From Bacteroidales bacterium (lineage in GTDB: Bacteria; Bacteroidota; Bacteroidia; Bacteroidales; WCHB1-69): a DNA stretch of 64,000 bases. Positions 1 through 64,000 of this stretch are shown piece after piece (the stretch's first letter is position 1; each line of letters begins with the position of its first letter). Position numbers and translations under genes: made by a program. The notes under the pieces are model-generated. The model was not told the origin of the DNA. It ran no database searches and was given only the letters and a program-made list of their open reading frames with translations. The DNA is taken from assembly GCA_016285145.1 (NCBI GenBank), contig JAEEQE010000005.1, forward strand, positions 1-64,000, written 5' to 3'.

Positions 1-98
1 ACTAACCAAATATGCAATGAAACTCGCAAAACCCGTACCAAAGAATAATATTGTAATAAGGTAAATTCCAATTTAGCAAACAACAAACAACTACCAAT

Positions 99-638
99 AT
101 GAAAAAAGTTATCATAATTTCAACCAGTCTCCGCCCCGGCTCGAACAGCCACGCTTTAGCGGAGCAATTTGCCAAGGGCGCGGAAGCCGCCGGGCATCAA
201 GTGGAACTCATCTCGCTCAGAGGCAAGGGAATCAAGTTCTGCGTCGGCTGCCTGTCGTGCCAGAAGACGGGCGCGTGCGTCATCAAGGACGATGTGACGG
301 CCATCATGGAGAGCGTGCTCAACGCCGATGTGGTCTGCTGGGCCACGCCCATCTACTACTACGAGATGAGCGGACAGATGAAGACCCTCATCGACCGCAT
401 GAACGCGATGTACCCAAAGGATTACCGCTTCCGCGACGTCTATCTGCTGACCACCGCGGCCGAAGACGGTGATTTTGTTTACAGGCGCGCCGAGGGTGGC
501 CTCACCGGCTGGATCGACTGCTACGAGAAGTCCGCGCTCAAAGGCCACATCTTCTGCGGCGGCGTGGGCGGTCCCAACGAGATTGCCGGCAACGCCAAAT
601 TGCAGGAGGCGTTTGAGATGGGGAAATCCATCGTGTAA
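99..638 (+). CDS. NADPH-dependent FMN reductase / flavodoxin-like oxidoreductase
   Basis: A 179-residue flavodoxin-fold protein of the NADPH-dependent FMN reductase or iron-sulfur flavoprotein type. The N-terminus (MKKVIIISTSLRPGSNS) is the beta-strand plus phosphate-binding loop that holds FMN phosphate. Residues near 48-60 carry the spaced cysteines of CVGCLSCQKTGAC, as seen in the cysteine-rich flavoprotein branch. The ATPIYYYEMSGQMKTLIDR segment is the usual flavin-contacting motif. It probably reduces quinones, nitro compounds or another small acceptor in the cytoplasm; the substrate cannot be read from sequence. No clear -7 box is visible in the 98 bases upstream, so the promoter may lie outside the window. 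A small membrane-protein gene follows after 19 bases. Confidence 0.85.
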   Translation: MKKVIIISTSLRPGSNSHALAEQFAKGAEAAGHQVELISLRGKGIKFCVGCLSCQKTGACVIKDDVTAIMESVLNADVVCWATPIYYYEMSGQMKTLIDRMNAMYPKDYRFRDVYLLTTAAEDGDFVYRRAEGGLTGWIDCYEKSALKGHIFCGGVGGPNEIAGNAKLQEAFEMGKSIV

Positions 639-657
639 TCAAATCCAATAAAGCATA

Positions 658-858
658 ATGAAACTGAAGAAACGTAAAATCAAGTACGCAGCCATCTTTT
701 TCCTCTGCTGGTTGGTTTTTTGGGTCTTTCTGGTTGACGGCATCCTGAAATTCCAGACGCTGGTGGACTATTTCGGGTCATACGCATTGGTAGAGGTTAT
801 GTTATGGCTGTTGGTCATTCTGCCGACCGTGGCGGTTTACCTGTTCACAAAAGAATGA
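658..858 (+). CDS. Small two-helix membrane protein, unknown function
   Basis: A 66-residue protein with a basic N-terminus (MKLKKRKIK) followed by two hydrophobic segments at about residues 10-27 and 42-62, so it should be an inner-membrane protein with both ends in the cytoplasm. It lies 19 bases downstream of the flavin reductase gene on the same strand and is probably co-transcribed. I do not recognise a family. Support for its being real is the clean membrane-protein pattern and the plausible start; no homology is claimed. Confidence 0.55.
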   Translation: MKLKKRKIKYAAIFFLCWLVFWVFLVDGILKFQTLVDYFGSYALVEVMLWLLVILPTVAVYLFTKE

Positions 859-1096
859 CAGCTGCTGCCTGCCCGCTGGCGGGGCCATATCATGCGGATG
901 ATAGGGATAAGAAGTGATGTGTGCAGTCCTTGACACCGCAAAAACATGTTTGCTTTCACGAAATCACATCCTGTAATCCGAGGGAATATATTGTTTGTGA
1001 CGCTTTTGTGAAATATGATAGTGTTTCCCAAAGCAACAGTTAACATTATATTATTCTTTTTTTACGGGTTACGGATATACTATTGGCAAAAAACAC

Positions 1097-1104
1097 TACT
1101 TTTG
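1097..1104 (+). promoter_or_regulatory. -7 box (TACTTTTG) for the MscS-like gene
   Basis: TACTTTTG matches the Bacteroidota TAnnTTTG -7 element and lies about 50 bases before the ATG at 1154. The rest of the 859-1153 intergenic stretch shows no gene or repeat I can support. Confidence 0.6.
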
Positions 1105-1153
1105 CGGGTGGAAAAGTAGCTGCGTTAATTTTGAATAATAAAAACAACTATAG

Positions 1154-3874
1154 ATGAAAAAAATCCTCACTTTCGCCCTGCTCTGCCTGCTCACGATGTT
1201 TCAGGCACAGGCTGTGTTAAAAGAGAAAGATCTGCCCCAAACGTTAGGGGTGTTGCGTGCCGAGTTGGAACGTTCATACAATGAACAGAAAGCCCTGATG
1301 GCCCGCTTTGAGAAGCGTAACGGGGAACAGCATGCTGCTCTCATCCGTATGATGCAGAACAGTAATCAGATAGCGCTGATGCTCTACTCGCAGAATTCCG
1401 ATTTCACATTTGATATGGCATACGCGTGTCAGGCAGCCACGGAACAATACCGTAGCATGAAAACACGCCACATGCCGTACAACAAGATGAAAGAGCGTAT
1501 CAAATCCGAGATTGAACGGTATGATGCACTTATCAAGGCCCTGCAAGCCCTGCCGCCCAGAATGCTGCCGAACGGCGAATTGTCGCGGATGCCCGATTCC
1601 ATCCGGCAGATGCTGCCCAAGACCGTGCTCGACACGGTGGCCAAGAACCTCTTCATCCTGGACAAGCAGGGACTTGACGACCGCGAGGCGTGCGTGGAGT
1701 ATGCCACAGCCCTGCGTGACAACTACGTCACCATGCTGGAGAACGTGGAGCGCGACCAGGAACATTACGAACGTGTGACCAAGCGTGTGGAGAAACTCAA
1801 CGCTTACGCCATGTCGCGGTACGAGAAAATCCAGAAAAGCATTTTCGTGAACGGCAGTGGCAACTACTTCCAGACCCTCAAACGCTTTCGGATGTACTAT
1901 ATTCTGGCCAAGAAGGATGTGGACGACAAATACAAGCCTTTCAGCCGGAAGTCCGAATGGCGTGGTCCTGTCATCTATTCCATTACCATCTTCATGCTCT
2001 TTTACATCCTGTTTGCCAGCCTGTTAAGTTACGTCATCATGCGCTGGGTGCTGCCGAAGAAGTGGCGCCGCTATTTCAAGGAAAACAACAAACGCCCATT
2101 TGTCATGCTCGCATGCGGCGTGGCCATCTTCGCCATCTCCATCTCCATCGCGAAATTCTTCGTGCATCAGAATTTTGTGCTGATGGCCATCAGCCTGATG
2201 ATTTTCTTCTCCTGGTTGGTGGAGGTTATCCTGGTATCGCTTCTTATCCGACTGAGTGACCGTCAGATACGGGCAGGTGTTCGTTCCTATACGCCGTTCA
2301 TCCTCATGGCCTTTATCGTGGTGGTCTTCCGCATTATTTTGATTCCCAACAATGTGGTGAACCTCATTTATCCGCCTATCCTGCTGGTTTTCACCATCTG
2401 GCAGTTCCTCGTGATGAAGCGCAAAATCGAGAAATTGCCCGACAGCGACATGATTTACACATTGGTGTCGTTTGTGGCGATGGTGGTGGCTTGTGTGGCC
2501 TCCTGGTTCGGCTTTGTGCTGCTGGCGGTGCAGATCATGCTTTGGTGGGCCATCCAACTGGCTGCCATCCAGAGCATCACCTGCTTCTATGACTTGGCCA
2601 AGCTGTATGAGTCGCGTCGTTTGACACGTAAGATTGCCCGGGAGAAAGGTGTGGAATTGCAAAATGATACAGAGATAGATAAGTATTTCAAGAAAATCCG
2701 GCCTCAGATGGTCAAGGGCGAATATATTGCCCAGACCTGGTTCTACGATTTCCTATTCAAGGCCCTTCTGCCGATATTGGCCGTGCTGTCTGTGCCGGCC
2801 AGCGTCTATTGGGCTACCGGCATCTTCGAGATGTCTGCCGTGTGCCGAAAGATATTCACGTTCGTTTTCTTGAACAAGCCCGGTGTCATTGAAGTATCCC
2901 TATACAAGCTCTGTTTGATTCTGGAACTGTATTTCCTGTTCCGTTATTTGAACTATGCTATCAAGGCTTTCTATCAGATGCTCCGCAAGCGTCGCAAATC
3001 CGACATTCACGGGCCGGGCAATGCCACGCTGGTCAACAACGTCATCAGCATTCTGGTGTGGGGCAGCTACGTCATTGCCGCGCTGATGATCCTGAATGTT
3101 TCCAGCAGCGGTATCTCCATTGTGATGGCAGGCTTGGCCACCGGTCTTGGTTTTGCCATGAAGGACCTGTTGGAGAATTTCGTCTATGGTGTCTCGCTGA
3201 TGGCCGGACGTCTGCGGGTGGGCGACTACATCGAGTGCGACGGCGTGCAGGGCAAGGTTGAAAGCATCAACTACCAGAGTACGCAGGTGGTGACGCTTGA
3301 CGGCAGCGTGATTGCCTTCCAGAACGCGATGCTTTTCAGCAAGAACTTCAAAAACCTGACCCGTAACCACGGATACGTGCTCGTGAAGGTGCCTGTGGGC
3401 GTGGCATACGGCGTCAATGTAGAGCGGGTGCGCAAGATGTTGGTGGACAGCCTGCAATCGCTCGTCGTCAAAAACAAGGCCGGCAAGTATGTGGTGGATA
3501 CCAAGCAGGGATTCTCGGTGGTGTTCAACGACTTCGGCGACAGCAGCGTTGACCTGTTTGTCGTTTTCTGGGTTTTGGTGGAAGAGAAAGCCGCGGTGAT
3601 TGCCAAAGTCAAGGAGGTTGTTTATAATACATTGAATAAAAACCATATCGAAATCCCGTTCCCGCAACGTGACGTGTATGTGCGCCATGTGGAGATGCCT
3701 AAGGAGAGTAAGAAATCCCGTGAAGAGAAGTCCAAAGTCAAGGAGGTTGAGGCGATGGATAGCCTCGAGAGTGTCGAGGTGGCGGAGCCGGCTTCTGCAA
3801 CGGAACAACCCGCCAAGCGGAAGCGTAAGAAACCGTCACGGAAACCGGAGACGAAAGCGGGAACGGCGGAATAA
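1154..3874 (+). CDS. Large mechanosensitive ion channel, MscS family
   Basis: A 906-residue MscS-superfamily channel, much longer than minimal MscS (about 290 residues). It has a signal peptide (cleavage likely after FQAQA), a periplasmic domain rich in charged helices to about residue 270, then many membrane helices between about 275 and 660. The pore-lining helix and beta domain follow: the Gly/Ala-rich GLATGLGFAMKDLLENF near 660-676, then GDYIECDGVQGKVESIN. The C-terminus (about 850-906) is a Lys/Glu-rich, probably disordered cytoplasmic tail. Such channels open under membrane tension and release solutes during hypo-osmotic shock. The stop codon overlaps a possible ATG of the next frame (TAATG at 3872), but the next gene more likely starts at 3919. 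Confidence 0.9.
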   Translation: MKKILTFALLCLLTMFQAQAVLKEKDLPQTLGVLRAELERSYNEQKALMARFEKRNGEQHAALIRMMQNSNQIALMLYSQNSDFTFDMAYACQAATEQYRSMKTRHMPYNKMKERIKSEIERYDALIKALQALPPRMLPNGELSRMPDSIRQMLPKTVLDTVAKNLFILDKQGLDDREACVEYATALRDNYVTMLENVERDQEHYERVTKRVEKLNAYAMSRYEKIQKSIFVNGSGNYFQTLKRFRMYYILAKKDVDDKYKPFSRKSEWRGPVIYSITIFMLFYILFASLLSYVIMRWVLPKKWRRYFKENNKRPFVMLACGVAIFAISISIAKFFVHQNFVLMAISLMIFFSWLVEVILVSLLIRLSDRQIRAGVRSYTPFILMAFIVVVFRIILIPNNVVNLIYPPILLVFTIWQFLVMKRKIEKLPDSDMIYTLVSFVAMVVACVASWFGFVLLAVQIMLWWAIQLAAIQSITCFYDLAKLYESRRLTRKIAREKGVELQNDTEIDKYFKKIRPQMVKGEYIAQTWFYDFLFKALLPILAVLSVPASVYWATGIFEMSAVCRKIFTFVFLNKPGVIEVSLYKLCLILELYFLFRYLNYAIKAFYQMLRKRRKSDIHGPGNATLVNNVISILVWGSYVIAALMILNVSSSGISIVMAGLATGLGFAMKDLLENFVYGVSLMAGRLRVGDYIECDGVQGKVESINYQSTQVVTLDGSVIAFQNAMLFSKNFKNLTRNHGYVLVKVPVGVAYGVNVERVRKMLVDSLQSLVVKNKAGKYVVDTKQGFSVVFNDFGDSSVDLFVVFWVLVEEKAAVIAKVKEVVYNTLNKNHIEIPFPQRDVYVRHVEMPKESKKSREEKSKVKEVEAMDSLESVEVAEPASATEQPAKRKRKKPSRKPETKAGTAE

Positions 3875-3918
3875 TGCGTTTTTGGGAAGGATTGTCGAAA
3901 ACATCAGCAGGTTTGGAT

Positions 3919-5118
3919 ATGAAAAGATTCAGCTTTGCAATGTTGTTGCTTGTGGCTATGGCCCGCTGCTTTGCCATTGACGGTATTCTTGTTCAAACTA
4001 TTGATTATTCCATAAGGGAAAAATGGGCTTGCACTCCTGCTGCTTCTATGCCTATGATTCCCAATAGTGACACGGTTTTCAGAGGTCAAACAATCTATCT
4101 ATCCGCCATAGTTGGCGATTATAGGCTTGACACGAAAGGTTGTGCTGATGTGGTCCTGTCCGTGGAAGTGTTCCGGCCAGACGGGAGCGAATACTATTCT
4201 GTGAAAGAGCAACCCTTTATGGATGGCTATGCCGGCTACATGGATGGCCGTTTCCAGATGAGCAGCACTTTCTTAAGTGTAACATTCGAGAATAAAGACC
4301 CCCTGGGATCCTATGGTATCAAGATGCTCATTACGGACAGGGTGTCCCATACATCCAAGATGTTGGAATCGAATGTGGAACTCGTGGAATTGCCTGCATA
4401 CGACCATTTCACGTTCACGGATGAAGAACGGCTTATGGATTGGGTAAACAATTATCATCGGTGTCCCCAACCAGAAAAGGCATTGGCCGCCTACCTATAT
4501 GTTTGTCCAAAGTATGGTGATGACGAAACAGCGCTCATACCACTGTTAGGGCTGATGCTTGAGATATTCCAGCATAATCAATTCCTATATCCGCAACTTT
4601 CGGAATGTTACGATAAGCAAAGCGAAGATATTCAGAACTATTTGGACTTACTCATGTATTATCTTGGCATCGGACGCGAGGATTTCACCCAATCGGTAGG
4701 GGAAGAGGTACAATTGATATTAGATCTGCTTCAAGAGACTCTTTATCCGGAGAAGTCTGGAGTTATTGTTACCCCCATACAATTGGACGTGTTATGGGGA
4801 AAATTCCTGGCATCGGGAAGTTACGAACCCGTGTTGAAGCTGATTAAGACATTGGACTATGTGAAATATCGCGGAAGCATGAAAAAAGTCAATTGGAAGA
4901 ATTGGGACCATGTTTCCGACCAGAAAAAGCAAGAAGCCCTCAACGAAATGATTTACGAAGCGTTGAGATGGTCGTTGCACAGCAATTGTAAGCAGTTTCC
5001 GTTGGTGCGGCAATATTGTGAATGGGCGTTGTCTGATGGCAATCTGACGGGTACACAACGCAGGGAACTCCAGAAGGTATTATCCGCGAAAAATATTGCG
5101 AAACCTTCGGTGTTCTAA
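3919..5118 (+). CDS. Secreted or periplasmic protein, unknown function
   Basis: The reading frame is open from an ATG at 3874 that overlaps the mscS stop. I choose the ATG at 3919 because it begins a typical signal peptide (MKRFSFAMLLLVAMARCFA). That gives 399 residues. The first half is rich in beta-strand-type sequence; the second half, from about residue 190, is helical and resembles helical-repeat proteins. No catalytic motif or known family is recognised. It follows the channel gene directly and may share its transcript. A palindromic repeat and a terminator follow it. Confidence 0.7.
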   Translation: MKRFSFAMLLLVAMARCFAIDGILVQTIDYSIREKWACTPAASMPMIPNSDTVFRGQTIYLSAIVGDYRLDTKGCADVVLSVEVFRPDGSEYYSVKEQPFMDGYAGYMDGRFQMSSTFLSVTFENKDPLGSYGIKMLITDRVSHTSKMLESNVELVELPAYDHFTFTDEERLMDWVNNYHRCPQPEKALAAYLYVCPKYGDDETALIPLLGLMLEIFQHNQFLYPQLSECYDKQSEDIQNYLDLLMYYLGIGREDFTQSVGEEVQLILDLLQETLYPEKSGVIVTPIQLDVLWGKFLASGSYEPVLKLIKTLDYVKYRGSMKKVNWKNWDHVSDQKKQEALNEMIYEALRWSLHSNCKQFPLVRQYCEWALSDGNLTGTQRRELQKVLSAKNIAKPSVF

Positions 5119-5167
5119 TATGTTACATATGATGCTAATCCAGACCGCGTCACGGCATTTATCCCTT

Positions 5168-5195
5168 GTAGAGACGCGATTCATCGTGTCTCTAC
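5168..5195. repeat. 28-bp palindromic repeat, intergenic copy
   Basis: An inverted repeat of two 13-base arms, starting GTAGAGACGCGATT, with a G-T wobble replacing one C-G pair. A perfect version lies at 10499-10526 inside a coding sequence, and a half-site lies at 62748-62759. It lies between a plus-strand stop and the bidirectional terminator at 5211. It resembles the dispersed palindromes known from several bacterial phyla. Confidence 0.75.
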
Positions 5196-5210
5196 TGTTT
5201 GTATGCTATA

Positions 5211-5244
5211 AAAAAAGACGAAGCGTTTTTGCTTCGTCTTTTTC
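5211..5244. terminator. Bidirectional intrinsic terminator
   Basis: A hairpin AAAGACGAAGC / GCTTCGTCTTT with a 6-base loop, flanked by A- and T-runs so that it works in both directions. It separates the plus-strand gene ending at 5118 from the minus-strand aminotransferase gene ending at 5264. Confidence 0.85.
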
Positions 5245-5263
5245 ATTATGGGAAATGATAGGA

Positions 5264-6490
5264 TTATTCGAAGGAAAGGATTGCTTCCGTGATTTTGGCG
5301 ATGGCGTCGCGGAGTTCCTCTTCGCTGATAACCAATGGGGGAGCGAAGCGGATGATGTGCTGGTGGGTCGGTTTGGCGAGCACGCCCAGCTCTTTCATCT
5401 TCACGCACACGTCCCAAGCCTCTTTGCCGTTGGTGGGTTGGATGATGATGGCGTTGAGGAGGCCCTTACCGCGGATCTGTTTGATCATCGGGCTGTTCAC
5501 CTTGTTCATCTCATCGCGGAAGATCTTGCCGAGGTATTCGGCACGTTCGGCGAGTTTTTCCTCTTTCACCACTTCGAGGGCGGCGATGCCCACGCGGCAG
5601 GCGATGGGGTTGCCACCGAAGGTGGAACCGTGTTCACCCGGCTTGATGTTGAGCATGATGTCGTCGTCGGCCAGCACGGCTGACACCGGCATGGTACCAC
5701 CGGAGAGGGCCTTGCCCAGAATCAGGATGTCGGGACGCACGCCTTCGTGGTCGCAGGCCAGCATCTTGCCCGTACGGGCGATACCGGTTTGCACTTCGTC
5801 GGCCATGAACAGCACGTTGTGGGCCTTGCAGAGGTCGTAGCATTTCTTCAGGTATCCGTCATCGGGAACATAGACACCGGCTTCACCTTGGATGGGTTCC
5901 ACGAGGAAACCGCACACCATGGGATCTTCGAGGGCTTTGGCCAGTGCGTCCACGTCGTTGTATGGGATCTTGATGAAGCCCGGGGTGAAGGGACCGAAGC
6001 CTGCGTATGCGTCGGGATCGATGGAGAGGGAAATGATGGTGATGGTACGTCCGTGGAAGTTGCCTTCGCAGACGATGATCTTGGCCTGGTTCTCGGGGAT
6101 GCCTTTCTTGTCGTAACCCCAGCGACGGGCGAGCTTCAATGCGGTCTCGTCAGCCTCGGCACCGGAGTTCATGGGCAGCACCTTGTCATAGCCGAACGTC
6201 TCCGTGACGTATTTCTCGTAAGGTCCCAGACAGTCGTTGTAGAATGCACGGGAGGTCAGGCAAACCTTCTGGCACTGGTCCATCATGGCGGCGATGATCT
6301 TGGGGTGGCAGTGACCCTGGTTGACGGCGGAATAGGCGGAGAGGAAATCGTAGTATTTCTTGCCTTCCACGTCCCATACGAACGGACCTTGGCCGCGCGA
6401 TATGACAACATCCAGCGGATGATAGTTGTGGGCGCCATATCTGGCTTCCATGTCAATAGCTTGCTGACTTGTAGTAATTTTTTCTACCAT
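5264..6490 (-). CDS. rocD: Ornithine aminotransferase
   Basis: A 408-residue class-III PLP aminotransferase that converts ornithine and 2-oxoglutarate to glutamate-5-semialdehyde and glutamate, linking arginine and proline metabolism. Characteristic segments include the N-terminal [35 protein letters not shown], the PLP-Asp region [16 protein letters not shown], and the PLP-lysine in [16 protein letters not shown]. The frame is open 28 codons further upstream, but the ATG at 6490 gives the family's usual N-terminus and lies about 50 bases from the promoter box; the upstream codons would include the promoter itself. Confidence 0.95.
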
Positions 6491-6541
6491 AGTGATTTGT
6501 ATTAAAATATTAATTGTGTGAATTTCACAAAGAAACGGCTG

Positions 6542-6549
6542 CAAATATA
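6542..6549 (-). promoter_or_regulatory. -7 box (TATATTTG) for rocD
   Basis: Reading on the minus strand gives TATATTTGC, about 50 bases upstream of the rocD ATG. It is divergent from the box at 6563, with only 13 bases between them. Confidence 0.65.
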
Positions 6550-6562
6550 GAATTTTTTTTTG

Positions 6563-6570
6563 TATTTTTG
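6563..6570 (+). promoter_or_regulatory. -7 box (TATTTTTG) for the lipoprotein gene
   Basis: TATTTTTGCC lies 27 bases before the ATG at 6597, divergent from the rocD promoter. Confidence 0.6.
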
Positions 6571-6596
6571 CCACCGATTATTAAAAAGTGAATACT

Positions 6597-7499
6597 ATGA
6601 AGAGATGTTTCTTTCTCCTTGTATGTGCTGCTGCACTGCTGGCAACCCTCTCATCCTGCCAACCCAATGTGGAAGTCTATAACCCAAAATGCAAAATCAG
6701 CAAGATTTGGTATCGCAGCGAAGTGGGCGATCCGGCTGAAGTTTACCAGTATGACAAGAAGGGCATGCTGACGAACATCACCATTGATTCGTTGGAGACG
6801 TACGACTTTACCTATAACAAGGATAAAACGGTGGCCAAAGTGGTCCATGTGGGCAAAAAGTACACCGAAACCATCGATATGACCTACGATGATGACGGTC
6901 TTATCAAGACGATGACCTATTCCATGGATGACACGGTACGCCAGGAGGCGGAGTTCACCCGTGATGAGGAGACCGCCCGCATCAAGCATGTGGAGGAGAC
7001 TTACGACAAGTCCTTCTTCGACCGTTATTATATAATGTATAAGAGCAAACTCTACAATTCCTATATGGGCAATGCCGAGCGTATCTGCAAGATGGTCGAG
7101 GAGAGCGGCGCGAAGGGCCTTACCCTCCACTGCAGCATGGATATCAAGTATTATCCCGGGAAAAAGGAGAAGGAATACAAGAATATCGCATCCATCGTGC
7201 AACGATTCCCGGATCTCCGTCAGGAGGTGACGCGCACGTTCACCTACGACACCACGACGTTCAACCCCTTCTACGGCCTGACATACGCCTACGCGGGATT
7301 CGCCGGATATTACGTCAATAACAAAGCCACGGAGGAGGAGATTGTGCGCACCGACGGCATCGTTACCCGACAGGTGTCCTATACATACAAATATGAAGGG
7401 GAGCATTTCCTCAACGACAAGCGATATCCGCGGCAGTTTATCACCATATCTTCTGAAAATTATATTCCTATCAGAACGTATATTTTGTACGCCAAGTAG
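6597..7499 (+). CDS. Outer-surface or periplasmic lipoprotein, unknown function
   Basis: About 300 residues, using the ATG at 6597 rather than the in-frame GTG at 6588 because MKRCFFLLVCAAALLATLSSC is a textbook lipoprotein signal with lipobox LSSC. The mature part contains repeated motifs of the form YDxxG..T (VYQYDKKGMLTNI, MTYDDDGLIKTMTY) alternating with tyrosine-rich beta strands. They recall the short beta-hairpin repeats of Bacteroidota DUF4595/YD-like surface lipoproteins. No enzyme motif is seen. Its stop is followed 9 bases later by psd, so the two may be transcribed together. Confidence 0.7.
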   Translation: MKRCFFLLVCAAALLATLSSCQPNVEVYNPKCKISKIWYRSEVGDPAEVYQYDKKGMLTNITIDSLETYDFTYNKDKTVAKVVHVGKKYTETIDMTYDDDGLIKTMTYSMDDTVRQEAEFTRDEETARIKHVEETYDKSFFDRYYIMYKSKLYNSYMGNAERICKMVEESGAKGLTLHCSMDIKYYPGKKEKEYKNIASIVQRFPDLRQEVTRTFTYDTTTFNPFYGLTYAYAGFAGYYVNNKATEEEIVRTDGIVTRQVSYTYKYEGEHFLNDKRYPRQFITISSENYIPIRTYILYAK

Positions 7500-7508
7500 C
7501 CAGTCCTC

Positions 7509-8165
7509 ATGAAACTGCATCAGGCCGGAAGAATAATCATTATTGTCAGTTTGCTGGCGATTTTTTTAGCAACCATCTGTTATGTGCTGTTCCTCGCTAA
7601 CCTATGGTGGGTGAATGTGGTTTTCTATGCCATAATGATTGTGCTGGGCGCGTTGATTGTACGATTCTTCCGAGTCCCGTATCGTATTGTGAATGTGGTG
7701 GATAACGGAGTTCTTGCTCCGGCGGACGGCACCATCCTCTCGGTAGGGCCCGCTTTCGAGTATGAGTATTTCAAGGATGAGCGCATCAAGATTTCCATCT
7801 TCATGTCTATCCATAATGTGCATGTGAACAGCTACCCGATGAGCGGCACCATCGAATACACCGCCTACCATCCTGGAAAATATGTGCTGGCCAAGCTGCC
7901 GAAGTCGTCGGTGGACAACGAACACAATACTATTGTGGTGGCCCGCAATGAGCAGGAAAAGGTCCTTTTCCGGCAGATTGCCGGTTTCATTGCCCGCCGC
8001 ATCATCAGCTACCCTGAAGTGGGCGATGTCGTCAAGCAGGGTGATGAGGTCGGGATGATCAAATTCGGCTCCCGCGTGGATGTCTTCCTCCCGCTTGATG
8101 CGCAAGTGGCCGTCGCCAAGGGCGACAAGGTGGTGTCGAAGAAGACTGTGCTGGCCTATTTCTAA
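7509..8165 (+). CDS. psd: Phosphatidylserine decarboxylase, short form
   Basis: A 218-residue short-type phosphatidylserine decarboxylase, which makes phosphatidylethanolamine at the inner membrane. Two N-terminal membrane segments (about residues 8-28 and 32-52) are followed by VLAPADGTILSV, SIFMSIHNVHVNSYP, and the C-terminal self-cleavage motif GMIKFGSRVDVFLP. In that motif the Gly-Ser bond is cut to generate the pyruvoyl group on the alpha chain. Length and order fit the archaetidylserine-decarboxylase-like branch common in Bacteroidota. The phosphatidylserine synthase gene is not adjacent here; a glycosyltransferase follows after 9 bases. Confidence 0.93.
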   Translation: MKLHQAGRIIIIVSLLAIFLATICYVLFLANLWWVNVVFYAIMIVLGALIVRFFRVPYRIVNVVDNGVLAPADGTILSVGPAFEYEYFKDERIKISIFMSIHNVHVNSYPMSGTIEYTAYHPGKYVLAKLPKSSVDNEHNTIVVARNEQEKVLFRQIAGFIARRIISYPEVGDVVKQGDEVGMIKFGSRVDVFLPLDAQVAVAKGDKVVSKKTVLAYF

Positions 8166-8174
8166 CCGTAGCGT

Positions 8175-10142
8175 ATGAAACTCAGCATCGTCATTGTCAA
8201 TTACAACGTCTCATGTTTCCTGGAACAGGCTTTGAACTCGGTGTTCAAGGCCCTGAAGGATGTGGACGGCGAGGTTTTTGTGGTGGACAACCATTCCGCA
8301 GACAACTCGTTAGAGATGCTGGCTTCCCGTTTCCCGCAAGTACATGTCATTGCCAATGAGGAAAATGTGGGTTTTGCCCGCGCCAACAACCAGGCAATCC
8401 GTCTGGCTACGGGCGAGTATGTGCTGCTGCTTAATCCCGACACGCTGGTGGAGGAAGACACGTTTGTGAAATGTATTCGCTTCATGGATGAAACGCCGGA
8501 TGCCGGCGGCTTAGGGGTTAAGATGGTCAATGGGAAAGGCGAGTTCTTGCCTGAATCCAAGCGTGGCATCCCCTTTCCGGCGGTGGCCTTCTACAAACTC
8601 TTCGGCTTATCAAAACTGTTCCCAAAGTCAAGACGATTCGGCACGTACCACCTGACTTACCTCAGCAACGATGAGATCCATTCCGTGGAGGTGCTGTCGG
8701 GGGCTTTCATGATGCTTCGGCGCAGCGTGCTTGACAAGGTGGGGATGTTAGATGAGGACTATTTTATGTATGGCGAAGATATTGATTTGTCATACAGGAT
8801 TTTACAGGGAGGCTATAAGAATTATTATTTTCCGGAAACCCGGATTATCCATTATAAGGGCGAAAGTACCAAGACGGGAAGTCTGAATTATGTGTATGTC
8901 TTTTATAAGGCGATGCAGATATTCGCCCGCAAGCATTTTTCCCAGAAGAATGCGAAACTATTTAATTTCTTGATTGATTGTGCGATATGGTTCCGGGCGG
9001 CGTTGGCGGCCCTGAAACGGATTGCCAGTAAGTTGTTGCTGCCTTTCTTGGATTTTGTGGCGGTGTATGCAGGCATGTTCGTGTTGGCCATTTATTGGCA
9101 GAACAATGTGTTGGCACAGCGCCACAGTGCCTATCCCGCCTACTATTTCTACGCGGTGATACCCGCCTACGTGCTGGTTTGGCTCGTGTCGGTGGCGCTG
9201 TGTCAGGGTTATCGCAAACCCATCAAAATGCAGAATGTGAACAAGGGTATCTTTGTCGGCACGGTGGTTATCTTGTTGGTTTATGCCTTGTTGCCAGAGA
9301 CGATGCGCTATTCGCGGGCCGTAGTGCTCTTCGGGGCCATGTGGTCGGTGATGGTTATCAACTTGATCCGTTATGTGCTTCGTCGGCTGCCTTTGGGGGC
9401 GCGCTATTTCGACCATCAGGGCTTGCGCCGGGTGGCTGTGGTGGGCGGTCCCGAAGAAACGGAACGTGTGCTTTCCATGGTGCGGATGATGGGCGAGAAC
9501 AGTGAGTTCACGGGCACGGTGCTGACATCTTCCGCCGACGAGCCCTCGCAGGCCCATATCGGGCGCGTGGACCAATTGCCGGACCTGATTCGCCTTTACC
9601 GCCTCAACGAGGTGATCTTCTGCGCCAAGGATGTGCCCTCCGATCAGATTATCGACTGGATGGGCCGTCTGCAGGAATTTCAGGTGGAATACAGGATTGC
9701 TCCGGAGGACAGCCGCTCCGTTATCGGCAGTAACTCGATTTTCTCTACGGCGGATTTCTATACGATTCCAGTCCAAACCATCGTCCAAAAGCAGAACCTC
9801 CGCAGTAAGCGCCTGTTGGATGCGACTGCGGCCTTGTTACTGCTATTGCTTTTGTGGGCGGATATTTGGTTCGTAAAAGATAAACAAGGTTTTATAAAAA
9901 ATATCTTCTCCGTCCTTGCGGGTAAGAAAAGTTGGGTAGGGTGCCATGCAGAAAGCCGCAATCCGGCTGCCGCCCGTTTGAAGCCTGGCGTGCTCCACCC
10001 GGAGGATGCTTTTCCGGAGTGCACGTTTTCGGACGAGATGCTGGAGTTAGCGGAAACGCTATACACTCGTGATTACAGTATTCGCTTGGACATGACCACC
10101 ATCTGGAAGGGTTTTTCCAGACTGGGGCAAATGGATAATTAA
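8175..10142 (+). CDS. Family-2 glycosyltransferase fused to a degenerate polyprenyl sugar-transferase module
   Basis: A 655-residue fusion. Residues 1 to about 240 are a GT2 transferase (LSIVIVNYNVSCFLEQAL, VVDNHSADNSLEML, LLLNPDTLVEED, LSGAFMMLRRSVL) related to rhamnosyltransferases. Several membrane helices follow (about 280-410), then a Rossmann-like segment (RRVAVVGGPEETERVLSM, about 415-530) as in WcaJ/WbaP-type initiating transferases. The last 110 residues (KRLLDATAALLLLLLLW ... GKKSWVG ... LKPGVL) look like a shortened sugar-transferase domain. I cannot find the usual central catalytic block (DSPGPVF and KFRSM type), so this end is probably inactive or scaffolding. It is likely an envelope glycan assembly enzyme in the inner membrane. 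Confidence 0.8.
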   Translation: MKLSIVIVNYNVSCFLEQALNSVFKALKDVDGEVFVVDNHSADNSLEMLASRFPQVHVIANEENVGFARANNQAIRLATGEYVLLLNPDTLVEEDTFVKCIRFMDETPDAGGLGVKMVNGKGEFLPESKRGIPFPAVAFYKLFGLSKLFPKSRRFGTYHLTYLSNDEIHSVEVLSGAFMMLRRSVLDKVGMLDEDYFMYGEDIDLSYRILQGGYKNYYFPETRIIHYKGESTKTGSLNYVYVFYKAMQIFARKHFSQKNAKLFNFLIDCAIWFRAALAALKRIASKLLLPFLDFVAVYAGMFVLAIYWQNNVLAQRHSAYPAYYFYAVIPAYVLVWLVSVALCQGYRKPIKMQNVNKGIFVGTVVILLVYALLPETMRYSRAVVLFGAMWSVMVINLIRYVLRRLPLGARYFDHQGLRRVAVVGGPEETERVLSMVRMMGENSEFTGTVLTSSADEPSQAHIGRVDQLPDLIRLYRLNEVIFCAKDVPSDQIIDWMGRLQEFQVEYRIAPEDSRSVIGSNSIFSTADFYTIPVQTIVQKQNLRSKRLLDATAALLLLLLLWADIWFVKDKQGFIKNIFSVLAGKKSWVGCHAESRNPAAARLKPGVLHPEDAFPECTFSDEMLELAETLYTRDYSIRLDMTTIWKGFSRLGQMDN

Positions 10143-10153
10143 AAATTAAAAAT

Positions 10154-12292
10154 ATGAAGAAGACCTTTATCCTTTTCGCAATAATGCTGCTTTGTGTGGG
10201 CGCGATGGCGCAGGCTGTGCAGTTGAAGTTCACGGGCAGAGATGCCAATGGGTACAATAAGAAACTAGACCGTGTGGTGATTATCAATAAGACCAAATTG
10301 TGGCAGGAGACGCTCCAATGGCCTGATACGGTAATTACCATCCGGAATGGGGTGGGTATTGAGGATTTTGTTGACGGAAAGGATTTTGCGTTTTCGCAGA
10401 ACTATCCCAACCCGTTTGATGGCAGCACCTTTGTGAATTTGAAGGTGGCAGAACCTGGGGATGTGTCGATAGAGGTGACAGATATTGCCGGACGCCTCGT
10501 AGAGACGCGATTAATCGCGTCTCTACAGCCGGGGACCCATCAGTTACGTGTTTCGCTTGCTACGGCGGGTGTCTATTTCCTGACGGCGCGCCAGGCGGGA
10601 CGCAGCACGTCGATGAAGATGGTGTGCCATCGTGGCCGCGGCTTGGATGAGGTGGCGCATATCGGCGCGTGGGATGCCCAACTGAAAAATGCGCCTAAGA
10701 GTGAGGTTACCCATCCCTTCAATTACGGCGACCAGATGGAATATGTGGGCTATGCCACTTTTGATGGGACGGAGGTGGAAAGCGACCATGTGATCCAGCC
10801 CCAATATTCCTCGGAAACGATAGCGTTAAGGTTTGATGTGGTGCAGGATGGAATTAATTGTCCTGGTGTCCCTACGGTTACGGACCACGACGGCTACGTT
10901 TATCAGACGGTTCGGATTGGGAAGCAGTGCTGGATGAAGTCTAACCTTCGTACGATGCACTATGCCGACGGCACGGACATCCCTTTCGGAGGATCGTCAT
11001 CATCAGGCACCCCGGTTTCCAGCAGTACCTCCCCGTACTATTACAATTATCAGGTTCCCGGCTTTATGACAGTGGCAGATCGTGGATATCTGTACAATTG
11101 GACGGCACTGATGCGGGGAGAGTCGTCCAGCAATGTGAATCCCAGCGGCGTGCAGGGCGTCTGTCCCATCGGCTGGCATGTGCCCAGCGAGGCGGAGTGG
11201 ACGCAGCTGTCGGACTATGTGAAGAGCCGGAGCGAATACCTGTGCGGAGGGAATGCCAACAATATAGCCAAGGCGCTTGCCTCCAAGTCTTCCGAATGGG
11301 GCTCAAGCAGCACAACCTGCGATGTGGGCAACAACCCGATGGGAAACAACGCCACCGGCTTCAGCGTTTATCCGGCTGGCAGTTATTTTTACTCGGAGTT
11401 CGACTACGGTGGCGACCGTAGCTTCATTTGGTCGTCATCGGAAGGAAGCAATAACTATGGCAAATATTTTTTTATGGAAAGCAATGGTGGGGATGTCCAC
11501 ATCTATGCGGGAGGAAATCACAATGGCGCATGTGCCGTCCGCTGCCTTCGTGATAATTATGAGGTGGATGAACTCGCTTGCCCGAGCGCCCCTACGGTCA
11601 CCGACTACGACGGCAATGTCTATTCCACGGTTAAGATAGGCCAGCAGTGCTGGATGCGTCAGAACCTGCGCACCACGCACTATGCTAACGGTACAGCCAT
11701 ATCCAATGGAGACTTGCTCCCCTCTGGTAGTGCAAACTATAACAGTACTAATCCGTACTACTTTGACTATACAGAATCTGGCATACCTTTGATGTACAGG
11801 GGATATTTGTACAACCAGTCGGCCGTGATGCATGGGGCGTCTACATCCAGTGCAAACCCATCCGGCGTGCAGGGCATCTGCCCTAACGGATGGCATGTGC
11901 CGAGCAATGCGGAGTGGACACAAATGGATAATTATGTAAAAGGACAAAGCCAGTATCTCTGTGGAACTGATAATACGTATAGGGCCAAATCCTATGCCAG
12001 CACCTTGTATTGGAACACCTCTACGAACACTTGTGCAGTGGGCAATGATCTTTCTGCAAACAATGCTACTGGTTTTTCCGTCATTCCGGCAGGTCATGCA
12101 TATCGGGGGTATAGCGCCGATTATTATTCTGCCGGAAATAGCATCTTTTTCTGGACTACTACTATGGGTACAACAGCTTTACGTGTCGTTTTTAGAACTT
12201 TAGATTGTAATCAGAACTATACTTTTGGATCGAATGAAACGGGTCTGACTGGCGAGGATTACTTGCTCTCCGTGCGCTGCGTGAAGAATTAA
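10154..12292 (+). CDS. Secreted protein with two FISUMP domains and an internal sorting-like domain
   Basis: A 712-residue protein with signal peptide (MKKTFILFAIMLLCVGAMAQ). At about residues 75-155 is a segment like a T9SS type A sorting domain (FSQNYPNPFDGSTFVNLK ... AGVYFLTARQAGRS), normally found at the extreme C-terminus. Two copies of the Fibrobacter succinogenes major paralogous (FISUMP) domain follow, at about 234-470 and 475-712. Each opens with VTDxDGxVYxTVxIGxQCWM and NLRTxHYAxGT and contains GVQGxCPxGWHVPSxAEWTQ, and each ends near VRC. The family is secreted or surface-exposed; its molecular function is unknown. A 28-bp palindrome at 10499 contributes codons in frame inside the sorting-like domain. 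The gene starts 11 bases after the glycosyltransferase. Confidence 0.82.
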   Translation: MKKTFILFAIMLLCVGAMAQAVQLKFTGRDANGYNKKLDRVVIINKTKLWQETLQWPDTVITIRNGVGIEDFVDGKDFAFSQNYPNPFDGSTFVNLKVAEPGDVSIEVTDIAGRLVETRLIASLQPGTHQLRVSLATAGVYFLTARQAGRSTSMKMVCHRGRGLDEVAHIGAWDAQLKNAPKSEVTHPFNYGDQMEYVGYATFDGTEVESDHVIQPQYSSETIALRFDVVQDGINCPGVPTVTDHDGYVYQTVRIGKQCWMKSNLRTMHYADGTDIPFGGSSSSGTPVSSSTSPYYYNYQVPGFMTVADRGYLYNWTALMRGESSSNVNPSGVQGVCPIGWHVPSEAEWTQLSDYVKSRSEYLCGGNANNIAKALASKSSEWGSSSTTCDVGNNPMGNNATGFSVYPAGSYFYSEFDYGGDRSFIWSSSEGSNNYGKYFFMESNGGDVHIYAGGNHNGACAVRCLRDNYEVDELACPSAPTVTDYDGNVYSTVKIGQQCWMRQNLRTTHYANGTAISNGDLLPSGSANYNSTNPYYFDYTESGIPLMYRGYLYNQSAVMHGASTSSANPSGVQGICPNGWHVPSNAEWTQMDNYVKGQSQYLCGTDNTYRAKSYASTLYWNTSTNTCAVGNDLSANNATGFSVIPAGHAYRGYSADYYSAGNSIFFWTTTMGTTALRVVFRTLDCNQNYTFGSNETGLTGEDYLLSVRCVKN
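10499..10526. repeat. 28-bp palindromic repeat, in-frame copy inside a coding sequence
   Basis: A perfect 28-base palindrome whose left half is GTAGAGACGCGATT. It reads V-E-T-R-L-I-A-S-L in the host frame, between GRL and QPGTH of the sorting-like domain. It is the same family as the intergenic copy at 5168-5195. Confidence 0.8.
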
Positions 12293-12308
12293 GAGAGTTT
12301 TCAAAAAA

Positions 12309-12362
12309 GAAGACTACTCCAATTATAATTATGGGATCTCCGTACGTTGTCTTCGTGACTGA
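12309..12362 (+). pseudogene. Decayed FISUMP C-terminus
   Basis: Seventeen codons after the intact FISUMP stop, an open stretch reads EDYSNYNYGISVRCLRD followed by TGA. FISUMP domains typically end with this (compare SVRCVKN at the end of the intact protein and AVRCLRD at the end of its first domain). No start codon or upstream FISUMP sequence remains, so this is best explained as the tail of a lost domain or gene copy. The rest of 12363-12454 shows nothing else I can support. Confidence 0.65.
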
Positions 12363-12454
12363 TAAGACGCGGAATATAAGGAGTTAAGGAACCCTATTAG
12401 CAACAGCCAAAAGCCAATGGCTAATGGCCAATAGCAAACACAAACAATCGCTTT

Positions 12455-13330
12455 TTACCCTTTCAACGCCTCCGCGCCGCTGACGATTTCAATCAGCTCG
12501 TTGGTAATGGAGGACTGGCGGGCATTATTGTATTTGAGTCGCAGGTCGCGCAGGATTTCCGTAGCGTTGTCGGTGGCCTTGGTCATGGAGATCATGCGGG
12601 CGCCGTGCTCCGAGGCGACGGAATCACAGAGCGTTTTGTAAAGCTGTGTTTTCAGAATCTTCGGGATAAGCTCGGTGAGCAATTCCTCCGGCGATGGCTC
12701 GATGATATAATCGTGTTTGGCGGAAGAGGCTTCCTCCTCGCTGTTGGCGATGGGAAGGAACGGCTCAACCGTCACACGTTGCGTGGCCGCGTTGAGGAAC
12801 TGGTTATAGACGATGTCCACCTTGTCCACCTCATGCTTGATGAAACGCTCGGTGAGCATTGTGCCGATGGATGACAGGGTGGAAAAATCCGGATTGTCGA
12901 TGATTTCATCGTTGGACAACAGGATGGGATAGGTCTTGTTGAGCTGTTCGCGCCCCTTTTTCCCCAGGCAGATCAACTGCACACGACCTTCCTTTTGCTG
13001 TGCGGCATATTGGCTCTCCACCAAATGATGCACGGCCTTCACGATGTTGGCGTTGAAGGCGCCGCATAAACCTTTGTTGGAGGTGATAGCTACAATGATA
13101 ATATTGCGCGGTTCCCGTTTTTCCACCAAAGGCATTTCCTCCATGGATCCAACGGACACGGAGAGATTGTGCAGAATGTCGTTCAGCTTCTCGGAGTAGG
13201 GGCGCAGGTACTGTATGGCGGTCTGGGCGCGACGGAGCTTGGCCGCCGACACCAGTTTCATGGAACTGGTGATTTTCTGCGTGGACTCGATGGAGCTGAT
13301 GCGGGTTCGTATTTCCTTGAGATTGCCCAT
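12455..13330 (-). CDS. atpG: ATP synthase F1 gamma subunit
   Basis: A 291-residue F1 gamma subunit, the central rotor shaft. The N-terminal helix (NLKEIRTRISSIESTQKITSSMKLVSAAKL) and C-terminal helix (ARMISMTKATDNATEIL) form the coiled coil inside the alpha3beta3 ring; ITSNKGLCGAFNANIV is the conserved loop region. It begins 2 bases after the atpA stop and ends the operon in this window. No beta or epsilon gene follows; the next gene downstream is the unrelated FISUMP gene on the opposite strand. Confidence 0.96.
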   Translation of the reverse strand: MGNLKEIRTRISSIESTQKITSSMKLVSAAKLRRAQTAIQYLRPYSEKLNDILHNLSVSVGSMEEMPLVEKREPRNIIIVAITSNKGLCGAFNANIVKAVHHLVESQYAAQQKEGRVQLICLGKKGREQLNKTYPILLSNDEIIDNPDFSTLSSIGTMLTERFIKHEVDKVDIVYNQFLNAATQRVTVEPFLPIANSEEEASSAKHDYIIEPSPEELLTELIPKILKTQLYKTLCDSVASEHGARMISMTKATDNATEILRDLRLKYNNARQSSITNELIEIVSGAEALKG

Positions 13331-13332
13331 GA

Positions 13333-14931
<1,599 letters not shown>

Positions 14932-14951
14932 GTCCTAATATAATATTAAGG

Positions 14952-15509
14952 TTAAAAATTCACTTGGTAAACATTGTGGGAGAACTCCTGTTTCAGCTTG
15001 TTGATTCGGGAGAGAACTGATGCGTCGAAATAGAAGTCGTCCATTTTGATGATGATGCCGCCGATGAGGTCGGGTTGCACAATCTCTTTGATGGTGATAT
15101 TATAGTGGGTCTGCTCGGCCAGCATGGAGCGTATCTGTTCCACTAACTGGGGATCGAGGGCTTGTGCGGTGGTCAGGGTGGCGATCTTGATGCGGTGATG
15201 TTCGTTGTAATAGCGCATGTACTCGTCACAGATGGTGGCCAAGGCCGGTTCCCGTTTTTTGCGTATGATGGTGTCCAGGAACAGGAATGTCGTCTCGTGG
15301 ATGTTCCCTTGGAAGATGCCGGCGAAGACGGCATGTTTCTTGGCCGGGGTGATGACGGGGCTGTTCAGGACGCTGAGCAGCTCGCGGTTATCCCGCAGCA
15401 GGGAACGTATGTTGTTAAGATCCTTGGACACCTCCTCCAACTCGTTGCGCTCTATGGTGAAGTCGAACAGTGCTTTGGCGTATCGTTGGGCTAATCTTGG
15501 ATTTTTCAT
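14952..15509 (-). CDS. atpH: ATP synthase F1 delta subunit
   Basis: A 185-residue F1 delta (OSCP-type) subunit that joins the F1 head to the peripheral stalk. RLAQRYAKALFDFTIERNEL at the N-terminus and DLIGGIIIKMDDFYFDASV near the C-terminus are the family signatures. It lies 31 bases downstream of pyrE rather than after atpF, so the membrane-sector genes atpB, atpE and atpF must be elsewhere in this genome. Confidence 0.95.
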   Translation of the reverse strand: MKNPRLAQRYAKALFDFTIERNELEEVSKDLNNIRSLLRDNRELLSVLNSPVITPAKKHAVFAGIFQGNIHETTFLFLDTIIRKKREPALATICDEYMRYYNEHHRIKIATLTTAQALDPQLVEQIRSMLAEQTHYNITIKEIVQPDLIGGIIIKMDDFYFDASVLSRINKLKQEFSHNVYQVNF

Positions 15510-15540
15510 CTTGAGAAAATCGGATTGTGGAACGATGGGA

Positions 15541-16095
15541 TTAGAATTTCCGGCTGCCGGGTTTCACGAACGGGAGGCCCTTTTGGCAAAGCGGGCACTC
15601 ATCCGCCGCCCAGCTCTGGATGTCCAGTTTGGTGGCGCTGTAGATGGGGTAGGGGAAATCGCCGGCGCTGCGGTCGGCCAGACAGGCCACGCCGATGACC
15701 TCCGCCCCGAAGGACTTGAGCACGTCGATGGTCTCGAGGGAGGATTTGCCCGTGGTGACCACGTCTTCCGTGATGAGCAGCTTCTGACCGGGGTTCACCT
15801 CGAAGCCGCGGCGCAGGCACATCTGGTTGTCCACCCGCTCCGTGAAGATGGCGGGCACGCCCAGCTGACGGCCCAGCTCGTATGCCACGATGATGCCGCC
15901 CATGGCCGGACCCACCACCATGTCGATGGGCAGGTCTTTTACCTGCTCGGTGATGACGGCGATGACGCGCTCGGCGCGATCAGGGTATTGCAGCAGCTTG
16001 GCACACTGACAGTAACGGTCGCTGTGACGACCGGAAGAGAGAAGGAAATGGCCCTCCAACAGGGCTTCCGATTGCTTGAGTTCTTCTATGACCAT
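15541..16095 (-). CDS. pyrE: Orotate phosphoribosyltransferase
   Basis: A 184-residue phosphoribosyltransferase that converts orotate and PRPP to OMP in pyrimidine synthesis. The PRPP-binding motif is [16 protein letters not shown] near residue 100; [20 protein letters not shown] and IFTERV form the rest of the site. [20 protein letters not shown] at the N-terminus is typical of this enzyme. It is the first gene of the transcript that continues into atpHAG. Its start is fixed by the promoter box at 16120-16127, about 25 bases upstream. Confidence 0.94.
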
Positions 16096-16119
16096 AGTAG
16101 GCGGTTTTTAAATAGGGCG

Positions 16120-16127
16120 CAAAGATA
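16120..16127 (-). promoter_or_regulatory. -7 box (TATCTTTG) for pyrE-atpHAG
   Basis: TATCTTTGC on the minus strand, about 25 bases upstream of the pyrE ATG. It is the only consensus box visible upstream of atpHAG. Confidence 0.7.
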
Positions 16128-16195
16128 CAAAAAAATCATATCCCCGTTTCGTTTGTCGGTGTCAAAATTTTGCAGCGGCATATAAAAAAAAAACT

Positions 16196-16203
16196 TATCT
16201 TTG
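16196..16203 (+). promoter_or_regulatory. -7 box (TATCTTTG) for dnaN
   Basis: TATCTTTGCCG lies 27 bases before the dnaN ATG, preceded by an A-run. It is divergent from the pyrE promoter. Confidence 0.7.
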
Positions 16204-16229
16204 CCGTCTGAATTTAAAAATGAAAAAGC

Positions 16230-17360
16230 ATGAAATTTATTGTATCCCGTGATGTCTTGTATCGTAATCTGAGTGCCATCAATGGCGTAATGAGTTCTAA
16301 CAGCTCGATAGCCATTTTAGGCAATTTCCTGTTAACCATCAAGGATGACAAGTTGAAGCTGACGGCCTCGGATTTGGATTCCACAATGACGGCGGAAATA
16401 GAGTTGGAGAATGTGGAGGGCGAGGGCGCCGTGGCTGTGCCCTCCAAAACCCTCTTGGAAACGTTGAAGCTCATCCCGGAAACCCCGCTGGTCTTCGCCA
16501 TCGATGAGGAGAAGAACATCTTCAAGTTCACCGCCGCCAACGGCGAGTATGACGCCCCCTGCTTCGATGGCAACGAGTATCCGCAAATCAAGGAAATGAC
16601 CAACCCCAGTTCCTTCGATATAGATGCTTCCATCCTCCAACGGGCTGTCAGCAAGACACTCTTCGCCACCGGCACCGACGAGCTGCGCCCCACCATGATG
16701 GGCGTGCTGTGCGAACTCTCCGGCGAAGGCATCACCTTCGTATCCACCGATGCGCACAAGCTGGTCCGCTATCGCAATTCAAAGGTGAAATCCGATGATC
16801 TCACCTCGTTCATTCTGCCTAAAAAACCGCTCGCCCATCTGAAAAATATCCTTGTGGGCCTTGATGAGAACGTCCATGTGGAGTATTCCAAAGAACAGAA
16901 CCACATCCGCTTCTCATTCGACAACTTGGTGCTGTACTCTTCGCTGAAAGAGGGCAAATACCCGGATTATGAGAAGGTCATCCCGAAAGAGAATCCGAAT
17001 AATCTTGTCGTTTCGCGCGAGGATTTTCTGAAGTCCATCCGCCGTGTCGGCATCTATTCCAACCAGTCCACATTCCAGATCCGTGTCTCGCTGTCACAAG
17101 AGTCCACCAATATCACGGCGGAGGATATGGACTTCTCCAACAAGGCAGTTGAGGTCATCAGCGGCGAATATGCCGGCGAGAAGATGGATATCGGCTTCAA
17201 CTCCAGATTCCTGCGTGAGATGCTGGAGAACATGGACGGCGACCAGATCCGCATCGAGATGTCCAAGCCCAACCGTGCGGCCCTGATTCTCCCGATGGAA
17301 CAATTCGATGAGAATGAGGATCTTCTGATGCTGATCATGCCGGTGATGCTGAATTACTAA
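16230..17360 (+). CDS. dnaN: DNA polymerase III beta subunit (sliding clamp)
   Basis: A 376-residue beta clamp, a ring-forming dimer that tethers DNA polymerase III to DNA. The three-domain layout and length fit the family: MKFIVSRDVLYRNLSAINGV at the start, LLETLKLIPETPLVFAIDE in domain 1, DAHKLVRYR at the domain 2 hinge, and the C-terminal AALILPMEQ ... LMLIMPVML typical of Bacteroidota clamps. An upstream ATG at 16220 is out of frame and leads nowhere. The RNase P RNA gene begins 8 bases after the stop. Confidence 0.96.
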   Translation: MKFIVSRDVLYRNLSAINGVMSSNSSIAILGNFLLTIKDDKLKLTASDLDSTMTAEIELENVEGEGAVAVPSKTLLETLKLIPETPLVFAIDEEKNIFKFTAANGEYDAPCFDGNEYPQIKEMTNPSSFDIDASILQRAVSKTLFATGTDELRPTMMGVLCELSGEGITFVSTDAHKLVRYRNSKVKSDDLTSFILPKKPLAHLKNILVGLDENVHVEYSKEQNHIRFSFDNLVLYSSLKEGKYPDYEKVIPKENPNNLVVSREDFLKSIRRVGIYSNQSTFQIRVSLSQESTNITAEDMDFSNKAVEVISGEYAGEKMDIGFNSRFLREMLENMDGDQIRIEMSKPNRAALILPMEQFDENEDLLMLIMPVMLNY

Positions 17361-17368
17361 ACCCTAAA

Positions 17369-17702
17369 GGGAAAACCGGGTTGTCGCTGCCACAATCATG
17401 TGGGGGAGGAAAGTCCGGGCAACACAGAGCACCATACTTCCTAACGGGAAGGCATTCTCGGAATGACAGACAGTGCCACAGAAAAAATACCGCCTGCAAA
17501 GGTAAGGGTGAAAACGCGAGGTAAGAGCTCACGACGCCGTCAGTGATGCCGGCGATGGTAAACCTTATGGGTTGAAAGACCAAATAAACCGAGGCTTGAG
17601 GGCTGCTCGTCCGACTCGGAGGGTAGGTTGATGGAGGCCTGCGGTGACGTAGGTCCTAGATAAATGACAACCGAACACAGAACCCGGCTTATAGGTTTTC
17701 CC
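17369..17702 (+). ncRNA. rnpB: RNase P RNA (bacterial type A)
   Basis: The catalytic RNA of RNase P, which matures tRNA 5' ends. The conserved core GAGGAAAGTCCGGGC is at about 17406-17420 and the matching 3' core ACAGAACCCGGCTTA at about 17679-17693. The P1 helix is formed by GGGAAAACC at 17369-17377 and GGTTTTCCC at 17694-17702, which sets both ends. It lies directly behind dnaN with no consensus promoter between, so it may be processed from a dnaN read-through transcript or use a promoter inside dnaN. Confidence 0.95.
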
Positions 17703-17709
17703 TGTTATA

Positions 17710-17741
17710 GCGGATGCGTGAATGCGCATCCGCTTTTTTTT
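17710..17741 (+). terminator. Intrinsic terminator of rnpB
   Basis: A perfect 9-bp stem GCGGATGCG / CGCATCCGC with a 6-base loop followed by eight T. The last T is also the last base of the convergent yraN gene. Confidence 0.9.
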
Positions 17742-18106
17742 CACCATCGGGGCTTGAAGGCGTCCTCGATATGCTTCACCCCCAGTACACCCGCCTGCAA
17801 CACCACGGAGATGATGTCGAAACGAACCTCTTTCGTGTGCTGTGTGCGACGTATGTAGGCCGCCGCCGCCCGAATCAGATTCCGCTGCTTCTGCAACGTG
17901 ACGAAATCTTCCGGCTCGCCAAAAGCCGTGTTCTTGCGCGTTTTCACCTCCGCAATCACTAACCAACGATCGTTTTCGGCAATCAGATCCACCTCCCAAT
18001 GCCCCGTCCGCCAGTTGCGCTCCAGTATCCGATATCCTTTCGAAATCAGATAGTCGGCAGCTATTTCTTCGCCCGTGTTCCCTGTCTTCTTCTTCTCAGT
18101 CTCCAT
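17741..18106 (-). CDS. YraN family (UPF0102) nuclease-like protein
   Basis: A 121-residue YraN/UPF0102 protein with the PD-(D/E)xK nuclease-like core. The conserved TGNTGEEIAADYLISKGY helix comes first, followed by WEVDLIA (metal-binding Glu and Asp) and VIAEVKTRK (Glu-x-Lys). Members are thought to act on DNA or recombination intermediates, but the substrate is not established. Length and motif spacing are normal. It is convergent with rnpB, whose terminator abuts its stop codon. No consensus promoter is seen upstream; a short TTAAT-type repeat occurs at 18111-18130. Confidence 0.9.
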   Translation of the reverse strand: METEKKKTGNTGEEIAADYLISKGYRILERNWRTGHWEVDLIAENDRWLVIAEVKTRKNTAFGEPEDFVTLQKQRNLIRAAAAYIRRTQHTKEVRFDIISVVLQAGVLGVKHIEDAFKPRW

Positions 18107-18237
18107 ATTTAACTATTAATTGTTAATTTTTGTTTTATTTAACCTCTTGTTTCTTTGTTTAATATCTTATGATTAAACGTATTGTAATTTTATAACGAAA
18201 AATATATTTTATTATTGTGAAATATTAAATAAAAATG

Positions 18238-18245
18238 TATCTTTG
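18238..18245 (+). promoter_or_regulatory. -7 box (TATCTTTG) for the DUF2851 gene
   Basis: TATCTTTGC in an AT-rich leader, 21 bases before the ATG at 18267. Its position rules out the in-frame TTG at 18243 as the true start. Confidence 0.7.
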
Positions 18246-18266
18246 CTTCTGAAAAAATATGGAGAT

Positions 18267-19562
18267 ATGAAAGAGGCGTTTTTGCATTATGTGTGGCGGA
18301 ACCGGTTATTCAGGGACGAGGGTGTGCGGACAACATCGGGAGAACCCTTGAGGATAGTGTTTCCCGGCTATCCCAACAGCGATGCCGGGCCTGATTTCCG
18401 GCAAGCGGTGATTCAGATTGGGAGCATTACGTGGGCGGGCGATGTAGAGATCCATCTGCGCAGTTCCGACTGGCACCGGCATCGGCACCAGGAGGATGCC
18501 AAGTACCAATCGGTGATCCTTCATGTGGTGTATGAACACGATGCGGAGGTGGAGCGGCAGCCCAATGAATACTATCCTACATTGGCTTTACGCGGACTGG
18601 TGCCAGAGGAGATTTTCCGCCGTTGTGACGAGCTGGTCGGGTCGCCGGAACTGTTGGCCTGCCGCTCGAAAATCCATGTCTGCGACCCGCTGGCACTGCA
18701 GGCCTTCGTCTCCGCGATGGCCATGGAACGGTTGCTTCGCAAGCAAGAGTGGGTGCTCGACACGGTGCGCCAGTGCCAGGGCGATTGGCATGAGGCCTTG
18801 TATCGTCTTTTATCGGTGAGCTTCGGATTCAAGACCAACGGGGATGCTTTTGAGTTATTGGCCCGAAGCCTGCCATACCGCATCCTTTCGCGTCATTTGG
18901 ACTCCGCGTTGCAGGTGAACGCACTTTTGTTCGGGCAGGCGGGCATGTTGGAAACACCCTTGGGCGATGCCTATTTTTCCAAGCTGAAATACGAATACGA
19001 TTATTTGCGATACAAATATTCTTTGCAGCCTATAGGAACTGAGCGTTGGAATCTGCTGCGCTTGCGCCCCTCTAATTTCCCCTGCCTGCGGATAGCGCAG
19101 TTGGCGGCTTTGCTCATCCGCAACAGGGATTTGTTGGACACGTTGTTGAACACCTCCGATTTGGACGTGTTGCGGCGGTGTTTTGCGGTGTCGGCAGACA
19201 GCTACTGGCGCACGCACTATCATTTTGGTCGTGAGACGGAGTCGCATGGGGTCTCCCTGGGTATGTCCATGGCCGACTCGTTGCTTATCAACACAGTGGT
19301 CCCGTTCCTGTTTGCCCATTATAAATTCTTTGGTGTTGATGAAAAATTGGAATCCGTCATGTCGGTCTGGGACCGTCTGCCGTTCGAGGACAACAGGCTC
19401 ACGCGTGTGTGCGAGGGCACGCCCATTCGCTGTGGAAGCGCGTTGGACTCGCAGGCGATGATAGAGTTGTTGGGACAGTACTGCAAAAAAAAACGGTGCA
19501 TGGAATGCACCGTAGGGGATAGGATTATTCAGAAAACGGGTCCGGATGAAGGCCCCGTGTGA
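18267..19562 (+). CDS. DUF2851 family protein
   Basis: 431 residues from the ATG at 18267, giving the family N-terminus MKEAFLHYVWRNRLF. It matches the Bacteroidota DUF2851 family of unknown function: the PGYPNSDAGPDFRQAVIQIG and WAGDVEIHLRSSDWHRH blocks, then the C-terminal cysteine motif YCKKKRCMECTVGD. The conserved Asp, Glu and His residues in the first 100 residues suggest a nuclease-like fold, but no activity is known to me. The DNA for the C-terminal cysteine motif doubles as a terminator for the facing gene (19485-19513). Confidence 0.88.
   Translation: MKEAFLHYVWRNRLFRDEGVRTTSGEPLRIVFPGYPNSDAGPDFRQAVIQIGSITWAGDVEIHLRSSDWHRHRHQEDAKYQSVILHVVYEHDAEVERQPNEYYPTLALRGLVPEEIFRRCDELVGSPELLACRSKIHVCDPLALQAFVSAMAMERLLRKQEWVLDTVRQCQGDWHEALYRLLSVSFGFKTNGDAFELLARSLPYRILSRHLDSALQVNALLFGQAGMLETPLGDAYFSKLKYEYDYLRYKYSLQPIGTERWNLLRLRPSNFPCLRIAQLAALLIRNRDLLDTLLNTSDLDVLRRCFAVSADSYWRTHYHFGRETESHGVSLGMSMADSLLINTVVPFLFAHYKFFGVDEKLESVMSVWDRLPFEDNRLTRVCEGTPIRCGSALDSQAMIELLGQYCKKKRCMECTVGDRIIQKTGPDEGPV
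19485..19513 (-). terminator. Minus-strand terminator inside the DUF2851 coding sequence
   Basis: On the minus strand, a 9-bp stem ACGGTGCAT / ATGCACCGT with a 3-base loop is followed by nine T. It lies 55 bases downstream of the stop of the minus-strand membrane-protein gene at 19568 and within the last 80 bases of the plus-strand DUF2851 gene. Confidence 0.85.
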
Positions 19563-19567
19563 TTTGC

Positions 19568-20524
19568 TTAGAATTTGTCGGCGTTGTCCACCAGCATTTT
19601 GTTCTTCTTGTTGTAGGAAAGAATGAGGTAGGCTTCTTCCACGATGCAGAACAGAAGGATGACGATGGCGATGATGGCGATGAAGCCGTGGCTGGCTTTA
19701 AGGAAGAGAGGACCTACGGTGAAGAAGGTCTTGTACAGGATGAAACTCATCAGCCATGTGCTGCACAACAGCAAAATCCACCAGATGGCCATGTTCAGTC
19801 CGCTATTATCCACCATGTTGTCTTTTTGTTCGGCGGTGTAGGTGACGATGCCTTTGTCTTCCAGAACATAGTCGGTTTCTTCCCAGATCTCCTTGAAGAA
19901 GGACAGGGGTTTGAAGAGGTTGTACAGCGGGATGATCCAGGACACGTATGCAAGCCATGACGGCATGCCCACTTTCATGTAATCAGCGATGGCGTGCAGG
20001 TTCTTGGAGTTTTTGTAGTTGTAATGGGCGAAGACGAAAATCTTGGCTAAAAAGGCGATCAGGGTGATGACGCACATCACGATGAAGGAGGATTTTGTCT
20101 TGTCGTTGGCAGCGTTGATCTCGTCCCAATGGGCCTTTGCGGGGGCGTATGCGGCCTCATTCTTGGCTAACTCTTCCAGATGGGAGTCCATGGTTTTCTG
20201 TTTTTCAGAAAGAGTGTTCTTGGTCACTTCGATCGCGTCGGCCAAGGTCTTCTTCTCGTCACGGGTGGCAGCCGTCTTCTGCTTGAGGGTGTCGAGTTTG
20301 TATTGGTAGTAGGCCACCTCGGCGCTGTCTTGCTTCAGAGGATGCTGGGCCATGATGAAGTTCTCGTATGTCTTGTCGTAGGCGGCACGCTCATAGACAA
20401 CCGCTTTGTTTGTCTTGTCAAACCGCATCAAAAAGATCATGGAAAGGATAAAGAACACCAATAAAACGACGTTCAGAATCAGCGTCAGCTTGCCCCAGAA
20501 TGTGTTGTCAGTGATTTTTTTCAT
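19568..20524 (-). CDS. Membrane protein with DUF4328-like C-terminal half
   Basis: A 318-residue membrane protein. An N-terminal helix (about residues 12-32) is followed by a long charged, probably coiled-coil stretch (about 40-150, rich in K, E, A). Four or five membrane helices follow (about 155-305), including WIIPLYNLFKPLSFFKEIWE, which resembles the DUF4328 signature. No transport or enzyme motif is seen. Its own promoter box lies at 20594-20601 and its terminator lies inside the facing gene. Function unknown. Confidence 0.75.
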   Translation of the reverse strand: MKKITDNTFWGKLTLILNVVLLVFFILSMIFLMRFDKTNKAVVYERAAYDKTYENFIMAQHPLKQDSAEVAYYQYKLDTLKQKTAATRDEKKTLADAIEVTKNTLSEKQKTMDSHLEELAKNEAAYAPAKAHWDEINAANDKTKSSFIVMCVITLIAFLAKIFVFAHYNYKNSKNLHAIADYMKVGMPSWLAYVSWIIPLYNLFKPLSFFKEIWEETDYVLEDKGIVTYTAEQKDNMVDNSGLNMAIWWILLLCSTWLMSFILYKTFFTVGPLFLKASHGFIAIIAIVILLFCIVEEAYLILSYNKKNKMLVDNADKF

Positions 20525-20593
20525 ACTAATATTTTTTTATGTTGTTAATTATCAAATATATATGTATAGAAACCCAATAAGAGTAACTTGTCG

Positions 20594-20601
20594 CAAAAGT
20601 A
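20594..20601 (-). promoter_or_regulatory. -7 box (TACTTTTG) for the DUF4328-like gene
   Basis: TACTTTTGC on the minus strand, about 70 bases upstream of the ATG at 20524. Confidence 0.55.
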
Positions 20602-20648
20602 AAAAAAATAATTTAAACCGAAATAGGCCGACATAATAAAAAAAAATG

Positions 20649-20656
20649 TATTTTTG
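20649..20656 (+). promoter_or_regulatory. -7 box (TATTTTTG) for tRNA-Pro
   Basis: TATTTTTGCGG, 16 bases upstream of the mature tRNA 5' end. Confidence 0.65.
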
Positions 20657-20672
20657 CGGCCTCAAATCACGG

Positions 20673-20745
20673 CGGGGTGTAGCGCAGTTGGTAGCGCGCT
20701 ACGTTCGGGACGTAGAGGCCGGAAGTTCGAGTCTTCTCACCCCGA
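20673..20745 (+). tRNA. tRNA-Pro (anticodon CGG)
   Basis: A complete cloverleaf: acceptor stem CGGGGTG / CACCCCG, D-stem GCGC / GCGC, anticodon stem CTACG / CGTAG with loop TTCGGGA (anticodon CGG, reading CCG), 5-base variable loop, T-stem GGAAG / CTTCT with loop TTCGAGT, discriminator A. The 3' CCA is not encoded and must be added enzymatically. A terminator follows 5 bases later, so this is a single-gene transcript. Confidence 0.97.
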
Positions 20746-20750
20746 CTGTC

Positions 20751-20781
20751 AAAAAGAGACGCAGAGCGCGTCTCTTTTTTT
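20751..20781 (+). terminator. Intrinsic terminator of tRNA-Pro
   Basis: An 8-bp stem AGAGACGC / GCGTCTCT with a 5-base loop, flanked by A5 and T7. The stem sequence resembles the arms of the 28-bp palindromic repeat at 5168 and 10499. Confidence 0.88.
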
Positions 20782-20782
20782 G

Positions 20783-20790
20783 TATCTTTG
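20783..20790 (+). promoter_or_regulatory. -7 box (TATCTTTG) for the gene at 20819
   Basis: TATCTTTGCCG immediately after the tRNA terminator and 29 bases before the ATG. Confidence 0.7.
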
Positions 20791-20818
20791 CCGCCCAATC
20801 CAATAAAGGCTTTAGAAT

Positions 20819-21364
20819 ATGAAGAAATGTATATGCCTACTGGCTCTGTGGCTTTTCGCCTTGGCGGCTCCCGCCCAATCCCAGCACATGAAATTCATGG
20901 GTATTGACATGAACTGTACCATCTCCACGTTTATGTCCAAGCTGAAAGGAAAAGGTTTCACGGAGGATGTCAGCAGCCATCAGGACAACAAAGTGGTGAT
21001 GAAGGGTACTTTTGCAGGCGAGAAAGTGAAACTTGAGGTGCGTTGCGCTTCGAAATCCCATCTTGTATATAGTGTCATGGTATGTTTCAACCTCAGTACC
21101 AGCTACACATACGAAACACTGAAGGCCCAACTTGCCAAGTACGGCCCATGCCAGGAGTTTAAAAATGTGCCGGATGGGCAGGGACATGTGAAATACGTGA
21201 CCGACTATGCGCAGTGGGACACCGACAAGGATGCGGAAACGGGCCACACCAACAGCATCGTCCTTTCCAAATGCAGCTATCGTAGCACCTCGCCGTTCAT
21301 AATTTCCTATATTGACCGGCGCAACTCCCAGCTGGATGTCCAGGAGGTGAGTTCGGATTTTTAG
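20819..21364 (+). CDS. Secreted protein, unknown function
   Basis: A 181-residue protein with a signal peptide (MKKCICLLALWLFALAAPAQS). The mature part begins MKFMGIDMNCTISTFMSKLKGKGF and contains alternating strands and a helix, resembling the small beta-rich periplasmic proteins frequent in Bacteroidota. No family or active site is recognised. It has its own promoter and ends 1 base before the convergent M28 peptidase gene ends. Confidence 0.7.
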   Translation: MKKCICLLALWLFALAAPAQSQHMKFMGIDMNCTISTFMSKLKGKGFTEDVSSHQDNKVVMKGTFAGEKVKLEVRCASKSHLVYSVMVCFNLSTSYTYETLKAQLAKYGPCQEFKNVPDGQGHVKYVTDYAQWDTDKDAETGHTNSIVLSKCSYRSTSPFIISYIDRRNSQLDVQEVSSDF

Positions 21365-21365
21365 T

Positions 21366-22679
21366 CTATTTCAGATTCTCCAATCCGTATGTCAGCAGGT
21401 TGAAGATGCCGCTGAAGGGCGACAGAGATGCGTTCTCCGGCAGGTCGCTGGGAGCGTGGTAGCCGCCCACTTTGCCGCCCATTGTGTAGAGAAACACGGC
21501 GGGCATGCCCTTCGCCGAGAAGGGATAGTGGTCGCTGTTGGCGGCGTTTTTCCGTGGATTGACCTTGGCTACCCAGTGGGTGGATTCGTTTTTCTCCACC
21601 AGACTGTTGAAGAAGTCCTGTGTGTTGTCGCTGGTGGCGTTCACAAGGGTGAAGCCCTCGTCGCCGCCGCACAAGAGGTCCAGATTCAGCATCAGTTTCA
21701 CTTTGGAGAAGTCCAGCAATGAGTCTCGCACGAAGGCTAATGAACCCATTAGGCCGGCCTCCTCTCCGCTGAAGAGCACGAACACGGTGGTGTAGCGGAG
21801 CGGATGCGCCTTGAAGTAGTGCGCCATCTCCAAAACAGTGGCGGTGCCGGAGGCGTTGTCGTGACATCCGGGGAACATGACCTCGGATCCCATCTGTCCC
21901 AAATGGTCATAATGTCCGCCGATGATGACGATGCTGTCGGGTACGGAAGTGCCCGGCACGGCGGCACAGACGTTCTGTGTGCGGTAGTCTTTGATAAAGC
22001 GGTTGTCGTAGGAGAGGTGAAGATCGCCTCCTCTTTTGGGTACGAGATTGCTCTTGAGATAGGCGAGCACGTACCCGCACTCCTTATGCGCTGGCGAAAA
22101 CGACCAGACCGGTATCTCTTCCACGCCGACGGCAAAGCCCCGGAACGGATATTTCCCGTTGAAAAGGGATAGGCTGTAGAAAAAGCGGTTCAGCTTTTTG
22201 GCTTGTTCTTTGTCTGTGACGGTGGTCATGTCGAGGTATAGCAGGCAGGACTTCATGATTTTGTAGTGCTTGTCGCAGAAAGCCTGCAGTTTGGCTCCAT
22301 CCAGGACGATGTCGGCGCTGACGGGCAGCAGGGTGAAGGTGTTGTGTGCGGATTCTGAGTATGGTGCGAGGCTGAAATCCTCCCACGGGGTCAGATTTTT
22401 TTTGTTGAGTTTGGCCTCAACAGATCCTTCCATGGCATATACATCAAAGGTGTAGCGATGGTAGTAGTCGTCAAAGAAGTACGGTTGCAGGCCCATCAGC
22501 CGGAACTGGTCGCGCAGGTATTCGGCGGCGATGCTGTCGCCCCGGTAGGCGTAGCCGCGCCCGTGCATGGCGGGTGAGCAGAGCTGGTTGAGGTGCTGTC
22601 GCACGCGCAGGGTGTCCTGGGCTTGTGCGGTAAGGCAGAGCAGACTACAAAGTAGGAGTGAGATCGTGATTCTTTTCAT
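21366..22679 (-). CDS. Secreted M28-family zinc metallopeptidase
   Basis: 437 residues from the ATG at 22679, chosen because it opens a clean signal peptide (MKRITISLLLCSLLCLTAQAQ); the frame is open 14 codons further upstream, past the usual leader. The peptidase domain in the second half has the M28 dinuclear zinc ligands in order: GGHYDHLG, GCHDNASGTATVLEMA, FSGEEAGLMGS with the catalytic Glu pair, LNLDLL, and HAPSD near the C-terminus. It probably acts as an aminopeptidase in the periplasm or outside the cell. No sorting domain is present, so T9SS export is not indicated. Confidence 0.9.
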   Translation of the reverse strand: MKRITISLLLCSLLCLTAQAQDTLRVRQHLNQLCSPAMHGRGYAYRGDSIAAEYLRDQFRLMGLQPYFFDDYYHRYTFDVYAMEGSVEAKLNKKNLTPWEDFSLAPYSESAHNTFTLLPVSADIVLDGAKLQAFCDKHYKIMKSCLLYLDMTTVTDKEQAKKLNRFFYSLSLFNGKYPFRGFAVGVEEIPVWSFSPAHKECGYVLAYLKSNLVPKRGGDLHLSYDNRFIKDYRTQNVCAAVPGTSVPDSIVIIGGHYDHLGQMGSEVMFPGCHDNASGTATVLEMAHYFKAHPLRYTTVFVLFSGEEAGLMGSLAFVRDSLLDFSKVKLMLNLDLLCGGDEGFTLVNATSDNTQDFFNSLVEKNESTHWVAKVNPRKNAANSDHYPFSAKGMPAVFLYTMGGKVGGYHAPSDLPENASLSPFSGIFNLLTYGLENLK

Positions 22680-22708
22680 TGTAGGGAATGATATTAGATT
22701 TGACGGCG

Positions 22709-22716
22709 CAAAAGTA
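22709..22716 (-). promoter_or_regulatory. -7 box (TACTTTTG) for the M28 peptidase gene
   Basis: TACTTTTGC on the minus strand, about 30 bases upstream of the ATG at 22679. Confidence 0.65.
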
Positions 22717-22775
22717 CACAAAATCCAGTTGGAACAGATGTCGGGAATATGATTTTCTGTGCGTTGGTTTCAGCA

Positions 22776-23708
22776 TCACATCCCCTTCAGATCTTTTACC
22801 TTGTAGTTCTTCCAACGGTATTTGTCAAGATCCGGATTTCGATACGACTCGTCTATTTTCAGATGCTGTTTTTGGAAAACATAGTCATTGACGAAGTCTT
22901 CCATAAGTTTCCCATGGATGAAAAACACGATGGACACCTCGTGGCCCATCTCGCGGTAACGGCGGAAAAAGTAGGGGTAATCATATTTCTCGAAGCGTTT
23001 CACGATGGCGTGGCTGCCGTAAAATCCGATATTGGCGAATTGTGTCTGCTTGTAGTTCACCAGGTTGTCCTCGGTGCCGTGGCAGAAAAGGGTGGGTGCG
23101 GGAGGCTGCACGCGGTACTTGACCTTGCCGTTGGTGGAGAATATGCCGCCCGCGAACGACATCACGCCGGCATAATGGAATGTGTCGGGCAGTTGGATGG
23201 CATTGTGGGTGCGGTTGCCTAAGAAATAGTCGGCCTGCAGGGAGGTGATGGCCCCGGCACTGCACCCCATCGTCACGATATAGTTCGGATTGATGGTGTA
23301 TTGGGGTGTTTTCAGCAGATGCTTCAGGATGTAGTCAGTGGCGTCAATCAGGTCCTCCGCTGCCATGTCAATGGCTCGCTGGAAGTTCTTGATGCCGGAA
23401 ATGACGGACAGGTTCTTTACCCCCTTCAATCCCAAGCGGTAGTCGATGGCCACAAAGACGAACCCGTGTTCCAGGGCCCAGCGTTTGGCCGGGTTGACCT
23501 GTGCGGTGTCGTTGCGTGATCCGTTGATGAAGCCGCCGCCGAAGGAATAGATGAGGCAGGCGTGCTGTTCGTTCTGCTTGGCGGGCGCATAGACATCCAT
23601 TTTCAGTCGGCAGGTGTCCTTGATTGCATATTCGTATGTCTGCTTTGTCTGTGCGATGGCCGACAATCCCATCAGCATCAGTAGCGATATAGTCAGAAGT
23701 TTTTTCAT
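22776..23708 (-). CDS. Secreted alpha/beta-hydrolase (carboxylesterase-like)
   Basis: A 310-residue protein with a signal peptide (MKKLLTISLLMLMGLSAIAQ). The hydrolase core shows an oxyanion segment FGGGFINGS, which differs from the usual HGGG, the nucleophile elbow MGCSAGA and a likely acid residue in HGTEDN. The catalytic His is most likely in one of the HG or GH dipeptides near the C-terminus, but I cannot fix it. It resembles the feruloyl and acetyl esterases that Bacteroidota use on plant or host glycans, though no glycan locus is nearby. Confidence 0.82.
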   Translation of the reverse strand: MKKLLTISLLMLMGLSAIAQTKQTYEYAIKDTCRLKMDVYAPAKQNEQHACLIYSFGGGFINGSRNDTAQVNPAKRWALEHGFVFVAIDYRLGLKGVKNLSVISGIKNFQRAIDMAAEDLIDATDYILKHLLKTPQYTINPNYIVTMGCSAGAITSLQADYFLGNRTHNAIQLPDTFHYAGVMSFAGGIFSTNGKVKYRVQPPAPTLFCHGTEDNLVNYKQTQFANIGFYGSHAIVKRFEKYDYPYFFRRYREMGHEVSIVFFIHGKLMEDFVNDYVFQKQHLKIDESYRNPDLDKYRWKNYKVKDLKGM

Positions 23709-23768
23709 AGGCTTGAAATTAATAGGTGTAACATGTGAGTGAATCCCTTTTTTAGGGGGTCAAGACTG

Positions 23769-23776
23769 CAAAAATA
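23769..23776 (-). promoter_or_regulatory. -7 box (TATTTTTG) for the esterase gene
   Basis: TATTTTTGC on the minus strand, about 60 bases upstream of the ATG at 23708. The rest of the 23777-23888 stretch is AT-rich with no supported feature. Confidence 0.6.
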
Positions 23777-23888
23777 CAAAATATTCTGTTACCCAAAATC
23801 AAACTGCTCAGGGTCAACATCTATATTAATATTGTATCTTTTAATCTTGCAAAATAAAAACGATACTTGTAATAACCCGTTGCGTGGA

Positions 23889-23920
23889 GAAAAAAATGAC
23901 GGGCCGTCAAGACCCGTCAT
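23889..23920 (-). terminator. Intrinsic terminator of the 1281-residue protein gene
   Basis: On the minus strand, an 8-bp stem ATGACGGG / CCCGTCAT with a 9-base loop is followed by six or more T. It lies 30 bases after the stop at 23950. Confidence 0.87.
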
Positions 23921-23949
23921 CCTATGATGGTAATGAAAATGTTGTCGCG

Positions 23950-26900
23950 TTATTTGCGGACCACCGTGCGAGTGGCGATGCCGCTCTCGGAGACGATGCG
24001 CAGGAAATAGGTGCCTGCCGCATACTGGCCGAGGTTGATCTCCACCTGGTTGCCCTGAACGGCAACGGTCTCCATCAGCTGGCCGAAGACGTTATATACG
24101 GACACGCTCTCCATGTTGTCGTTGCTGCGCACCACGCAGCGGTCGGACGTGGGGTTCGGGTAGAGCTCGATGACGTTGTCATGATTCTGAATGCCTGAAA
24201 CGGTATAGATGGCCACCTCGCTGCTCACCATACCCTCTTTCATGGCGATGGCCTTGATGGTGGTGCCGCCGCCCACGATGAAGGACTCGGTGTAGGTTCC
24301 GGAAACGGCGGTCGGGGTGGCGCCGTCCGTGGTGTAGTGAATCTCAGCGTCCGGGGTGGCGCAGGTAATGCTCACGCTGTGCATGCCGTTGGTCAGCGGA
24401 TTCACCGTGATGACCGGCGTGGCCACCGTATCCTGTTGCGGCGTGGAAGCGAAGACAATGTCGCTGTTGCCACGCGGGGCGATTTGGAAGTTGCTGTTGT
24501 AACGCAGCACAAAGCCGGTCACGTCGGCCACCTGGCCGGCAGGAACCGTCATGTCTATGTTCTTGAACACGCTGCGAACAACCATAGTGGAACCGTTCTG
24601 CTCCACGGTCATGTTGCTGGGGGCTCCGTTCGTGAAGGTGCCGCCCTCGGTGAAGGTCACCTGCTGCAGTGTGACTAAACGGGATTCGAAGTTGTCGTAC
24701 TGGCTGGCGATGGCGGCCACATCGGCGATGACCGGAGCCACAGTGCCGGTGTTGCTCGTGGAGGCGGCAATGTCACGGGTGGGTTTCAGTTCCACCAGTT
24801 CGTTGTACTTTGTGTAGGTACCGCAGATGCCGCCGCTGATGACGTCGCCCTCGGTGTAGGTTCTGCTGATGGAATCAAGGTTGTCGTAAACGAGCAGACC
24901 GCCCGTGGCATCCTGAATGTAGAAGTTGGCGCCGTTTTCATACACGAAAGTCACATCTCCTGTGATCTTGTATATTGTGTTGTTGGTGGCGGTGTTGGCA
25001 GCCTTGAATGCGGCAATGTTTGCCACGGGCACCGGGAAGGTGTAGGTGGCGCTGACCACGCCGCTGGCATCATGACCGGCCAGGAAGGCTTTGGCCTTCA
25101 CGGTGGCGTTGGCCGACAGGGTGAACGGGGCGGTGTAGAGTGTGGATGCCGTGGTGGGTTCTGTGCCGTCGGCGGTGTAGTAGATGGAGGCGCCTTGCGT
25201 GGGGCATGTGATGGTCACTTGTACGGGATCATAGCTGAAACCGCTGTTCGGGCTGATGACAGGAGACTCTACCGGAGCAGGTGGTGCCGGTGCGGTCACC
25301 GTATAGGTGGCCGTCACTTGGTTGCTTTGCAGCCAATACATTCCATCCGCTATGGCTGTAATCGTGTATGTGCCCGGCGTGTTCAGCACGATGGGACCGG
25401 TATAGACCTGATTGGCAGCACCATTCAGGGAATAGCTGATGATGGCACTCGGCTCGGAGCAGGCAATGGTGACGTTGATTAGCGTATCGCTTGCACCGGT
25501 AGCCGGCGTGAAGGTGGGTGTCGGCAGCTTGGTCATCGCGATGAGGGCAATGTGACGCGTCATCGTGTCGCCCGTCACTGTAAGGGTGCCAAAGCCCGGA
25601 TAGTTGCTGCAATTATACGAAATCTGTACGTTGGCAGAGTTGGTGCCTACCGGAATGGTGGCCGGTGAGAAGATGAAGCAGGAGTTGTCACACGTGAGGG
25701 TGATGGGTGTGGTGACAAAAGCGGAGGTGACGTCAAAGGAATAGGTCATAGGAAGACCGGTTGGATTGTACAATATCAACGTGTCCACTGATACGGCCAG
25801 TGCCGGCTCGTGTGCGATGGTGTAGGTGGCTACCGCGGCAGCATCGGAAGGATTCCAGTTGGTCAGGAAGGCTTTGGCCTTGACAGTGGTGTTCGACGTA
25901 AGTGTGAACGGGCCCGTGTACAACGTGGATGTTTCCGTGGGTTCGGAATTGTCCAGCGTGTAGCGGATAGCGGCATCCAGATTGCTGCAGGAGATGGAAA
26001 CTACCACGCTGTCGGGATAGGTGCCGTTTGCCGGCGTGATTGTCGGAACAGGAAGATGGGGCTTGTACGTGCGGAAATGCACTGTGTCGGTGGCGGGGTG
26101 AGTCAGCGGGAGCGAGTCAAGGCCCACTAAGGAGACCACGGCCGTCACCCAGTTCTCCGGCAGCGGAGGGGTGATGCCCTGGCTCTGCAGGAGCGTCAGC
26201 ATGGTGTTGTCCAAAAAGATGGGGTTGGGCAGGTTGAGTTGCGTCAGCATATAGGACTCAACCTTCACTAAACCGTCGGTGCCGACTGTGAAGTTCTGGA
26301 TGTCGAAACTGATGGGCAGGGTGTCAACGGTTCGATAGACAGTGCCTTCCACGGGTTGCAGGATGGTGATGGAGGGTTGCGGCGTGCCGTCCTCAATGTC
26401 GGCGTTGAAACGCGGTGACAGCTCGTAGGTTGAATTGTACAGCGAGGCGATACCCGTGATGTTGGCCACCATGCCGTTGGCAATTGTCATGTCAAGGGTG
26501 CGGAAGGTGTTGTACAGGGTCATCGTGTCGCCATTCTGCACAAAGATGATGTTGGTGCCGGCATTGCCGGAGGTGTAGGTCGTGCCTTGCGGGATGGTGA
26601 CATTCGTGATGGTCACCAGGTTGTTGGCGTAGAAATCGAAATTGCTCTTGATTTGGCTGATGGTGGCCGCCACGGGGGTGACGGTACCGCCCGAAACAGC
26701 TGTAAGAGTGCCATTCGGAACAAGCTCCGCCTGGTTCTGATAGGTGGTGTAGGTGCCAGTTAGCGTGCCTTGGAACACGTCGCCGGGCTGGAAGTTCAGA
26801 CCGCCGCTCTGCTGGTACAGCAACAGGCCGCCGGTGGCATCCTGTAGGTAAAGGTTGTTGTTGCCTTTCTGGGCTGTCACCACTACGTTGCCTGTAATAT

Positions 26901-27795
26901 GATACAGCTGTGTGTTGTCGGCGGCACCGGCCGTCTTGAAGGCGGCGATGTTGGCCACGGGTACCGGGAAGGTGTAGGTGGCTGTAGCTTGGAGGCTGGT
27001 GTCACTGCCTGCCACGGCAATGGCTTTGACCGTGGTGGTGCTGGAAATCGCCAGAGGAGTGCTGTACACCTGGCCGCTGACAGCCGGGTTGCTGTTGTCG
27101 GTGGTGTAGAGAATCGTGGCCCCGGCTGTGGCACAGCTGATGGCCACCGTCTGTGGGGTGGAGTATAATCCAGCAGGGACGGAGAAGGTTGGCGTGGCCA
27201 CCGTTATTGCCCCCAATTCCACATATTTGTAGATGGCGACAAGGTTGGAAACAGAACTGCCGCTGGTGTAGCAACTGAAAATCTTGGGGCTGTTGCTGTA
27301 GTTGAAGCGCATGTGGGTCCTGTCCGTCTCGGTGGTCTGTGCAATTACAGTGGTCTGACCGTTGGCATCAATCGATATTTGGAAGGAGCACCGGCTGTCC
27401 AGGGTGGTTTTGGTGCGGAGAAAGTTGTTCCCTGATGTGGCACCAGCTGCTCCGGCAGCGTAGAGGTATCCCGAACCGGTCTGGAAGGCGAAGGTGCCGG
27501 CGCTGACGCCAGCCTCCAGGGTCATGATCTGCACGTCACTGGTGATGGCGGCAATGTCGCCGCTCTTGGTGATGGCCGTGGCCGTGCGGTTGTTGCTCTG
27601 CTGTGTGGTGCTAAGGGCAAAATCGTAGTCGGCGGCGACGATGATGACGCTGTCACCCGCGCTCAGCGAACTGACATTCGTGACCTTCTGCCAACCCTTT
27701 TCTGCGAAACCGCTGTTCGCCACAAGCAGGAATAGAGCCACCATAACTGCGGTGACCTCACATTTCAAAATGTGTAATAAACGATTGTTTTTCAT
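23950..27795 (-). CDS. Giant modular secreted protein with five chitobiase-like domains and a T9SS sorting domain
   Basis: 1281 residues with signal peptide (about 1-31). In order: an N-terminal beta-rich domain (about 33-190); a chitobiase/hexosaminidase C-terminal-like (CHB_HEX_C) immunoglobulin-type domain (195-280); an OB-fold-like module beginning VANIAAFK (285-470); a beta domain; a second CHB_HEX domain (580-660); a BACON-like domain; two more CHB_HEX domains (about 757-915); a second OB-like module (920-1105); a fifth CHB_HEX domain; and a C-terminal type A sorting domain (ELYPNPTSDR ... GTYFLRIV). The repeated VANIAAFK blocks and the ILYTTDxSxP motifs show internal duplication. No catalytic domain is visible, so it is probably a surface adhesin or structural protein exported by T9SS. 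Confidence 0.85.
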   Translation of the reverse strand: MKNNRLLHILKCEVTAVMVALFLLVANSGFAEKGWQKVTNVSSLSAGDSVIIVAADYDFALSTTQQSNNRTATAITKSGDIAAITSDVQIMTLEAGVSAGTFAFQTGSGYLYAAGAAGATSGNNFLRTKTTLDSRCSFQISIDANGQTTVIAQTTETDRTHMRFNYSNSPKIFSCYTSGSSVSNLVAIYKYVELGAITVATPTFSVPAGLYSTPQTVAISCATAGATILYTTDNSNPAVSGQVYSTPLAISSTTTVKAIAVAGSDTSLQATATYTFPVPVANIAAFKTAGAADNTQLYHITGNVVVTAQKGNNNLYLQDATGGLLLYQQSGGLNFQPGDVFQGTLTGTYTTYQNQAELVPNGTLTAVSGGTVTPVAATISQIKSNFDFYANNLVTITNVTIPQGTTYTSGNAGTNIIFVQNGDTMTLYNTFRTLDMTIANGMVANITGIASLYNSTYELSPRFNADIEDGTPQPSITILQPVEGTVYRTVDTLPISFDIQNFTVGTDGLVKVESYMLTQLNLPNPIFLDNTMLTLLQSQGITPPLPENWVTAVVSLVGLDSLPLTHPATDTVHFRTYKPHLPVPTITPANGTYPDSVVVSISCSNLDAAIRYTLDNSEPTETSTLYTGPFTLTSNTTVKAKAFLTNWNPSDAAAVATYTIAHEPALAVSVDTLILYNPTGLPMTYSFDVTSAFVTTPITLTCDNSCFIFSPATIPVGTNSANVQISYNCSNYPGFGTLTVTGDTMTRHIALIAMTKLPTPTFTPATGASDTLINVTIACSEPSAIISYSLNGAANQVYTGPIVLNTPGTYTITAIADGMYWLQSNQVTATYTVTAPAPPAPVESPVISPNSGFSYDPVQVTITCPTQGASIYYTADGTEPTTASTLYTAPFTLSANATVKAKAFLAGHDASGVVSATYTFPVPVANIAAFKAANTATNNTIYKITGDVTFVYENGANFYIQDATGGLLVYDNLDSISRTYTEGDVISGGICGTYTKYNELVELKPTRDIAASTSNTGTVAPVIADVAAIASQYDNFESRLVTLQQVTFTEGGTFTNGAPSNMTVEQNGSTMVVRSVFKNIDMTVPAGQVADVTGFVLRYNSNFQIAPRGNSDIVFASTPQQDTVATPVITVNPLTNGMHSVSITCATPDAEIHYTTDGATPTAVSGTYTESFIVGGGTTIKAIAMKEGMVSSEVAIYTVSGIQNHDNVIELYPNPTSDRCVVRSNDNMESVSVYNVFGQLMETVAVQGNQVEINLGQYAAGTYFLRIVSESGIATRTVVRK

Positions 27796-27847
27796 AACAT
27801 TGTTTTTTTAATATTGTAATTCTATGTGTTCCATTCTTAATTCTTCA

Positions 27848-29083
27848 TTATTTGCTCGCCTCCCGGTAGCTCAACACCGCTCCTGTGTTGATGATGACGG
27901 CCATCACGGAGAGGACAATGGTCTCCTTCATGACACTTTCAAACTCACTGCCTTTCAGGATTATTTTCTTTATCACCTCTATATAAAATGACATGGGATT
28001 CAGATAGTTGATCTTGTGTGCCCAGCCGGGCATGCCCTCCGTGGGGGTGAACACGCCGCTCAACAGCACGAAGACGATGAACAGGAAGAGCACGATGAAC
28101 ATGGATTGCAGCTGGTTTTCGGAAACACTGGAGATGAAGAATCCCAAGCCTAACATGACTAACAGGTAGATGGCGGTGATGCCCAGCAACAGGGGCAAAC
28201 TTCCTTGCACGGAGATGCCGAACACGAACTTCATGATGATGAGGCCGGCACCGAACTCCGCCATGCCGAGAAGCCAGAAGGGGATCATCTTGCCCAACAG
28301 GAACTGCCAGCGGCGTATCGGGGTGACGTTCACCTGCTCGATGGTGCCGATCTCTTTCTCGCGCACGAGGTTCAAGGCGGTGACGTAACAGCCAATCAGC
28401 GTGACCAATATCACCAAGATGCCGGGCACGATGAGGTTCTTGTAGTTCATCTGCTCATTATACCAATATATGTTGGAGATACTGATGTGGATGGGCATCG
28501 GGGGCGTAATTGTCTGCTCGGGCATGACGGTAGTGGAATTGGACCGCCGTCTCTCTTCTCCTTGGGAAAAAGAGGCATTGTTGCTTTGCATAGAAGCCTG
28601 CTGTGCCATGGCTGCCGACATGTTGGAGGGGGTGTGTGCCGCTGCAAAATCCTGCATGTATCCACCGATGATTTCCTGCACATACCCCGTGCTGATGCCT
28701 GCCTTCACGCTGTTGATGGCATTGGCTGTGACCGCAATCACAGTCGGCTCGTTCTTGTAGAGCGCCTCCTCAAAGTGGCTTGGAAACTCGACCAATAAGT
28801 CTATCTTGTCGTGCTTCATCTTTTCGTCTGCATCTTTCTTGCTGGTTAGCAGACCTTTGGAGACGAAAATTTCGGACGAGTTGAAACTGTGGATGATGTC
28901 TTTGGAGATTTGAGAGCGGTCGTTGTCTATGAAGGCGATATTCAGCACTTTAATCTCATAGTCTGCGCAGAAGGGGAAAATCATGAACTCCACCATCGGG
29001 GCCACCACCAGGATGCTCAGCAGCAGGGGATTCCGGAACACCTGCAGAAACTCTTTCTTTATCAATATCAAAATCGTTCTCAT
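27848..29083 (-). CDS. ABC-2 type exporter permease, second subunit
   Basis: 411 residues from the ATG at 29083 (MRTILILIKKEFLQVFRNP); upstream codons in this frame overlap the previous permease and are not used. A first membrane helix is followed by a large periplasmic segment (about 45-185), then five helices, with the ABC-2 signature GCYVTALNLVREKEIGTIEQVNVTPIRR. It resembles the YbhS/YbhR pair of the E. coli YbhGFSR exporter. A Met/Gln/Ser-rich loop (about residues 130-165) is an odd low-complexity insertion. It lies 2 bases after the upstream permease stop, so translation is probably coupled. Confidence 0.9.
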   Translation of the reverse strand: MRTILILIKKEFLQVFRNPLLLSILVVAPMVEFMIFPFCADYEIKVLNIAFIDNDRSQISKDIIHSFNSSEIFVSKGLLTSKKDADEKMKHDKIDLLVEFPSHFEEALYKNEPTVIAVTANAINSVKAGISTGYVQEIIGGYMQDFAAAHTPSNMSAAMAQQASMQSNNASFSQGEERRRSNSTTVMPEQTITPPMPIHISISNIYWYNEQMNYKNLIVPGILVILVTLIGCYVTALNLVREKEIGTIEQVNVTPIRRWQFLLGKMIPFWLLGMAEFGAGLIIMKFVFGISVQGSLPLLLGITAIYLLVMLGLGFFISSVSENQLQSMFIVLFLFIVFVLLSGVFTPTEGMPGWAHKINYLNPMSFYIEVIKKIILKGSEFESVMKETIVLSVMAVIINTGAVLSYREASK

Positions 29084-29085
29084 GG

Positions 29086-30192
29086 CTAATTCCGTTTGTC
29101 TAATCGTGAAATACTGAAGATGATGAACACCACCGCCATGACGAACAGGATGAGCAAGTAGAGCCAGATGTCGAAGAAGCCTGACCCCTTGATCATCACA
29201 TCCTTGATGGCCAGGATGAACCATTTGGCCGGGAAGATGTTCGCCAGCACTTGGAATATCATAGGCATACTGTTCAAAGGGAACAGGAAGCCCGACAGGA
29301 GCACCGTGGGCAGGAACAAGCCCATCATGGTGATCATCATAGCATCCACCTGCGTGCGGCTGATGGAGGAAATAAGCATACCGAAAGATGCCGACGTGAG
29401 CATGAAAATCACGCACAGGAAAAGCAGCATCAACAGGCTGCCGTTGATGGGCATCTTGAAGACGGAGACGCTGATGACGAGGATGGCGATGGTGCTGATG
29501 AAAGAGATGATCATATAAGGAATAACCTTTCCTATAATGATATACAGCTTTTTTACTGGCGTAATCAGCAACATTCGCATGGTGCCGGTCTCCTTCTCGC
29601 GGGCCAGCGTGATGGAACTCAACAGCGCGGTCACGAGCACCATGATCAGCGTGATGATGCCCGGCACGAACATATAGACACTGTTCGATTCGGGATTGTA
29701 CAGCATCTTCACCGTGATGTCGAAGGTGCCATTCCCCTGTTTTAATTCATCGTTGTAATCCGAAGTGAAACGCTGCACCACTGCCCGGACATAGTTGTTC
29801 AGAATGGAAGCCACATTCAGGTCCGACACATCGTTGATGACCTGCAAGGTGGCCGTGTGTTCCTTGGAAAGCGCCCCCTCGAAGTTGGGCGGAATGATGA
29901 GGGCCAGCTTTATGTCTTTGTTTTTGAAGTCGTAGTCGATCTCCATCTCGTTGCTCGGATAGGAGATCACTTGGAAATAGCCGGAGGCGGACAGCTTGTC
30001 TATCAGGTATTTGGACTGTGTGTCTTTGGATTGGTCCAGCACGGAGATTTTGGCGTTGCGAATGTCGGTGCTGATAGTGAAGCCGAAGAGCAACACTAAG
30101 GCGATGGGCATGGCCAGCACCAGCGACAGCGTGATGGTGTCGCGGATGATGTGGATGAACTCCTTTTTCAATATCATACTCAACGCATTCAT
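29086..30192 (-). CDS. ABC-2 type exporter permease, first subunit
   Basis: A 368-residue ABC-2 permease with one N-terminal helix (ILKKEFIHIIRDTITLSLVL), a large extracytoplasmic domain (about 45-180) and five further helices; SITLAREKETGTMRMLLITPVKK is the family coupling-helix region. It pairs with the permease that follows to form the membrane channel of a YbhGFSR- or YhiI/RbbA-like exporter for hydrophobic compounds. Substrate unknown. Confidence 0.92.
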   Translation of the reverse strand: MNALSMILKKEFIHIIRDTITLSLVLAMPIALVLLFGFTISTDIRNAKISVLDQSKDTQSKYLIDKLSASGYFQVISYPSNEMEIDYDFKNKDIKLALIIPPNFEGALSKEHTATLQVINDVSDLNVASILNNYVRAVVQRFTSDYNDELKQGNGTFDITVKMLYNPESNSVYMFVPGIITLIMVLVTALLSSITLAREKETGTMRMLLITPVKKLYIIIGKVIPYMIISFISTIAILVISVSVFKMPINGSLLMLLFLCVIFMLTSASFGMLISSISRTQVDAMMITMMGLFLPTVLLSGFLFPLNSMPMIFQVLANIFPAKWFILAIKDVMIKGSGFFDIWLYLLILFVMAVVFIIFSISRLDKRN

Positions 30193-30199
30193 GCCGGCC

Positions 30200-30919
30200 C
30201 TAACGTTTTACGAATTTGACAAATACATCGTTGATGGTATCCACGCCCATCTGCATCTTCAGCTCCTCGGGCGTGCCGATGAGCTTGATTTGCCCCTCTG
30301 CCATGATGGAGATGCGGTTGCAATATTCCGCCTCGTCCATGTAATGGGTGGTCACGAGGATGGTGACACCCTTGGAGGCGGCCTGGTATATGAGCTTCCA
30401 GAACTCGCGGCGCACGATGGGGTCCACTCCGGAGGTGGGCTCATCCAGAAACACGATTTTGGGCCGGTGGAGGATGGCTGTGGCGAAGGCAAGCTTCTGC
30501 TTCCAGCCTAACGGGATGGAATCCACCAGCGTGTTGGCTTGCGCATCCATCTCCAACTCGCGGAGACTGTCCATTATACGTTCTTTCAGTTCTTTGCGGG
30601 GGATTTTGTATATCGTGCCGAACAGCTGCATGTTCTCAAACACCGTCAAGTCCCCATACAGGGAGAACTTCTGGCTCATGTAGCCGATGTTGCGCTTGAT
30701 GAGCTTGGACTGGGTGAGTATGTCGTAGCCGGCAATTGTCGCCGTGCCCGATGTGGGCAGCAACAGCCCGCTCATCATCTTGATGGCGGTGGTCTTGCCC
30801 GCGCCGTTAGCGCCCAGAAAACCGAATATTTCCCCCTCCCGCACCTCAAAGCAGATGTGGTCCACGGCAGTGAAATCACCGAATTTCTTGGTCAGCTGGT
30901 TGGCTTCGATACTGTACAT
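30200..30919 (-). CDS. ABC transporter ATP-binding protein
   Basis: A 239-residue nucleotide-binding subunit. Walker A is GANGAGKTTAIKMM near residue 37 and Walker B is KIVFLDEPTSGVDP. In place of a textbook LSGGQ, the corresponding site reads IPLGWKQKLAFATAI, the form seen in YbhF-type exporter ATPases. The H-loop is TTHYMDEAEYC. It powers the exporter together with the ATPase encoded just upstream; in E. coli YbhF the two ATPase halves are fused, here they are separate genes. Confidence 0.93.
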   Translation of the reverse strand: MYSIEANQLTKKFGDFTAVDHICFEVREGEIFGFLGANGAGKTTAIKMMSGLLLPTSGTATIAGYDILTQSKLIKRNIGYMSQKFSLYGDLTVFENMQLFGTIYKIPRKELKERIMDSLRELEMDAQANTLVDSIPLGWKQKLAFATAILHRPKIVFLDEPTSGVDPIVRREFWKLIYQAASKGVTILVTTHYMDEAEYCNRISIMAEGQIKLIGTPEELKMQMGVDTINDVFVKFVKR

Positions 30920-30970
30920 GCCAGGTTATTGATTAGTGATTTTTTGGTCGTTACTTTAAATTCCTCAAAC

Positions 30971-31018
30971 TATTAATTATTAATTATTAATTATTAATTG
31001 TTAATTGTTAATTGCTAA
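30971..31018. repeat. 7-bp tandem repeat (TTAATTA type)
   Basis: About six imperfect copies of a heptamer (ATTAATT, GTTAATT). It fills the gap between two ATPase genes and runs into the stop codon of the upstream one. Similar arrays lie at 36788 and 42724. Confidence 0.8.
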
Positions 31019-31934
31019 TCGGTCCTTTCACAATCTCAATGAAACAATCCTCCACCGACGGCTGGATGGCGGTGATTTTGCTGTGCGGCTGCTGATGCTC
31101 GTCCAGAAAACGTTCGAACTGCGGCATCGCCGTTTCCATATCTTCATAGAAGGCCACATGGCAATGTTCGCCGTATGGGTAGTAGTTGCAGCGGAGCGGA
31201 CACTGCTCCATCACCTGAAGTAGGGAGAAGATGTCGTCGCTTTTGAAGGTGTACAGGTGGCCTTTAAAGTTTTGGATGATGGTTTGGGGCGGATTTACAC
31301 CGATAATTTCCCCGTTCTGTATCAAGGCGATACGGTCGCAGCGGGTGGCCTCATCCATGTAGGGTGTAGATACCACCACCGTGATGCCGTGTTGGCGGAT
31401 CGACTTCAAGATGTCCCAGAATTCCTTTCGCGATACGGGGTCCACACCGGTGGTGGGCTCATCCAGAAAGAGGATGCGGGGCCTGTGGATCAGGGCGCAA
31501 CAGAGGGCCAGCTTCTGTTTCATGCCTCCGGAGAGCTTGCCCGCCTTACGGTCTTTGAACGGCGAGATTTGCTTCCAGATTGGCTCGATGATGTTCATGT
31601 TCTCCTCAATGCTGCTCTTGTACATCACCGCGAAGAAGTCCAGATTTTCCTGCACGCTGAGGTCGGGGTAGAGTGAGAAGGTGCCCGGCAGGTAGCCGAT
31701 AATCTGGCGTACGGCCTTGTAGTTCTGGATGACATCCATCTGGAAGATGCGGATGTCGCCTGCATCGGGCAGAAGAAGTGTGGTGAGGATGTTGAACAGG
31801 GTGGACTTGCCAGCGCCGTCAGGGCCCACCAATCCGAAGACTTCCCCCTCTTCCACTTCAAGGTGGATGTCCTTGAGGGCGACAACTTTGCCGTCATACG
31901 TTTTATTGACTCCCCGGATGCTGATGGCGCTCAC
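31008..31934 (-). CDS. ABC transporter ATP-binding protein
   Basis: A 308-residue nucleotide-binding subunit with Walker A GPDGAGKSTLFNIL, signature KLSGGMKQKLALCCAL and Walker B RILFLDEPTTGVDP. After about residue 215 it has a C-terminal extension with a small mixed alpha/beta fold, as in exporter ATPases of the YbhF N-half type. The last codons and the stop lie within a heptamer repeat array. It is the second gene of the exporter operon. Confidence 0.93.
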   Translation of the reverse strand: MSAISIRGVNKTYDGKVVALKDIHLEVEEGEVFGLVGPDGAGKSTLFNILTTLLLPDAGDIRIFQMDVIQNYKAVRQIIGYLPGTFSLYPDLSVQENLDFFAVMYKSSIEENMNIIEPIWKQISPFKDRKAGKLSGGMKQKLALCCALIHRPRILFLDEPTTGVDPVSRKEFWDILKSIRQHGITVVVSTPYMDEATRCDRIALIQNGEIIGVNPPQTIIQNFKGHLYTFKSDDIFSLLQVMEQCPLRCNYYPYGEHCHVAFYEDMETAMPQFERFLDEHQQPHSKITAIQPSVEDCFIEIVKGPISN

Positions 31935-31963
31935 TGGTGTTTGATTTGTTGGTTTGTTTCGGA

Positions 31964-32902
31964 TTATTTGAAAATCACATCGCCGGGCATGCCGATTTTG
32001 GCGGAGCCGTCATTCTTGAAACTGATTTTTACGGCATACACGAGATTGGCACGCTCGTTTTTGGTCTGAATCATCTTGGGGGTGAACTCCGCCTTCGGCG
32101 AAATCCAGCTTACGGCGCCGTCCAATTTGATGGGCTTGCCGTCCTTGTTGTCTAAGCGCACGATGGCTTTCTGCCCTAACTTGACGGATGCCAGCACATC
32201 CTCTGTGATATAGACTTTGATGAACATGTTGGTGAGGTCGGCCATCTTGAAGAGCGGCTTGCCCTGGTAAGCCAACTCGTTCTCTTCAATGTATTTGTTG
32301 ATGATAGTGCCCGTGATGGGCGCTTTGATTATGCAGCTCTCCATCACATGGTGCAACTGTTGCAGCTGGAAACGCATGGCCTCCACCTCCTCTAAAAGCG
32401 ACTGGTCTTGGGTGGAGAGGGTGGAGCGGGTGGCGGCTATCTGGCTCTTTGTGATGTTGATCTCCGCCTGGATGTCGTCCATCTGCTTGGTGGATGCGGC
32501 ATTGGCTTCAATCAGGTTGTGTACGCGCTGTTTCTCCTTGTTGAGGGTGGCCAGTTTGTCCTCCAGCACCTTGATTTGGGAGGTGGCGTTCGGACGGCGG
32601 GCGAGCACAGCATTGATGGATGCTTCCAACTGCTTGATTTGTAAATATGTATGCATCGTGTCGATGCAGCCAAGCGTTTGACCGGCCTCGTATGTCTGGC
32701 CCTCCTCGATGTCGAAAACCAGCATTTTGCCGTTGCTTTCCGACGAGACGATGATTTCCGTCGCCTCGCAAACACCGTAGGCATCCGCGTCGCCTTTGTT
32801 TTTCTTGCAACTTGTTCCCGTTAATAACATACCGACCATCAGCATGAGGATGCCCGATTTCAACGATTTTGGCGCGAAGCCTGTTCCTTGCAATATGTTC
32901 AT
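31964..32902 (-). CDS. HlyD-type membrane-fusion (periplasmic adaptor) lipoprotein
   Basis: A 312-residue periplasmic adaptor, first gene of the five-gene exporter operon. A lipobox (LLTGTSC, Cys 32) predicts a lipoprotein. A barrel half-motif (IIVSSESNGKMLVFDIEEGQTYEAGQTLGCID) precedes a long coiled-coil hairpin (about 80-190) and the second half of the lipoyl domain (CIIKAPITGTIINKYIEENE). These are hallmarks of the YbhG/EmrA family linking the inner-membrane pump to an outer-membrane channel. No TolC-like gene is present in this window. Confidence 0.92.
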   Translation of the reverse strand: MNILQGTGFAPKSLKSGILMLMVGMLLTGTSCKKNKGDADAYGVCEATEIIVSSESNGKMLVFDIEEGQTYEAGQTLGCIDTMHTYLQIKQLEASINAVLARRPNATSQIKVLEDKLATLNKEKQRVHNLIEANAASTKQMDDIQAEINITKSQIAATRSTLSTQDQSLLEEVEAMRFQLQQLHHVMESCIIKAPITGTIINKYIEENELAYQGKPLFKMADLTNMFIKVYITEDVLASVKLGQKAIVRLDNKDGKPIKLDGAVSWISPKAEFTPKMIQTKNERANLVYAVKISFKNDGSAKIGMPGDVIFK

Positions 32903-32976
32903 CGTTTGTAAAATTTATACAAGACCTTAATTCACAGTACTTTGAAAAAGGCCAAAGACACTCATTATAAAGTGGG

Positions 32977-32984
32977 CAAAGGTA
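32977..32984 (-). promoter_or_regulatory. -7 box (TACCTTTG) for the exporter operon
   Basis: TACCTTTGC on the minus strand, about 75 bases upstream of the adaptor ATG. It is the only consensus box for the five genes. Confidence 0.6.
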
Positions 32985-33067
32985 TGTTTTTTTTTGATAT
33001 AAACCGATGATTGTTGATATAATAGGTTTTTGGAATATTACTATTCGATATTTTGCAAATTTAATTG

Positions 33068-33075
33068 TATCTTTG
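33068..33075 (+). promoter_or_regulatory. -7 box (TATCTTTG) for dnaX
   Basis: TATCTTTGCCG, 20 bases upstream of the dnaX ATG at 33095, divergent from the exporter promoter. Confidence 0.7.
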
Positions 33076-33094
33076 CCGCTCATAAAGATTAAGA

Positions 33095-34228
33095 ATGGCT
33101 ACTATGGATAGTTTTATTGTTTCCGCCCGAAAATACCGTCCCACCACCTTCCATTCCGTGGTGGGTCAGGAGTCCATCACCACCACGTTGAAGAACGCCA
33201 TCCGCACCGGCAAGGTCGCACAGGCATTCCTGTTCTGCGGCCCGCGAGGCGTGGGCAAGACCACGTGTGCGCGCATCTTCGCCAAGGCACTCAACTGTGA
33301 GCATCTGACGGAGGACTGCGAGCCCTGCAACACTTGCGATTCCTGCCGCGCCTTCAACGATTCCGCATCCTTCAACGTGTTCGAGTTGGACTCGGCCTCC
33401 AACAATTCGGTGGATGACATGCGTTCATTGGTGGAACAGGTGCGCATACCGCCGCAAGACGCCAAATACAAGGTCTATATCATCGATGAGGTTCATATGC
33501 TGTCCGGCTCAGCGTTTAATGCTTTCCTCAAAACGCTGGAGGAGCCGCCCGCGTATGCCAAGTTTATCATGGCCACCACGGAGAAACATAAGATTATCCC
33601 CACCATTCTGTCACGGTGTCAGGTGTATGATTTCAAGCGGATTACGGAAAACGATATCCGAAAACATCTTCAATATGTGGCTGAACAGGAAGGTGTGACG
33701 GTGGAAGAGGAGGCCCTGCGCGTCATGGCCACCAAGGCCGACGGCGCCCTGCGCGACGCACTCTCCATCTTCGATCAGATTGTCAGTTTCACCGGCAAGA
33801 ACATTACCTACCAGCAGACTGTCAAGAACCTCAACGTTCTGGATGTCGATTATTATTTCCGGGTCACGGACTTCTTGTTCAGCGATGACATCTCCTCGGC
33901 CCTGTTGCTGCTGGACGAGATCATCGCCAAGGGCTTCGATCCGCAGAACTTCATCGCCGGCATGGCTTCCCATTTCCGTAACCTGCTGATGGCCAAGAGC
34001 CCTCAGACGGTGACTCTGCTGGAGACTTCCGATAGTATCAAACAGCAACTCCTACAGCAATCGCAGAAAGCCGACAGAGCCTTGCTTGTCAGGGCGTTGG
34101 AGTTGGCCAACCAGTGCGACTTCAACTACAAAATGTCCAATAACAAGCGACTATCGGTGGAGTTGTGCCTGATGCAGATAAACGCCAATTACGTCTATAA
34201 AAAGGCGAGGCAATCGCAGGAGCGCTAA
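33095..34228 (+). CDS. dnaX: DNA polymerase III gamma/tau subunit, ATPase part (gamma-length)
   Basis: A 377-residue clamp-loader ATPase. Walker A is FCGPRGVGKTTCARIFAKAL, the zinc module is CEPCNTCDSC, Walker B is VYIIDEVHML, and the sensor/SRC motif is LSRCQVYDF. Domain III continues to about residue 365, where the frame ends with a TAA at 34226. Bacteroidota DnaX proteins are normally near 600 residues; the missing tau-type tail is present in the +1 frame directly downstream (34248-34901, open from 34182). The two frames overlap over 34182-34228, which includes an A5 run at 34199-34203. This is either a real mutation, a sequencing indel, or a recoding site producing gamma and tau forms. 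Confidence 0.93.
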   Translation: MATMDSFIVSARKYRPTTFHSVVGQESITTTLKNAIRTGKVAQAFLFCGPRGVGKTTCARIFAKALNCEHLTEDCEPCNTCDSCRAFNDSASFNVFELDSASNNSVDDMRSLVEQVRIPPQDAKYKVYIIDEVHMLSGSAFNAFLKTLEEPPAYAKFIMATTEKHKIIPTILSRCQVYDFKRITENDIRKHLQYVAEQEGVTVEEEALRVMATKADGALRDALSIFDQIVSFTGKNITYQQTVKNLNVLDVDYYFRVTDFLFSDDISSALLLLDEIIAKGFDPQNFIAGMASHFRNLLMAKSPQTVTLLETSDSIKQQLLQQSQKADRALLVRALELANQCDFNYKMSNNKRLSVELCLMQINANYVYKKARQSQER

Positions 34229-34247
34229 AAATCCAGGAGACGGTGCG

Positions 34248-34901
34248 GTGCCCGTCAGTGCAGATGAAACCAAGACGGTTACATACTCCAAAGCCCCGCA
34301 GATTTCAACGAAATCATTTCTTAACCCCGGCACGCCGCCTATACAGGACATCCCCTCCATCCGGGGGGTGATGGGTGGCACGCGCGTGGCACCGCCGCCA
34401 AGCGAACCGACGGAGCCGCAGGCTGCTCCCGCAAATGAGCCTCCGGCGGCAAACGAACCGGCGGAACCGAAGGCTGACATTGAACCCCCCGCTCCGACAA
34501 CAGAGCCTGCGGACGTGGAGAGTCCCGTCGCCGCAACATCCTCTGAACCGGAGGACTTTGCCACCTGTTGGAACCAGTTGTTCACGGAACTTTTCAGCAA
34601 CAATTTCCTCATCTATTACAACCTGAAAGATGAAACCCCCGAATATCAGGATGATACTATCCGTATTACGGTGAAAAACGACATCCAGAGAGAGGAATTT
34701 GACAGCCGCCGGAAGTCCATCCTTGAATATTGGCGCAACCATTTCAAACTGAATGTGGATGATCTTGAAATCATCGTGAATGAGCAGAAGGCGGAGAAGA
34801 AGGTCATCATCAATTCGGAGGACAAGTTGAACAACATGATGGAACAGAATTCACAACTGAAAGATTTTTTAAGCATTTTACAATTCAGGATAAAAGATTG
34901 A
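34248..34901 (+). CDS. dnaX: Tau-type C-terminal region of DnaX, in the +1 frame
   Basis: 217 residues when read from the GTG at 34248, but the frame is open upstream to 34182, overlapping the end of the ATPase part. A Pro/Ala/Glu-rich linker (about 1-105) leads to a compact domain whose end (INSEDKLNNMMEQNSQLKDF) matches the Bacteroidota DnaX tail, usually of the type TPEDKFxxMxExNPxL. I therefore read it as the second part of dnaX, not a separate gene. There is no promoter box or credible independent start. The next gene begins 5 bases after its stop. Confidence 0.8.
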   Translation: MPVSADETKTVTYSKAPQISTKSFLNPGTPPIQDIPSIRGVMGGTRVAPPPSEPTEPQAAPANEPPAANEPAEPKADIEPPAPTTEPADVESPVAATSSEPEDFATCWNQLFTELFSNNFLIYYNLKDETPEYQDDTIRITVKNDIQREEFDSRRKSILEYWRNHFKLNVDDLEIIVNEQKAEKKVIINSEDKLNNMMEQNSQLKDFLSILQFRIKD

Positions 34902-34906
34902 AAATT

Positions 34907-36793
34907 ATGAAAAGAATACTATTTATTGCCTTTTTGGGGCTAATCAGCCTCAATTTGTACAGCCAGGCTTGGTTGGATCACGCCGTCGGCGACGGGCGTG
35001 TGGACAGTGTATGGCACGGAATTGGTCTCCCACAAAGCTTTAATGGCGAGGGCGTTATCATCGGTGTCACCGACTGGGGTTTTGATTATACCCATCCGGT
35101 GTTTTATGACACCAACATGATTCGTTACAGAGTGCTTCGTGCGTGGGACCAGTTCAAGACCAGCGGGCCTGCGCCCGCGGGCTTTGACTACGGCACGGAA
35201 TATGTCGGCCCCGAGGAGTTGCTCACGGCCCATTGCGACACGTTCAATGCGTACAGTTATGGTTATCATGGCACGCATTGCTCTTCCATTGCCGCTGGCG
35301 GAGGAGCCGGCACCAAATACCGCGGTGTGGCACACGAGGCCAACCTGCTCTTCTGCTCCTTCTATCTGGAAGACCCGCACTATGTGATTGATGCGTGGCG
35401 CTGGATGTATGACGTGGCCCAACAGGAGGGTAAGCGCCTCGTCATCAGCATGAGCTGGGGAGTCTATTACATGGACAATATGGATGGCACCGGCATGGTG
35501 GCTGATGAGATACGCCGCCTCACTGACCTGGGTGTACTGTTCGTCACTTCCGCCGGCAACAATGGCGATACCCCTTTTCATATCAAGCATCTTTTTAGCC
35601 AGCCTGCAGACACCATCCGAAGCCAGTTCCTGTTTCCGTACAATAACGGATACTTGTGGGGCTCCTCCATTACCATGATGAACTCTGCCAACAGCCCGTT
35701 CGCCTTCTCTTTCAATGTGATGAACAGCAGTTTCGAGACGGTGGCTGAGATCCCGTTTGTTAATACCGCCAATAACGATGGCTATGTGGACACGTTCCTC
35801 GTGGCGGGCAACGATACTATCATCTATAATTATGACATCCAATCCTCCACGTCTTACAATCAGGCTCCTGTCGTACGTCTGCGGGTTAAGGCCAACAGCA
35901 CGTATCGCTTCGGATTGGCCGTGACGGCCGACGCAGGCACGTTCCACGCGTGGAATGTGGCCGAACTCACCAAAGCATACGGCAACTGGGGCGGCGATTT
36001 TGTCAGACCTGCCGGACATCCAGACTGGCTGGAGGGCGATAATGAGTATAGCATCAGCACGCCGGGTAATATCGATGAGGTGATTACGGTGGCTGCTCAC
36101 AGATCCCGCTTCAAGGCTCCTGCTGGCAATATGGCTGGTGGTGAGTTGGCTGATTTCTCCAGTTCCGGACCCTGCTTCCACGATGTCATGAAACCGGATG
36201 TGTCGGCTCCTGGTCAGGGGGTGGTGTCCGCTATCTCTTCTTATACAAACACTTACACGGGAACCTATACGAAGAGCATCACGTTCAATGGAAGAACTTA
36301 CCGTTTTGCTGCTCTGTCGGGCACGTCCATGTCCTGCCCGTTTGTGGCCGGTGTGGCTGCGCTCATGTTGCAGGCCAATCCTTATCTCTCTCCGCAGCAA
36401 ATCCATGATATTATCAACGAGACTGCCTACAATGACGAGTTTACCGCCGATTTTGGCCCCATCCGTTTCGGTCACGGCAAAGTGGATGCCCATGCCGCCG
36501 TGCTGATGGCTCTCAATACGGTGGGTGTGCAGAATTACGAGGCCGCCGAACAATCCTCCTACACCATCTTCCCGAATCCCACCTCCGATGATTTCTGCTA
36601 CCTGACGGTACAGAGCAATGCTCCGGCTATCCGCTGCACCTTGTATGACCTTATGGGACGCACGCTTTCCACTGAGATGCTTGTCCCGGGAGTCAACACC
36701 ATCAACCTCCACGGAATTCCATCCGGATGCTATATCCTTCGCCTCAATGACGGAAAACAGGTGACGACGAAAAAACTGGTGAGGAACAATTAA
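34907..36793 (+). CDS. Secreted subtilisin-like serine protease (S8) with T9SS sorting domain
   Basis: 628 residues from the ATG at 34907 (a TTG at 34898 is in frame but precedes the natural signal peptide MKRILFIAFLGLISLNLYSQ). The S8 triad is Asp 56 in GVTDWGFDYTHP, His 121 in GYHGTHCSS and Ser 474 in LSGTSMSCPFVAG. A beta-rich insert lies between His and Ser. The last 80 residues (IFPNPTSDDF ... PSGCYILRLNDGKQVTTKKL) are a type A T9SS sorting domain, so the protease should be exported and attached to the cell surface. It follows dnaX by 5 bases but is functionally unrelated. Confidence 0.93.
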   Translation: MKRILFIAFLGLISLNLYSQAWLDHAVGDGRVDSVWHGIGLPQSFNGEGVIIGVTDWGFDYTHPVFYDTNMIRYRVLRAWDQFKTSGPAPAGFDYGTEYVGPEELLTAHCDTFNAYSYGYHGTHCSSIAAGGGAGTKYRGVAHEANLLFCSFYLEDPHYVIDAWRWMYDVAQQEGKRLVISMSWGVYYMDNMDGTGMVADEIRRLTDLGVLFVTSAGNNGDTPFHIKHLFSQPADTIRSQFLFPYNNGYLWGSSITMMNSANSPFAFSFNVMNSSFETVAEIPFVNTANNDGYVDTFLVAGNDTIIYNYDIQSSTSYNQAPVVRLRVKANSTYRFGLAVTADAGTFHAWNVAELTKAYGNWGGDFVRPAGHPDWLEGDNEYSISTPGNIDEVITVAAHRSRFKAPAGNMAGGELADFSSSGPCFHDVMKPDVSAPGQGVVSAISSYTNTYTGTYTKSITFNGRTYRFAALSGTSMSCPFVAGVAALMLQANPYLSPQQIHDIINETAYNDEFTADFGPIRFGHGKVDAHAAVLMALNTVGVQNYEAAEQSSYTIFPNPTSDDFCYLTVQSNAPAIRCTLYDLMGRTLSTEMLVPGVNTINLHGIPSGCYILRLNDGKQVTTKKLVRNN

Positions 36794-36828
36794 CAATTAA
36801 TAATTAATAGTTAATAGTTAATAGTTAG
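36788..36828. repeat. 7-bp tandem repeat (AATTAATA / GTTAATA type)
   Basis: About six heptamers between the protease stop and the relA/spoT start, same family as 30971 and 42724. The rest of 36829-36918 is a pyrimidine- and A-rich leader without a clear -7 box. Confidence 0.75.
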
Positions 36829-36918
36829 TGTTTTTTCTACTTTCCTAACTTTCCTGTTTTTAACTTTATATACATTACAAACCTTACGAACTTTACAAAC
36901 CACAAACCATTTCCCTCC

Positions 36919-39027
36919 GTGCCATACATAGTAAACGAACAAGAAGAAAATCGAGCCATCGTGCGCAAATATCGTGAGCTGCTGACGGTGGTGTATCCCA
37001 AGACTGACAAGGACGAGCGCAAGGCCATCCGCAAGGCGTTTGTGCTGGCTACCAATGCGCATAACGGTGTGCGTCGCAAGAGCGGTGAGCCCTACATTTA
37101 CCATCCCATTGCCGTGGCCATGATCTGTTGTAAGGAGATGAACCTCGGCGCCACCTCCGTCATCTGCGCTCTGCTGCACGATGTGGTTGAGGATACGGAC
37201 TATACGTTGGAGAACATGCGTGATATGTTCGGAGACCTCGTGGCGGAGATTATCGACGGCCTCACCAAGATTGAGGACCTTGTGTTTGACAATAATATGT
37301 CAATCCAGGCCGAGAATTTCAAGAAGATTTTTCTGTCCATGTCCAAGGATGTACGTGTCATCCTCATCAAGTTGGCTGATCGACTCCACAACATGCGCAC
37401 GTTGGATTCCATGCCGCCGGAAAAGCAGTTGAAGATAGCCTCCGAGACCTCCTATTTCTATGTCCCGTTTGCCCACCGGCTTGGTCTATACACCATCAAG
37501 AGTGAGTTGGAAGACTATGCCATGAAGTACACCAACCCGACGGAGTATTATGCCATAGCCGAGCGGCTGAAGGGTACCGAAGAGGAACGAACCCACCTTA
37601 TCGAGGAGTTTGTAAAGCCTATCAAGGAGAATCTTGAAGCTAACGGTATCCACGCCGAAATATCCTCCCGAACCAAGTCCATCTATTCCATCCATCAGAA
37701 AATCATACGGAAGAATGTGAATTTTGAGGATATATACGATATCTTCGCTGTGCGGTTCGTTTTCGACAGTCCGATAGAGGAGGAGTTTGAAATCTGCTGG
37801 AAGATATATAAGATTGTATGCCTGCTATACCAGACCAATCCATCCCGCGACCGCAATTTCCTCACTCATCCCAAGGCCAATGGTTATCAGTCGTTGCATC
37901 TGACGGCCATGAGCAAGGCGGGCAAATGGGTGGAGGTGCAGATTCGTTCCAAGCGAATGGATGAGATTGCCGAGAAGGGCTTGGCAGCCCACTACAAGTA
38001 CAAAGAGGACGGCACCGACGACAGTGACGTGGATGCCCGTTTGGAAGATTGGCTGCTCAAGACCCGCGAGATCTTGATGAGCAAGGACTCCGATGCGTTG
38101 GACTTCCTGAACGAGGTGCGTCTCAATTTGGGCTTGAAGGAGGTGTATGTGTTCACTCCGAAGGGCGAAATGAAGACTTTGCCCGCTGGCTCCACAGTGC
38201 TGGATTTGGCATACGCTCTGCACACGAATCTGGGCGACCATTGCATCGGCGCGAAGGTCAACTACAATATTGTGCCGCTGAACAAGGTGCTGGAGAACGG
38301 CGACCAGGTGGAGATTATCACCTCCAAGCGACAGACTCCGAAGTCGGAGTGGGTGGAGTTTGTACGTACCTCCAAAGCCAAGCGCAGCATCCGTGACTTC
38401 CTGCGTGCCGAGTTGCGCAATGCTGCCTCGCAGGACGACCAGCATGCTGGCACCAAAAATGCCGATAGTCAGACACCCAAGGAAATTGCCGAGTTCAAGC
38501 GCAAGGTGTCTGGTGAAATTGCCAATAAGACCATTGATGAACTGATTGACGAACAGTTGAAAACCACGCCCAGCGCTTTCATGTTGGACGGGGATTATGA
38601 AAAAATAAAATATGTTGTCGCCACTTGTTGTAATCCCATTCCCGGCGATCAGGTTGTGGGCTTTCAGGTGGCTGACAATAAGATTGTGGTGCATCAGACC
38701 TCCTGTCCGCACGCCATTGAGCAGATGTCGAAATTCGGCAACCGCATTATCAAGACCAAGTGGCGCAAGGGTCAGGATGTGGCCTTCTTGTCTGGCATCC
38801 GTCTCTCCGGTTTTGACCGCAAGGGTATGATCAAGGAGATTATCGACGTGGTCACCTCGCAGTTGGATTTGAATATCCGTTCGTTGAATATCGAGACGAA
38901 GAACAACGTGTTCACGGGCACGCTGATGCTCTACATCCAGAGTGTGCGCGCCCTCACCAACCTAATCGAGTCGCTCCGGTCTATCGACAGTTTGGAGAAG
39001 GTAGAACGCATCGGCTATGATGCGTAG
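36919..39027 (+). CDS. Bifunctional (p)ppGpp synthetase/hydrolase, RelA/SpoT homologue
   Basis: A 702-residue long RSH protein that makes and degrades the stringent-response alarmone. In order: an HD hydrolase domain (HNGVRRKSGEPYIYHP and HDVVEDTDYTLE, metal and catalytic residues intact), a synthetase domain (PKANGYQSLHLTAM, VEVQIRSKRMDEIAEKGLAAHY), a TGS domain (VYVFTPKGEMKTLPAGSTVLDLA), a zinc-finger/helical part with CCNPIPGDQVVGF, and a C-terminal ACT domain. Both activities look competent. It starts with GTG at 36919; no ATG gives the conserved N-terminus. Confidence 0.95.
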   Translation: MPYIVNEQEENRAIVRKYRELLTVVYPKTDKDERKAIRKAFVLATNAHNGVRRKSGEPYIYHPIAVAMICCKEMNLGATSVICALLHDVVEDTDYTLENMRDMFGDLVAEIIDGLTKIEDLVFDNNMSIQAENFKKIFLSMSKDVRVILIKLADRLHNMRTLDSMPPEKQLKIASETSYFYVPFAHRLGLYTIKSELEDYAMKYTNPTEYYAIAERLKGTEEERTHLIEEFVKPIKENLEANGIHAEISSRTKSIYSIHQKIIRKNVNFEDIYDIFAVRFVFDSPIEEEFEICWKIYKIVCLLYQTNPSRDRNFLTHPKANGYQSLHLTAMSKAGKWVEVQIRSKRMDEIAEKGLAAHYKYKEDGTDDSDVDARLEDWLLKTREILMSKDSDALDFLNEVRLNLGLKEVYVFTPKGEMKTLPAGSTVLDLAYALHTNLGDHCIGAKVNYNIVPLNKVLENGDQVEIITSKRQTPKSEWVEFVRTSKAKRSIRDFLRAELRNAASQDDQHAGTKNADSQTPKEIAEFKRKVSGEIANKTIDELIDEQLKTTPSAFMLDGDYEKIKYVVATCCNPIPGDQVVGFQVADNKIVVHQTSCPHAIEQMSKFGNRIIKTKWRKGQDVAFLSGIRLSGFDRKGMIKEIIDVVTSQLDLNIRSLNIETKNNVFTGTLMLYIQSVRALTNLIESLRSIDSLEKVERIGYDA

Positions 39028-39090
39028 GGTCGGAATAGGAAGATATTGTTCTTGTTATTAGTAGAAAGCGAAAATAGAATAAGCAAAAGA

Positions 39091-39126
39091 AAACGGACCC
39101 ATCCATTGAAGGACGGGTCCGTTTTT
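39091..39126. terminator. Bidirectional intrinsic terminator between RSH and ppdK genes
   Basis: A 10-bp stem AAACGGACCC / GGGTCCGTTT, with A-rich sequence on one side and a T-run on the other. It serves the convergent genes ending at 39027 and 39148. Confidence 0.88.
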
Positions 39127-39147
39127 ATAATATGTAAGAATGGGCGA

Positions 39148-41880
39148 TTACTTACCGCAGCAGCAGTTTTCGTTCTTGATGGCGGCTTGGGCGGCGGCAA
39201 GACGAGCCACCGGCACGCGGAACGGCGAGCAGGACACGTAGGTCATGCCGGCCTTGTAGAAGAACTCCACGGATGCGGGATCACCACCGTGCTCACCGCA
39301 AACACCACATTTCAAGTTGGCACGGGTGCTGCGACCACGCTCCACACCAAGTTTCACCAATTGGCCTACACCTTCTTGATCCAACGTGTTGAACGGATCG
39401 GCAGGGATGATCTTCTGGTCCACATACTCGTGAACGATGGCGTTCACATCGTCGCGGGAGAAGCCGAAAGTCATCTGGGTGAGGTCGTTGGTGCCGAAGG
39501 AGAAGAACTGGGCCACGCTGGCGATCTTGTCGGCCACCAATGTGGCGCGCGGGATCTCAATCATTGTGCCGAACAGATATTCGATCTTGACACCGAACTT
39601 GGCTTCCACCTCGGCCAAAACACGGTCGGCGATGGCTTTCTGGTGCTCCAGCTCTTTCACGTTGATGGTGAGCGGAACCATGATTTCCAGATGCGGGTCG
39701 AAGCCCTCTTGCATCAATTCGGCCGTGGCCTCAAACAGGGCGCGGAACTGGGTTTCGGTGATTTCAGCATAGATGATGCCAAGACGCACACCACGGAGAC
39801 CCATCATCGGGTTCACCTCATGCAGGGCGTCGATACGCTTTTTGATTTCCTCAAAGCTGATGCCGCGCTCTTTGGCTTTCTCGCGCTGTTTGTCTTCCGT
39901 CTGGGGAACGAACTCATGCAACGGCGGGTCCATCAAGCGGAAGGTGAGCGGTTTGCCGTTCATCACCTTCAACGTGCCCTTGGCGGCTTCCTTGATGTAA
40001 GGCTCGAGTTCTTTCAGGGCAGAAACGCGCTCTTCCAAGGTGTCGGAAAGAATCATGTTGCGCAGTTTCTCTAACGGTTTCTCGCTGTTCTTGCCGTAGA
40101 ACATGTGCTCGATACGGAACAGACCGATACCTTCAGCACCGAAGTTGATGGCGTTCTGCGCATCTTCCGGATTGTCGGCGTTGGTGCGCACGCCCATGGT
40201 GCGGTATTTGTCCACCAGTTTCATGAACTCTTGGAAGAGCGGGTTTTCAGTGGCATCAATCATCTTCACCTCTTCGGCATAGACCCAGCCCTTGGAGCCG
40301 TTCAAGCTCAGCAGGTCGCCCTCCTTGAAGGTTTTGCCGGCGATGGTGACGGTGCGGCTGTTCATGTCGATTTTCACGGCATCGCAACCCACGATGCAGC
40401 ACTTGCCCCAGCCGCGGGCCACGAGAGCCGCGTGGGAGGTCATACCGCCGCGGGCGGTCAGGATGCCGGTAGCGGAACGCATACCCTCCACATCCTCAGG
40501 GTTGGTCTCCTCGCGCACGAGGATGTTCTTGATCTTCTTTTCAGTATAGGCTTTGGAAGTCTCGCTGTCCAAGGCAATAACGCCTACGGCGCCGCCGGGG
40601 CCTGCGGGCAGACCTTTGGCAAGGACGTCGTGCTTCTTTTCGTCAGCGGCATCCAGAATCGGGTGCAACAGCTCGTCGAGTTGGGCGGGCGTGAGGCGCA
40701 TCACCACTTCTTTTTCATCAATAAGGCCTTCGTGCAGCATGTCCAGAGCCATGGTCAGAGCGGCCACGCCCGTACGTTTGCCCACGCGGCATTGCAACAT
40801 GTAGAGCTTGCCTTCCTGGATGGTGAATTCCACGTCCAGCATGTCGTGATAGTTTTTCTCCAGGATTTCGCGGATGTCGCAAAGTTCCTTGTAGGTATCG
40901 GGCATCAGCTCCTGCATGGAGTGCATCATCTTGTTCTGCTCGTTTTTGGTCTCGTCGTTCAGCGGGTTGGGGGTGCGGATACCAGCCACCACATCCTCGC
41001 CTTGGGCGTTGATGAGCCATTCGCCATAGAATTGGTTGTCGCCGGTGGCGGGGTTACGGGTGAAGGCCACGCCGGTGGCGGAGTTGTCACCCATGTTGCC
41101 GAACACCATCGCTTGTACGTTCACTGCGGTGCCCCAGTCATCGGGAATACCTTCGATGCGACGGTATGCAATGGCCTTTTTGCCGTTCCAGCTCTTGAAC
41201 ACGGCCTTGATGCCGCCTTCAAGTTGGGCTTTGGCGTCGTCGGGGAACTCGGTGCCGAGCACCTCGCGGATTTTGGCCTTGAAAGCGTCGGCGAGTTTCA
41301 GCAGCTCTTCTGCGGTAATCTCGGTGTCGCTCTTGTAGCCCTTCATCGCCTTGAACTCATCCAGCATGTCATCCAGTATCTTGCGGATGCCTTTGCCGTC
41401 GGCGGGTTCGATGCCCTCGGCTTTCTCCATCACCACATCAGCATACATCATGATGAGACGACGGTAGGAGTCATAGACGAAACGGGGGTTGTTGGTTTTC
41501 TTGATCAGGCCGGGGAGCGTTTTGGAGCTGAGACCGATGTTAAGTACGGTGTCCATCATGCCAGGCATGGAGCTGCGGGCGCCAGAGCGGCAGGAGACGA
41601 GCAGGGGGTTCTCGGCGTCATCGTATTTGAGACCCATGATGTTCTCCACATTCTTCATACCCGCCCAAACTTCGTCCATAAGTCCTGCGGGAAGCTCGCA
41701 ATTGTTGGCATAATAGGCGGTGCAACATTCGGTGGTGATGGTCAGACCGGCAGGCACTGGGAGACCCAGAAGACACATCTCCGCAAGGTTGGCACCCTTG
41801 CCACCGAGCAGGTTTTTCATGTCAGCTTTACCTTCAGCAGTCTTTCCTCCAAAGGTATAAACGTACTTAACGTTACTCAT
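39148..41880 (-). CDS. ppdK: Pyruvate phosphate dikinase
   Basis: A 910-residue PPDK that interconverts pyruvate, ATP and phosphate with PEP, AMP and pyrophosphate. The N-terminal ATP-grasp domain begins YVYTFGGKTAEGKADMKNLL. The swivelling phosphohistidine domain has GGMTSHAALVARGWGKCCIV with the catalytic His, and the C-terminal PEP/pyruvate barrel has GTMIEIPRA, FFSFGTNDLTQMTFGFSRDD and CGVCGEHGGDP. I use the ATG at 41880; the in-frame TTG at 41886 adds only two residues. A 604-codon open frame on the opposite strand is a shadow of this GC-rich gene. Confidence 0.97.
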   Translation of the reverse strand: MSNVKYVYTFGGKTAEGKADMKNLLGGKGANLAEMCLLGLPVPAGLTITTECCTAYYANNCELPAGLMDEVWAGMKNVENIMGLKYDDAENPLLVSCRSGARSSMPGMMDTVLNIGLSSKTLPGLIKKTNNPRFVYDSYRRLIMMYADVVMEKAEGIEPADGKGIRKILDDMLDEFKAMKGYKSDTEITAEELLKLADAFKAKIREVLGTEFPDDAKAQLEGGIKAVFKSWNGKKAIAYRRIEGIPDDWGTAVNVQAMVFGNMGDNSATGVAFTRNPATGDNQFYGEWLINAQGEDVVAGIRTPNPLNDETKNEQNKMMHSMQELMPDTYKELCDIREILEKNYHDMLDVEFTIQEGKLYMLQCRVGKRTGVAALTMALDMLHEGLIDEKEVVMRLTPAQLDELLHPILDAADEKKHDVLAKGLPAGPGGAVGVIALDSETSKAYTEKKIKNILVREETNPEDVEGMRSATGILTARGGMTSHAALVARGWGKCCIVGCDAVKIDMNSRTVTIAGKTFKEGDLLSLNGSKGWVYAEEVKMIDATENPLFQEFMKLVDKYRTMGVRTNADNPEDAQNAINFGAEGIGLFRIEHMFYGKNSEKPLEKLRNMILSDTLEERVSALKELEPYIKEAAKGTLKVMNGKPLTFRLMDPPLHEFVPQTEDKQREKAKERGISFEEIKKRIDALHEVNPMMGLRGVRLGIIYAEITETQFRALFEATAELMQEGFDPHLEIMVPLTINVKELEHQKAIADRVLAEVEAKFGVKIEYLFGTMIEIPRATLVADKIASVAQFFSFGTNDLTQMTFGFSRDDVNAIVHEYVDQKIIPADPFNTLDQEGVGQLVKLGVERGRSTRANLKCGVCGEHGGDPASVEFFYKAGMTYVSCSPFRVPVARLAAAQAAIKNENCCCGK

Positions 41881-41925
41881 ATTCAATGTTTTAAGTTAAT
41901 AATTAGGGTTTCGTTTTAACGGGTG

Positions 41926-41933
41926 CAAAAATA
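41926..41933 (-). promoter_or_regulatory. -7 box (TATTTTTG) for ppdK
   Basis: TATTTTTGC on the minus strand, about 46 bases upstream of the ppdK ATG. Confidence 0.65.
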
Positions 41934-42025
41934 CAAAAAAGGTTTTTACCTCCAAACGTGTTCGGGGGGTGAATTTATAACTTTTTTGAATGATGGTGTG
42001 ATGTCCTGAATTTGGTGCGGGCTGG

Positions 42026-42712
42026 TTATGCCATTTGTACAAGCTGGTCGTAGAGTTGTCGCATGCCCTTGGTGGCCACCGCCTTGATGAAGTGGACGTT
42101 GCGGGATATGGGCTGCACATCCTTGGGGTCGATGACGTAGATGGGGGTGCCGGCGGGGGCGTAGTGGATGAGGCCGGCGGCGGGATACACGTTCAGCGAC
42201 GTGCCGATGATGATCAGGATGTCGGTCTTTTCCACCACTTTGGCGGCCTCCTCAATCATGGGCACGGCCTCGCCGAACCAGACGATAAAAGGCCTCATGC
42301 GGGCTCCGTCGGGGGTCTTCTCGTCGTAGCCGATGGGCCGGTAGCCGATGTCCTGTACAAAACGTTTGCCGTTCTCGCTGCATGCCTTGGTGGCCTCGCC
42401 GTGCAGGTGGATGATCTTGCTGGACCCGCCACGCTCGTGCAGGTTGTCGATGTTCTGCGTGATGACGGTGACATCATAGTATTCTTCCAACTTGGCGCAG
42501 AGTTTGTGGGCCTCGTTGGGCTCGGTGTGCGCCAGCTCGGCACGCCGCGCGTTGTAGAAGTCAGTCATCAGGTCGGGGTTGCGGTACCACGCGTCAATGG
42601 TGGCCACGTCCTCCACATTATAGTTTTCCCACAGACCGTCGCTGTCGCGGAAAGTCTTGATGCCGCTCTCTGCGCTGATGCCGGCACCGGTAAGTATAGC
42701 GATTTTTTTCAT
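42026..42712 (-). CDS. NAD-dependent deacylase, zinc-less sirtuin
   Basis: A 228-residue Sir2-family enzyme that removes acyl groups from lysine using NAD. TGAGISAESGIKTFRDSDGLWENY binds NAD, VITQNIDNLHERGG and IHLHG (catalytic His) follow, and GTSLNVYPAAGL closes the Rossmann site. The four-cysteine zinc module of ordinary sirtuins is absent: only two cysteines occur in the whole protein. FYNARR contains the Tyr-x-x-Arg pair that marks class III desuccinylase-type enzymes such as CobB. It follows pfkA by 75 bases filled mostly by heptamer repeats and may share its transcript. Confidence 0.92.
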   Translation of the reverse strand: MKKIAILTGAGISAESGIKTFRDSDGLWENYNVEDVATIDAWYRNPDLMTDFYNARRAELAHTEPNEAHKLCAKLEEYYDVTVITQNIDNLHERGGSSKIIHLHGEATKACSENGKRFVQDIGYRPIGYDEKTPDGARMRPFIVWFGEAVPMIEEAAKVVEKTDILIIIGTSLNVYPAAGLIHYAPAGTPIYVIDPKDVQPISRNVHFIKAVATKGMRQLYDQLVQMA

Positions 42713-42723
42713 ATCGTGACTGA

Positions 42724-42780
42724 TTGTTAATTGTTAACTATTAATTATTAACTATTAATTATTAATTATTAATTATTAAT
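42724..42780. repeat. 7-bp tandem repeat, eight copies
   Basis: Eight consecutive heptamers of the form (T/C)T(A/G)TTAA fill nearly all the space between pfkA and the sirtuin gene. It is the cleanest of the three TTAAT-type arrays in the window. Confidence 0.85.
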
Positions 42781-42787
42781 CGAACCA

Positions 42788-43888
42788 CTAGTCCCCAAAC
42801 GCCATGCCCACGCTGCGGGCGGTGTGGATAAGGAAGTCCTTGTCGGGGCACACTAAATGTGGGCTTTTCAGGGCGTCGGCAAGGGGCACGCTGGAAATGT
42901 TGGGGTGGCGGTACACGACCAGCTGGCCGTACTGTTTGTCCTTGACCAGCTCGAAGGCCTTGACGCCGAACTCGGTGGCCAGGATGCGGTCGTAGGCCAC
43001 GGGCGTGCCGCCGCGCTGCAGGTGTCCGAGCACGGTCACGCGCACGTCATGCTCGATGCCGAGTTCCAGCAACTCCTGCCGTAGCACTTCGCCCACGCCG
43101 CCTAATTTGATGTGGCGGTCGCCGACAGCGGTGGGTGCCTGGCCGGTGACTTTCCCGTCGGTTTTCTTAGCCCCTTCGGCGATGACGATGTTGCAGAAGC
43201 CCATGCCGTTTTGGTAGCGTGTTTCGATTTTTTCTGCAATTTTACGGGGATCGTAGGGTATTTCGGGGATGATGCACACCTCTGCGCCGCCGGCGATGGC
43301 CGTGTGAAGGGCAATCCAGCCGGCATCGCGGCCCATCACCTCCATGATGAAGACGCGGTTGTGGCTCTCCGCCGTGGTCACTAATTTGTCGAAGGCTTCA
43401 GTGGCAATCTGCACGGCCGTCTGGAAACCGAAGGTGAAGTCGGTGGAGGAGAGGTCGTTGTCGATGGTCTTGGGCACGCCCACCACGGGGATGCCCATCT
43501 CCATGAGCTTCAGGGAGATGCCCTGCGAGCCGTCGCCGCCGATGTTGATGATGGCGTCAAAGCCCATCTCTTCCAAGCGGCGTTTCATCAGCTGCGAGCG
43601 GTCTTCCATCACCCACGAGCCGTCGGGCTGCTTCACGGGGAAGTGGAAGGGACCGCCCTTGTTGGTGGTCTTGATGATGGTGCCGCCCTTGACGTGCAGT
43701 CCGGAGACCATCTGCTCCGTGAGGCGTACAATTTCGATGTTGTCTTTCAGAATCCCGTTGAAGGATTCTATGCAACCGTATATCTCCCAGTCGGTTTCCT
43801 GTGCGGACCGTTTCACGATGCCGCGGATCACGGCGTTGAGGCCGGGGCAGTCGCCGCCGCCTGTCGCCACGAGAATCTTATGTGCCAT
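42788..43888 (-). CDS. pfkA: 6-phosphofructokinase
   Basis: 366 residues from the ATG at 43888 (MAHKILVATGGGDCPGLNAV); the frame is open far upstream but those codons run through the promoter region. It phosphorylates fructose-6-phosphate in glycolysis. The nucleotide site has NIGGDGSQGISLKL, with Gly at the position that favours ATP, while PKTIDNDLSSTDFTFGF carries the Lys seen in pyrophosphate-dependent and group III enzymes. The phosphoryl donor is therefore uncertain. IMEVMGRDAGWIALHTAIA is the substrate-binding block. Confidence 0.95.
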   Translation of the reverse strand: MAHKILVATGGGDCPGLNAVIRGIVKRSAQETDWEIYGCIESFNGILKDNIEIVRLTEQMVSGLHVKGGTIIKTTNKGGPFHFPVKQPDGSWVMEDRSQLMKRRLEEMGFDAIINIGGDGSQGISLKLMEMGIPVVGVPKTIDNDLSSTDFTFGFQTAVQIATEAFDKLVTTAESHNRVFIMEVMGRDAGWIALHTAIAGGAEVCIIPEIPYDPRKIAEKIETRYQNGMGFCNIVIAEGAKKTDGKVTGQAPTAVGDRHIKLGGVGEVLRQELLELGIEHDVRVTVLGHLQRGGTPVAYDRILATEFGVKAFELVKDKQYGQLVVYRHPNISSVPLADALKSPHLVCPDKDFLIHTARSVGMAFGD

Positions 43889-43911
43889 AGTCAGTTCTTG
43901 TTTGAAAGCGG

Positions 43912-43919
43912 CAAAGATA
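43912..43919 (-). promoter_or_regulatory. -7 box (TATCTTTG) for pfkA
   Basis: TATCTTTGC on the minus strand, 23 bases upstream of the pfkA ATG, divergent from the duplicated promoter at 43973-44042. Confidence 0.7.
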
Positions 43920-43972
43920 CGAATAAAACGAACACGGAGGGAGACTCTTTTTTTTGATAATAAAGCTATACG

Positions 43973-44042
43973 ATTTGAAAAAAATGTATCTTTGTCGCAT
44001 AAAAGATATTTGAAAAAAATGTATCTTTGTCGCATAAAAGAT
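43973..44042 (+). promoter_or_regulatory. Perfect 35-bp tandem duplication carrying two identical promoters
   Basis: Two exact 35-base copies (43973-44007 and 44008-44042), each containing TATCTTTG (43987-43994 and 44022-44029). Both boxes face the gene starting at 44050, the first of the RHS operon. Start sites would fall near 44001 and 44036. Confidence 0.85.
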
Positions 44043-44049
44043 AATTGCC

Positions 44050-44496
44050 ATGATGAAAAAATACGTTCTTCTTATTATTCAAATTTTTGTTATGGGTGCA
44101 ATATCCGCTCAATCGCCGCTTGCCCGCACGTATGATTACGATGCGTCGGGAAATCGGTTGTTGCGCAAGACTGTTACGATGCGGAGTGCAGTGGCTGAAC
44201 CCGATACAATGGAAATTACAGACAGTCGGAAAAATGCGGATTGTTTCATTGACCAAATCGGGCGTTGGGATGTTCATGTGTTTCCTAATCCCACATCGGG
44301 TTTGTTGACTTTGTCGTTTGACAAACCGGTGAAAAAGGGTTTGTATCAAGTCTTTTCCCTGTCGGGGAAGATTCTCATGAAAGGGAATTTGGCACAAAAA
44401 ACACAGTTGGACATGTCTGCAATGCCTTCTGGCACATACCTTCTTGAAATCAAAATAGATAATCTTGATGAAACTTGGAAAATCATAAAACAATAA
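44050..44496 (+). CDS. Small secreted YD-motif protein with T9SS sorting domain
   Basis: 148 residues: a signal peptide (MMKKYVLLIIQIFVMGAISA), a single YD-repeat-like motif just after it (RTYDYDASGNRLLRKTVT), a short polar linker, and a type A T9SS sorting domain (VHVFPNPTSGLLTLSFDK ... SGTYLLEIKIDN) filling the second half. The gene ends 3 bases before the giant RHS gene, so the two are almost certainly co-transcribed and probably co-translated. The RHS protein has a toxin-like tip instead of a sorting domain, which makes this small protein a candidate export or anchoring partner. That role is inference; I know of no characterised example. Confidence 0.83.
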   Translation: MMKKYVLLIIQIFVMGAISAQSPLARTYDYDASGNRLLRKTVTMRSAVAEPDTMEITDSRKNADCFIDQIGRWDVHVFPNPTSGLLTLSFDKPVKKGLYQVFSLSGKILMKGNLAQKTQLDMSAMPSGTYLLEIKIDNLDETWKIIKQ

Positions 44497-44499
44497 ACT

Positions 44500-47400
44500 A
44501 TGAAAACAATATCAAAGATGAATAATATTTTCACACTTCGTCTGCCACTATGGCTTCTCTTATTATTTGCCATACTGCTGTCGGGGAAAATGAAAGGTCA
44601 GAACACAAACCTCCCTGTGGGGGTGATTCCGGGAAATGCAGGAGTGTCGGCTTTGGGCGCAGCCACATACACCATTCCTATAGAGGTGATTCCGGGAACA
44701 GCGGGTGTTCAGCCAAACCTTAACGTGATGTTCAGTAGCGTGACGGGGTTCGGTGCTTTGGGTACACAGTGCGATTTGGGTGGGATTTCTGTCATCAGCC
44801 GAGTGGGGAAAAACCAGTTCCTTGACCATTCGTCATCAGCTGTTTCACTTGACTACAAGGACCGTTTTTCTCTTGACGGTAATCGTCTGGTATGTATGGA
44901 CCCAACGCAGTACGGTCTTGACGGAACCACCTATTACCCTGAATTTGAAGACTATTCTTACGTTGTTTCGTATTCTGGATATGGGAATGGACCTGATTTT
45001 TTCAAGGTTTATTCTGATAACGGGACGATTGCGGAATATGGAAAACATGAAAACTCCAAGCAGATTATAGGAAATATTGTGCTTAACTGGTATGTAAACA
45101 AAATCACCGACCGGAACGGCAACTATATGACCTACACATACGGTCATAGTGGCAATGAGATTTGGATAGAACACATAGACTATACGGGAAACAGTAATGC
45201 GGGATTGTCTCCATACGCCCGCGTTTCATTTGTTTATGACACCACCTCTCACATAGGATCCCGTTTTGTTTACGGATATGAGATTCGCCAGACCCGGCTG
45301 CTTTCTTCAATACGCGTGGAATACTACAACGGAGGTGCGTATGAATTGGTGCGCCGGTATGATTTTACGTACAGCTACGAATCACCAAAAAAATTGGAGA
45401 ACATCCATCTTACGGCTTCTGATGACCAGACCATGCTGAATCCCGTGTCGTTACAATGGGAAACCCAGGGTGTGGGAGTGCCGGATACGACACATATATA
45501 TACTTCGGCTTTCCATAATGGGTCGAAGCATTTGTCCATTGACTTCAACAAGGACGGTCTTGTTGACATAGTGGAATATGATGCCGACCATTGTGTATTC
45601 TTTCAAAATACGGGGAATACGTTCCAATATGTGCATGTGGAAACTGCCGATGTTTCGAATGAATGGCAGATACTCCTATGTGTTGCCGCTGATGTGGACG
45701 GGGATGGCTATAGTGAGCTTCTTATTGTTTACCAAAAACCTACCGCATCAAAAATCCACGTGTTTGAAGTTTCGTATAATGGGTCTTCATTTCACACGGA
45801 GGAGTTTTCAAGCGAGATTCAGGCCAGTGCCGTACATAAAGATAATGTTTTTGCTGGTGATTTTTTCGGCAACGACCGCCATCAGATGTTGCTTCATTTT
45901 GATACAAGAGTCATGTTGCTGGGAGATTACAAAGGTTCTTTTAGAACCATCTATATCAACACGTTGCAGAATTCCCTTGTTGAAATTCTGGATTTTGACG
46001 GTGATCGTCAGATGGAGTTCATGGTATTGAACAGGGATGTGAATATATTCAAATGCGATCCGGATAATAATACAATCAACCGAATACGACGGCTGAATCA
46101 TTTGCCGGATAAATTCATTGGAACGGGCGATTTCAACGGGGACGGCATATCCGATTTGCTTTTAAGGACAATAGACAACCCGGATCCGGGGTTGTCTTAT
46201 TGGGTTTCTTTTGGTACGGGCCACGATTTCACTTCTGCCGTTGCTCATGACACGTACCTTTACCATACGGCAGGGGATAAGACTCCCCCTCGCGTGGCGG
46301 ACATAAACGGCGACGGATACGATGACATTATGACTTTTATATTGAGTAATGCAGGATTAAAGGTCCAATATCATTTGGGAAGAGGTTATTATAACGACAC
46401 ATTACATTTTTTACGTTGCAATCACATCCCACATCCTTGTTTAGTTACCAGTTCAGAAATGACAGGTGGAGACTATGACATCCTTATCGGTGATTTCGAC
46501 AACAACCATCATCTTGACATTTTGGTTTTCAAGGATATTGGCACATCTATTCCGGGAGTCATGCTGTACGATTTCAACGCAGAAAAGCAGCCTCCTCAAA
46601 TGGTGCAGCTGAACAAGGGTGACGGTTCCTTCACACGATGGCACTTCAGGGAAATCCGTGGCATGATATACCGATATGCATCTTTCATAAGCCAAATCCC
46701 GCTGTTTTTCAATGTGGTGGATACACTTACAAGTTCCGGTGAAACCCCTGTAGACCTTCATCGGACTTGTTATGATTTTGCAGTGCCCTATTACACACCT
46801 CGCAGGCGGCAGGTGCTGGGCTTCGGCAGCACGGTGGTCCGTGATATGACACATCATACCACCGACAGCATGACGATGACCAATGTGAAGGCTGAAAACA
46901 ACGTCTGGCAGGACGTTCTTCTTCCCGTAAGCCGGAAAAAGTATGTCGGGAACAGGCTTCTGCAAACGACGGAATATGGGGCCGAATGTCATCTGCTGCC
47001 CCTTAACCGAAGGATACTTATCACACCTCTCTCTGTCACCACCAACCATCTGGAAGGGACCGTCTCCACTGTTCGGAACACGTATTATGTGAGCGGTCGC
47101 TTGCGAAGCAGCACTTCGGAGGTCCGGGATGTGGCTGCCGCAGAGCCTCTGACATTGGATTCCGTACGGTATGCGTACCTTTCCATTACAATCCCTAACG
47201 GCATCAGCATCACTTTGCCGGACTCTTCTGAAACAATTTCGCGTATGGCCGGCAGTCCTCGGCAGATTGTCGGGACAAAGCGCTATACGTACAATTATCT
47301 GGGACAGCCCGTAACCTGCAACACAATGTCTGATGGCCAAACCGTCATCAAACAGTTTGGAGGGTATAATGCTTACGGCCTTGCCACTGAGGAGACCTTG

Positions 47401-50400
47401 TCGGCTGACAGTTGCCAAAGTCGTATGACCAGCCTTTCGTTCGACCCCACCGGACGCTTCGTGGTGCAGGCCACTAATCCTCTTAACCATTCAACATCCA
47501 GTGTATATGATCCCAAAACCGGCCTCGTGCTGGCGAAGACAGATGCGAACGGGCTGACGACCACCTACTCATACGATTCCTGGGGACGGATGGACACGGT
47601 TCGCTATCCAGACGGCACCATGACCACATACGCCTGCCGATGGTACACGCAGTCATCCATACCCAAGGCCTTATATTATACAGTGGCACAGACCACTGGA
47701 TCGGCCCGCGAGTACCACTATTACGATCTGCTCGGACGCAATATCCGAACCCGGAAAATCGACTCTTACACCGACACTCGCTATAACACCAAGGGTTTGG
47801 TTGACAGTGTATCAGCCCCTCATGCCGTGGGCGTGGCGGATGTTGACAAACTTTGGCATACCTATCAGTACGACAGCCTTGGCAGACTCACCTCTGAACA
47901 CGGACCCTACACGGATCTTTCCTACAGCTATTCGGCCCGTACTGTGAGCATAACGGACAACCTGAGGCAAACCACCACAGTGAAAACCTCCGATGCCGCC
48001 GGCAGACCGCTATTAGCATCGGACCCGGGTGGAACCATTCTTTACCAATACGCCTTGGACACCTGTAGCGGACATACGGTACTGCGCACGGATGTGACTA
48101 CGGTTGGCAATACCACTTCTGCATGGACTGACCAGCAAGGGAACCGGTTGAAATTGGACGACCCGGATGCCGGTGTCCTGACATACCAATATAACACGTA
48201 CGGGGAACTGGTGCGGCAGACTGACGCACGAGGCTTTTCCACCCTTTTCACATACGACAAGCTGGGGCGTGCCACACAGAAAACGTACACCGATACGACA
48301 GGGACCCTCCGGACTGTAAATTTCACCTACGACCAGTTTTCCAGCAACAACCGTGGGCGTGGAAAGCCTTCCACCATACAGATAAACGACACCCTTGCCG
48401 AACAGTATGTCTATGATCAATTGGGTCGATTGAAGCAAACCACCCGCTATGTGGATGGGACCGCCCACACGGAAATTTGTACTTATAATGCCTTTGGACA
48501 ACTTGACACATTTGCATATCCCGACGGATTTGCCGTGAAATACGGATACGAAGAAAGCGGAAGACTGAATGCCATAACCCTGTGCGGAAGCGAAGTCCAG
48601 TTGGTAAAGGTGCCACGATACAATCTGTATGGCCATGCCACCCGCATTGAATACGGCAACGGACTTGCCACGGATTGGGAATATGACAGCAGAGGTATAC
48701 TTACCCGCATCAACACAGGAAATATAATAGACTATGAAGTAATACCCGACACTCTGCCAGGGCCTCCCGACCCTCCCATTGATCCCCCTGTAATAGGACC
48801 ACTCTCTATACACCCGTTATATATGTCGGGTATGGATGACGTTTATAGCATTGACAGCACTGTGCAAAACTTCCGCTACACATACGACGGTATAGGGCGG
48901 CTTGTGCAGCGCACAGGCAGATATGGACAGTACGAAAACTTCCAGTATGACAACCTTGACCGGCTGACCTCTTTTACGCAAGGTTCGGCAAACGGCATTT
49001 CCCAGACTTTCTCCACTGTATATAATACACAGGGCAACATTACGGGCAGCACCCTGGCGGGCTCCTACCAGTATGACAGTGAAAAGCCGCACGCGGTGAC
49101 ATCCGTGATGCCCTCCACCAACTTTCCGGAGGCAATTTCTTCCTCACAATGCGAAACGGAGTACAATTTCTTGAGCCAGCCTTCACGAATTGCGGAGGAA
49201 AATGTGGAGATTCTGTTGGAGTACGGAGCTGACAACCAACGTGCGAAGACGGTATTCAAAAACAGTGGGCATATTGCTCGCACCCGCTACCATATCAGTG
49301 CCAATTATGAGAGGGAAACGGATTTGAGGGGCGTGGAATGGAACTACCATTACATCTACGGGCCCAACGGCCTCGCCGCCCTCTGTGTGCGGCGTGATGG
49401 GGTGGACAGTCTCTATTACGTACACCCCGACCGTTTGGGCAGTTACACGCACATCACCAATGCAGGCAAGCAGGTAGTGCGGGCGTTACACTTCGACCCA
49501 TGGGGCAACGTGAAAGCCGACACCAACTGGACGGTGTTTGCCACGAACGCCCCTTCTACGCTGATACGCTCTTTTCGCTTCGACCGCGGCTTTACCGGCC
49601 ACGAGCACTACGCCGACTTGAAGATTATAAACATGAACGGCCGCCTGTACGACCCTGTGATTGCCCGTTTCTTTTCGCCTGACAACTTTGTGCAGCTGCC
49701 CGACTTCACTCAGAGCTATAACCGGTATTCGTACTGCCTGAACAACCCGTTGCAATATGTGGACCCGAGCGGAGAGAAGTTGAAATGGTGGCAGAATCTG
49801 CTGATTGGTTTAGGATTAGATTTCTTGACAGGAGGGGCTGTCTCTACGGCAGCATCTTTATTAGGAACCTCCGTGGCCTTCTCAAGTACCAGTATTGGTT
49901 ATGAGATGCAGAAATTAGTCTCACCTGTTGCTTTCAAGTTTAGTTACGGTTTTGGTTCCCGCAACCATATCGGGTTTGATGCTTCGTTTGGGCCTGGCGG
50001 CATATTGGATTACCGCTGGCACGGTGGTGTTAGTTACTATTTTGGCGATAACGCCTACGGCAAATATAACGGATGGGAATTCCGCGACGGGGCTGAAATA
50101 CGATGGTATGGTGTGGCAAGTATTTCAGGTACACGATTCAGTGCAGGGGAATATTCACAGATTACGAATAAAATAACCATAGGAAATGCTCGTAAAAACA
50201 TTTCGTATGAAAACGACCAGTTGTTCGGCATTGGCAAAGTACTGGGAATATATAACGCTGATGGAGGGGATCGCTGGCGTTCGGCCGCTGTACAATTTCG
50301 TTACGGACTTTTCAATGCCACTCTCAATCTCTTCACTGGAGACCCAGGATTAGTTGAAAGGGATCGCAGTATTACTAATTATTTCCATGAATACTATAGT

Positions 50401-50622
50401 AGTGAAGGAGCTCTGGATGCCAATCAACGAGCTGGAGTCCTTAGTTTTGGATTTGGTTCATTTCGTTTAGGACGTAATTCTGAAATCATACGACATATTT
50501 TTCAAAATGAGTTAGCACACTCTGCCATTATGAAAGATGGACCTGCATGGTTCAAGTTTTTAGACATCGAACCAACTTGGTTTTGGTATTTCGGTAGTTT
50601 CAATGGCAATACATTATGGTAG
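44500..50622 (+). CDS. Giant RHS-repeat protein (SpvB/VCBS/YD/RHS core) with polymorphic toxin tip
   Basis: 2040 residues. Signal peptide (about 1-34); SpvB-like N-terminal domain (about 38-330; SALGAATYTIPIEVIPGTAG); five or six VCBS/FG-GAP calcium-binding-type motifs (DFNKDGLVDI, DVDGDGYSEL, DFNGDGISDL, DINGDGYDDI) between about 345 and 680; a TcB-like middle part (PYYTPRRRQVLGFGSTVV); YD repeats (about 950-1600; YDSLGRLTSE, YDQLGRLKQT); and the RHS core (about 1618-1758) ending NPLQYVDPSGE, where the tip begins. This shell normally encapsulates its own C-terminus. The 280-residue tip (FKFSYGFGSRNHIGFDASFG, YRWHGGVSYYFG) looks like the predicted polymorphic toxin type 23 family; that assignment is from memory and moderate. 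An ATG at 44518 is an alternative start. Confidence 0.9.
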   Translation: MKTISKMNNIFTLRLPLWLLLLFAILLSGKMKGQNTNLPVGVIPGNAGVSALGAATYTIPIEVIPGTAGVQPNLNVMFSSVTGFGALGTQCDLGGISVISRVGKNQFLDHSSSAVSLDYKDRFSLDGNRLVCMDPTQYGLDGTTYYPEFEDYSYVVSYSGYGNGPDFFKVYSDNGTIAEYGKHENSKQIIGNIVLNWYVNKITDRNGNYMTYTYGHSGNEIWIEHIDYTGNSNAGLSPYARVSFVYDTTSHIGSRFVYGYEIRQTRLLSSIRVEYYNGGAYELVRRYDFTYSYESPKKLENIHLTASDDQTMLNPVSLQWETQGVGVPDTTHIYTSAFHNGSKHLSIDFNKDGLVDIVEYDADHCVFFQNTGNTFQYVHVETADVSNEWQILLCVAADVDGDGYSELLIVYQKPTASKIHVFEVSYNGSSFHTEEFSSEIQASAVHKDNVFAGDFFGNDRHQMLLHFDTRVMLLGDYKGSFRTIYINTLQNSLVEILDFDGDRQMEFMVLNRDVNIFKCDPDNNTINRIRRLNHLPDKFIGTGDFNGDGISDLLLRTIDNPDPGLSYWVSFGTGHDFTSAVAHDTYLYHTAGDKTPPRVADINGDGYDDIMTFILSNAGLKVQYHLGRGYYNDTLHFLRCNHIPHPCLVTSSEMTGGDYDILIGDFDNNHHLDILVFKDIGTSIPGVMLYDFNAEKQPPQMVQLNKGDGSFTRWHFREIRGMIYRYASFISQIPLFFNVVDTLTSSGETPVDLHRTCYDFAVPYYTPRRRQVLGFGSTVVRDMTHHTTDSMTMTNVKAENNVWQDVLLPVSRKKYVGNRLLQTTEYGAECHLLPLNRRILITPLSVTTNHLEGTVSTVRNTYYVSGRLRSSTSEVRDVAAAEPLTLDSVRYAYLSITIPNGISITLPDSSETISRMAGSPRQIVGTKRYTYNYLGQPVTCNTMSDGQTVIKQFGGYNAYGLATEETLSADSCQSRMTSLSFDPTGRFVVQATNPLNHSTSSVYDPKTGLVLAKTDANGLTTTYSYDSWGRMDTVRYPDGTMTTYACRWYTQSSIPKALYYTVAQTTGSAREYHYYDLLGRNIRTRKIDSYTDTRYNTKGLVDSVSAPHAVGVADVDKLWHTYQYDSLGRLTSEHGPYTDLSYSYSARTVSITDNLRQTTTVKTSDAAGRPLLASDPGGTILYQYALDTCSGHTVLRTDVTTVGNTTSAWTDQQGNRLKLDDPDAGVLTYQYNTYGELVRQTDARGFSTLFTYDKLGRATQKTYTDTTGTLRTVNFTYDQFSSNNRGRGKPSTIQINDTLAEQYVYDQLGRLKQTTRYVDGTAHTEICTYNAFGQLDTFAYPDGFAVKYGYEESGRLNAITLCGSEVQLVKVPRYNLYGHATRIEYGNGLATDWEYDSRGILTRINTGNIIDYEVIPDTLPGPPDPPIDPPVIGPLSIHPLYMSGMDDVYSIDSTVQNFRYTYDGIGRLVQRTGRYGQYENFQYDNLDRLTSFTQGSANGISQTFSTVYNTQGNITGSTLAGSYQYDSEKPHAVTSVMPSTNFPEAISSSQCETEYNFLSQPSRIAEENVEILLEYGADNQRAKTVFKNSGHIARTRYHISANYERETDLRGVEWNYHYIYGPNGLAALCVRRDGVDSLYYVHPDRLGSYTHITNAGKQVVRALHFDPWGNVKADTNWTVFATNAPSTLIRSFRFDRGFTGHEHYADLKIINMNGRLYDPVIARFFSPDNFVQLPDFTQSYNRYSYCLNNPLQYVDPSGEKLKWWQNLLIGLGLDFLTGGAVSTAASLLGTSVAFSSTSIGYEMQKLVSPVAFKFSYGFGSRNHIGFDASFGPGGILDYRWHGGVSYYFGDNAYGKYNGWEFRDGAEIRWYGVASISGTRFSAGEYSQITNKITIGNARKNISYENDQLFGIGKVLGIYNADGGDRWRSAAVQFRYGLFNATLNLFTGDPGLVERDRSITNYFHEYYSSEGALDANQRAGVLSFGFGSFRLGRNSEIIRHIFQNELAHSAIMKDGPAWFKFLDIEPTWFWYFGSFNGNTLW

Positions 50623-50642
50623 AATCGTATAATAATGCTATT

Positions 50643-51194
50643 ATGAATAGACATATTACATATATAATGATATTTATCAATTTGCTGTTTTTCAGTTGTA
50701 CAAAACCAACACACCAATTTTCCAAAGAATCATATACGGGAGGAGAACTGCGGACAGATGGTTTTTATTACACTAATCTTTATTATCATGATCGTAACAA
50801 TGTCCCTTCTGATGGATTCTTTCACCTGATTTTTTTATACAGAGATGGTTTATGGTTTGAAGGTGTTTCTTTTTTCGAAGCCAATGATATTAACATGATT
50901 TCGCAAGAGTGCATCGAGCATGTCATATCTGCGTATCCTTGGCGTTACGATAATATTAACGAATGGGGTGTCTATAAGGTCCTTAAAGATCGATTATATT
51001 GGACAATGTGTGAGTATCGAGGAATGGGAGACTGGTTTACTTCCTTGGATTCAGCTTACATTCTAAATGATACCACTTTTGTAAAAGTAAATTATACTTC
51101 CCAGAGTAATGGCCATCAGCCCTACGAAATCACCTATCATTTCCACCAATTCTCCTACAAACCTGACAGCAGCGTTGCATACCAGTGGTGGTAG
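50643..51194 (+). CDS. Lipoprotein directly after the RHS toxin, candidate immunity protein
   Basis: 183 residues from the ATG at 50643, which begins a lipoprotein signal MNRHITYIMIFINLLFFSC with lipobox LFFSC; an ATG at 50616 overlaps the RHS stop and is less likely. The mature protein is rich in Tyr, Trp and Asp with no known motif. It lies 20 bases behind the toxin tip, the standard place for the cognate immunity gene in polymorphic toxin loci, and is more AT-rich than the upstream part of the RHS gene. A periplasmic lipoprotein would fit a toxin acting in the envelope. Function inferred only from position. Confidence 0.65.
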   Translation: MNRHITYIMIFINLLFFSCTKPTHQFSKESYTGGELRTDGFYYTNLYYHDRNNVPSDGFFHLIFLYRDGLWFEGVSFFEANDINMISQECIEHVISAYPWRYDNINEWGVYKVLKDRLYWTMCEYRGMGDWFTSLDSAYILNDTTFVKVNYTSQSNGHQPYEITYHFHQFSYKPDSSVAYQWW

Positions 51195-51281
51195 GTATAA
51201 TGTCCCCAAAATTTCCGACAGCAAGTTAACCCCCAAAAAGTATAATGCTCCCCAATTTCATACCGTAAACCAAATAAATTG

Positions 51282-51289
51282 TACTTTCG
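51282..51289 (+). promoter_or_regulatory. Possible -7 box (TACTTTCG) before the orphan RHS tip
   Basis: TACTTTCG differs from TAnnTTTG at one position and lies 11 bases before the ATG at 51301. Weak support. Confidence 0.3.
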
Positions 51290-51300
51290 CAGCAGAAAAG

Positions 51301-52332
51301 ATGATGACCTTGACCCGAACATACAGTCCTGTGGAAATATCCGTGCGATACGCGGAGACACAAGGTTTTACCGGCCACGAGCACTACGCCGACTTGAAGA
51401 TTATAAATATGAACGGGAGGCTCTACGACCCCGTGATTGCGCGTTTCTTCTCGCCCGACAATTTTGTTCAGGCACCGGATTTCACGCAGAGTTTCAACCG
51501 ATATTCGTATTGTTTGAACAACCCGCTGCAGTACGTGGATCCGAGCGGGGAGAATGTCTTCGATGCATTCCTATATGGCTTTTGCTGCATCCTCACTTTA
51601 CCCGCCCGTATAATAACGGAGGGAGTCAGTTGGGTAAACGACCATATCAACGGTGACGTGAAGCCTGACGGCTACTTCCATGCCGACTATCTTTTCAATT
51701 GCGATCCTCCGCACGAAATAGACTATCAAAATGTCGTAAACTTGCAAAATCCGTACACAGCCACCTATTATGAACCCGACATGATGACCGACGCCGACGG
51801 CACCACCTACCGCACCGAGTACTATTGGGCGGCGGTGGGGTCGGGAGGAGAACATTGCTACAAGGTGGGCAAGGGCTTCTGGAAGAAAATCTTCACCCCC
51901 TACAAGGAAACGGGCAGGTGGTACACGAGGATGGTGCCGGTAGAGACAAAAGACGAAAAACTCCCCAATGATAATTCAAATGTCACTACTGTTGATGTTG
52001 GAATGGTCACTAATTTCATAGGGGTATCATCTTCTATTTATTCTGAAGGCAATTCAGGTTTGAATTATTATGTTCCTTATGGAATTTCCGTTTTGGCTTA
52101 TGGCACACAAATGTTTGATATTGGAAGGGACGCATACAAGAATTGGCCTCCTTCCTTTGAAAATGCGTATGATTTCGCGACTGCGAACATTGGCTTTTGG
52201 GGAGGCCCGGAGGGTGCAATAGTAGGATTTACGCTAGATTTTCTTAAACGTGGTGTAAAATGGACTGCCAATTATTTATCTGAATTTGAAATGGAATTAA
52301 GAAGAATAAACTCACCTCAAACATACTATTAA
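51301..52332 (+). CDS. Orphan RHS core fragment with a different C-terminal tip
   Basis: About 343 residues from the ATG at 51301 (the frame is open from 51109, but the earlier part overlaps the lipoprotein gene and has no meaning). After about 20 residues it enters the last part of the RHS core, nearly identical to the large gene (GFTGHEHYADLKIINMNGRL ... NPLQYVDPSGE), then a different 270-residue tip beginning NVFDAFLYGFCC. The tip matches no family I recognise; its last third is clearly more AT-rich than its middle, suggesting a composite origin. This is the expected form of a silent or displaced tip cassette. It may be unexpressed, expressed alone, or recombine onto the main gene. Confidence 0.75.
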   Translation: MMTLTRTYSPVEISVRYAETQGFTGHEHYADLKIINMNGRLYDPVIARFFSPDNFVQAPDFTQSFNRYSYCLNNPLQYVDPSGENVFDAFLYGFCCILTLPARIITEGVSWVNDHINGDVKPDGYFHADYLFNCDPPHEIDYQNVVNLQNPYTATYYEPDMMTDADGTTYRTEYYWAAVGSGGEHCYKVGKGFWKKIFTPYKETGRWYTRMVPVETKDEKLPNDNSNVTTVDVGMVTNFIGVSSSIYSEGNSGLNYYVPYGISVLAYGTQMFDIGRDAYKNWPPSFENAYDFATANIGFWGGPEGAIVGFTLDFLKRGVKWTANYLSEFEMELRRINSPQTYY

Positions 52333-52333
52333 T

Positions 52334-52852
52334 ATGAAGTCTTCCTTATCTTATAGAAATCTTTTTTTTGAGGGAATTATTCCCCTGTTGTCTGTGGTGG
52401 TATGGATACCGGTGTTTTATTGGATTTTGAATTATCAATGGACAAATCCACTATGGGAAAATATTTTATTTCTTCTTCTAATTATAGATATGATATTTCT
52501 TCTTTCCATTTATCCCATTGGTGTTTTGGTTAAATATCTCCTATACGATTACGATACGTTATTGGAGTACGATGTTTGTAACGAAAAGATTAGTTATGAC
52601 AGGGAAGATATTAAGGTCGATTTTCAATTATCAGACATAGAATCTTTTGTCCGAATTCGCCCTCTATTAAGATCAGCGATAGGCTCTATATATGAAATAA
52701 AACTAAAATCAGGTTGTGTTATTACAGTGACAGATTTGCTTTCTGTAATGCAACAAATAGAAAAACATTTTGAAATAATCGATACATATTACGAATGTGT
52801 GCTGTTTCGTAAATTTTACAACGTTAGACCCAAAAATGATGATTCAAAATAG
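52334..52852 (+). CDS. Membrane protein after the orphan tip, candidate immunity protein
   Basis: A 172-residue AT-rich gene starting 1 base after the orphan tip stop. Two hydrophobic helices (about residues 12-32 and 41-68) precede a cytoplasmic domain of about 100 residues that could be a PH-like beta fold (YDVCNEKISYDREDIKVDFQ). It has no recognised family. The tight coupling to the orphan tip and the odd composition suggest it is the immunity protein of that tip and moved with it. Position-based inference. Confidence 0.6.
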   Translation: MKSSLSYRNLFFEGIIPLLSVVVWIPVFYWILNYQWTNPLWENILFLLLIIDMIFLLSIYPIGVLVKYLLYDYDTLLEYDVCNEKISYDREDIKVDFQLSDIESFVRIRPLLRSAIGSIYEIKLKSGCVITVTDLLSVMQQIEKHFEIIDTYYECVLFRKFYNVRPKNDDSK

Positions 52853-52856
52853 TGCA

Positions 52857-53010
52857 CATTATTACTACGTCTATGGCGCCAACGGCCTCGCCGCCCTCTG
52901 CGTGCGCCGCAACGGGGTGGACAGTCTCTATTACGTACATCCCGACCGGTTGGGCAGCTACACGCACCTCACCGATGCCGACAAGCAGGTGGTGCGGGCG
53001 TTGCCTGTGA
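52857..53010 (+). pseudogene. Truncated RHS core remnant
   Basis: This stretch encodes HYYYVYGANGLAALCVRRNG ... SLYYVHPDRLGSYTH ... KQVVRAL, matching residues about 1616-1664 of the giant RHS protein (DNA 49345-49490) with high identity and then stopping abruptly. It corresponds to the core just upstream of the part kept in the orphan at 51364. It has no start, no tip and a short unrelated tail, so it is a recombination scar. Confidence 0.85.
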
Positions 53011-53070
53011 TGAGAAGTTTACCTTTTTCAGCACCCTCATTTCCGAAGCGGATGGTATGAATTTTTTTTG

Positions 53071-53078
53071 TACTTTTG
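53071..53078 (+). promoter_or_regulatory. -7 box (TACTTTTG) for rplY
   Basis: TACTTTTGCCG after a T-run, about 52 bases upstream of the ATG at 53130. It marks the right edge of the RHS island. Confidence 0.65.
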
Positions 53079-53129
53079 CCGCCGTTTTTAAAATACCCCA
53101 AATATTAATCATTTAAAAATCAAAAAGTA

Positions 53130-53723
53130 ATGAAATCAGTATCTATTAGCGGTTCCCTCCGTGGGAACGTAGGGAAAAAAGATGCAAAAAACCAACGTAA
53201 CCAGGGCATGATCCCTTGCGTGCTGTACGGCGGAAAAGAACAGAAACTCTTCGTTGTGGAAGAGAGACAGTTCCAAAAACTGCTCTATGTCCCCGAAGTG
53301 CAGTATGTTGATCTCAACATCGACGGCTTCGCCACCCGCGCCATCGTGCAAGAAACGCAGTTCCACCCGATTACGGATAAACTCCTGCATGTTGACTTCC
53401 TTGAAATCGTGGACGGCAAGCCCATCACCATCGAGCTTCCTTTCATGTTGAAGGGCACATCCCCGGGTGTCCTCAAAGGCGGTTCCCTCCAGAAGAGAGT
53501 GCGCAAACTCAAAGTGCGCGGCCTGCTTGAGAACATCCCCGAGAATATCGTGACCGACATCTCCAACATGGAAATCAACGATATGATCAAGATTGGAGAC
53601 ATCCATATCGACAATCTGGAAATCGTTGACAATGCCAACAAGGTCATCGTCTCTGTCAACCCGACCCGTAACGCCGTGGTTGAAGCTGCTGAGGGTGAGG
53701 CTGAAGAGGGCGCTGAGGCCTAA
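53130..53723 (+). CDS. rplY: Ribosomal protein L25/general stress protein Ctc
   Basis: 197 residues: the long (Ctc/TL5) form of the 5S rRNA-binding protein. SISGSLRGNVGKKDAKNQRN and IPCVLYGGKEQKLFVVEE form the N-terminal 5S-binding domain; VDFLEIVDGKPITIELPFML and the C-terminal beta domain complete it, followed by an acidic Glu/Ala tail. It has its own promoter and is followed 52 bases later by ppiD. Confidence 0.95.
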   Translation: MKSVSISGSLRGNVGKKDAKNQRNQGMIPCVLYGGKEQKLFVVEERQFQKLLYVPEVQYVDLNIDGFATRAIVQETQFHPITDKLLHVDFLEIVDGKPITIELPFMLKGTSPGVLKGGSLQKRVRKLKVRGLLENIPENIVTDISNMEINDMIKIGDIHIDNLEIVDNANKVIVSVNPTRNAVVEAAEGEAEEGAEA

Positions 53724-53775
53724 TCATCAACCCATTCTATATATATAATATTGTAAACATTTAAAATCAGAAAAT

Positions 53776-55941
53776 ATGGCAGCAATTGGTGCAATTCGCA
53801 AACACGGTGTCGCGTTGATGATTATCATCGGCTTGGCCTTACTTGCCTTCATCTTGGGCGACCTTTCCCAGGTGACCCGTACTTTCTCCAACAAATATGT
53901 GATGGCGAAAGTGGATGGGAAGAAGATGGATAACGTCTATAGCGAACAGTACGAGCAGAATACCGCGTTGATGAGACTCCTCCAGAAGAAGTCCTCTTTC
54001 GACGAGAATGAAACCTACCAAATCCATGAGATGACCTGGCGTCAGATGCTTCAGGATGCCATCATGGACAAACAGCTCAAGGCCCTCGGTATGGCTTACA
54101 CCTCCCAGATGGTGGAGGATTTCAAGGCCGACATGGTCGCCAGCCTGAACACGCAGCAGCCTAACCAGTATCTGATGCAGTTCGCACAGGCGCTGGCCGA
54201 GCAGTTCGGTCCGGAAAATGCCATGGCCATCATTTCCAATATCGAGGAATATGCCAACAACGAACAGACGAAGGAACTGTATAACGCATACAAGGCCATC
54301 GTTCGCTTCGCCCTCTCGGCAGAGAAGTCCAACCACTACTTCTCTTTGGTGCAGGGCTCCCTCTATTTCTCGGATGCCGCCGCCAAGCAGCTGGCTAACG
54401 ACAATGCCACGGCTATGACGCAGCTCATGATGGTGAATCCGCAGTTGCCGGCTTTCAACGACATCAACGCCAAGCCGACCGACAAGGAGATGAAGGCATT
54501 CTACAACACCCATAAGAAAGATCTGTTCACCTCTTACGAGCCGGATCGTGACATTGATGTGGCTGTGTTCCCCATCAATCCCACACCTAAGGATCTGCAG
54601 GATATTGAGGATACCGTCCGCGCCGATTACCAGCGCTTCGCCACTGCGGAATCCCTGTTGGATTACAGCATCGAGAAGGGCGTTGGCACAGTGGACAGCA
54701 CCTTCTACAAGAAAGACGATATCCAGTTGGACATCCTCGACAGCTTGATTTTCAAGATGCCGGTGGGATCCTACATCGAGCCGTTCACTTACGAGAACGC
54801 CAAATGGTACTTCGGCAAGGTTTACGGTGGCGCTTTCCGTCCCGATTCTGTGTTCGTGGCTACGATTGAACTCCCGTTCAAGACCTCCCAGAACACGACG
54901 GCCAAATACACGAAGAAACAGGCCCGTCTGCTTGCTGACAGCTTGAAGAACGTGATTGCCAGCCGTCAGGCTTCCATCTTCGAACTCCAGCTCAACTACC
55001 TCAATGGCCGCGAGCGTACCGACAGCACGTTCTGGTTGCCGGAAAGAGGTACAATAGCCTCCCTCTATAACGAATTGGTGGCCACGCCCGATGGCGGTCT
55101 CTATGTATATGCCGCCACTGGTGGTTACATCGTTTTCCAGGTGATGCAGCGCACTCAGCTGATCGAGAAGAGACAATTCGTGCTTTATGATTATGACATT
55201 GTCGCTTCCGAGGCCACGTTCAACAACATCAAATCCCAGGCCAACCAGTTTGCCGCTTCCATCTCTTCGGATGCCGACTTGATTTCCGAGGCTGCCAAGA
55301 AGGGTATCCAGACGGTGAACGGAACGCATGTGCTTTCCATGGCCACGACCATCGGTCAGCTGCCCAACTGCCGCGACATCGTGAGCTGGGCTTTCGCCGA
55401 TGGCACGAAGAAAGACGACATCTCCGACGTGATCAATGTGGACAGAATGTTCCTGGCCGTGGCCGCTAACAAGACCGTCCGCAAGGTGGGTGTGCAGAAG
55501 TTCGAGAACGTCAAGGCCGACATTGAGGCTATGCTGACGGCTGAGAAGAAGGCTGAGATGGTGGCCGAGATGGTCAACAAGGATCTGGCATCCTCCTCAA
55601 TGGAGGCTCTCGCCCAAAAATATTCCACTCAGCTGATGGACAGCGTGATGCTCTATTTCGCGGGCGACATGTACCAGAACCGTGGTGTGGAGGGCAAGGC
55701 TATTGGCAAGATCTTCAGCTTGCCTGCCAACAAGCCGACGGCTGTTGCCGGTCGCAACATGGTGTATGTGGCCAATCTGCAGCAGACCACCAAGGGTGCC
55801 GCCACCCCGGGCTATATGCTGGAGAAGAACATGCTCCGCAACATTCTGATGGGTCGCGAACGTGGCGAGGCCACTCTGATGACCTACCTGATCCAGAACA
55901 CCTCCGTCATTGACAACCGTTACAAATTCTATCAGAAATAG
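53776..55941 (+). CDS. Membrane-anchored periplasmic folding factor (PpiD/SurA-N type)
   Basis: A 721-residue PpiD-like chaperone. A single N-terminal membrane anchor (about residues 10-30, VALMIIIGLALLAFILGDL) is followed by a SurA N-terminal-like helical domain with Gln- and Ala-rich helices (about 35-270), then parvulin-type segments (about 235-360 and 470-640) that lack the clear catalytic parvulin motifs, so prolyl isomerase activity is doubtful. It probably helps outer-membrane proteins fold as they leave the Sec translocon; secY lies in the next operon. A terminator follows. Confidence 0.88.
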   Translation: MAAIGAIRKHGVALMIIIGLALLAFILGDLSQVTRTFSNKYVMAKVDGKKMDNVYSEQYEQNTALMRLLQKKSSFDENETYQIHEMTWRQMLQDAIMDKQLKALGMAYTSQMVEDFKADMVASLNTQQPNQYLMQFAQALAEQFGPENAMAIISNIEEYANNEQTKELYNAYKAIVRFALSAEKSNHYFSLVQGSLYFSDAAAKQLANDNATAMTQLMMVNPQLPAFNDINAKPTDKEMKAFYNTHKKDLFTSYEPDRDIDVAVFPINPTPKDLQDIEDTVRADYQRFATAESLLDYSIEKGVGTVDSTFYKKDDIQLDILDSLIFKMPVGSYIEPFTYENAKWYFGKVYGGAFRPDSVFVATIELPFKTSQNTTAKYTKKQARLLADSLKNVIASRQASIFELQLNYLNGRERTDSTFWLPERGTIASLYNELVATPDGGLYVYAATGGYIVFQVMQRTQLIEKRQFVLYDYDIVASEATFNNIKSQANQFAASISSDADLISEAAKKGIQTVNGTHVLSMATTIGQLPNCRDIVSWAFADGTKKDDISDVINVDRMFLAVAANKTVRKVGVQKFENVKADIEAMLTAEKKAEMVAEMVNKDLASSSMEALAQKYSTQLMDSVMLYFAGDMYQNRGVEGKAIGKIFSLPANKPTAVAGRNMVYVANLQQTTKGAATPGYMLEKNMLRNILMGRERGEATLMTYLIQNTSVIDNRYKFYQK

Positions 55942-55964
55942 ACATTTTCTTATATTGATTGAGA

Positions 55965-55996
55965 GGGTGCCCGGCATGTCCGGACACCCTTTTTTT
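55965..55996 (+). terminator. Intrinsic terminator of ppiD
   Basis: Stem GGGTGCCCGG / CCGGACACCC (one mismatch), 5-base loop, followed by seven T, 24 bases after the ppiD stop. Confidence 0.88.
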
Positions 55997-56047
55997 ATAG
56001 GTGTGAAAAATATCCACAAGAAAATGTTGACGGTAAGAAAAAAAATG

Positions 56048-56055
56048 TATCTTTG
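56048..56055 (+). promoter_or_regulatory. -7 box (TATCTTTG) for the rpmD-rplQ operon
   Basis: TATCTTTGCACG preceded by an A-run, about 219 bases upstream of rpmD. Confidence 0.7.
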
Positions 56056-56273
56056 CACGCTTTTTAGAAGTGAAATGGATTGTGGGGTTGGATTTGAGGC
56101 GTAGTAGTACGTAACTACTTGATTTCACGGACTGTATTGAAATAGAAGATGGCAAAAGGGTAGGGGTTTCTTATGGTTTACGAATGATAGAATAGTTGCA
56201 TTTTGCTTCCAAAAGTGCGCTATTTTTTTTTGAAAGTAATCAATAATTAATCAATAAAATAAAATTTGAAGGG

Positions 56274-56453
56274 ATGAAAAAGATTAAAATTACACAAGTT
56301 AGAAGTGCGGTTGACAGACCTATCCGTCAAAAAAGATCGTTGGAAGCCTTAGGCATCCGGAAAATGCACCAGACTGTAGAACATGAGGCCACGCCCCAGA
56401 TCCTGGGTATTGTGGACGCCGTCAAACATTTGGTTTCAGTAGAAGAATTATAA
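56274..56453 (+). CDS. rpmD: Ribosomal protein L30
   Basis: A 59-residue L30 of the large subunit. MKKIKITQVRSAVDRPIRQK at the start, LEALGIRKMHQTVEHEATPQ and ILGIVDAVKHLVSVEEL at the end match the family in full. It is the first gene of the ribosomal cluster here; in most Bacteroidota the genes rpsE, rplR and rplF precede it, but they are absent and ppiD lies upstream instead. Confidence 0.96.
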   Translation: MKKIKITQVRSAVDRPIRQKRSLEALGIRKMHQTVEHEATPQILGIVDAVKHLVSVEEL

Positions 56454-56484
56454 CGAGATTAATAACAGTTGAAATTTAGAAACG

Positions 56485-56946
56485 ATGAATTTACACAACT
56501 TAAAACCAGCAGCAAACTCAACACACAGTGACAGAAGAATAGGCAGAGGACAGGGTTCCGGCAAGGGAGGCACGTCCACACGTGGTAATAAAGGTGCTAA
56601 GTCGCGTTCCGGTTACAGCCGCAAGATCGGTTTCGAGGGTGGTCAAATGCCCATCTACCGTATTTTGCCCAAGAGAGGTTTCAAGAACATCAACCGCGTG
56701 GAATACAACGCCATCAATATAAGCACTTTGCAGCATCTTGCTGATAAGAATATCACTGACATTGACCGTGATGTTCTGATTGCCAACGGCTTGGCGAAGA
56801 AGAACGACCTGATCGCCATCCTGGCCAAGGGTGAGCTCACCGCCAAGGTGAATGTGAAGGCTGACAAATATTCCGCCAAGGCCAAGGCTGCCATCGAGCA
56901 GGTTGGCGGCACGGCAGCGTTAGTCAATGCCCCTGTTGCAGAGTAA
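56485..56946 (+). CDS. rplO: Ribosomal protein L15
   Basis: A 153-residue 23S rRNA-binding protein of the large subunit. The Gly/Arg-rich N-terminal extension (RRIGRGQGSGKGGTSTRGNK) threads into the rRNA, and GFEGGQMPIYRILPKRGFKN is the family core. It lies 31 bases behind rpmD and 25 bases before secY, the conserved spc order. Confidence 0.97.
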   Translation: MNLHNLKPAANSTHSDRRIGRGQGSGKGGTSTRGNKGAKSRSGYSRKIGFEGGQMPIYRILPKRGFKNINRVEYNAINISTLQHLADKNITDIDRDVLIANGLAKKNDLIAILAKGELTAKVNVKADKYSAKAKAAIEQVGGTAALVNAPVAE

Positions 56947-56971
56947 GTTTTTAATTTAATCACTTTTTCTC

Positions 56972-58333
56972 ATGAAAAAATTTATTGAAACGATACAAAA
57001 CATTTTCAGGATTGAAGATCTCCGTAAGAGAATTCTCTATACGCTCTTCATCATCCTGATATACCGTTTCGGTGCCCATGTGGTGCTTCCGGGTATCAAT
57101 CCCGGCGGTCTTTCCGCTTTCACCAGTGCCGCGCAGAAGGGTATCTTCGGTATGATCGACCTCTTCTCGGGTGGTGCCTTCTCCAACGCTTCCATCTTCG
57201 CATTGGGTATCATGCCGTACATCTCCGCATCCATCGTGGTGCAGTTGCTCACATTGGCTGTGCCTTATTTCCAGCGTTTGCAGAAAGAGGGTGAGAGTGG
57301 CCGTAAGAAAATCAACCAGATCACGCGTTACCTTACGGTGATCGTGTTGGCCATCCAGGCTCCTGCTTACATCGCCAACCTCGTCAACCAGTTCCCGGGC
57401 GCCATTGCCCCGTCCATGCTGGAACACCATGTGCTGGGCTTCACGGCCTTCGGCTTCACGGCTTTCATCCTTTTGATCGCCGCCACGCTCTTCATCATGT
57501 GGTTGGGTGAGCGTATCACCGACAACGGTATTGGCAACGGTATCTCCATGATCATTATGATCGGTATCATCGCCCGTTTCCCCTTCGCTATCAAGGCCGA
57601 GTTTGTGGCCCGTATCAGTGAGATGAACGGTGGTCCTATCGTTTTCATCATCGAGATTGTGCTGATGATGGTGATTATCGCCCTCTGTATCCTCCTCGTG
57701 CAGGGTACCCGCCGCGTTCCGGTCCAATACGCCAAGCGTGTTGTCGGCAACAAACAGTACGGCGGTGTCCGCAACTATCTGCCCCTCAAGGTTAACGCCG
57801 CCGGCGTTATGCCTATCATCTTCGCCCAGGCGCTCATGTTCATCCCCCCGATGATCTTCGCCAACGCTTCCCAAGAGTCCATCTCCGGCTTCTGGGGCAG
57901 CTTCCTCGATTACAACCGTTTGGGCTACAACGTGGTTTATTTCATTTTGATTATACTGTTCACCTATTTCTATACGGCTATCACCATCAATCCGCAGCAG
58001 ATTGCCGAGGATTTGAAGAAGAACGGCGGTTTCATCCCGGGCACGAAGCCTGGCAAGCAGACGGCCGAGCTGATTGATAACATCATGTCGCGCATCACGC
58101 TTCCGGGATCCATCTTCCTGGGCATCGTGGCTGTGCTGCCGGCCATCGTCCGCATGTTCGGTGTCAACCAGCAGTTCGCACAGTTCTTCGGCGGCACGTC
58201 CCTGATCATTATGGTCGGTGTGGTGCTGGATACGTTACAGCAGATTGAGAGCCATCTCTTGATGAGACATTACGACGGTCTCACTAAGTCGGGCCGTATC
58301 AAAGGCCGTATGGGTGGTGTTTATGGAGGATAA
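56972..58333 (+). CDS. secY: Protein translocase subunit SecY
   Basis: A 453-residue channel subunit of the Sec translocon in the inner membrane, with about ten membrane helices. Family markers are YRFGAHVVLPGINP, GIMPYISASIVVQLL in helix 2, GERITDNGIGNGISMIIM and the C-terminal GTSLIIMVGVVLDTLQQIES. Its stop overlaps the map ATG (TAATG), which suggests coupled translation. Confidence 0.97.
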   Translation: MKKFIETIQNIFRIEDLRKRILYTLFIILIYRFGAHVVLPGINPGGLSAFTSAAQKGIFGMIDLFSGGAFSNASIFALGIMPYISASIVVQLLTLAVPYFQRLQKEGESGRKKINQITRYLTVIVLAIQAPAYIANLVNQFPGAIAPSMLEHHVLGFTAFGFTAFILLIAATLFIMWLGERITDNGIGNGISMIIMIGIIARFPFAIKAEFVARISEMNGGPIVFIIEIVLMMVIIALCILLVQGTRRVPVQYAKRVVGNKQYGGVRNYLPLKVNAAGVMPIIFAQALMFIPPMIFANASQESISGFWGSFLDYNRLGYNVVYFILIILFTYFYTAITINPQQIAEDLKKNGGFIPGTKPGKQTAELIDNIMSRITLPGSIFLGIVAVLPAIVRMFGVNQQFAQFFGGTSLIIMVGVVLDTLQQIESHLLMRHYDGLTKSGRIKGRMGGVYGG

Positions 58334-59139
58334 TGGAGAACATGTTCAGAAGAATCAAATATAAATCCGAAGCCGACTTCGAGAAGCTGAGAAAGAGCGC
58401 TCATGTGGTGGCTGTTGCCTTGGCAGAGGTTGCCAAGTACATCAAGCCCGGTGTGCCCTTGACCTACCTTGACCAGATAGGGGAGGAGTGCATCCGCGAC
58501 CATCACGCGATTCCTTCTTTCAAGGGGTTCGAGGGTTTTCCCGCTGCGCTCTGCCTCTCGGTGAACGACGTGGTGGTTCATGGCATCCCCAAAGCGGGCA
58601 TGTACCTGAACGACGGCGATATCCTGTCGGTGGATTGCGGGGCTCTTCTGGACGGTTTTCATGGTGATTTCGCCTACACGTTCGCCGTTGGGGAGGTTTC
58701 CGAGGAGGTTCGTCTGCTGATGGACCGCACCAAGGAATCCCTCAACAAGGCCATCGAGGTGGCTGTGGCGGGCAAGACGGTAGGCGATATCGGCCACACG
58801 GTGGAAACATACGTGGGCAAGTACAACTACGGCGTGGTGCGCGAGCTATGCGGCCATGGCATCGGCAAGGACATGCACGAGCGTCCCGACATCCCCAATT
58901 TCGGTCGGCCCAACAGTGGCGATCGTCTGCAGGAGGGCATGTGCATCTGCATCGAACCGATGATCACGCTCGGCTCGCACAAAATTTACATGGAGCAGGA
59001 CGGATGGACCATCCGCACCCGTGACCACAAGCCTGCCGCCCATTACGAACACCAGCTGGCCATCACCTCCAAGGGAACGGAAGTCATCTCCTCCTATAAA
59101 CTGATAGGTGAAGTCATCGGAACGAACGAACTCTATTAA
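58333..59139 (+). CDS. map: Methionine aminopeptidase type I
   Basis: A 268-residue type I enzyme that removes N-terminal Met from new proteins. The two metal-ion ligands are spread over [20 protein letters not shown] (two Asp), [17 protein letters not shown] (His), CIEPMITLG (Glu) and [10 protein letters not shown] (Glu). Its position between secY and infA is the classical one. It starts at the ATG overlapping the secY stop; an ATG two codons later is an alternative. Confidence 0.96.
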
Positions 59140-59150
59140 AAATACAGAAT

Positions 59151-59372
59151 ATGGCAAAGCAATCATCATTCGATTTGGACGGCATCGTGACGGAAGCGTG
59201 CGGGAACGGGCTCTACCGGGTGCAGCTGGAAAGCGGGCATGTGATCATCGCCCACCTCTCCGGCAAGATGCGCCTGCATTACATCAAGATCCTGCCCGGC
59301 GACAAAGTCCAGGTGGCCATGTCTCCGTATGACCTCACCAAGGGGCGGATAACCTTCCGTTATAAAAGTTAA
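59151..59372 (+). CDS. infA: Translation initiation factor IF-1
   Basis: A 73-residue OB-fold factor that occupies the ribosomal A site during initiation. [40 protein letters not shown] and [19 protein letters not shown] cover the whole family profile. It follows map by 11 bases. Confidence 0.97.
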
Positions 59373-59417
59373 GGAATCAAATAAAGAAAAATAATAACAT
59401 CAATAAAACAGAAAAAA

Positions 59418-59534
59418 ATGAAAGTAAGAGCGTCAGTTAAAAAGAGATCAGAAGACTGTATCGTGGTGAAACGTCACGGAGTGGTTTACGTGATTAACAA
59501 GAAGAACCCTAAGATGAAACAGCGTCAGGGTTAG
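59418..59534 (+). CDS. rpmJ: Ribosomal protein L36, zinc-free form
   Basis: A 38-residue L36: [20 protein letters not shown] followed by [18 protein letters not shown]. Only one cysteine is left of the usual Cys/Cys/Cys/His zinc site, so it is the zinc-independent (C-minus) type that many Bacteroidota carry. It sits between infA and rpsM as expected. Confidence 0.97.
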
Positions 59535-59584
59535 GATTTATCATCGAATAAAATTATTAATTAACAATAAAATATTAAAGTAAT

Positions 59585-59959
59585 ATGGCAAGAATTGCAG
59601 GTATTGATTTACCGAAGAACAAACATGGCGAGATCGGCTTGACCTACATTTACGGAATCGGCAGAAGCACTGCCCAAAAGATTCTGACGAAGGCCGGTAT
59701 CAGCTGGGACAAAAAGGTAAATGAATGGAACGACGATGAGTTGGCAGTTATCCGTGGATTGGTTAATGATTTGAAGGTGGAAGGTCCTCTGAGATCTGAG
59801 GAGCAGATGAACATCAAGCGACTGATGGATATCGGCTGTTACAGAGGCATCCGTCACCGTTTGGGATTACCGGTACGTGGACAGAGCACGAAGAACAACG
59901 CCCGTACACGTAAGGGACGTAAGAAAACTGTTGCAAACAAGAAGAAAGCAACCAAGTAG
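59585..59959 (+). CDS. rpsM: Ribosomal protein S13
   Basis: A 124-residue protein of the small-subunit head that contacts the P-site tRNA and the inter-subunit bridge. [20 protein letters not shown] at the start, the helix-two-turn-helix [20 protein letters not shown] and the basic tail [14 protein letters not shown] are canonical. It begins the alpha-operon section (rpsM-rpsK-rpsD-rpoA-rplQ). Confidence 0.97.
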
Positions 59960-59994
59960 TTAATAATCATTACGGATAGAGAAAACATACAGTT

Positions 59995-60384
59995 ATGGCA
60001 AAAAATACTAAAACATCCAAGAAAAAAGTTGTCAGAATTGAGGCTTCTGGAAAAGCGTTCATATATGCATCTTTTAATAACGTTATTGTTTCCCTTACCA
60101 ATAATGACGGTCAGGTTATTTCCTGGTCCTCTGCCGGTAAGATGGGATACAGAGGTTCCAAGAAAAACACCCCTTACGCTGCCCAGATGGTGGCTCAGGA
60201 TTGTGCCAAGGTCGCTTACGATCTCGGTCTGCGCAAGGTGAAGGTTTACGTTAAAGGTCCGGGACAAGGCCGTGAATCTGCAATCCGCTCCATCAACACC
60301 ACGGGTATCATCGTGGAAGAGATTACGGATGTCACTCCGCTTCCGCACAACGGTTGCCGTCCTCCCAAACACAGAAGAGTATAA
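59995..60384 (+). CDS. rpsK: Ribosomal protein S11
   Basis: A 129-residue protein of the platform of the small subunit. [40 protein letters not shown] and the C-terminal [15 protein letters not shown] match the family throughout. 35 bases behind rpsM. Confidence 0.97.
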
Positions 60385-60425
60385 TTTTTTACAGTATCTT
60401 ATAACAATAAAAAAAGTTTACAATT

Positions 60426-61031
60426 ATGGCAAGATATACAGGACCTAAAACGAAAATCGCAAGAAAATTCAAAGAACCGATTTACGGACCGGACAAGAGT
60501 CTGGAGAGAAAGAACTACGCTCCGGGCCAGCATGGTCAGAGCCGGAGACGCTCCAAACTTTCCGAGTACGGCATGCAGCTTCAGGAGAAGCAGAAAGCCA
60601 AATACACCTACGGTCTTCTTGAGCGTCAGTTCCGCAAACTGTTCCATTTGGCAGCCCGCAAGAAGGGTGTCACGGGCCAGAACCTCATGCAGCTTATCGA
60701 GTCCCGCTTGGACAATGTGGTGTTCCGCTTGGGCATTGCGCCTTCCCGTGCCGCCGCCCGCCAGTTGGTTTCCCACCGCCACATCTCCGTCAACGGCGCC
60801 ATCTGCAACATTCCTTCCCGTCTGCTGGTTCCCGGCGATACGGTGGAGGTGCGCGAGCGCTCCCAAGCTCTTGAAGTCATCACCAATTCCCTCAGCGGCA
60901 AGGCGATGAACTCCGCTTGGCTCGAATGGGATGGCAACCTCATGGTCGGCAAGTTCATGAACTATCCGCAGCGCGAGGAAATCCCCGAGACCATTAACGA
61001 GCAGGCTATCGTCGAGTTGTACTCCAAATAG
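60426..61031 (+). CDS. rpsD: Ribosomal protein S4
   Basis: A 201-residue 16S rRNA-binding assembly starter. The N-terminal [20 protein letters not shown] lacks the zinc-ligand cysteines of some S4 proteins; the S4 RNA-binding domain is [20 protein letters not shown] ... [20 protein letters not shown]. In many bacteria it represses its own operon by binding the alpha-operon leader. The gap after it (61032-61142) contains repeat arrays able to form a hairpin. Confidence 0.97.
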
Positions 61032-61105
61032 TGATCAGTGATTAGTGAACAGTGATCAGAACAAAGAACCCTTCCGGATCACAGTTCACAGCTCACAGTT
61101 CACAC
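61031..61105. repeat. Two facing heptamer arrays between rpsD and rpoA
   Basis: First array GTGATCA-GTGATTA then two more units (61031-61059). Second array of TCACAGT-type units (61079-61105). The arms 61045-61057 and 61077-61089 are complementary over 13 bases with one mismatch, so the pair can fold into a hairpin with a 19-base loop. Confidence 0.7.
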
Positions 61106-61142
61106 GATATTAATTACAGATCACAAATTAAAACACAAAAAA

Positions 61143-62138
61143 ATGGCAATATTAACATTTCAGAAACCCGATAAGGTCATCATGAACGAGGCCGACGATT
61201 TTCACGGCATATTTGAATTTCGTCCCCTGCAGCAAGGCTACGGCGTAACCATCGGTAACGCCCTGCGCCGCGTGCTGCTCTCTTCATTGGAAGGCTATGC
61301 CATTACCTCCGTCAAAATCGAGGGTGTTGCCCAGGAGTTCTCCTCCATCGCGGGCGTGATGGAAGATGTCACCGACATCGTCCTGAACCTCAAGCAGGTG
61401 CGTTTCAAGAACAAGATTGAGAACAACAATGCTGAGAAGGCTACCATCATCATCTCCGGCCAGGAACAGTTCACCGCCGGTGATATGAACCGCTTCCTCA
61501 ACTTCTTCCAGGTCCTCAATCCCGAGCTGCTGATCTGCCGCATGGAACCCTCTGTGAAACTGGTCATGGAGATCACCATCGACAAAGGTCGCGGTTATGT
61601 GCCCGTGGAGGACAACCACACATTGCACGAGGGCATCAACGTCATCGCCATCGATTCCATCCATACGCCCATCAAGAATGTGAAGTATGTGATTGAACCG
61701 TACCGCGTTGAGCAGAAGACGGACTTTGAAAAGCTGGTGCTGGAAATCGATACGGATGGTTCCATCAACCCGAAAGACGCGTTGAAGGAAGCCGCCAAGA
61801 TCCTGATTCAGCATTTTGCGCTTTTCTCCGATGACAAGATCTCCTTGGATACGCCGGAAGAGCCCGCCACAGTGGAGGATTTTGATGAGGACGACATTCT
61901 CAAACGTCAGATTCTCAAATCCAAACTCGTGGATATGGACCTCTCCGTCAGAGCGCTGAACTGCCTGAAATCGGCAGAACTGGAAACGCTCGGTGACTTG
62001 GTGGCCATCCATAAGAGTGACCTCCTCAAGTTCCGCAACTTCGGTAAGAAATCCCTTGCCGAGTTGGAGGAATTGGTGAAATCCAAAGGTTTGGAGTTTG
62101 GAATGAATGTATCAAAGTATAAATTAGATAGAGATTAA
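61143..62138 (+). CDS. rpoA: RNA polymerase alpha subunit
   Basis: 331 residues. The N-terminal assembly domain has [40 protein letters not shown] and [20 protein letters not shown]; the flexible linker is acidic (about 232-250); the C-terminal domain has [20 protein letters not shown] and [18 protein letters not shown], which bind UP elements and activators. Length is normal. Confidence 0.98.
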
Positions 62139-62142
62139 TAAT

Positions 62143-62634
62143 ATGAGACACGCGAAAAGAATCAATCATTTAGGAAGAACGGATGCCCATAGAAAGGCCA
62201 TGATGGCCAATATGGCTACATCTCTGATTATGCATAAGAGAATTTCCACGACCTTGGCAAAGGCAAAAGAATTGAGGAAGTTCGTAGAGCCCATCGTCAC
62301 GCGCAGCAAGAATGATACGACGCATTCCAGACGTATGGTCTTCTCCCAGCTTCGTAACAAATATGCCGTCACCGAGTTGTTCCGTGAGATTTCCCAGAAG
62401 ATCGCCACGCGCCCCGGCGGATACACTCGTATCCTGAAGACCGGCTTCCGCAAGGGTGACAATGCCGAGATGTGCATCATCGAATTTGTGGACTACAATG
62501 AAACCTACACCACCGAAGGTGGCAAGAAGAAATCGACCCGTACCCGTAGAAGCAGCAAGAAGGCTGTCAAGACGGAGGAAGTGGTGGCCGAAGCCGCTGC
62601 TGAAACCGTTGCCGAAGAGCCTAAGGCCGAATAG
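62143..62634 (+). CDS. rplQ: Ribosomal protein L17
   Basis: 163 residues. The first 115 match L17 ([60 protein letters not shown]). The last 45 form a Lys/Arg- then Glu/Ala-rich extension (about residues 125-163), common in Bacteroidota L17. It begins 4 bases after rpoA and closes the operon before the terminator at 62661. Confidence 0.97.
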
Positions 62635-62660
62635 TATTTGTCGTACGGATTACGCCATGC

Positions 62661-62692
62661 AGAGGATGGACTGGTGTTCATCCTCTTTTTTT
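62661..62692 (+). terminator. Intrinsic terminator of the ribosomal operon
   Basis: Stem AGAGGATG / CATCCTCT with a 10-base loop followed by T8, 27 bases after the rplQ stop. Confidence 0.9.
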
Positions 62693-62747
62693 GTTTGTAT
62701 CTGCGGTCATTACATTTCATTTGTATAATTCGCTGAAAAGTACCATG

Positions 62748-62759
62748 GCGCGTCTCTAC
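62748..62759. repeat. Half-site of the 28-bp palindrome
   Basis: GCGCGTCTCTAC equals the right arm of the palindromes at 5168 and 10499; the matching left arm is missing. Confidence 0.5.
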
Positions 62760-62799
62760 ATTCGGTAAATTCTTAGCCTGTCTATATTTGAAATTTATG

Positions 62800-62807
62800 T
62801 ATTTTTG
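62800..62807 (+). promoter_or_regulatory. -7 box (TATTTTTG) for rmlA
   Basis: TATTTTTGCAC, 38 bases upstream of the rmlA ATG. Confidence 0.65.
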
Positions 62808-62844
62808 CACCTCACAAATTGAAAAATAGAAAACACAACGAGCT

Positions 62845-63705
62845 ATGAAAGGAATCGTATTGGCAGGCGGGGCCGGAACCCGTCTTCATCCCATCACGCT
62901 GGCCATGAGCAAGCAGCTTATGCCCATCTATGACAAGCCCATGATCTATTACCCGATCTCGACGCTCATGCAAGCAGACATTCGGGAAATCCTCATCATA
63001 TCCACCCCGCAGGACCTGCCTAACTTCGAGCACCTGCTGGGCGATGGCTCCCGTATCGGATGTCGTTTCGAGTATAAGGTGCAGGAAGTTCCTAACGGCC
63101 TTGCGCAGGCCTTTGTGCTTGGCGAGGAGTTTATCGGCAATGATAAGGCAGCGCTTGTGCTGGGTGACAACATCTTCTACGGTGGCGGTATCGAACACCA
63201 TCTGATGGAGAGCAAGGATCCCGACGGTGGCGTGATTTTCGCCTATCACGTGTCGGATCCGGAGCGTTACGGCGTGGTGGAGTTTGATGCGGACATGAAG
63301 GCGGTATCCATTGAGGAGAAGCCCAAGCAGCCCAAGTCCAACTATGCGGTTCCGGGGCTTTACTTCTACGACAACAGCGTGGTGGAGGTGGCCAAGAACA
63401 TCAAACCCAGTGCGCGTGGCGAGTACGAGATTACGGATGTGAACCGTTATTATTTGGAAGCCGGTAAGCTGAAGGTCTGCAAGTTGGACCGCGGCACTGC
63501 TTGGCTCGACACAGGCACGTTCAACTCCTTGATCGAGGCCACGCAGTTCGTGCAGGTCATCGAGGCGCGTCAGGGCCTGAAGGTGGGCTGCATTGAGGAG
63601 ATCGCCTACAAGCACGGCTTCATCGATGCTGCCCAGTTGGAGGAGATTGCCCAGCCCTTGATGAAGAGTGGCTATGGCGCCTATCTGATGGGCTTGCTGA
63701 AATAG
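62845..63705 (+). CDS. rmlA: Glucose-1-phosphate thymidylyltransferase
   Basis: A 286-residue nucleotidyltransferase that makes dTDP-glucose from glucose-1-phosphate and dTTP, the first step of dTDP-rhamnose synthesis for surface glycans. The signature is [20 protein letters not shown] followed by [24 protein letters not shown] holds a metal-binding Asp, and [20 protein letters not shown] and [17 protein letters not shown] complete the sugar site. Usually rmlB, rmlC and rmlD are adjacent; here only a terminator and an unrelated gene follow. Confidence 0.96.
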
Positions 63706-63730
63706 AGGGTGTTTTTCATAAGGATACATA

Positions 63731-63764
63731 AATCCCGTATCACATTGTGGTGCGGGATTTTTTT
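63731..63764 (+). terminator. Intrinsic terminator of rmlA
   Basis: Stem AATCCCG / CGGGATT extended inward by wobble and CAC/GTG pairs, followed by T7, about 25 bases after the rmlA stop. Confidence 0.85.
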
Positions 63765-63854
63765 GTTGTCTGTATGTCGTTGTTTTGCCGTGAGGCAGGG
63801 CAGCGGGTTTTCGTGTCCACTTTTTGGAGCTGGTACAATTGTTGCCATAAAATA

Positions 63855-63935
63855 GGGGATTTTGGAATAATCCCGATAATAAAATTTGGGGATTCTGGAA
63901 TAAAATCCACTTTTTGTTTTTGGGATTCTGGAATA
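63855..63935 (+). promoter_or_regulatory. Three 15-bp direct repeats at 33-bp period (operator-like)
   Basis: Boxes near GGGGATTCTGGAATA start at 63855, 63888 and 63921, exactly 33 bases apart, while the sequence between them is unrelated. The last box ends 5 bases before the -7 box at 63941. Confidence 0.65.
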
Positions 63936-63940
63936 TTTAG

Positions 63941-63948
63941 TATCTTTG
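63941..63948 (+). promoter_or_regulatory. -7 box (TATCTTTG) for the gene at 63969
   Basis: TATCTTTGCAC, 20 bases upstream of the ATG at 63969; TTTG stretches near 63914-63922 could serve as the -33 element and flank or overlap the third 15-bp repeat. Confidence 0.7.
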
Positions 63949-63968
63949 CACTTGAAAATAAACTTGTT

Positions 63969-64000
63969 ATGGCGGAAGAAAGAATATTCAAACGCAAGAT
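63969..64000 (+). CDS. N-terminus of a gene leaving the window, possibly an AAA/DUF4143-type ATPase
   Basis: Only MAEERIFKRKI is visible before the window ends. The FKRKI start after a short acidic lead recalls the Bacteroidales ATP-binding proteins of the AAA_14/DUF4143 type, but ten residues cannot prove it. The clear promoter makes it a real gene start. Confidence 0.5.
   Translation, partial: MAEERIFKRK

What the first reader, a model, noticed from the sequence alone, without database searches (positions are those of the whole stretch)
43973..53060. RHS polymorphic-toxin island with main gene, two candidate immunity genes, orphan tip and core remnant
Seen: a 2040-residue RHS protein with variable tip after DPSGE, a lipoprotein gene 20 bases later, a second tip with only the last part of the core, a membrane protein 1 base after that, and a further core fragment, all bounded by ordinary housekeeping genes. 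Known: RHS/CDI-type loci keep displaced tip-immunity pairs and swap them by recombination in the core. Inference: this is an active tip-exchange locus in a Bacteroidota background.
Basis: partly seen in the sequence, partly recalled or inferred. Interest (0 to 1): 0.75.

Follow-up and report, generated by a model that had tools for sequence, protein, structure and literature searches.

The report
Mobile Rhs toxin island, swapped tips
A Bacteroidales bacterium carries a large toxin gene whose killing tip and matching protection gene look as if they are traded between species; the locus type is known, but comparison with relatives suggests that this tip resembles an enzyme that cuts outer-membrane lipid and that its neighbour lipoprotein is the antidote.

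Summary
Between pfkA and rplY lie a T9SS-tagged small protein, a 2040-aa SpvB/FG-GAP/RHS protein, a lipoprotein gene, an orphan core+tip, a membrane-protein gene and a core scrap. Relatives show that the island is acquired and remodelled. The site is empty in sister G028, a scar in G018, and holds a fragment of another RHS family in G021. G028 has its own RHS element at FISUMP|gcvT, empty in G018. The RHS DNA is 79.5-82% identical to G028's (four housekeeping genes 93-97%), with a ~98% tract across core and early tip. The orphan segment is 95.6% identical to G027, whose rplY and ppiD are 71-78%.

New here: tip1 is Ntox23. As a family, Ntox23 shares ordered motifs with LpxR, an outer-membrane lipid A deacylase. 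16 of 29 other Ntox23 loci, including 12 of 12 evaluable RHS-linked ones, are followed by one lipoprotein family; 0 of 10 standalone ones are. I infer a lipid-attacking tip with a lipoprotein immunity. No structure could be predicted; toxicity is untested. Known kind of locus, newly proposed tip mechanism and immunity family.

The parts
43973..44042 (+). Exact tandem duplication of a 35-bp unit with a promoter-like TATCTTTG box, just upstream of the island's first gene
   Evidence: the repeat finder D3; the promoter reading is recalled Bacteroidota consensus, not tested
44050..44496 (+). 148-aa small protein: signal-like N-terminus, one YD-repeat-like stretch (by eye), T9SS type A sorting domain
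   Evidence: PF18962 2.3e-11, TIGR04183 3.9e-14; homologue upstream of RHS in 6 of 8 relatives with a (near) full RHS gene
44500..50622 (+). Main RHS polymorphic toxin: signal-like N-terminus, SpvB, FG-GAP, RHS repeats, RHS core, tip1
   Evidence: SpvB 3.9e-8, FG-GAP_3 9.7e-14, RHS_repeat 9.5e-23; Rhs_assc_core 5.7e-16
49777..50619 (+). tip1 = Ntox23 domain (281 aa), LpxR-like motifs END 145-147, DRWRS 165-169, QN..H 243-248
   Evidence: PF15528 56.9 bits against cut-off 26.2; motifs
50616..51194 (+). imm1, candidate cognate immunity lipoprotein of tip1 (alternative start 50640)
   Evidence: lipobox FFSC; its family is adjacent to 16 of 29 other Ntox23 loci examined; no Pfam/NCBIfam match
51301..52332 (+). 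Orphan cassette: last part of RHS core (51364-51554) + tip2 (51553-52329)
   Evidence: TIGR03696 4.6e-16; core piece 97.4% DNA identity to G015
52334..52852 (+). imm2, candidate membrane immunity of tip2 (one strong and one borderline hydrophobic segment, then a soluble part)
   Evidence: hydropathy; homologues 98% G027, 48% G001, 43% G005
52857..53003 (+). Core remnant (upstream part of the RHS core), truncated at the right edge of the island
42788..44035 (-). pfkA (ORF as called; conserved start about 43885), left flank
   Evidence: PF00365 3.4e-94
53130..53723 (+). rplY (ribosomal L25), right flank
   Evidence: PF01386 2.1e-23

Best explanation
A horizontally acquired SpvB-RHS polymorphic-toxin island sits in the pfkA-rplY gap of a Bacteroidales bacterium. 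The RHS body (with a signal-like N-terminus, probably surface-delivered with help from T9SS and the small sorting-domain partner) carries an Ntox23 tip. I propose that the tip works like LpxR: delivered to a neighbour, it attacks lipid in the outer membrane, and the co-encoded lipoprotein (imm1) blocks it at the same membrane in kin. Downstream, tip2-imm2 is a displaced cassette without an evident secretion signal, flanked by core pieces that allow homologous recombination, so a tip and its immunity can be swapped in one event. Shown: anatomy, horizontal origin, mosaic core and tip, site occupancy differences, Ntox23-lipoprotein linkage, motif kinship of the Ntox23 family with LpxR. Inferred: delivery, lipid target, immunity function, tip2 function.
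For: Domain anatomy. Site A (pfkA-rplY): of 10 relatives with both genes in the fetched stretch, 8 have 102-206 nt and no match to island proteins, G018 has a scar, G021 a fragment of another RHS family. G028's own element is at FISUMP|gcvT, empty in G018, with a 39-bp flanking duplication in G028. G000 C36 ends in the same FISUMP gene + tip2-like stub + imm2 start. RHS DNA 79.5% (44022-49662) and 82.0% (49635-50621) to G028 against 93-97% for pfkA, rplY, ppiD, sir2; tract 49060-50093 about 98% with 50-nt windows of 44-88% beside it. Orphan segment 95.6% to G027 and orphan core 97.4% to G015, with rplY and ppiD at 70-78%. Ntox23-lipoprotein linkage in 16 of 29 other loci, 0 of the 10 standalone ones. 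Ntox23-LpxR profile score 47.4, against at most 19.0 in 100 column shuffles and 14.3-14.9 reversed; shared ordered motifs. SprA present.
Against: LpxR kinship is by profile over about 42-57 columns only; tip1 itself does not hit PF09982, only 2 of 28 family members do (best 0.021); a profile of the two closest tips alone does not match LpxR (0.4% probability) and the four small Ntox23 proteins barely do (3%); no PDB sequence hit; no structure could be predicted. No barrel family other than LpxR was used as a control. No expression, toxicity or immunity data. The RHS gene itself has no T9SS domain. In G028 a 242-aa gene separates tip1 from the imm1-like gene, so the cognate partner could be that gene there. 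One standalone Ntox23 gene (L163) also has an adjacent lipobox gene, though it does not match imm1. All genomes are assemblies in many contigs; G028's element is split over two contigs.
Confidence: 0.62

Rival explanations
1. Same island and same tip exchange, but Ntox23 is not a lipid enzyme: it is a pore-forming or otherwise unrelated all-beta toxin that merely shares a loop motif with LpxR.
For: Alignment to LpxR is confined to the END..DR.RT region; the window pair alone shows no kinship; no PDB match; Zhang 2012 lists Ntox23 only as all-beta with ND, DxxR, H.
Against: D147, D165, Q243 and N244 are invariant and R168 and H248 nearly so across 28 diverse members, and the motifs recur in the same order and similar spacing in LpxR, including Q..xH, which suits catalysis better than a pore.
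Confidence: 0.35
2. The island is an old, vertically inherited RHS locus in decay, and the orphan pieces are inert debris.
For: Truncated core scrap; several relatives hold only stubs of tip1; G018 has a scar.
Against: Main gene is open throughout; 79.5-82% to the sister's gene against 93-97% background; 8 of 10 relatives have the empty site; orphan segment 95-97% identical to distant species.
Confidence: 0.08
3. The RHS protein serves another role (surface adhesin or wall protein, or action on host cells), and the tip and lipoprotein form a surface complex rather than a toxin and its immunity.
For: PF15528 also includes about 300-aa standalone proteins without an imm1-type neighbour, and three short non-RHS proteins with one; no toxicity data.
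Against: Tip polymorphism behind one body, displaced tip-immunity cassettes, retained immunity genes next to tip stubs: the hallmark pattern of polymorphic toxins.
Confidence: 0.12
4. The island moves as a dedicated mobile element with its own recombinase.
For: Different sites in sisters, clean empty sites, 39-bp flanking direct repeat in G028.
Against: No integrase or transposase domain among the six island proteins scanned; no comparable flanking repeat seen by eye at the window's site; homologous exchange of flanking DNA explains the pattern.
Confidence: 0.1

Closest known systems
RHS-type polymorphic toxin systems with displaced toxin-immunity cassettes (Zhang et al. 2012, PMC3482391; passages seen)
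   Same: Constant 5' body, variable C-terminal tip, downstream immunity, solo cassettes, proposed exchange by recombination; Ntox23 is listed there in Bacteroidetes with RHS and TcdB/TcaC
   Different: There Ntox23 has no assigned immunity ('-') and no mechanism; only one lipoprotein immunity (Imm65) is described. That SpvB corresponds to TcdB/TcaC is recalled
LpxR, outer-membrane lipid A deacylase (PF09982; PMC6260217 passages seen)
   Same: END, DR[YF]xT and Q..xH motifs in the same order; LpxR residues D10, T34 and H122 were studied at the active site there
   Different: Ntox23 has more sequence before END (over 140 residues in tip1), is a tip of an RHS protein here, and the window tip does not match PF09982
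TANFOR polymorphic toxins of Bacteroidetes (PMC7073777, outline and section 9 read)
   Same: Polymorphic toxins, most with a signal peptide, near T9SS sorting-domain proteins, with immunity downstream
   Different: Different body (TANFOR, not SpvB-RHS); there the T9SS substrates carry SprB repeats, here a 148-aa protein
Exchangeable Rhs effector-immunity pairs with orphan immunities in Serratia (PMC10539506, search listing and start of abstract only)
   Same: Swappable Rhs effectors and orphan immunity proteins
   Different: T6SS-delivered NADase tips; here no T6SS was tested and the tip is Ntox23

Membership tests
RHS polymorphic toxin | Trafficking N-terminus, RHS repeats and RHS core | tested here: met
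RHS polymorphic toxin | Tip differs between relatives with the same body | tested here: met
   4 tip types among 6 same-genus main genes with a readable tip, own included
RHS polymorphic toxin | Immunity gene directly downstream and displaced cassettes | tested here: met
   by position and family linkage; protection itself untested
RHS polymorphic toxin | Tip is toxic and neighbour protects | not testable with these tools
   needs bench work
Ntox23 (PF15528) | Score over curated cut-off; ND, DxxR, H residues | tested here: met
   56.9 against 26.2 bits; N146 D147, D165-R168, H248
LpxR (PF09982) | Match to the family model | tested here: not met
   no match for tip1; 2 of 28 Ntox23 members weakly, best 0.021. 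So not filed as LpxR; only 'works like'
LpxR (PF09982) | Catalytic motifs in order | tested here: met
   profile controls
LpxR (PF09982) | 12-stranded outer-membrane barrel, lipid A deacylation | not testable with these tools
   structure tool off; activity needs bench work; strand number recalled
T9SS substrate | C-terminal sorting domain and T9SS in genome | tested here: met
   met for the 148-aa protein only, SprA in genome; the RHS gene has no such domain
Polyimmunity locus | Immunity genes uninterrupted by toxin cassettes | tested here: not met
   toxin and immunity genes alternate; definition from PMC3482391 passage
Integrative mobile element | Own integrase or transposase | tested here: not met
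   none in the six island proteins scanned

The most novel reading that the evidence does not exclude
Ntox23 tips across Bacteroidota are LpxR-like outer-membrane enzymes used as contact weapons against the lipid A or other lipids of competitors, each paired with a member of a new lipoprotein immunity family that works at the outer membrane; and the SpvB-RHS island carrying them swaps between promoter sites (pfkA|rplY, FISUMP|gcvT) without its own recombinase.
Probability: 0.35. Interest if true: 0.78.

Novelty: new variant of a known kind. Interest (0 to 1): 0.55.

Why it matters
Ntox23 has been a named but unexplained toxin since 2012, with no assigned immunity in that survey. A testable enzyme mechanism and a lipoprotein antidote family would turn a 'function unknown' domain found in 29 of 393 order-level genomes (the count includes standalone Ntox23 proteins) into an experiment. 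The three sister species, with the element at different sites, also give a natural view of how such weapons are gained, swapped and lost in Bacteroidales.

Tried and rejected
Tip2 behind a full RHS gene: not found. Phage origin of 49400-53200: no match in the phage collection. Tip2 relatives in viral contigs: none. Ntox23 alignment A2 had no stretch conserved enough for a scan. PDB sequences with the Ntox23 profile: none. Literature: Ntox23 in 3 papers, 'polymorphic toxin type 23' in 0, LpxR with polymorphic toxin in 0; these cover only the held open-access library. Considered and rejected: that the 39-bp duplication in G028 proves transposition (single-crossover integration or homologous exchange would do the same). 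The window-only pair of tips does not show the LpxR kinship, so that claim rests on the whole family. One search ran with an empty database and was repeated. A first count of downstream genes used an immunity model that included the window's imm1; one search leaves it out. The split of Ntox23 loci into RHS-linked, short and standalone was made, so one search is not a blind test. One search's listing was cut in the middle; one search's listing leaves out three own-genome loci.
Full report
WHAT IS THERE. The window is G000:C38:1-64000 of a 2.73-Mb assembly. From pfkA (minus strand) to rplY (plus strand) the order is: an exact tandem 35-bp repeat (43973-44042); a 148-aa protein with a T9SS type A sorting domain (44050-44496; TIGR04183 3.9e-14); the 2040-aa RHS protein with SpvB, FG-GAP, RHS repeats and RHS core; a lipoprotein gene (imm1); an orphan core+tip (tip2); a small membrane-protein gene (imm2); and a truncated core scrap. 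The core copies are significant (4.8e-39 and 1.6e-22). The imm1 frame has an ATG that overlaps the end of the tip gene by 7 nt, the same overlap as in five distant Ntox23 loci.

THE ISLAND IS NOT ANCESTRAL AT THIS SITE. I fetched 20 of the rplY neighbourhoods found in 33 of 40 genus genomes; 10 contain pfkA within the stretch, the other 10 do not (some end with the contig) and were set aside. Of those 10 relatives, 8 have 102-206 nt between the genes and no match to the island's proteins (G028, G004, G001, G037, G038, G005, G024, and G029 with rplY inverted). G018 has 554 nt that include a match to the first 35 codons of the sorting-domain gene (74%) and a piece that reads like the start of a 237-aa gene of G015's array (by eye). 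G021 has 1.9 kb with an RHS core and tip start that does not match the window's RHS, in the same orientation. So this gap seems to have received RHS DNA more than once.

A SECOND SITE. In G028 the RHS element lies between a FISUMP-domain gene and gcvT, split over two contigs. In G018 the same two genes are adjacent with nothing between them. A 39-bp stretch that holds the presumed gcvT promoter (motif recalled) is present once in G018 and on both sides of the element in G028 (97.4% alike). In the window's genome, contig C36 ends just after the same FISUMP gene with a tip2-like stub and the first 27 codons of imm2 (133 bp at 99.2%), so this site there seems to hold an orphan remnant. gcvT was not found in G000, so the right side is unknown.

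RECOMBINATION. pfkA, rplY, ppiD and sir2 of G000 are 93-97% identical in DNA to G028, and the three of them present to G018 likewise. G018 and G028 are 94-99% alike in those three, so the shared occupancy of site A by G000 and G018 does not follow the closest pfkA. The island's DNA is 79.5% to G028's over 44022-49662 and 82.0% over 49635-50621. It is a mosaic: 47650-47900 at 100%, about 48450-48800 at 94-100%, and 49060-50093 at about 98% (20 differences), between 50-nt windows that mostly lie at 44-90%. The last tract spans core and early tip and ends inside the tip. The orphan is of other origin: its core piece is 97.4% identical to G015 (the main core there is 80%), and 52044-52999 (end of tip2, imm2, core scrap) is 95.6% to G027:C49, while rplY and ppiD of G015 and G027 are 70-78%. 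In G027 only the last 96 residues of tip2 remain, with imm2 open. Six same-genus main RHS genes with a readable tip carry four tip types: Ntox23 in G000 and G028, one type each in G014 and G002, and a pair 50% alike in G005 and G027. Tip1 matches in 6 of 104 family genomes: own, G028 in full, and stubs in G015, G016 (two), G004 and G030; G016 and G004 keep imm1 relatives beside the stubs. Tip2 was not found behind a full RHS gene.

WHAT TIP1 MAY DO. Tip1 matches Ntox23 (PF15528), which Zhang 2012 lists as all-beta, conserved ND, DxxR and H, Bacteroidetes, no immunity assigned (passage). In 393 order genomes, 29 have PF15528 (36 matches, of which 30 came as loci, one of them the window). In the 29 other loci, 16 have, at -13 to +11 nt after the Ntox23 stop, a gene matching an imm1 model built from seven relatives without the window (E < 1e-3, each E for one sequence; weakest 0.00079). 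Of these 16, 12 were flagged RHS-linked, three are short proteins without RHS (L174, L175, L177), L172 is a fragment not classed there. The 10 standalone proteins of about 300 aa have none: seven have some downstream frame (best E 0.011), three have none, two of these ending 74 and 182 nt after the stop; one of the seven (L163) is an adjacent lipobox gene that does not match (0.38). Three loci could not be counted: L158 ends at the stop, L173 has no such gene within 150 nt (a weak relative lies about 480 nt on), L176 is broken. This makes imm1 the likely immunity family; Zhang 2012 names a single lipoprotein immunity, Imm65, as exceptional (passage).

Two of 28 Ntox23 members hit LpxR weakly (best 0.021). 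A profile comparison of 28 Ntox23 sequences (window, L097 and 26 of the 29 other loci; L150 and L172 dropped because the script found no matching frame, L176 left out as broken) with 22 LpxR proteins of the order (of 25 matches) scores 53.5 (92%), 47.4 (88%) after trimming; 100 column shuffles reach 19.0 at most, reversed profiles 14.3 and 14.9, imm1 12.4. Subsets weaken it: RHS-linked 57%, standalone 48%, four small ones 3%, the window pair 0.4%. LpxR shows [DE]NDxF..TDRYYT and, mostly about 100 residues on, Q..xH; Ntox23 shows ENDxFG..DRxR[ST] and, 74-97 residues on, QN..(x)H (my motif pattern found 16 of 22 LpxR, two of them with a different second hit, and 26 of 28 Ntox23, of which L164 has a probable mis-hit of the last motif; four Ntox23 proteins read EDD instead of END). 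Across the 28, D147, D165, Q243 and N244 are invariant and R168 and H248 nearly so; N146 is not in those lists. In LpxR, D10, T34 and H122 are among the residues studied at the active site (PMC6260217 passages). 23 of 28 Ntox23 proteins end in an aromatic residue, as outer-membrane barrels often do (recalled), though the overlap with the immunity start codon may also fix the final LW. I therefore infer an outer-membrane lipid enzyme and an outer-membrane lipoprotein antidote; neither is shown.

TIP2, DELIVERY. Tip2 has no family match above cut-off beyond the RHS core. imm2 has one strong and one borderline hydrophobic segment, so a toxin acting at a membrane is a guess. The RHS protein has no T9SS domain, but SprA is encoded and the sorting-domain protein lies upstream of RHS in 6 of 8 relatives with a (near) full gene; a similar neighbourhood was reported for TANFOR toxins (PMC7073777 section 9). 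How it helps delivery is unknown.

VERDICT. What is new is the comparative evidence of horizontal remodelling here, the lipoprotein immunity family proposed for Ntox23, and the LpxR-like reading of the tip, which is the part most worth testing and most at risk.

Noticed in passing
43973-44042: Exact 35-bp tandem duplication with a promoter-like box upstream of the island; the homologous place in G018 has no such duplication.
   Followed up: partly
L119 (G000:C36:10450-10618): Contig end with a FISUMP gene, tip2-like stub and the first 27 codons of imm2: probably a second, orphan immunity site in the same genome.
   Followed up: partly
L106:3868-4389: G021 carries a fragment of a different RHS family in the same pfkA-rplY gap and orientation, suggesting an insertion hotspot.
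   Followed up: partly
L125:11715-12440: In G028 a 242-aa signal-peptide-like protein without Pfam match, also in G015 as 240 aa, lies between tip1 and the imm1-like gene: accessory or second immunity?
   Followed up: no
L150, L153-L155, L159, L160, L162-L165: PF15528 also covers about 300-aa standalone proteins with no imm1-type neighbour; they may be cellular relatives from which the tip domain came.
   Followed up: partly
51131-51193: The last 20 codons of imm1 are 87-92% identical in DNA to those of relatives in G028, G015 and one G016 copy whose proteins are 38-40% alike overall, as if the 3' end were a recombination anchor.
   Followed up: no
L004-L008 (G000 C19, C35, C24, C39 contig ends): Four contigs of the own genome have, near an end, cores of another RHS family (30-36% alike), so RHS repeats probably break this assembly.
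   Followed up: no
L039 (G002:C20): Two orphan cassettes in one array share the first 76 tip residues (83%) but differ after that: a tip-internal junction.
   Followed up: no
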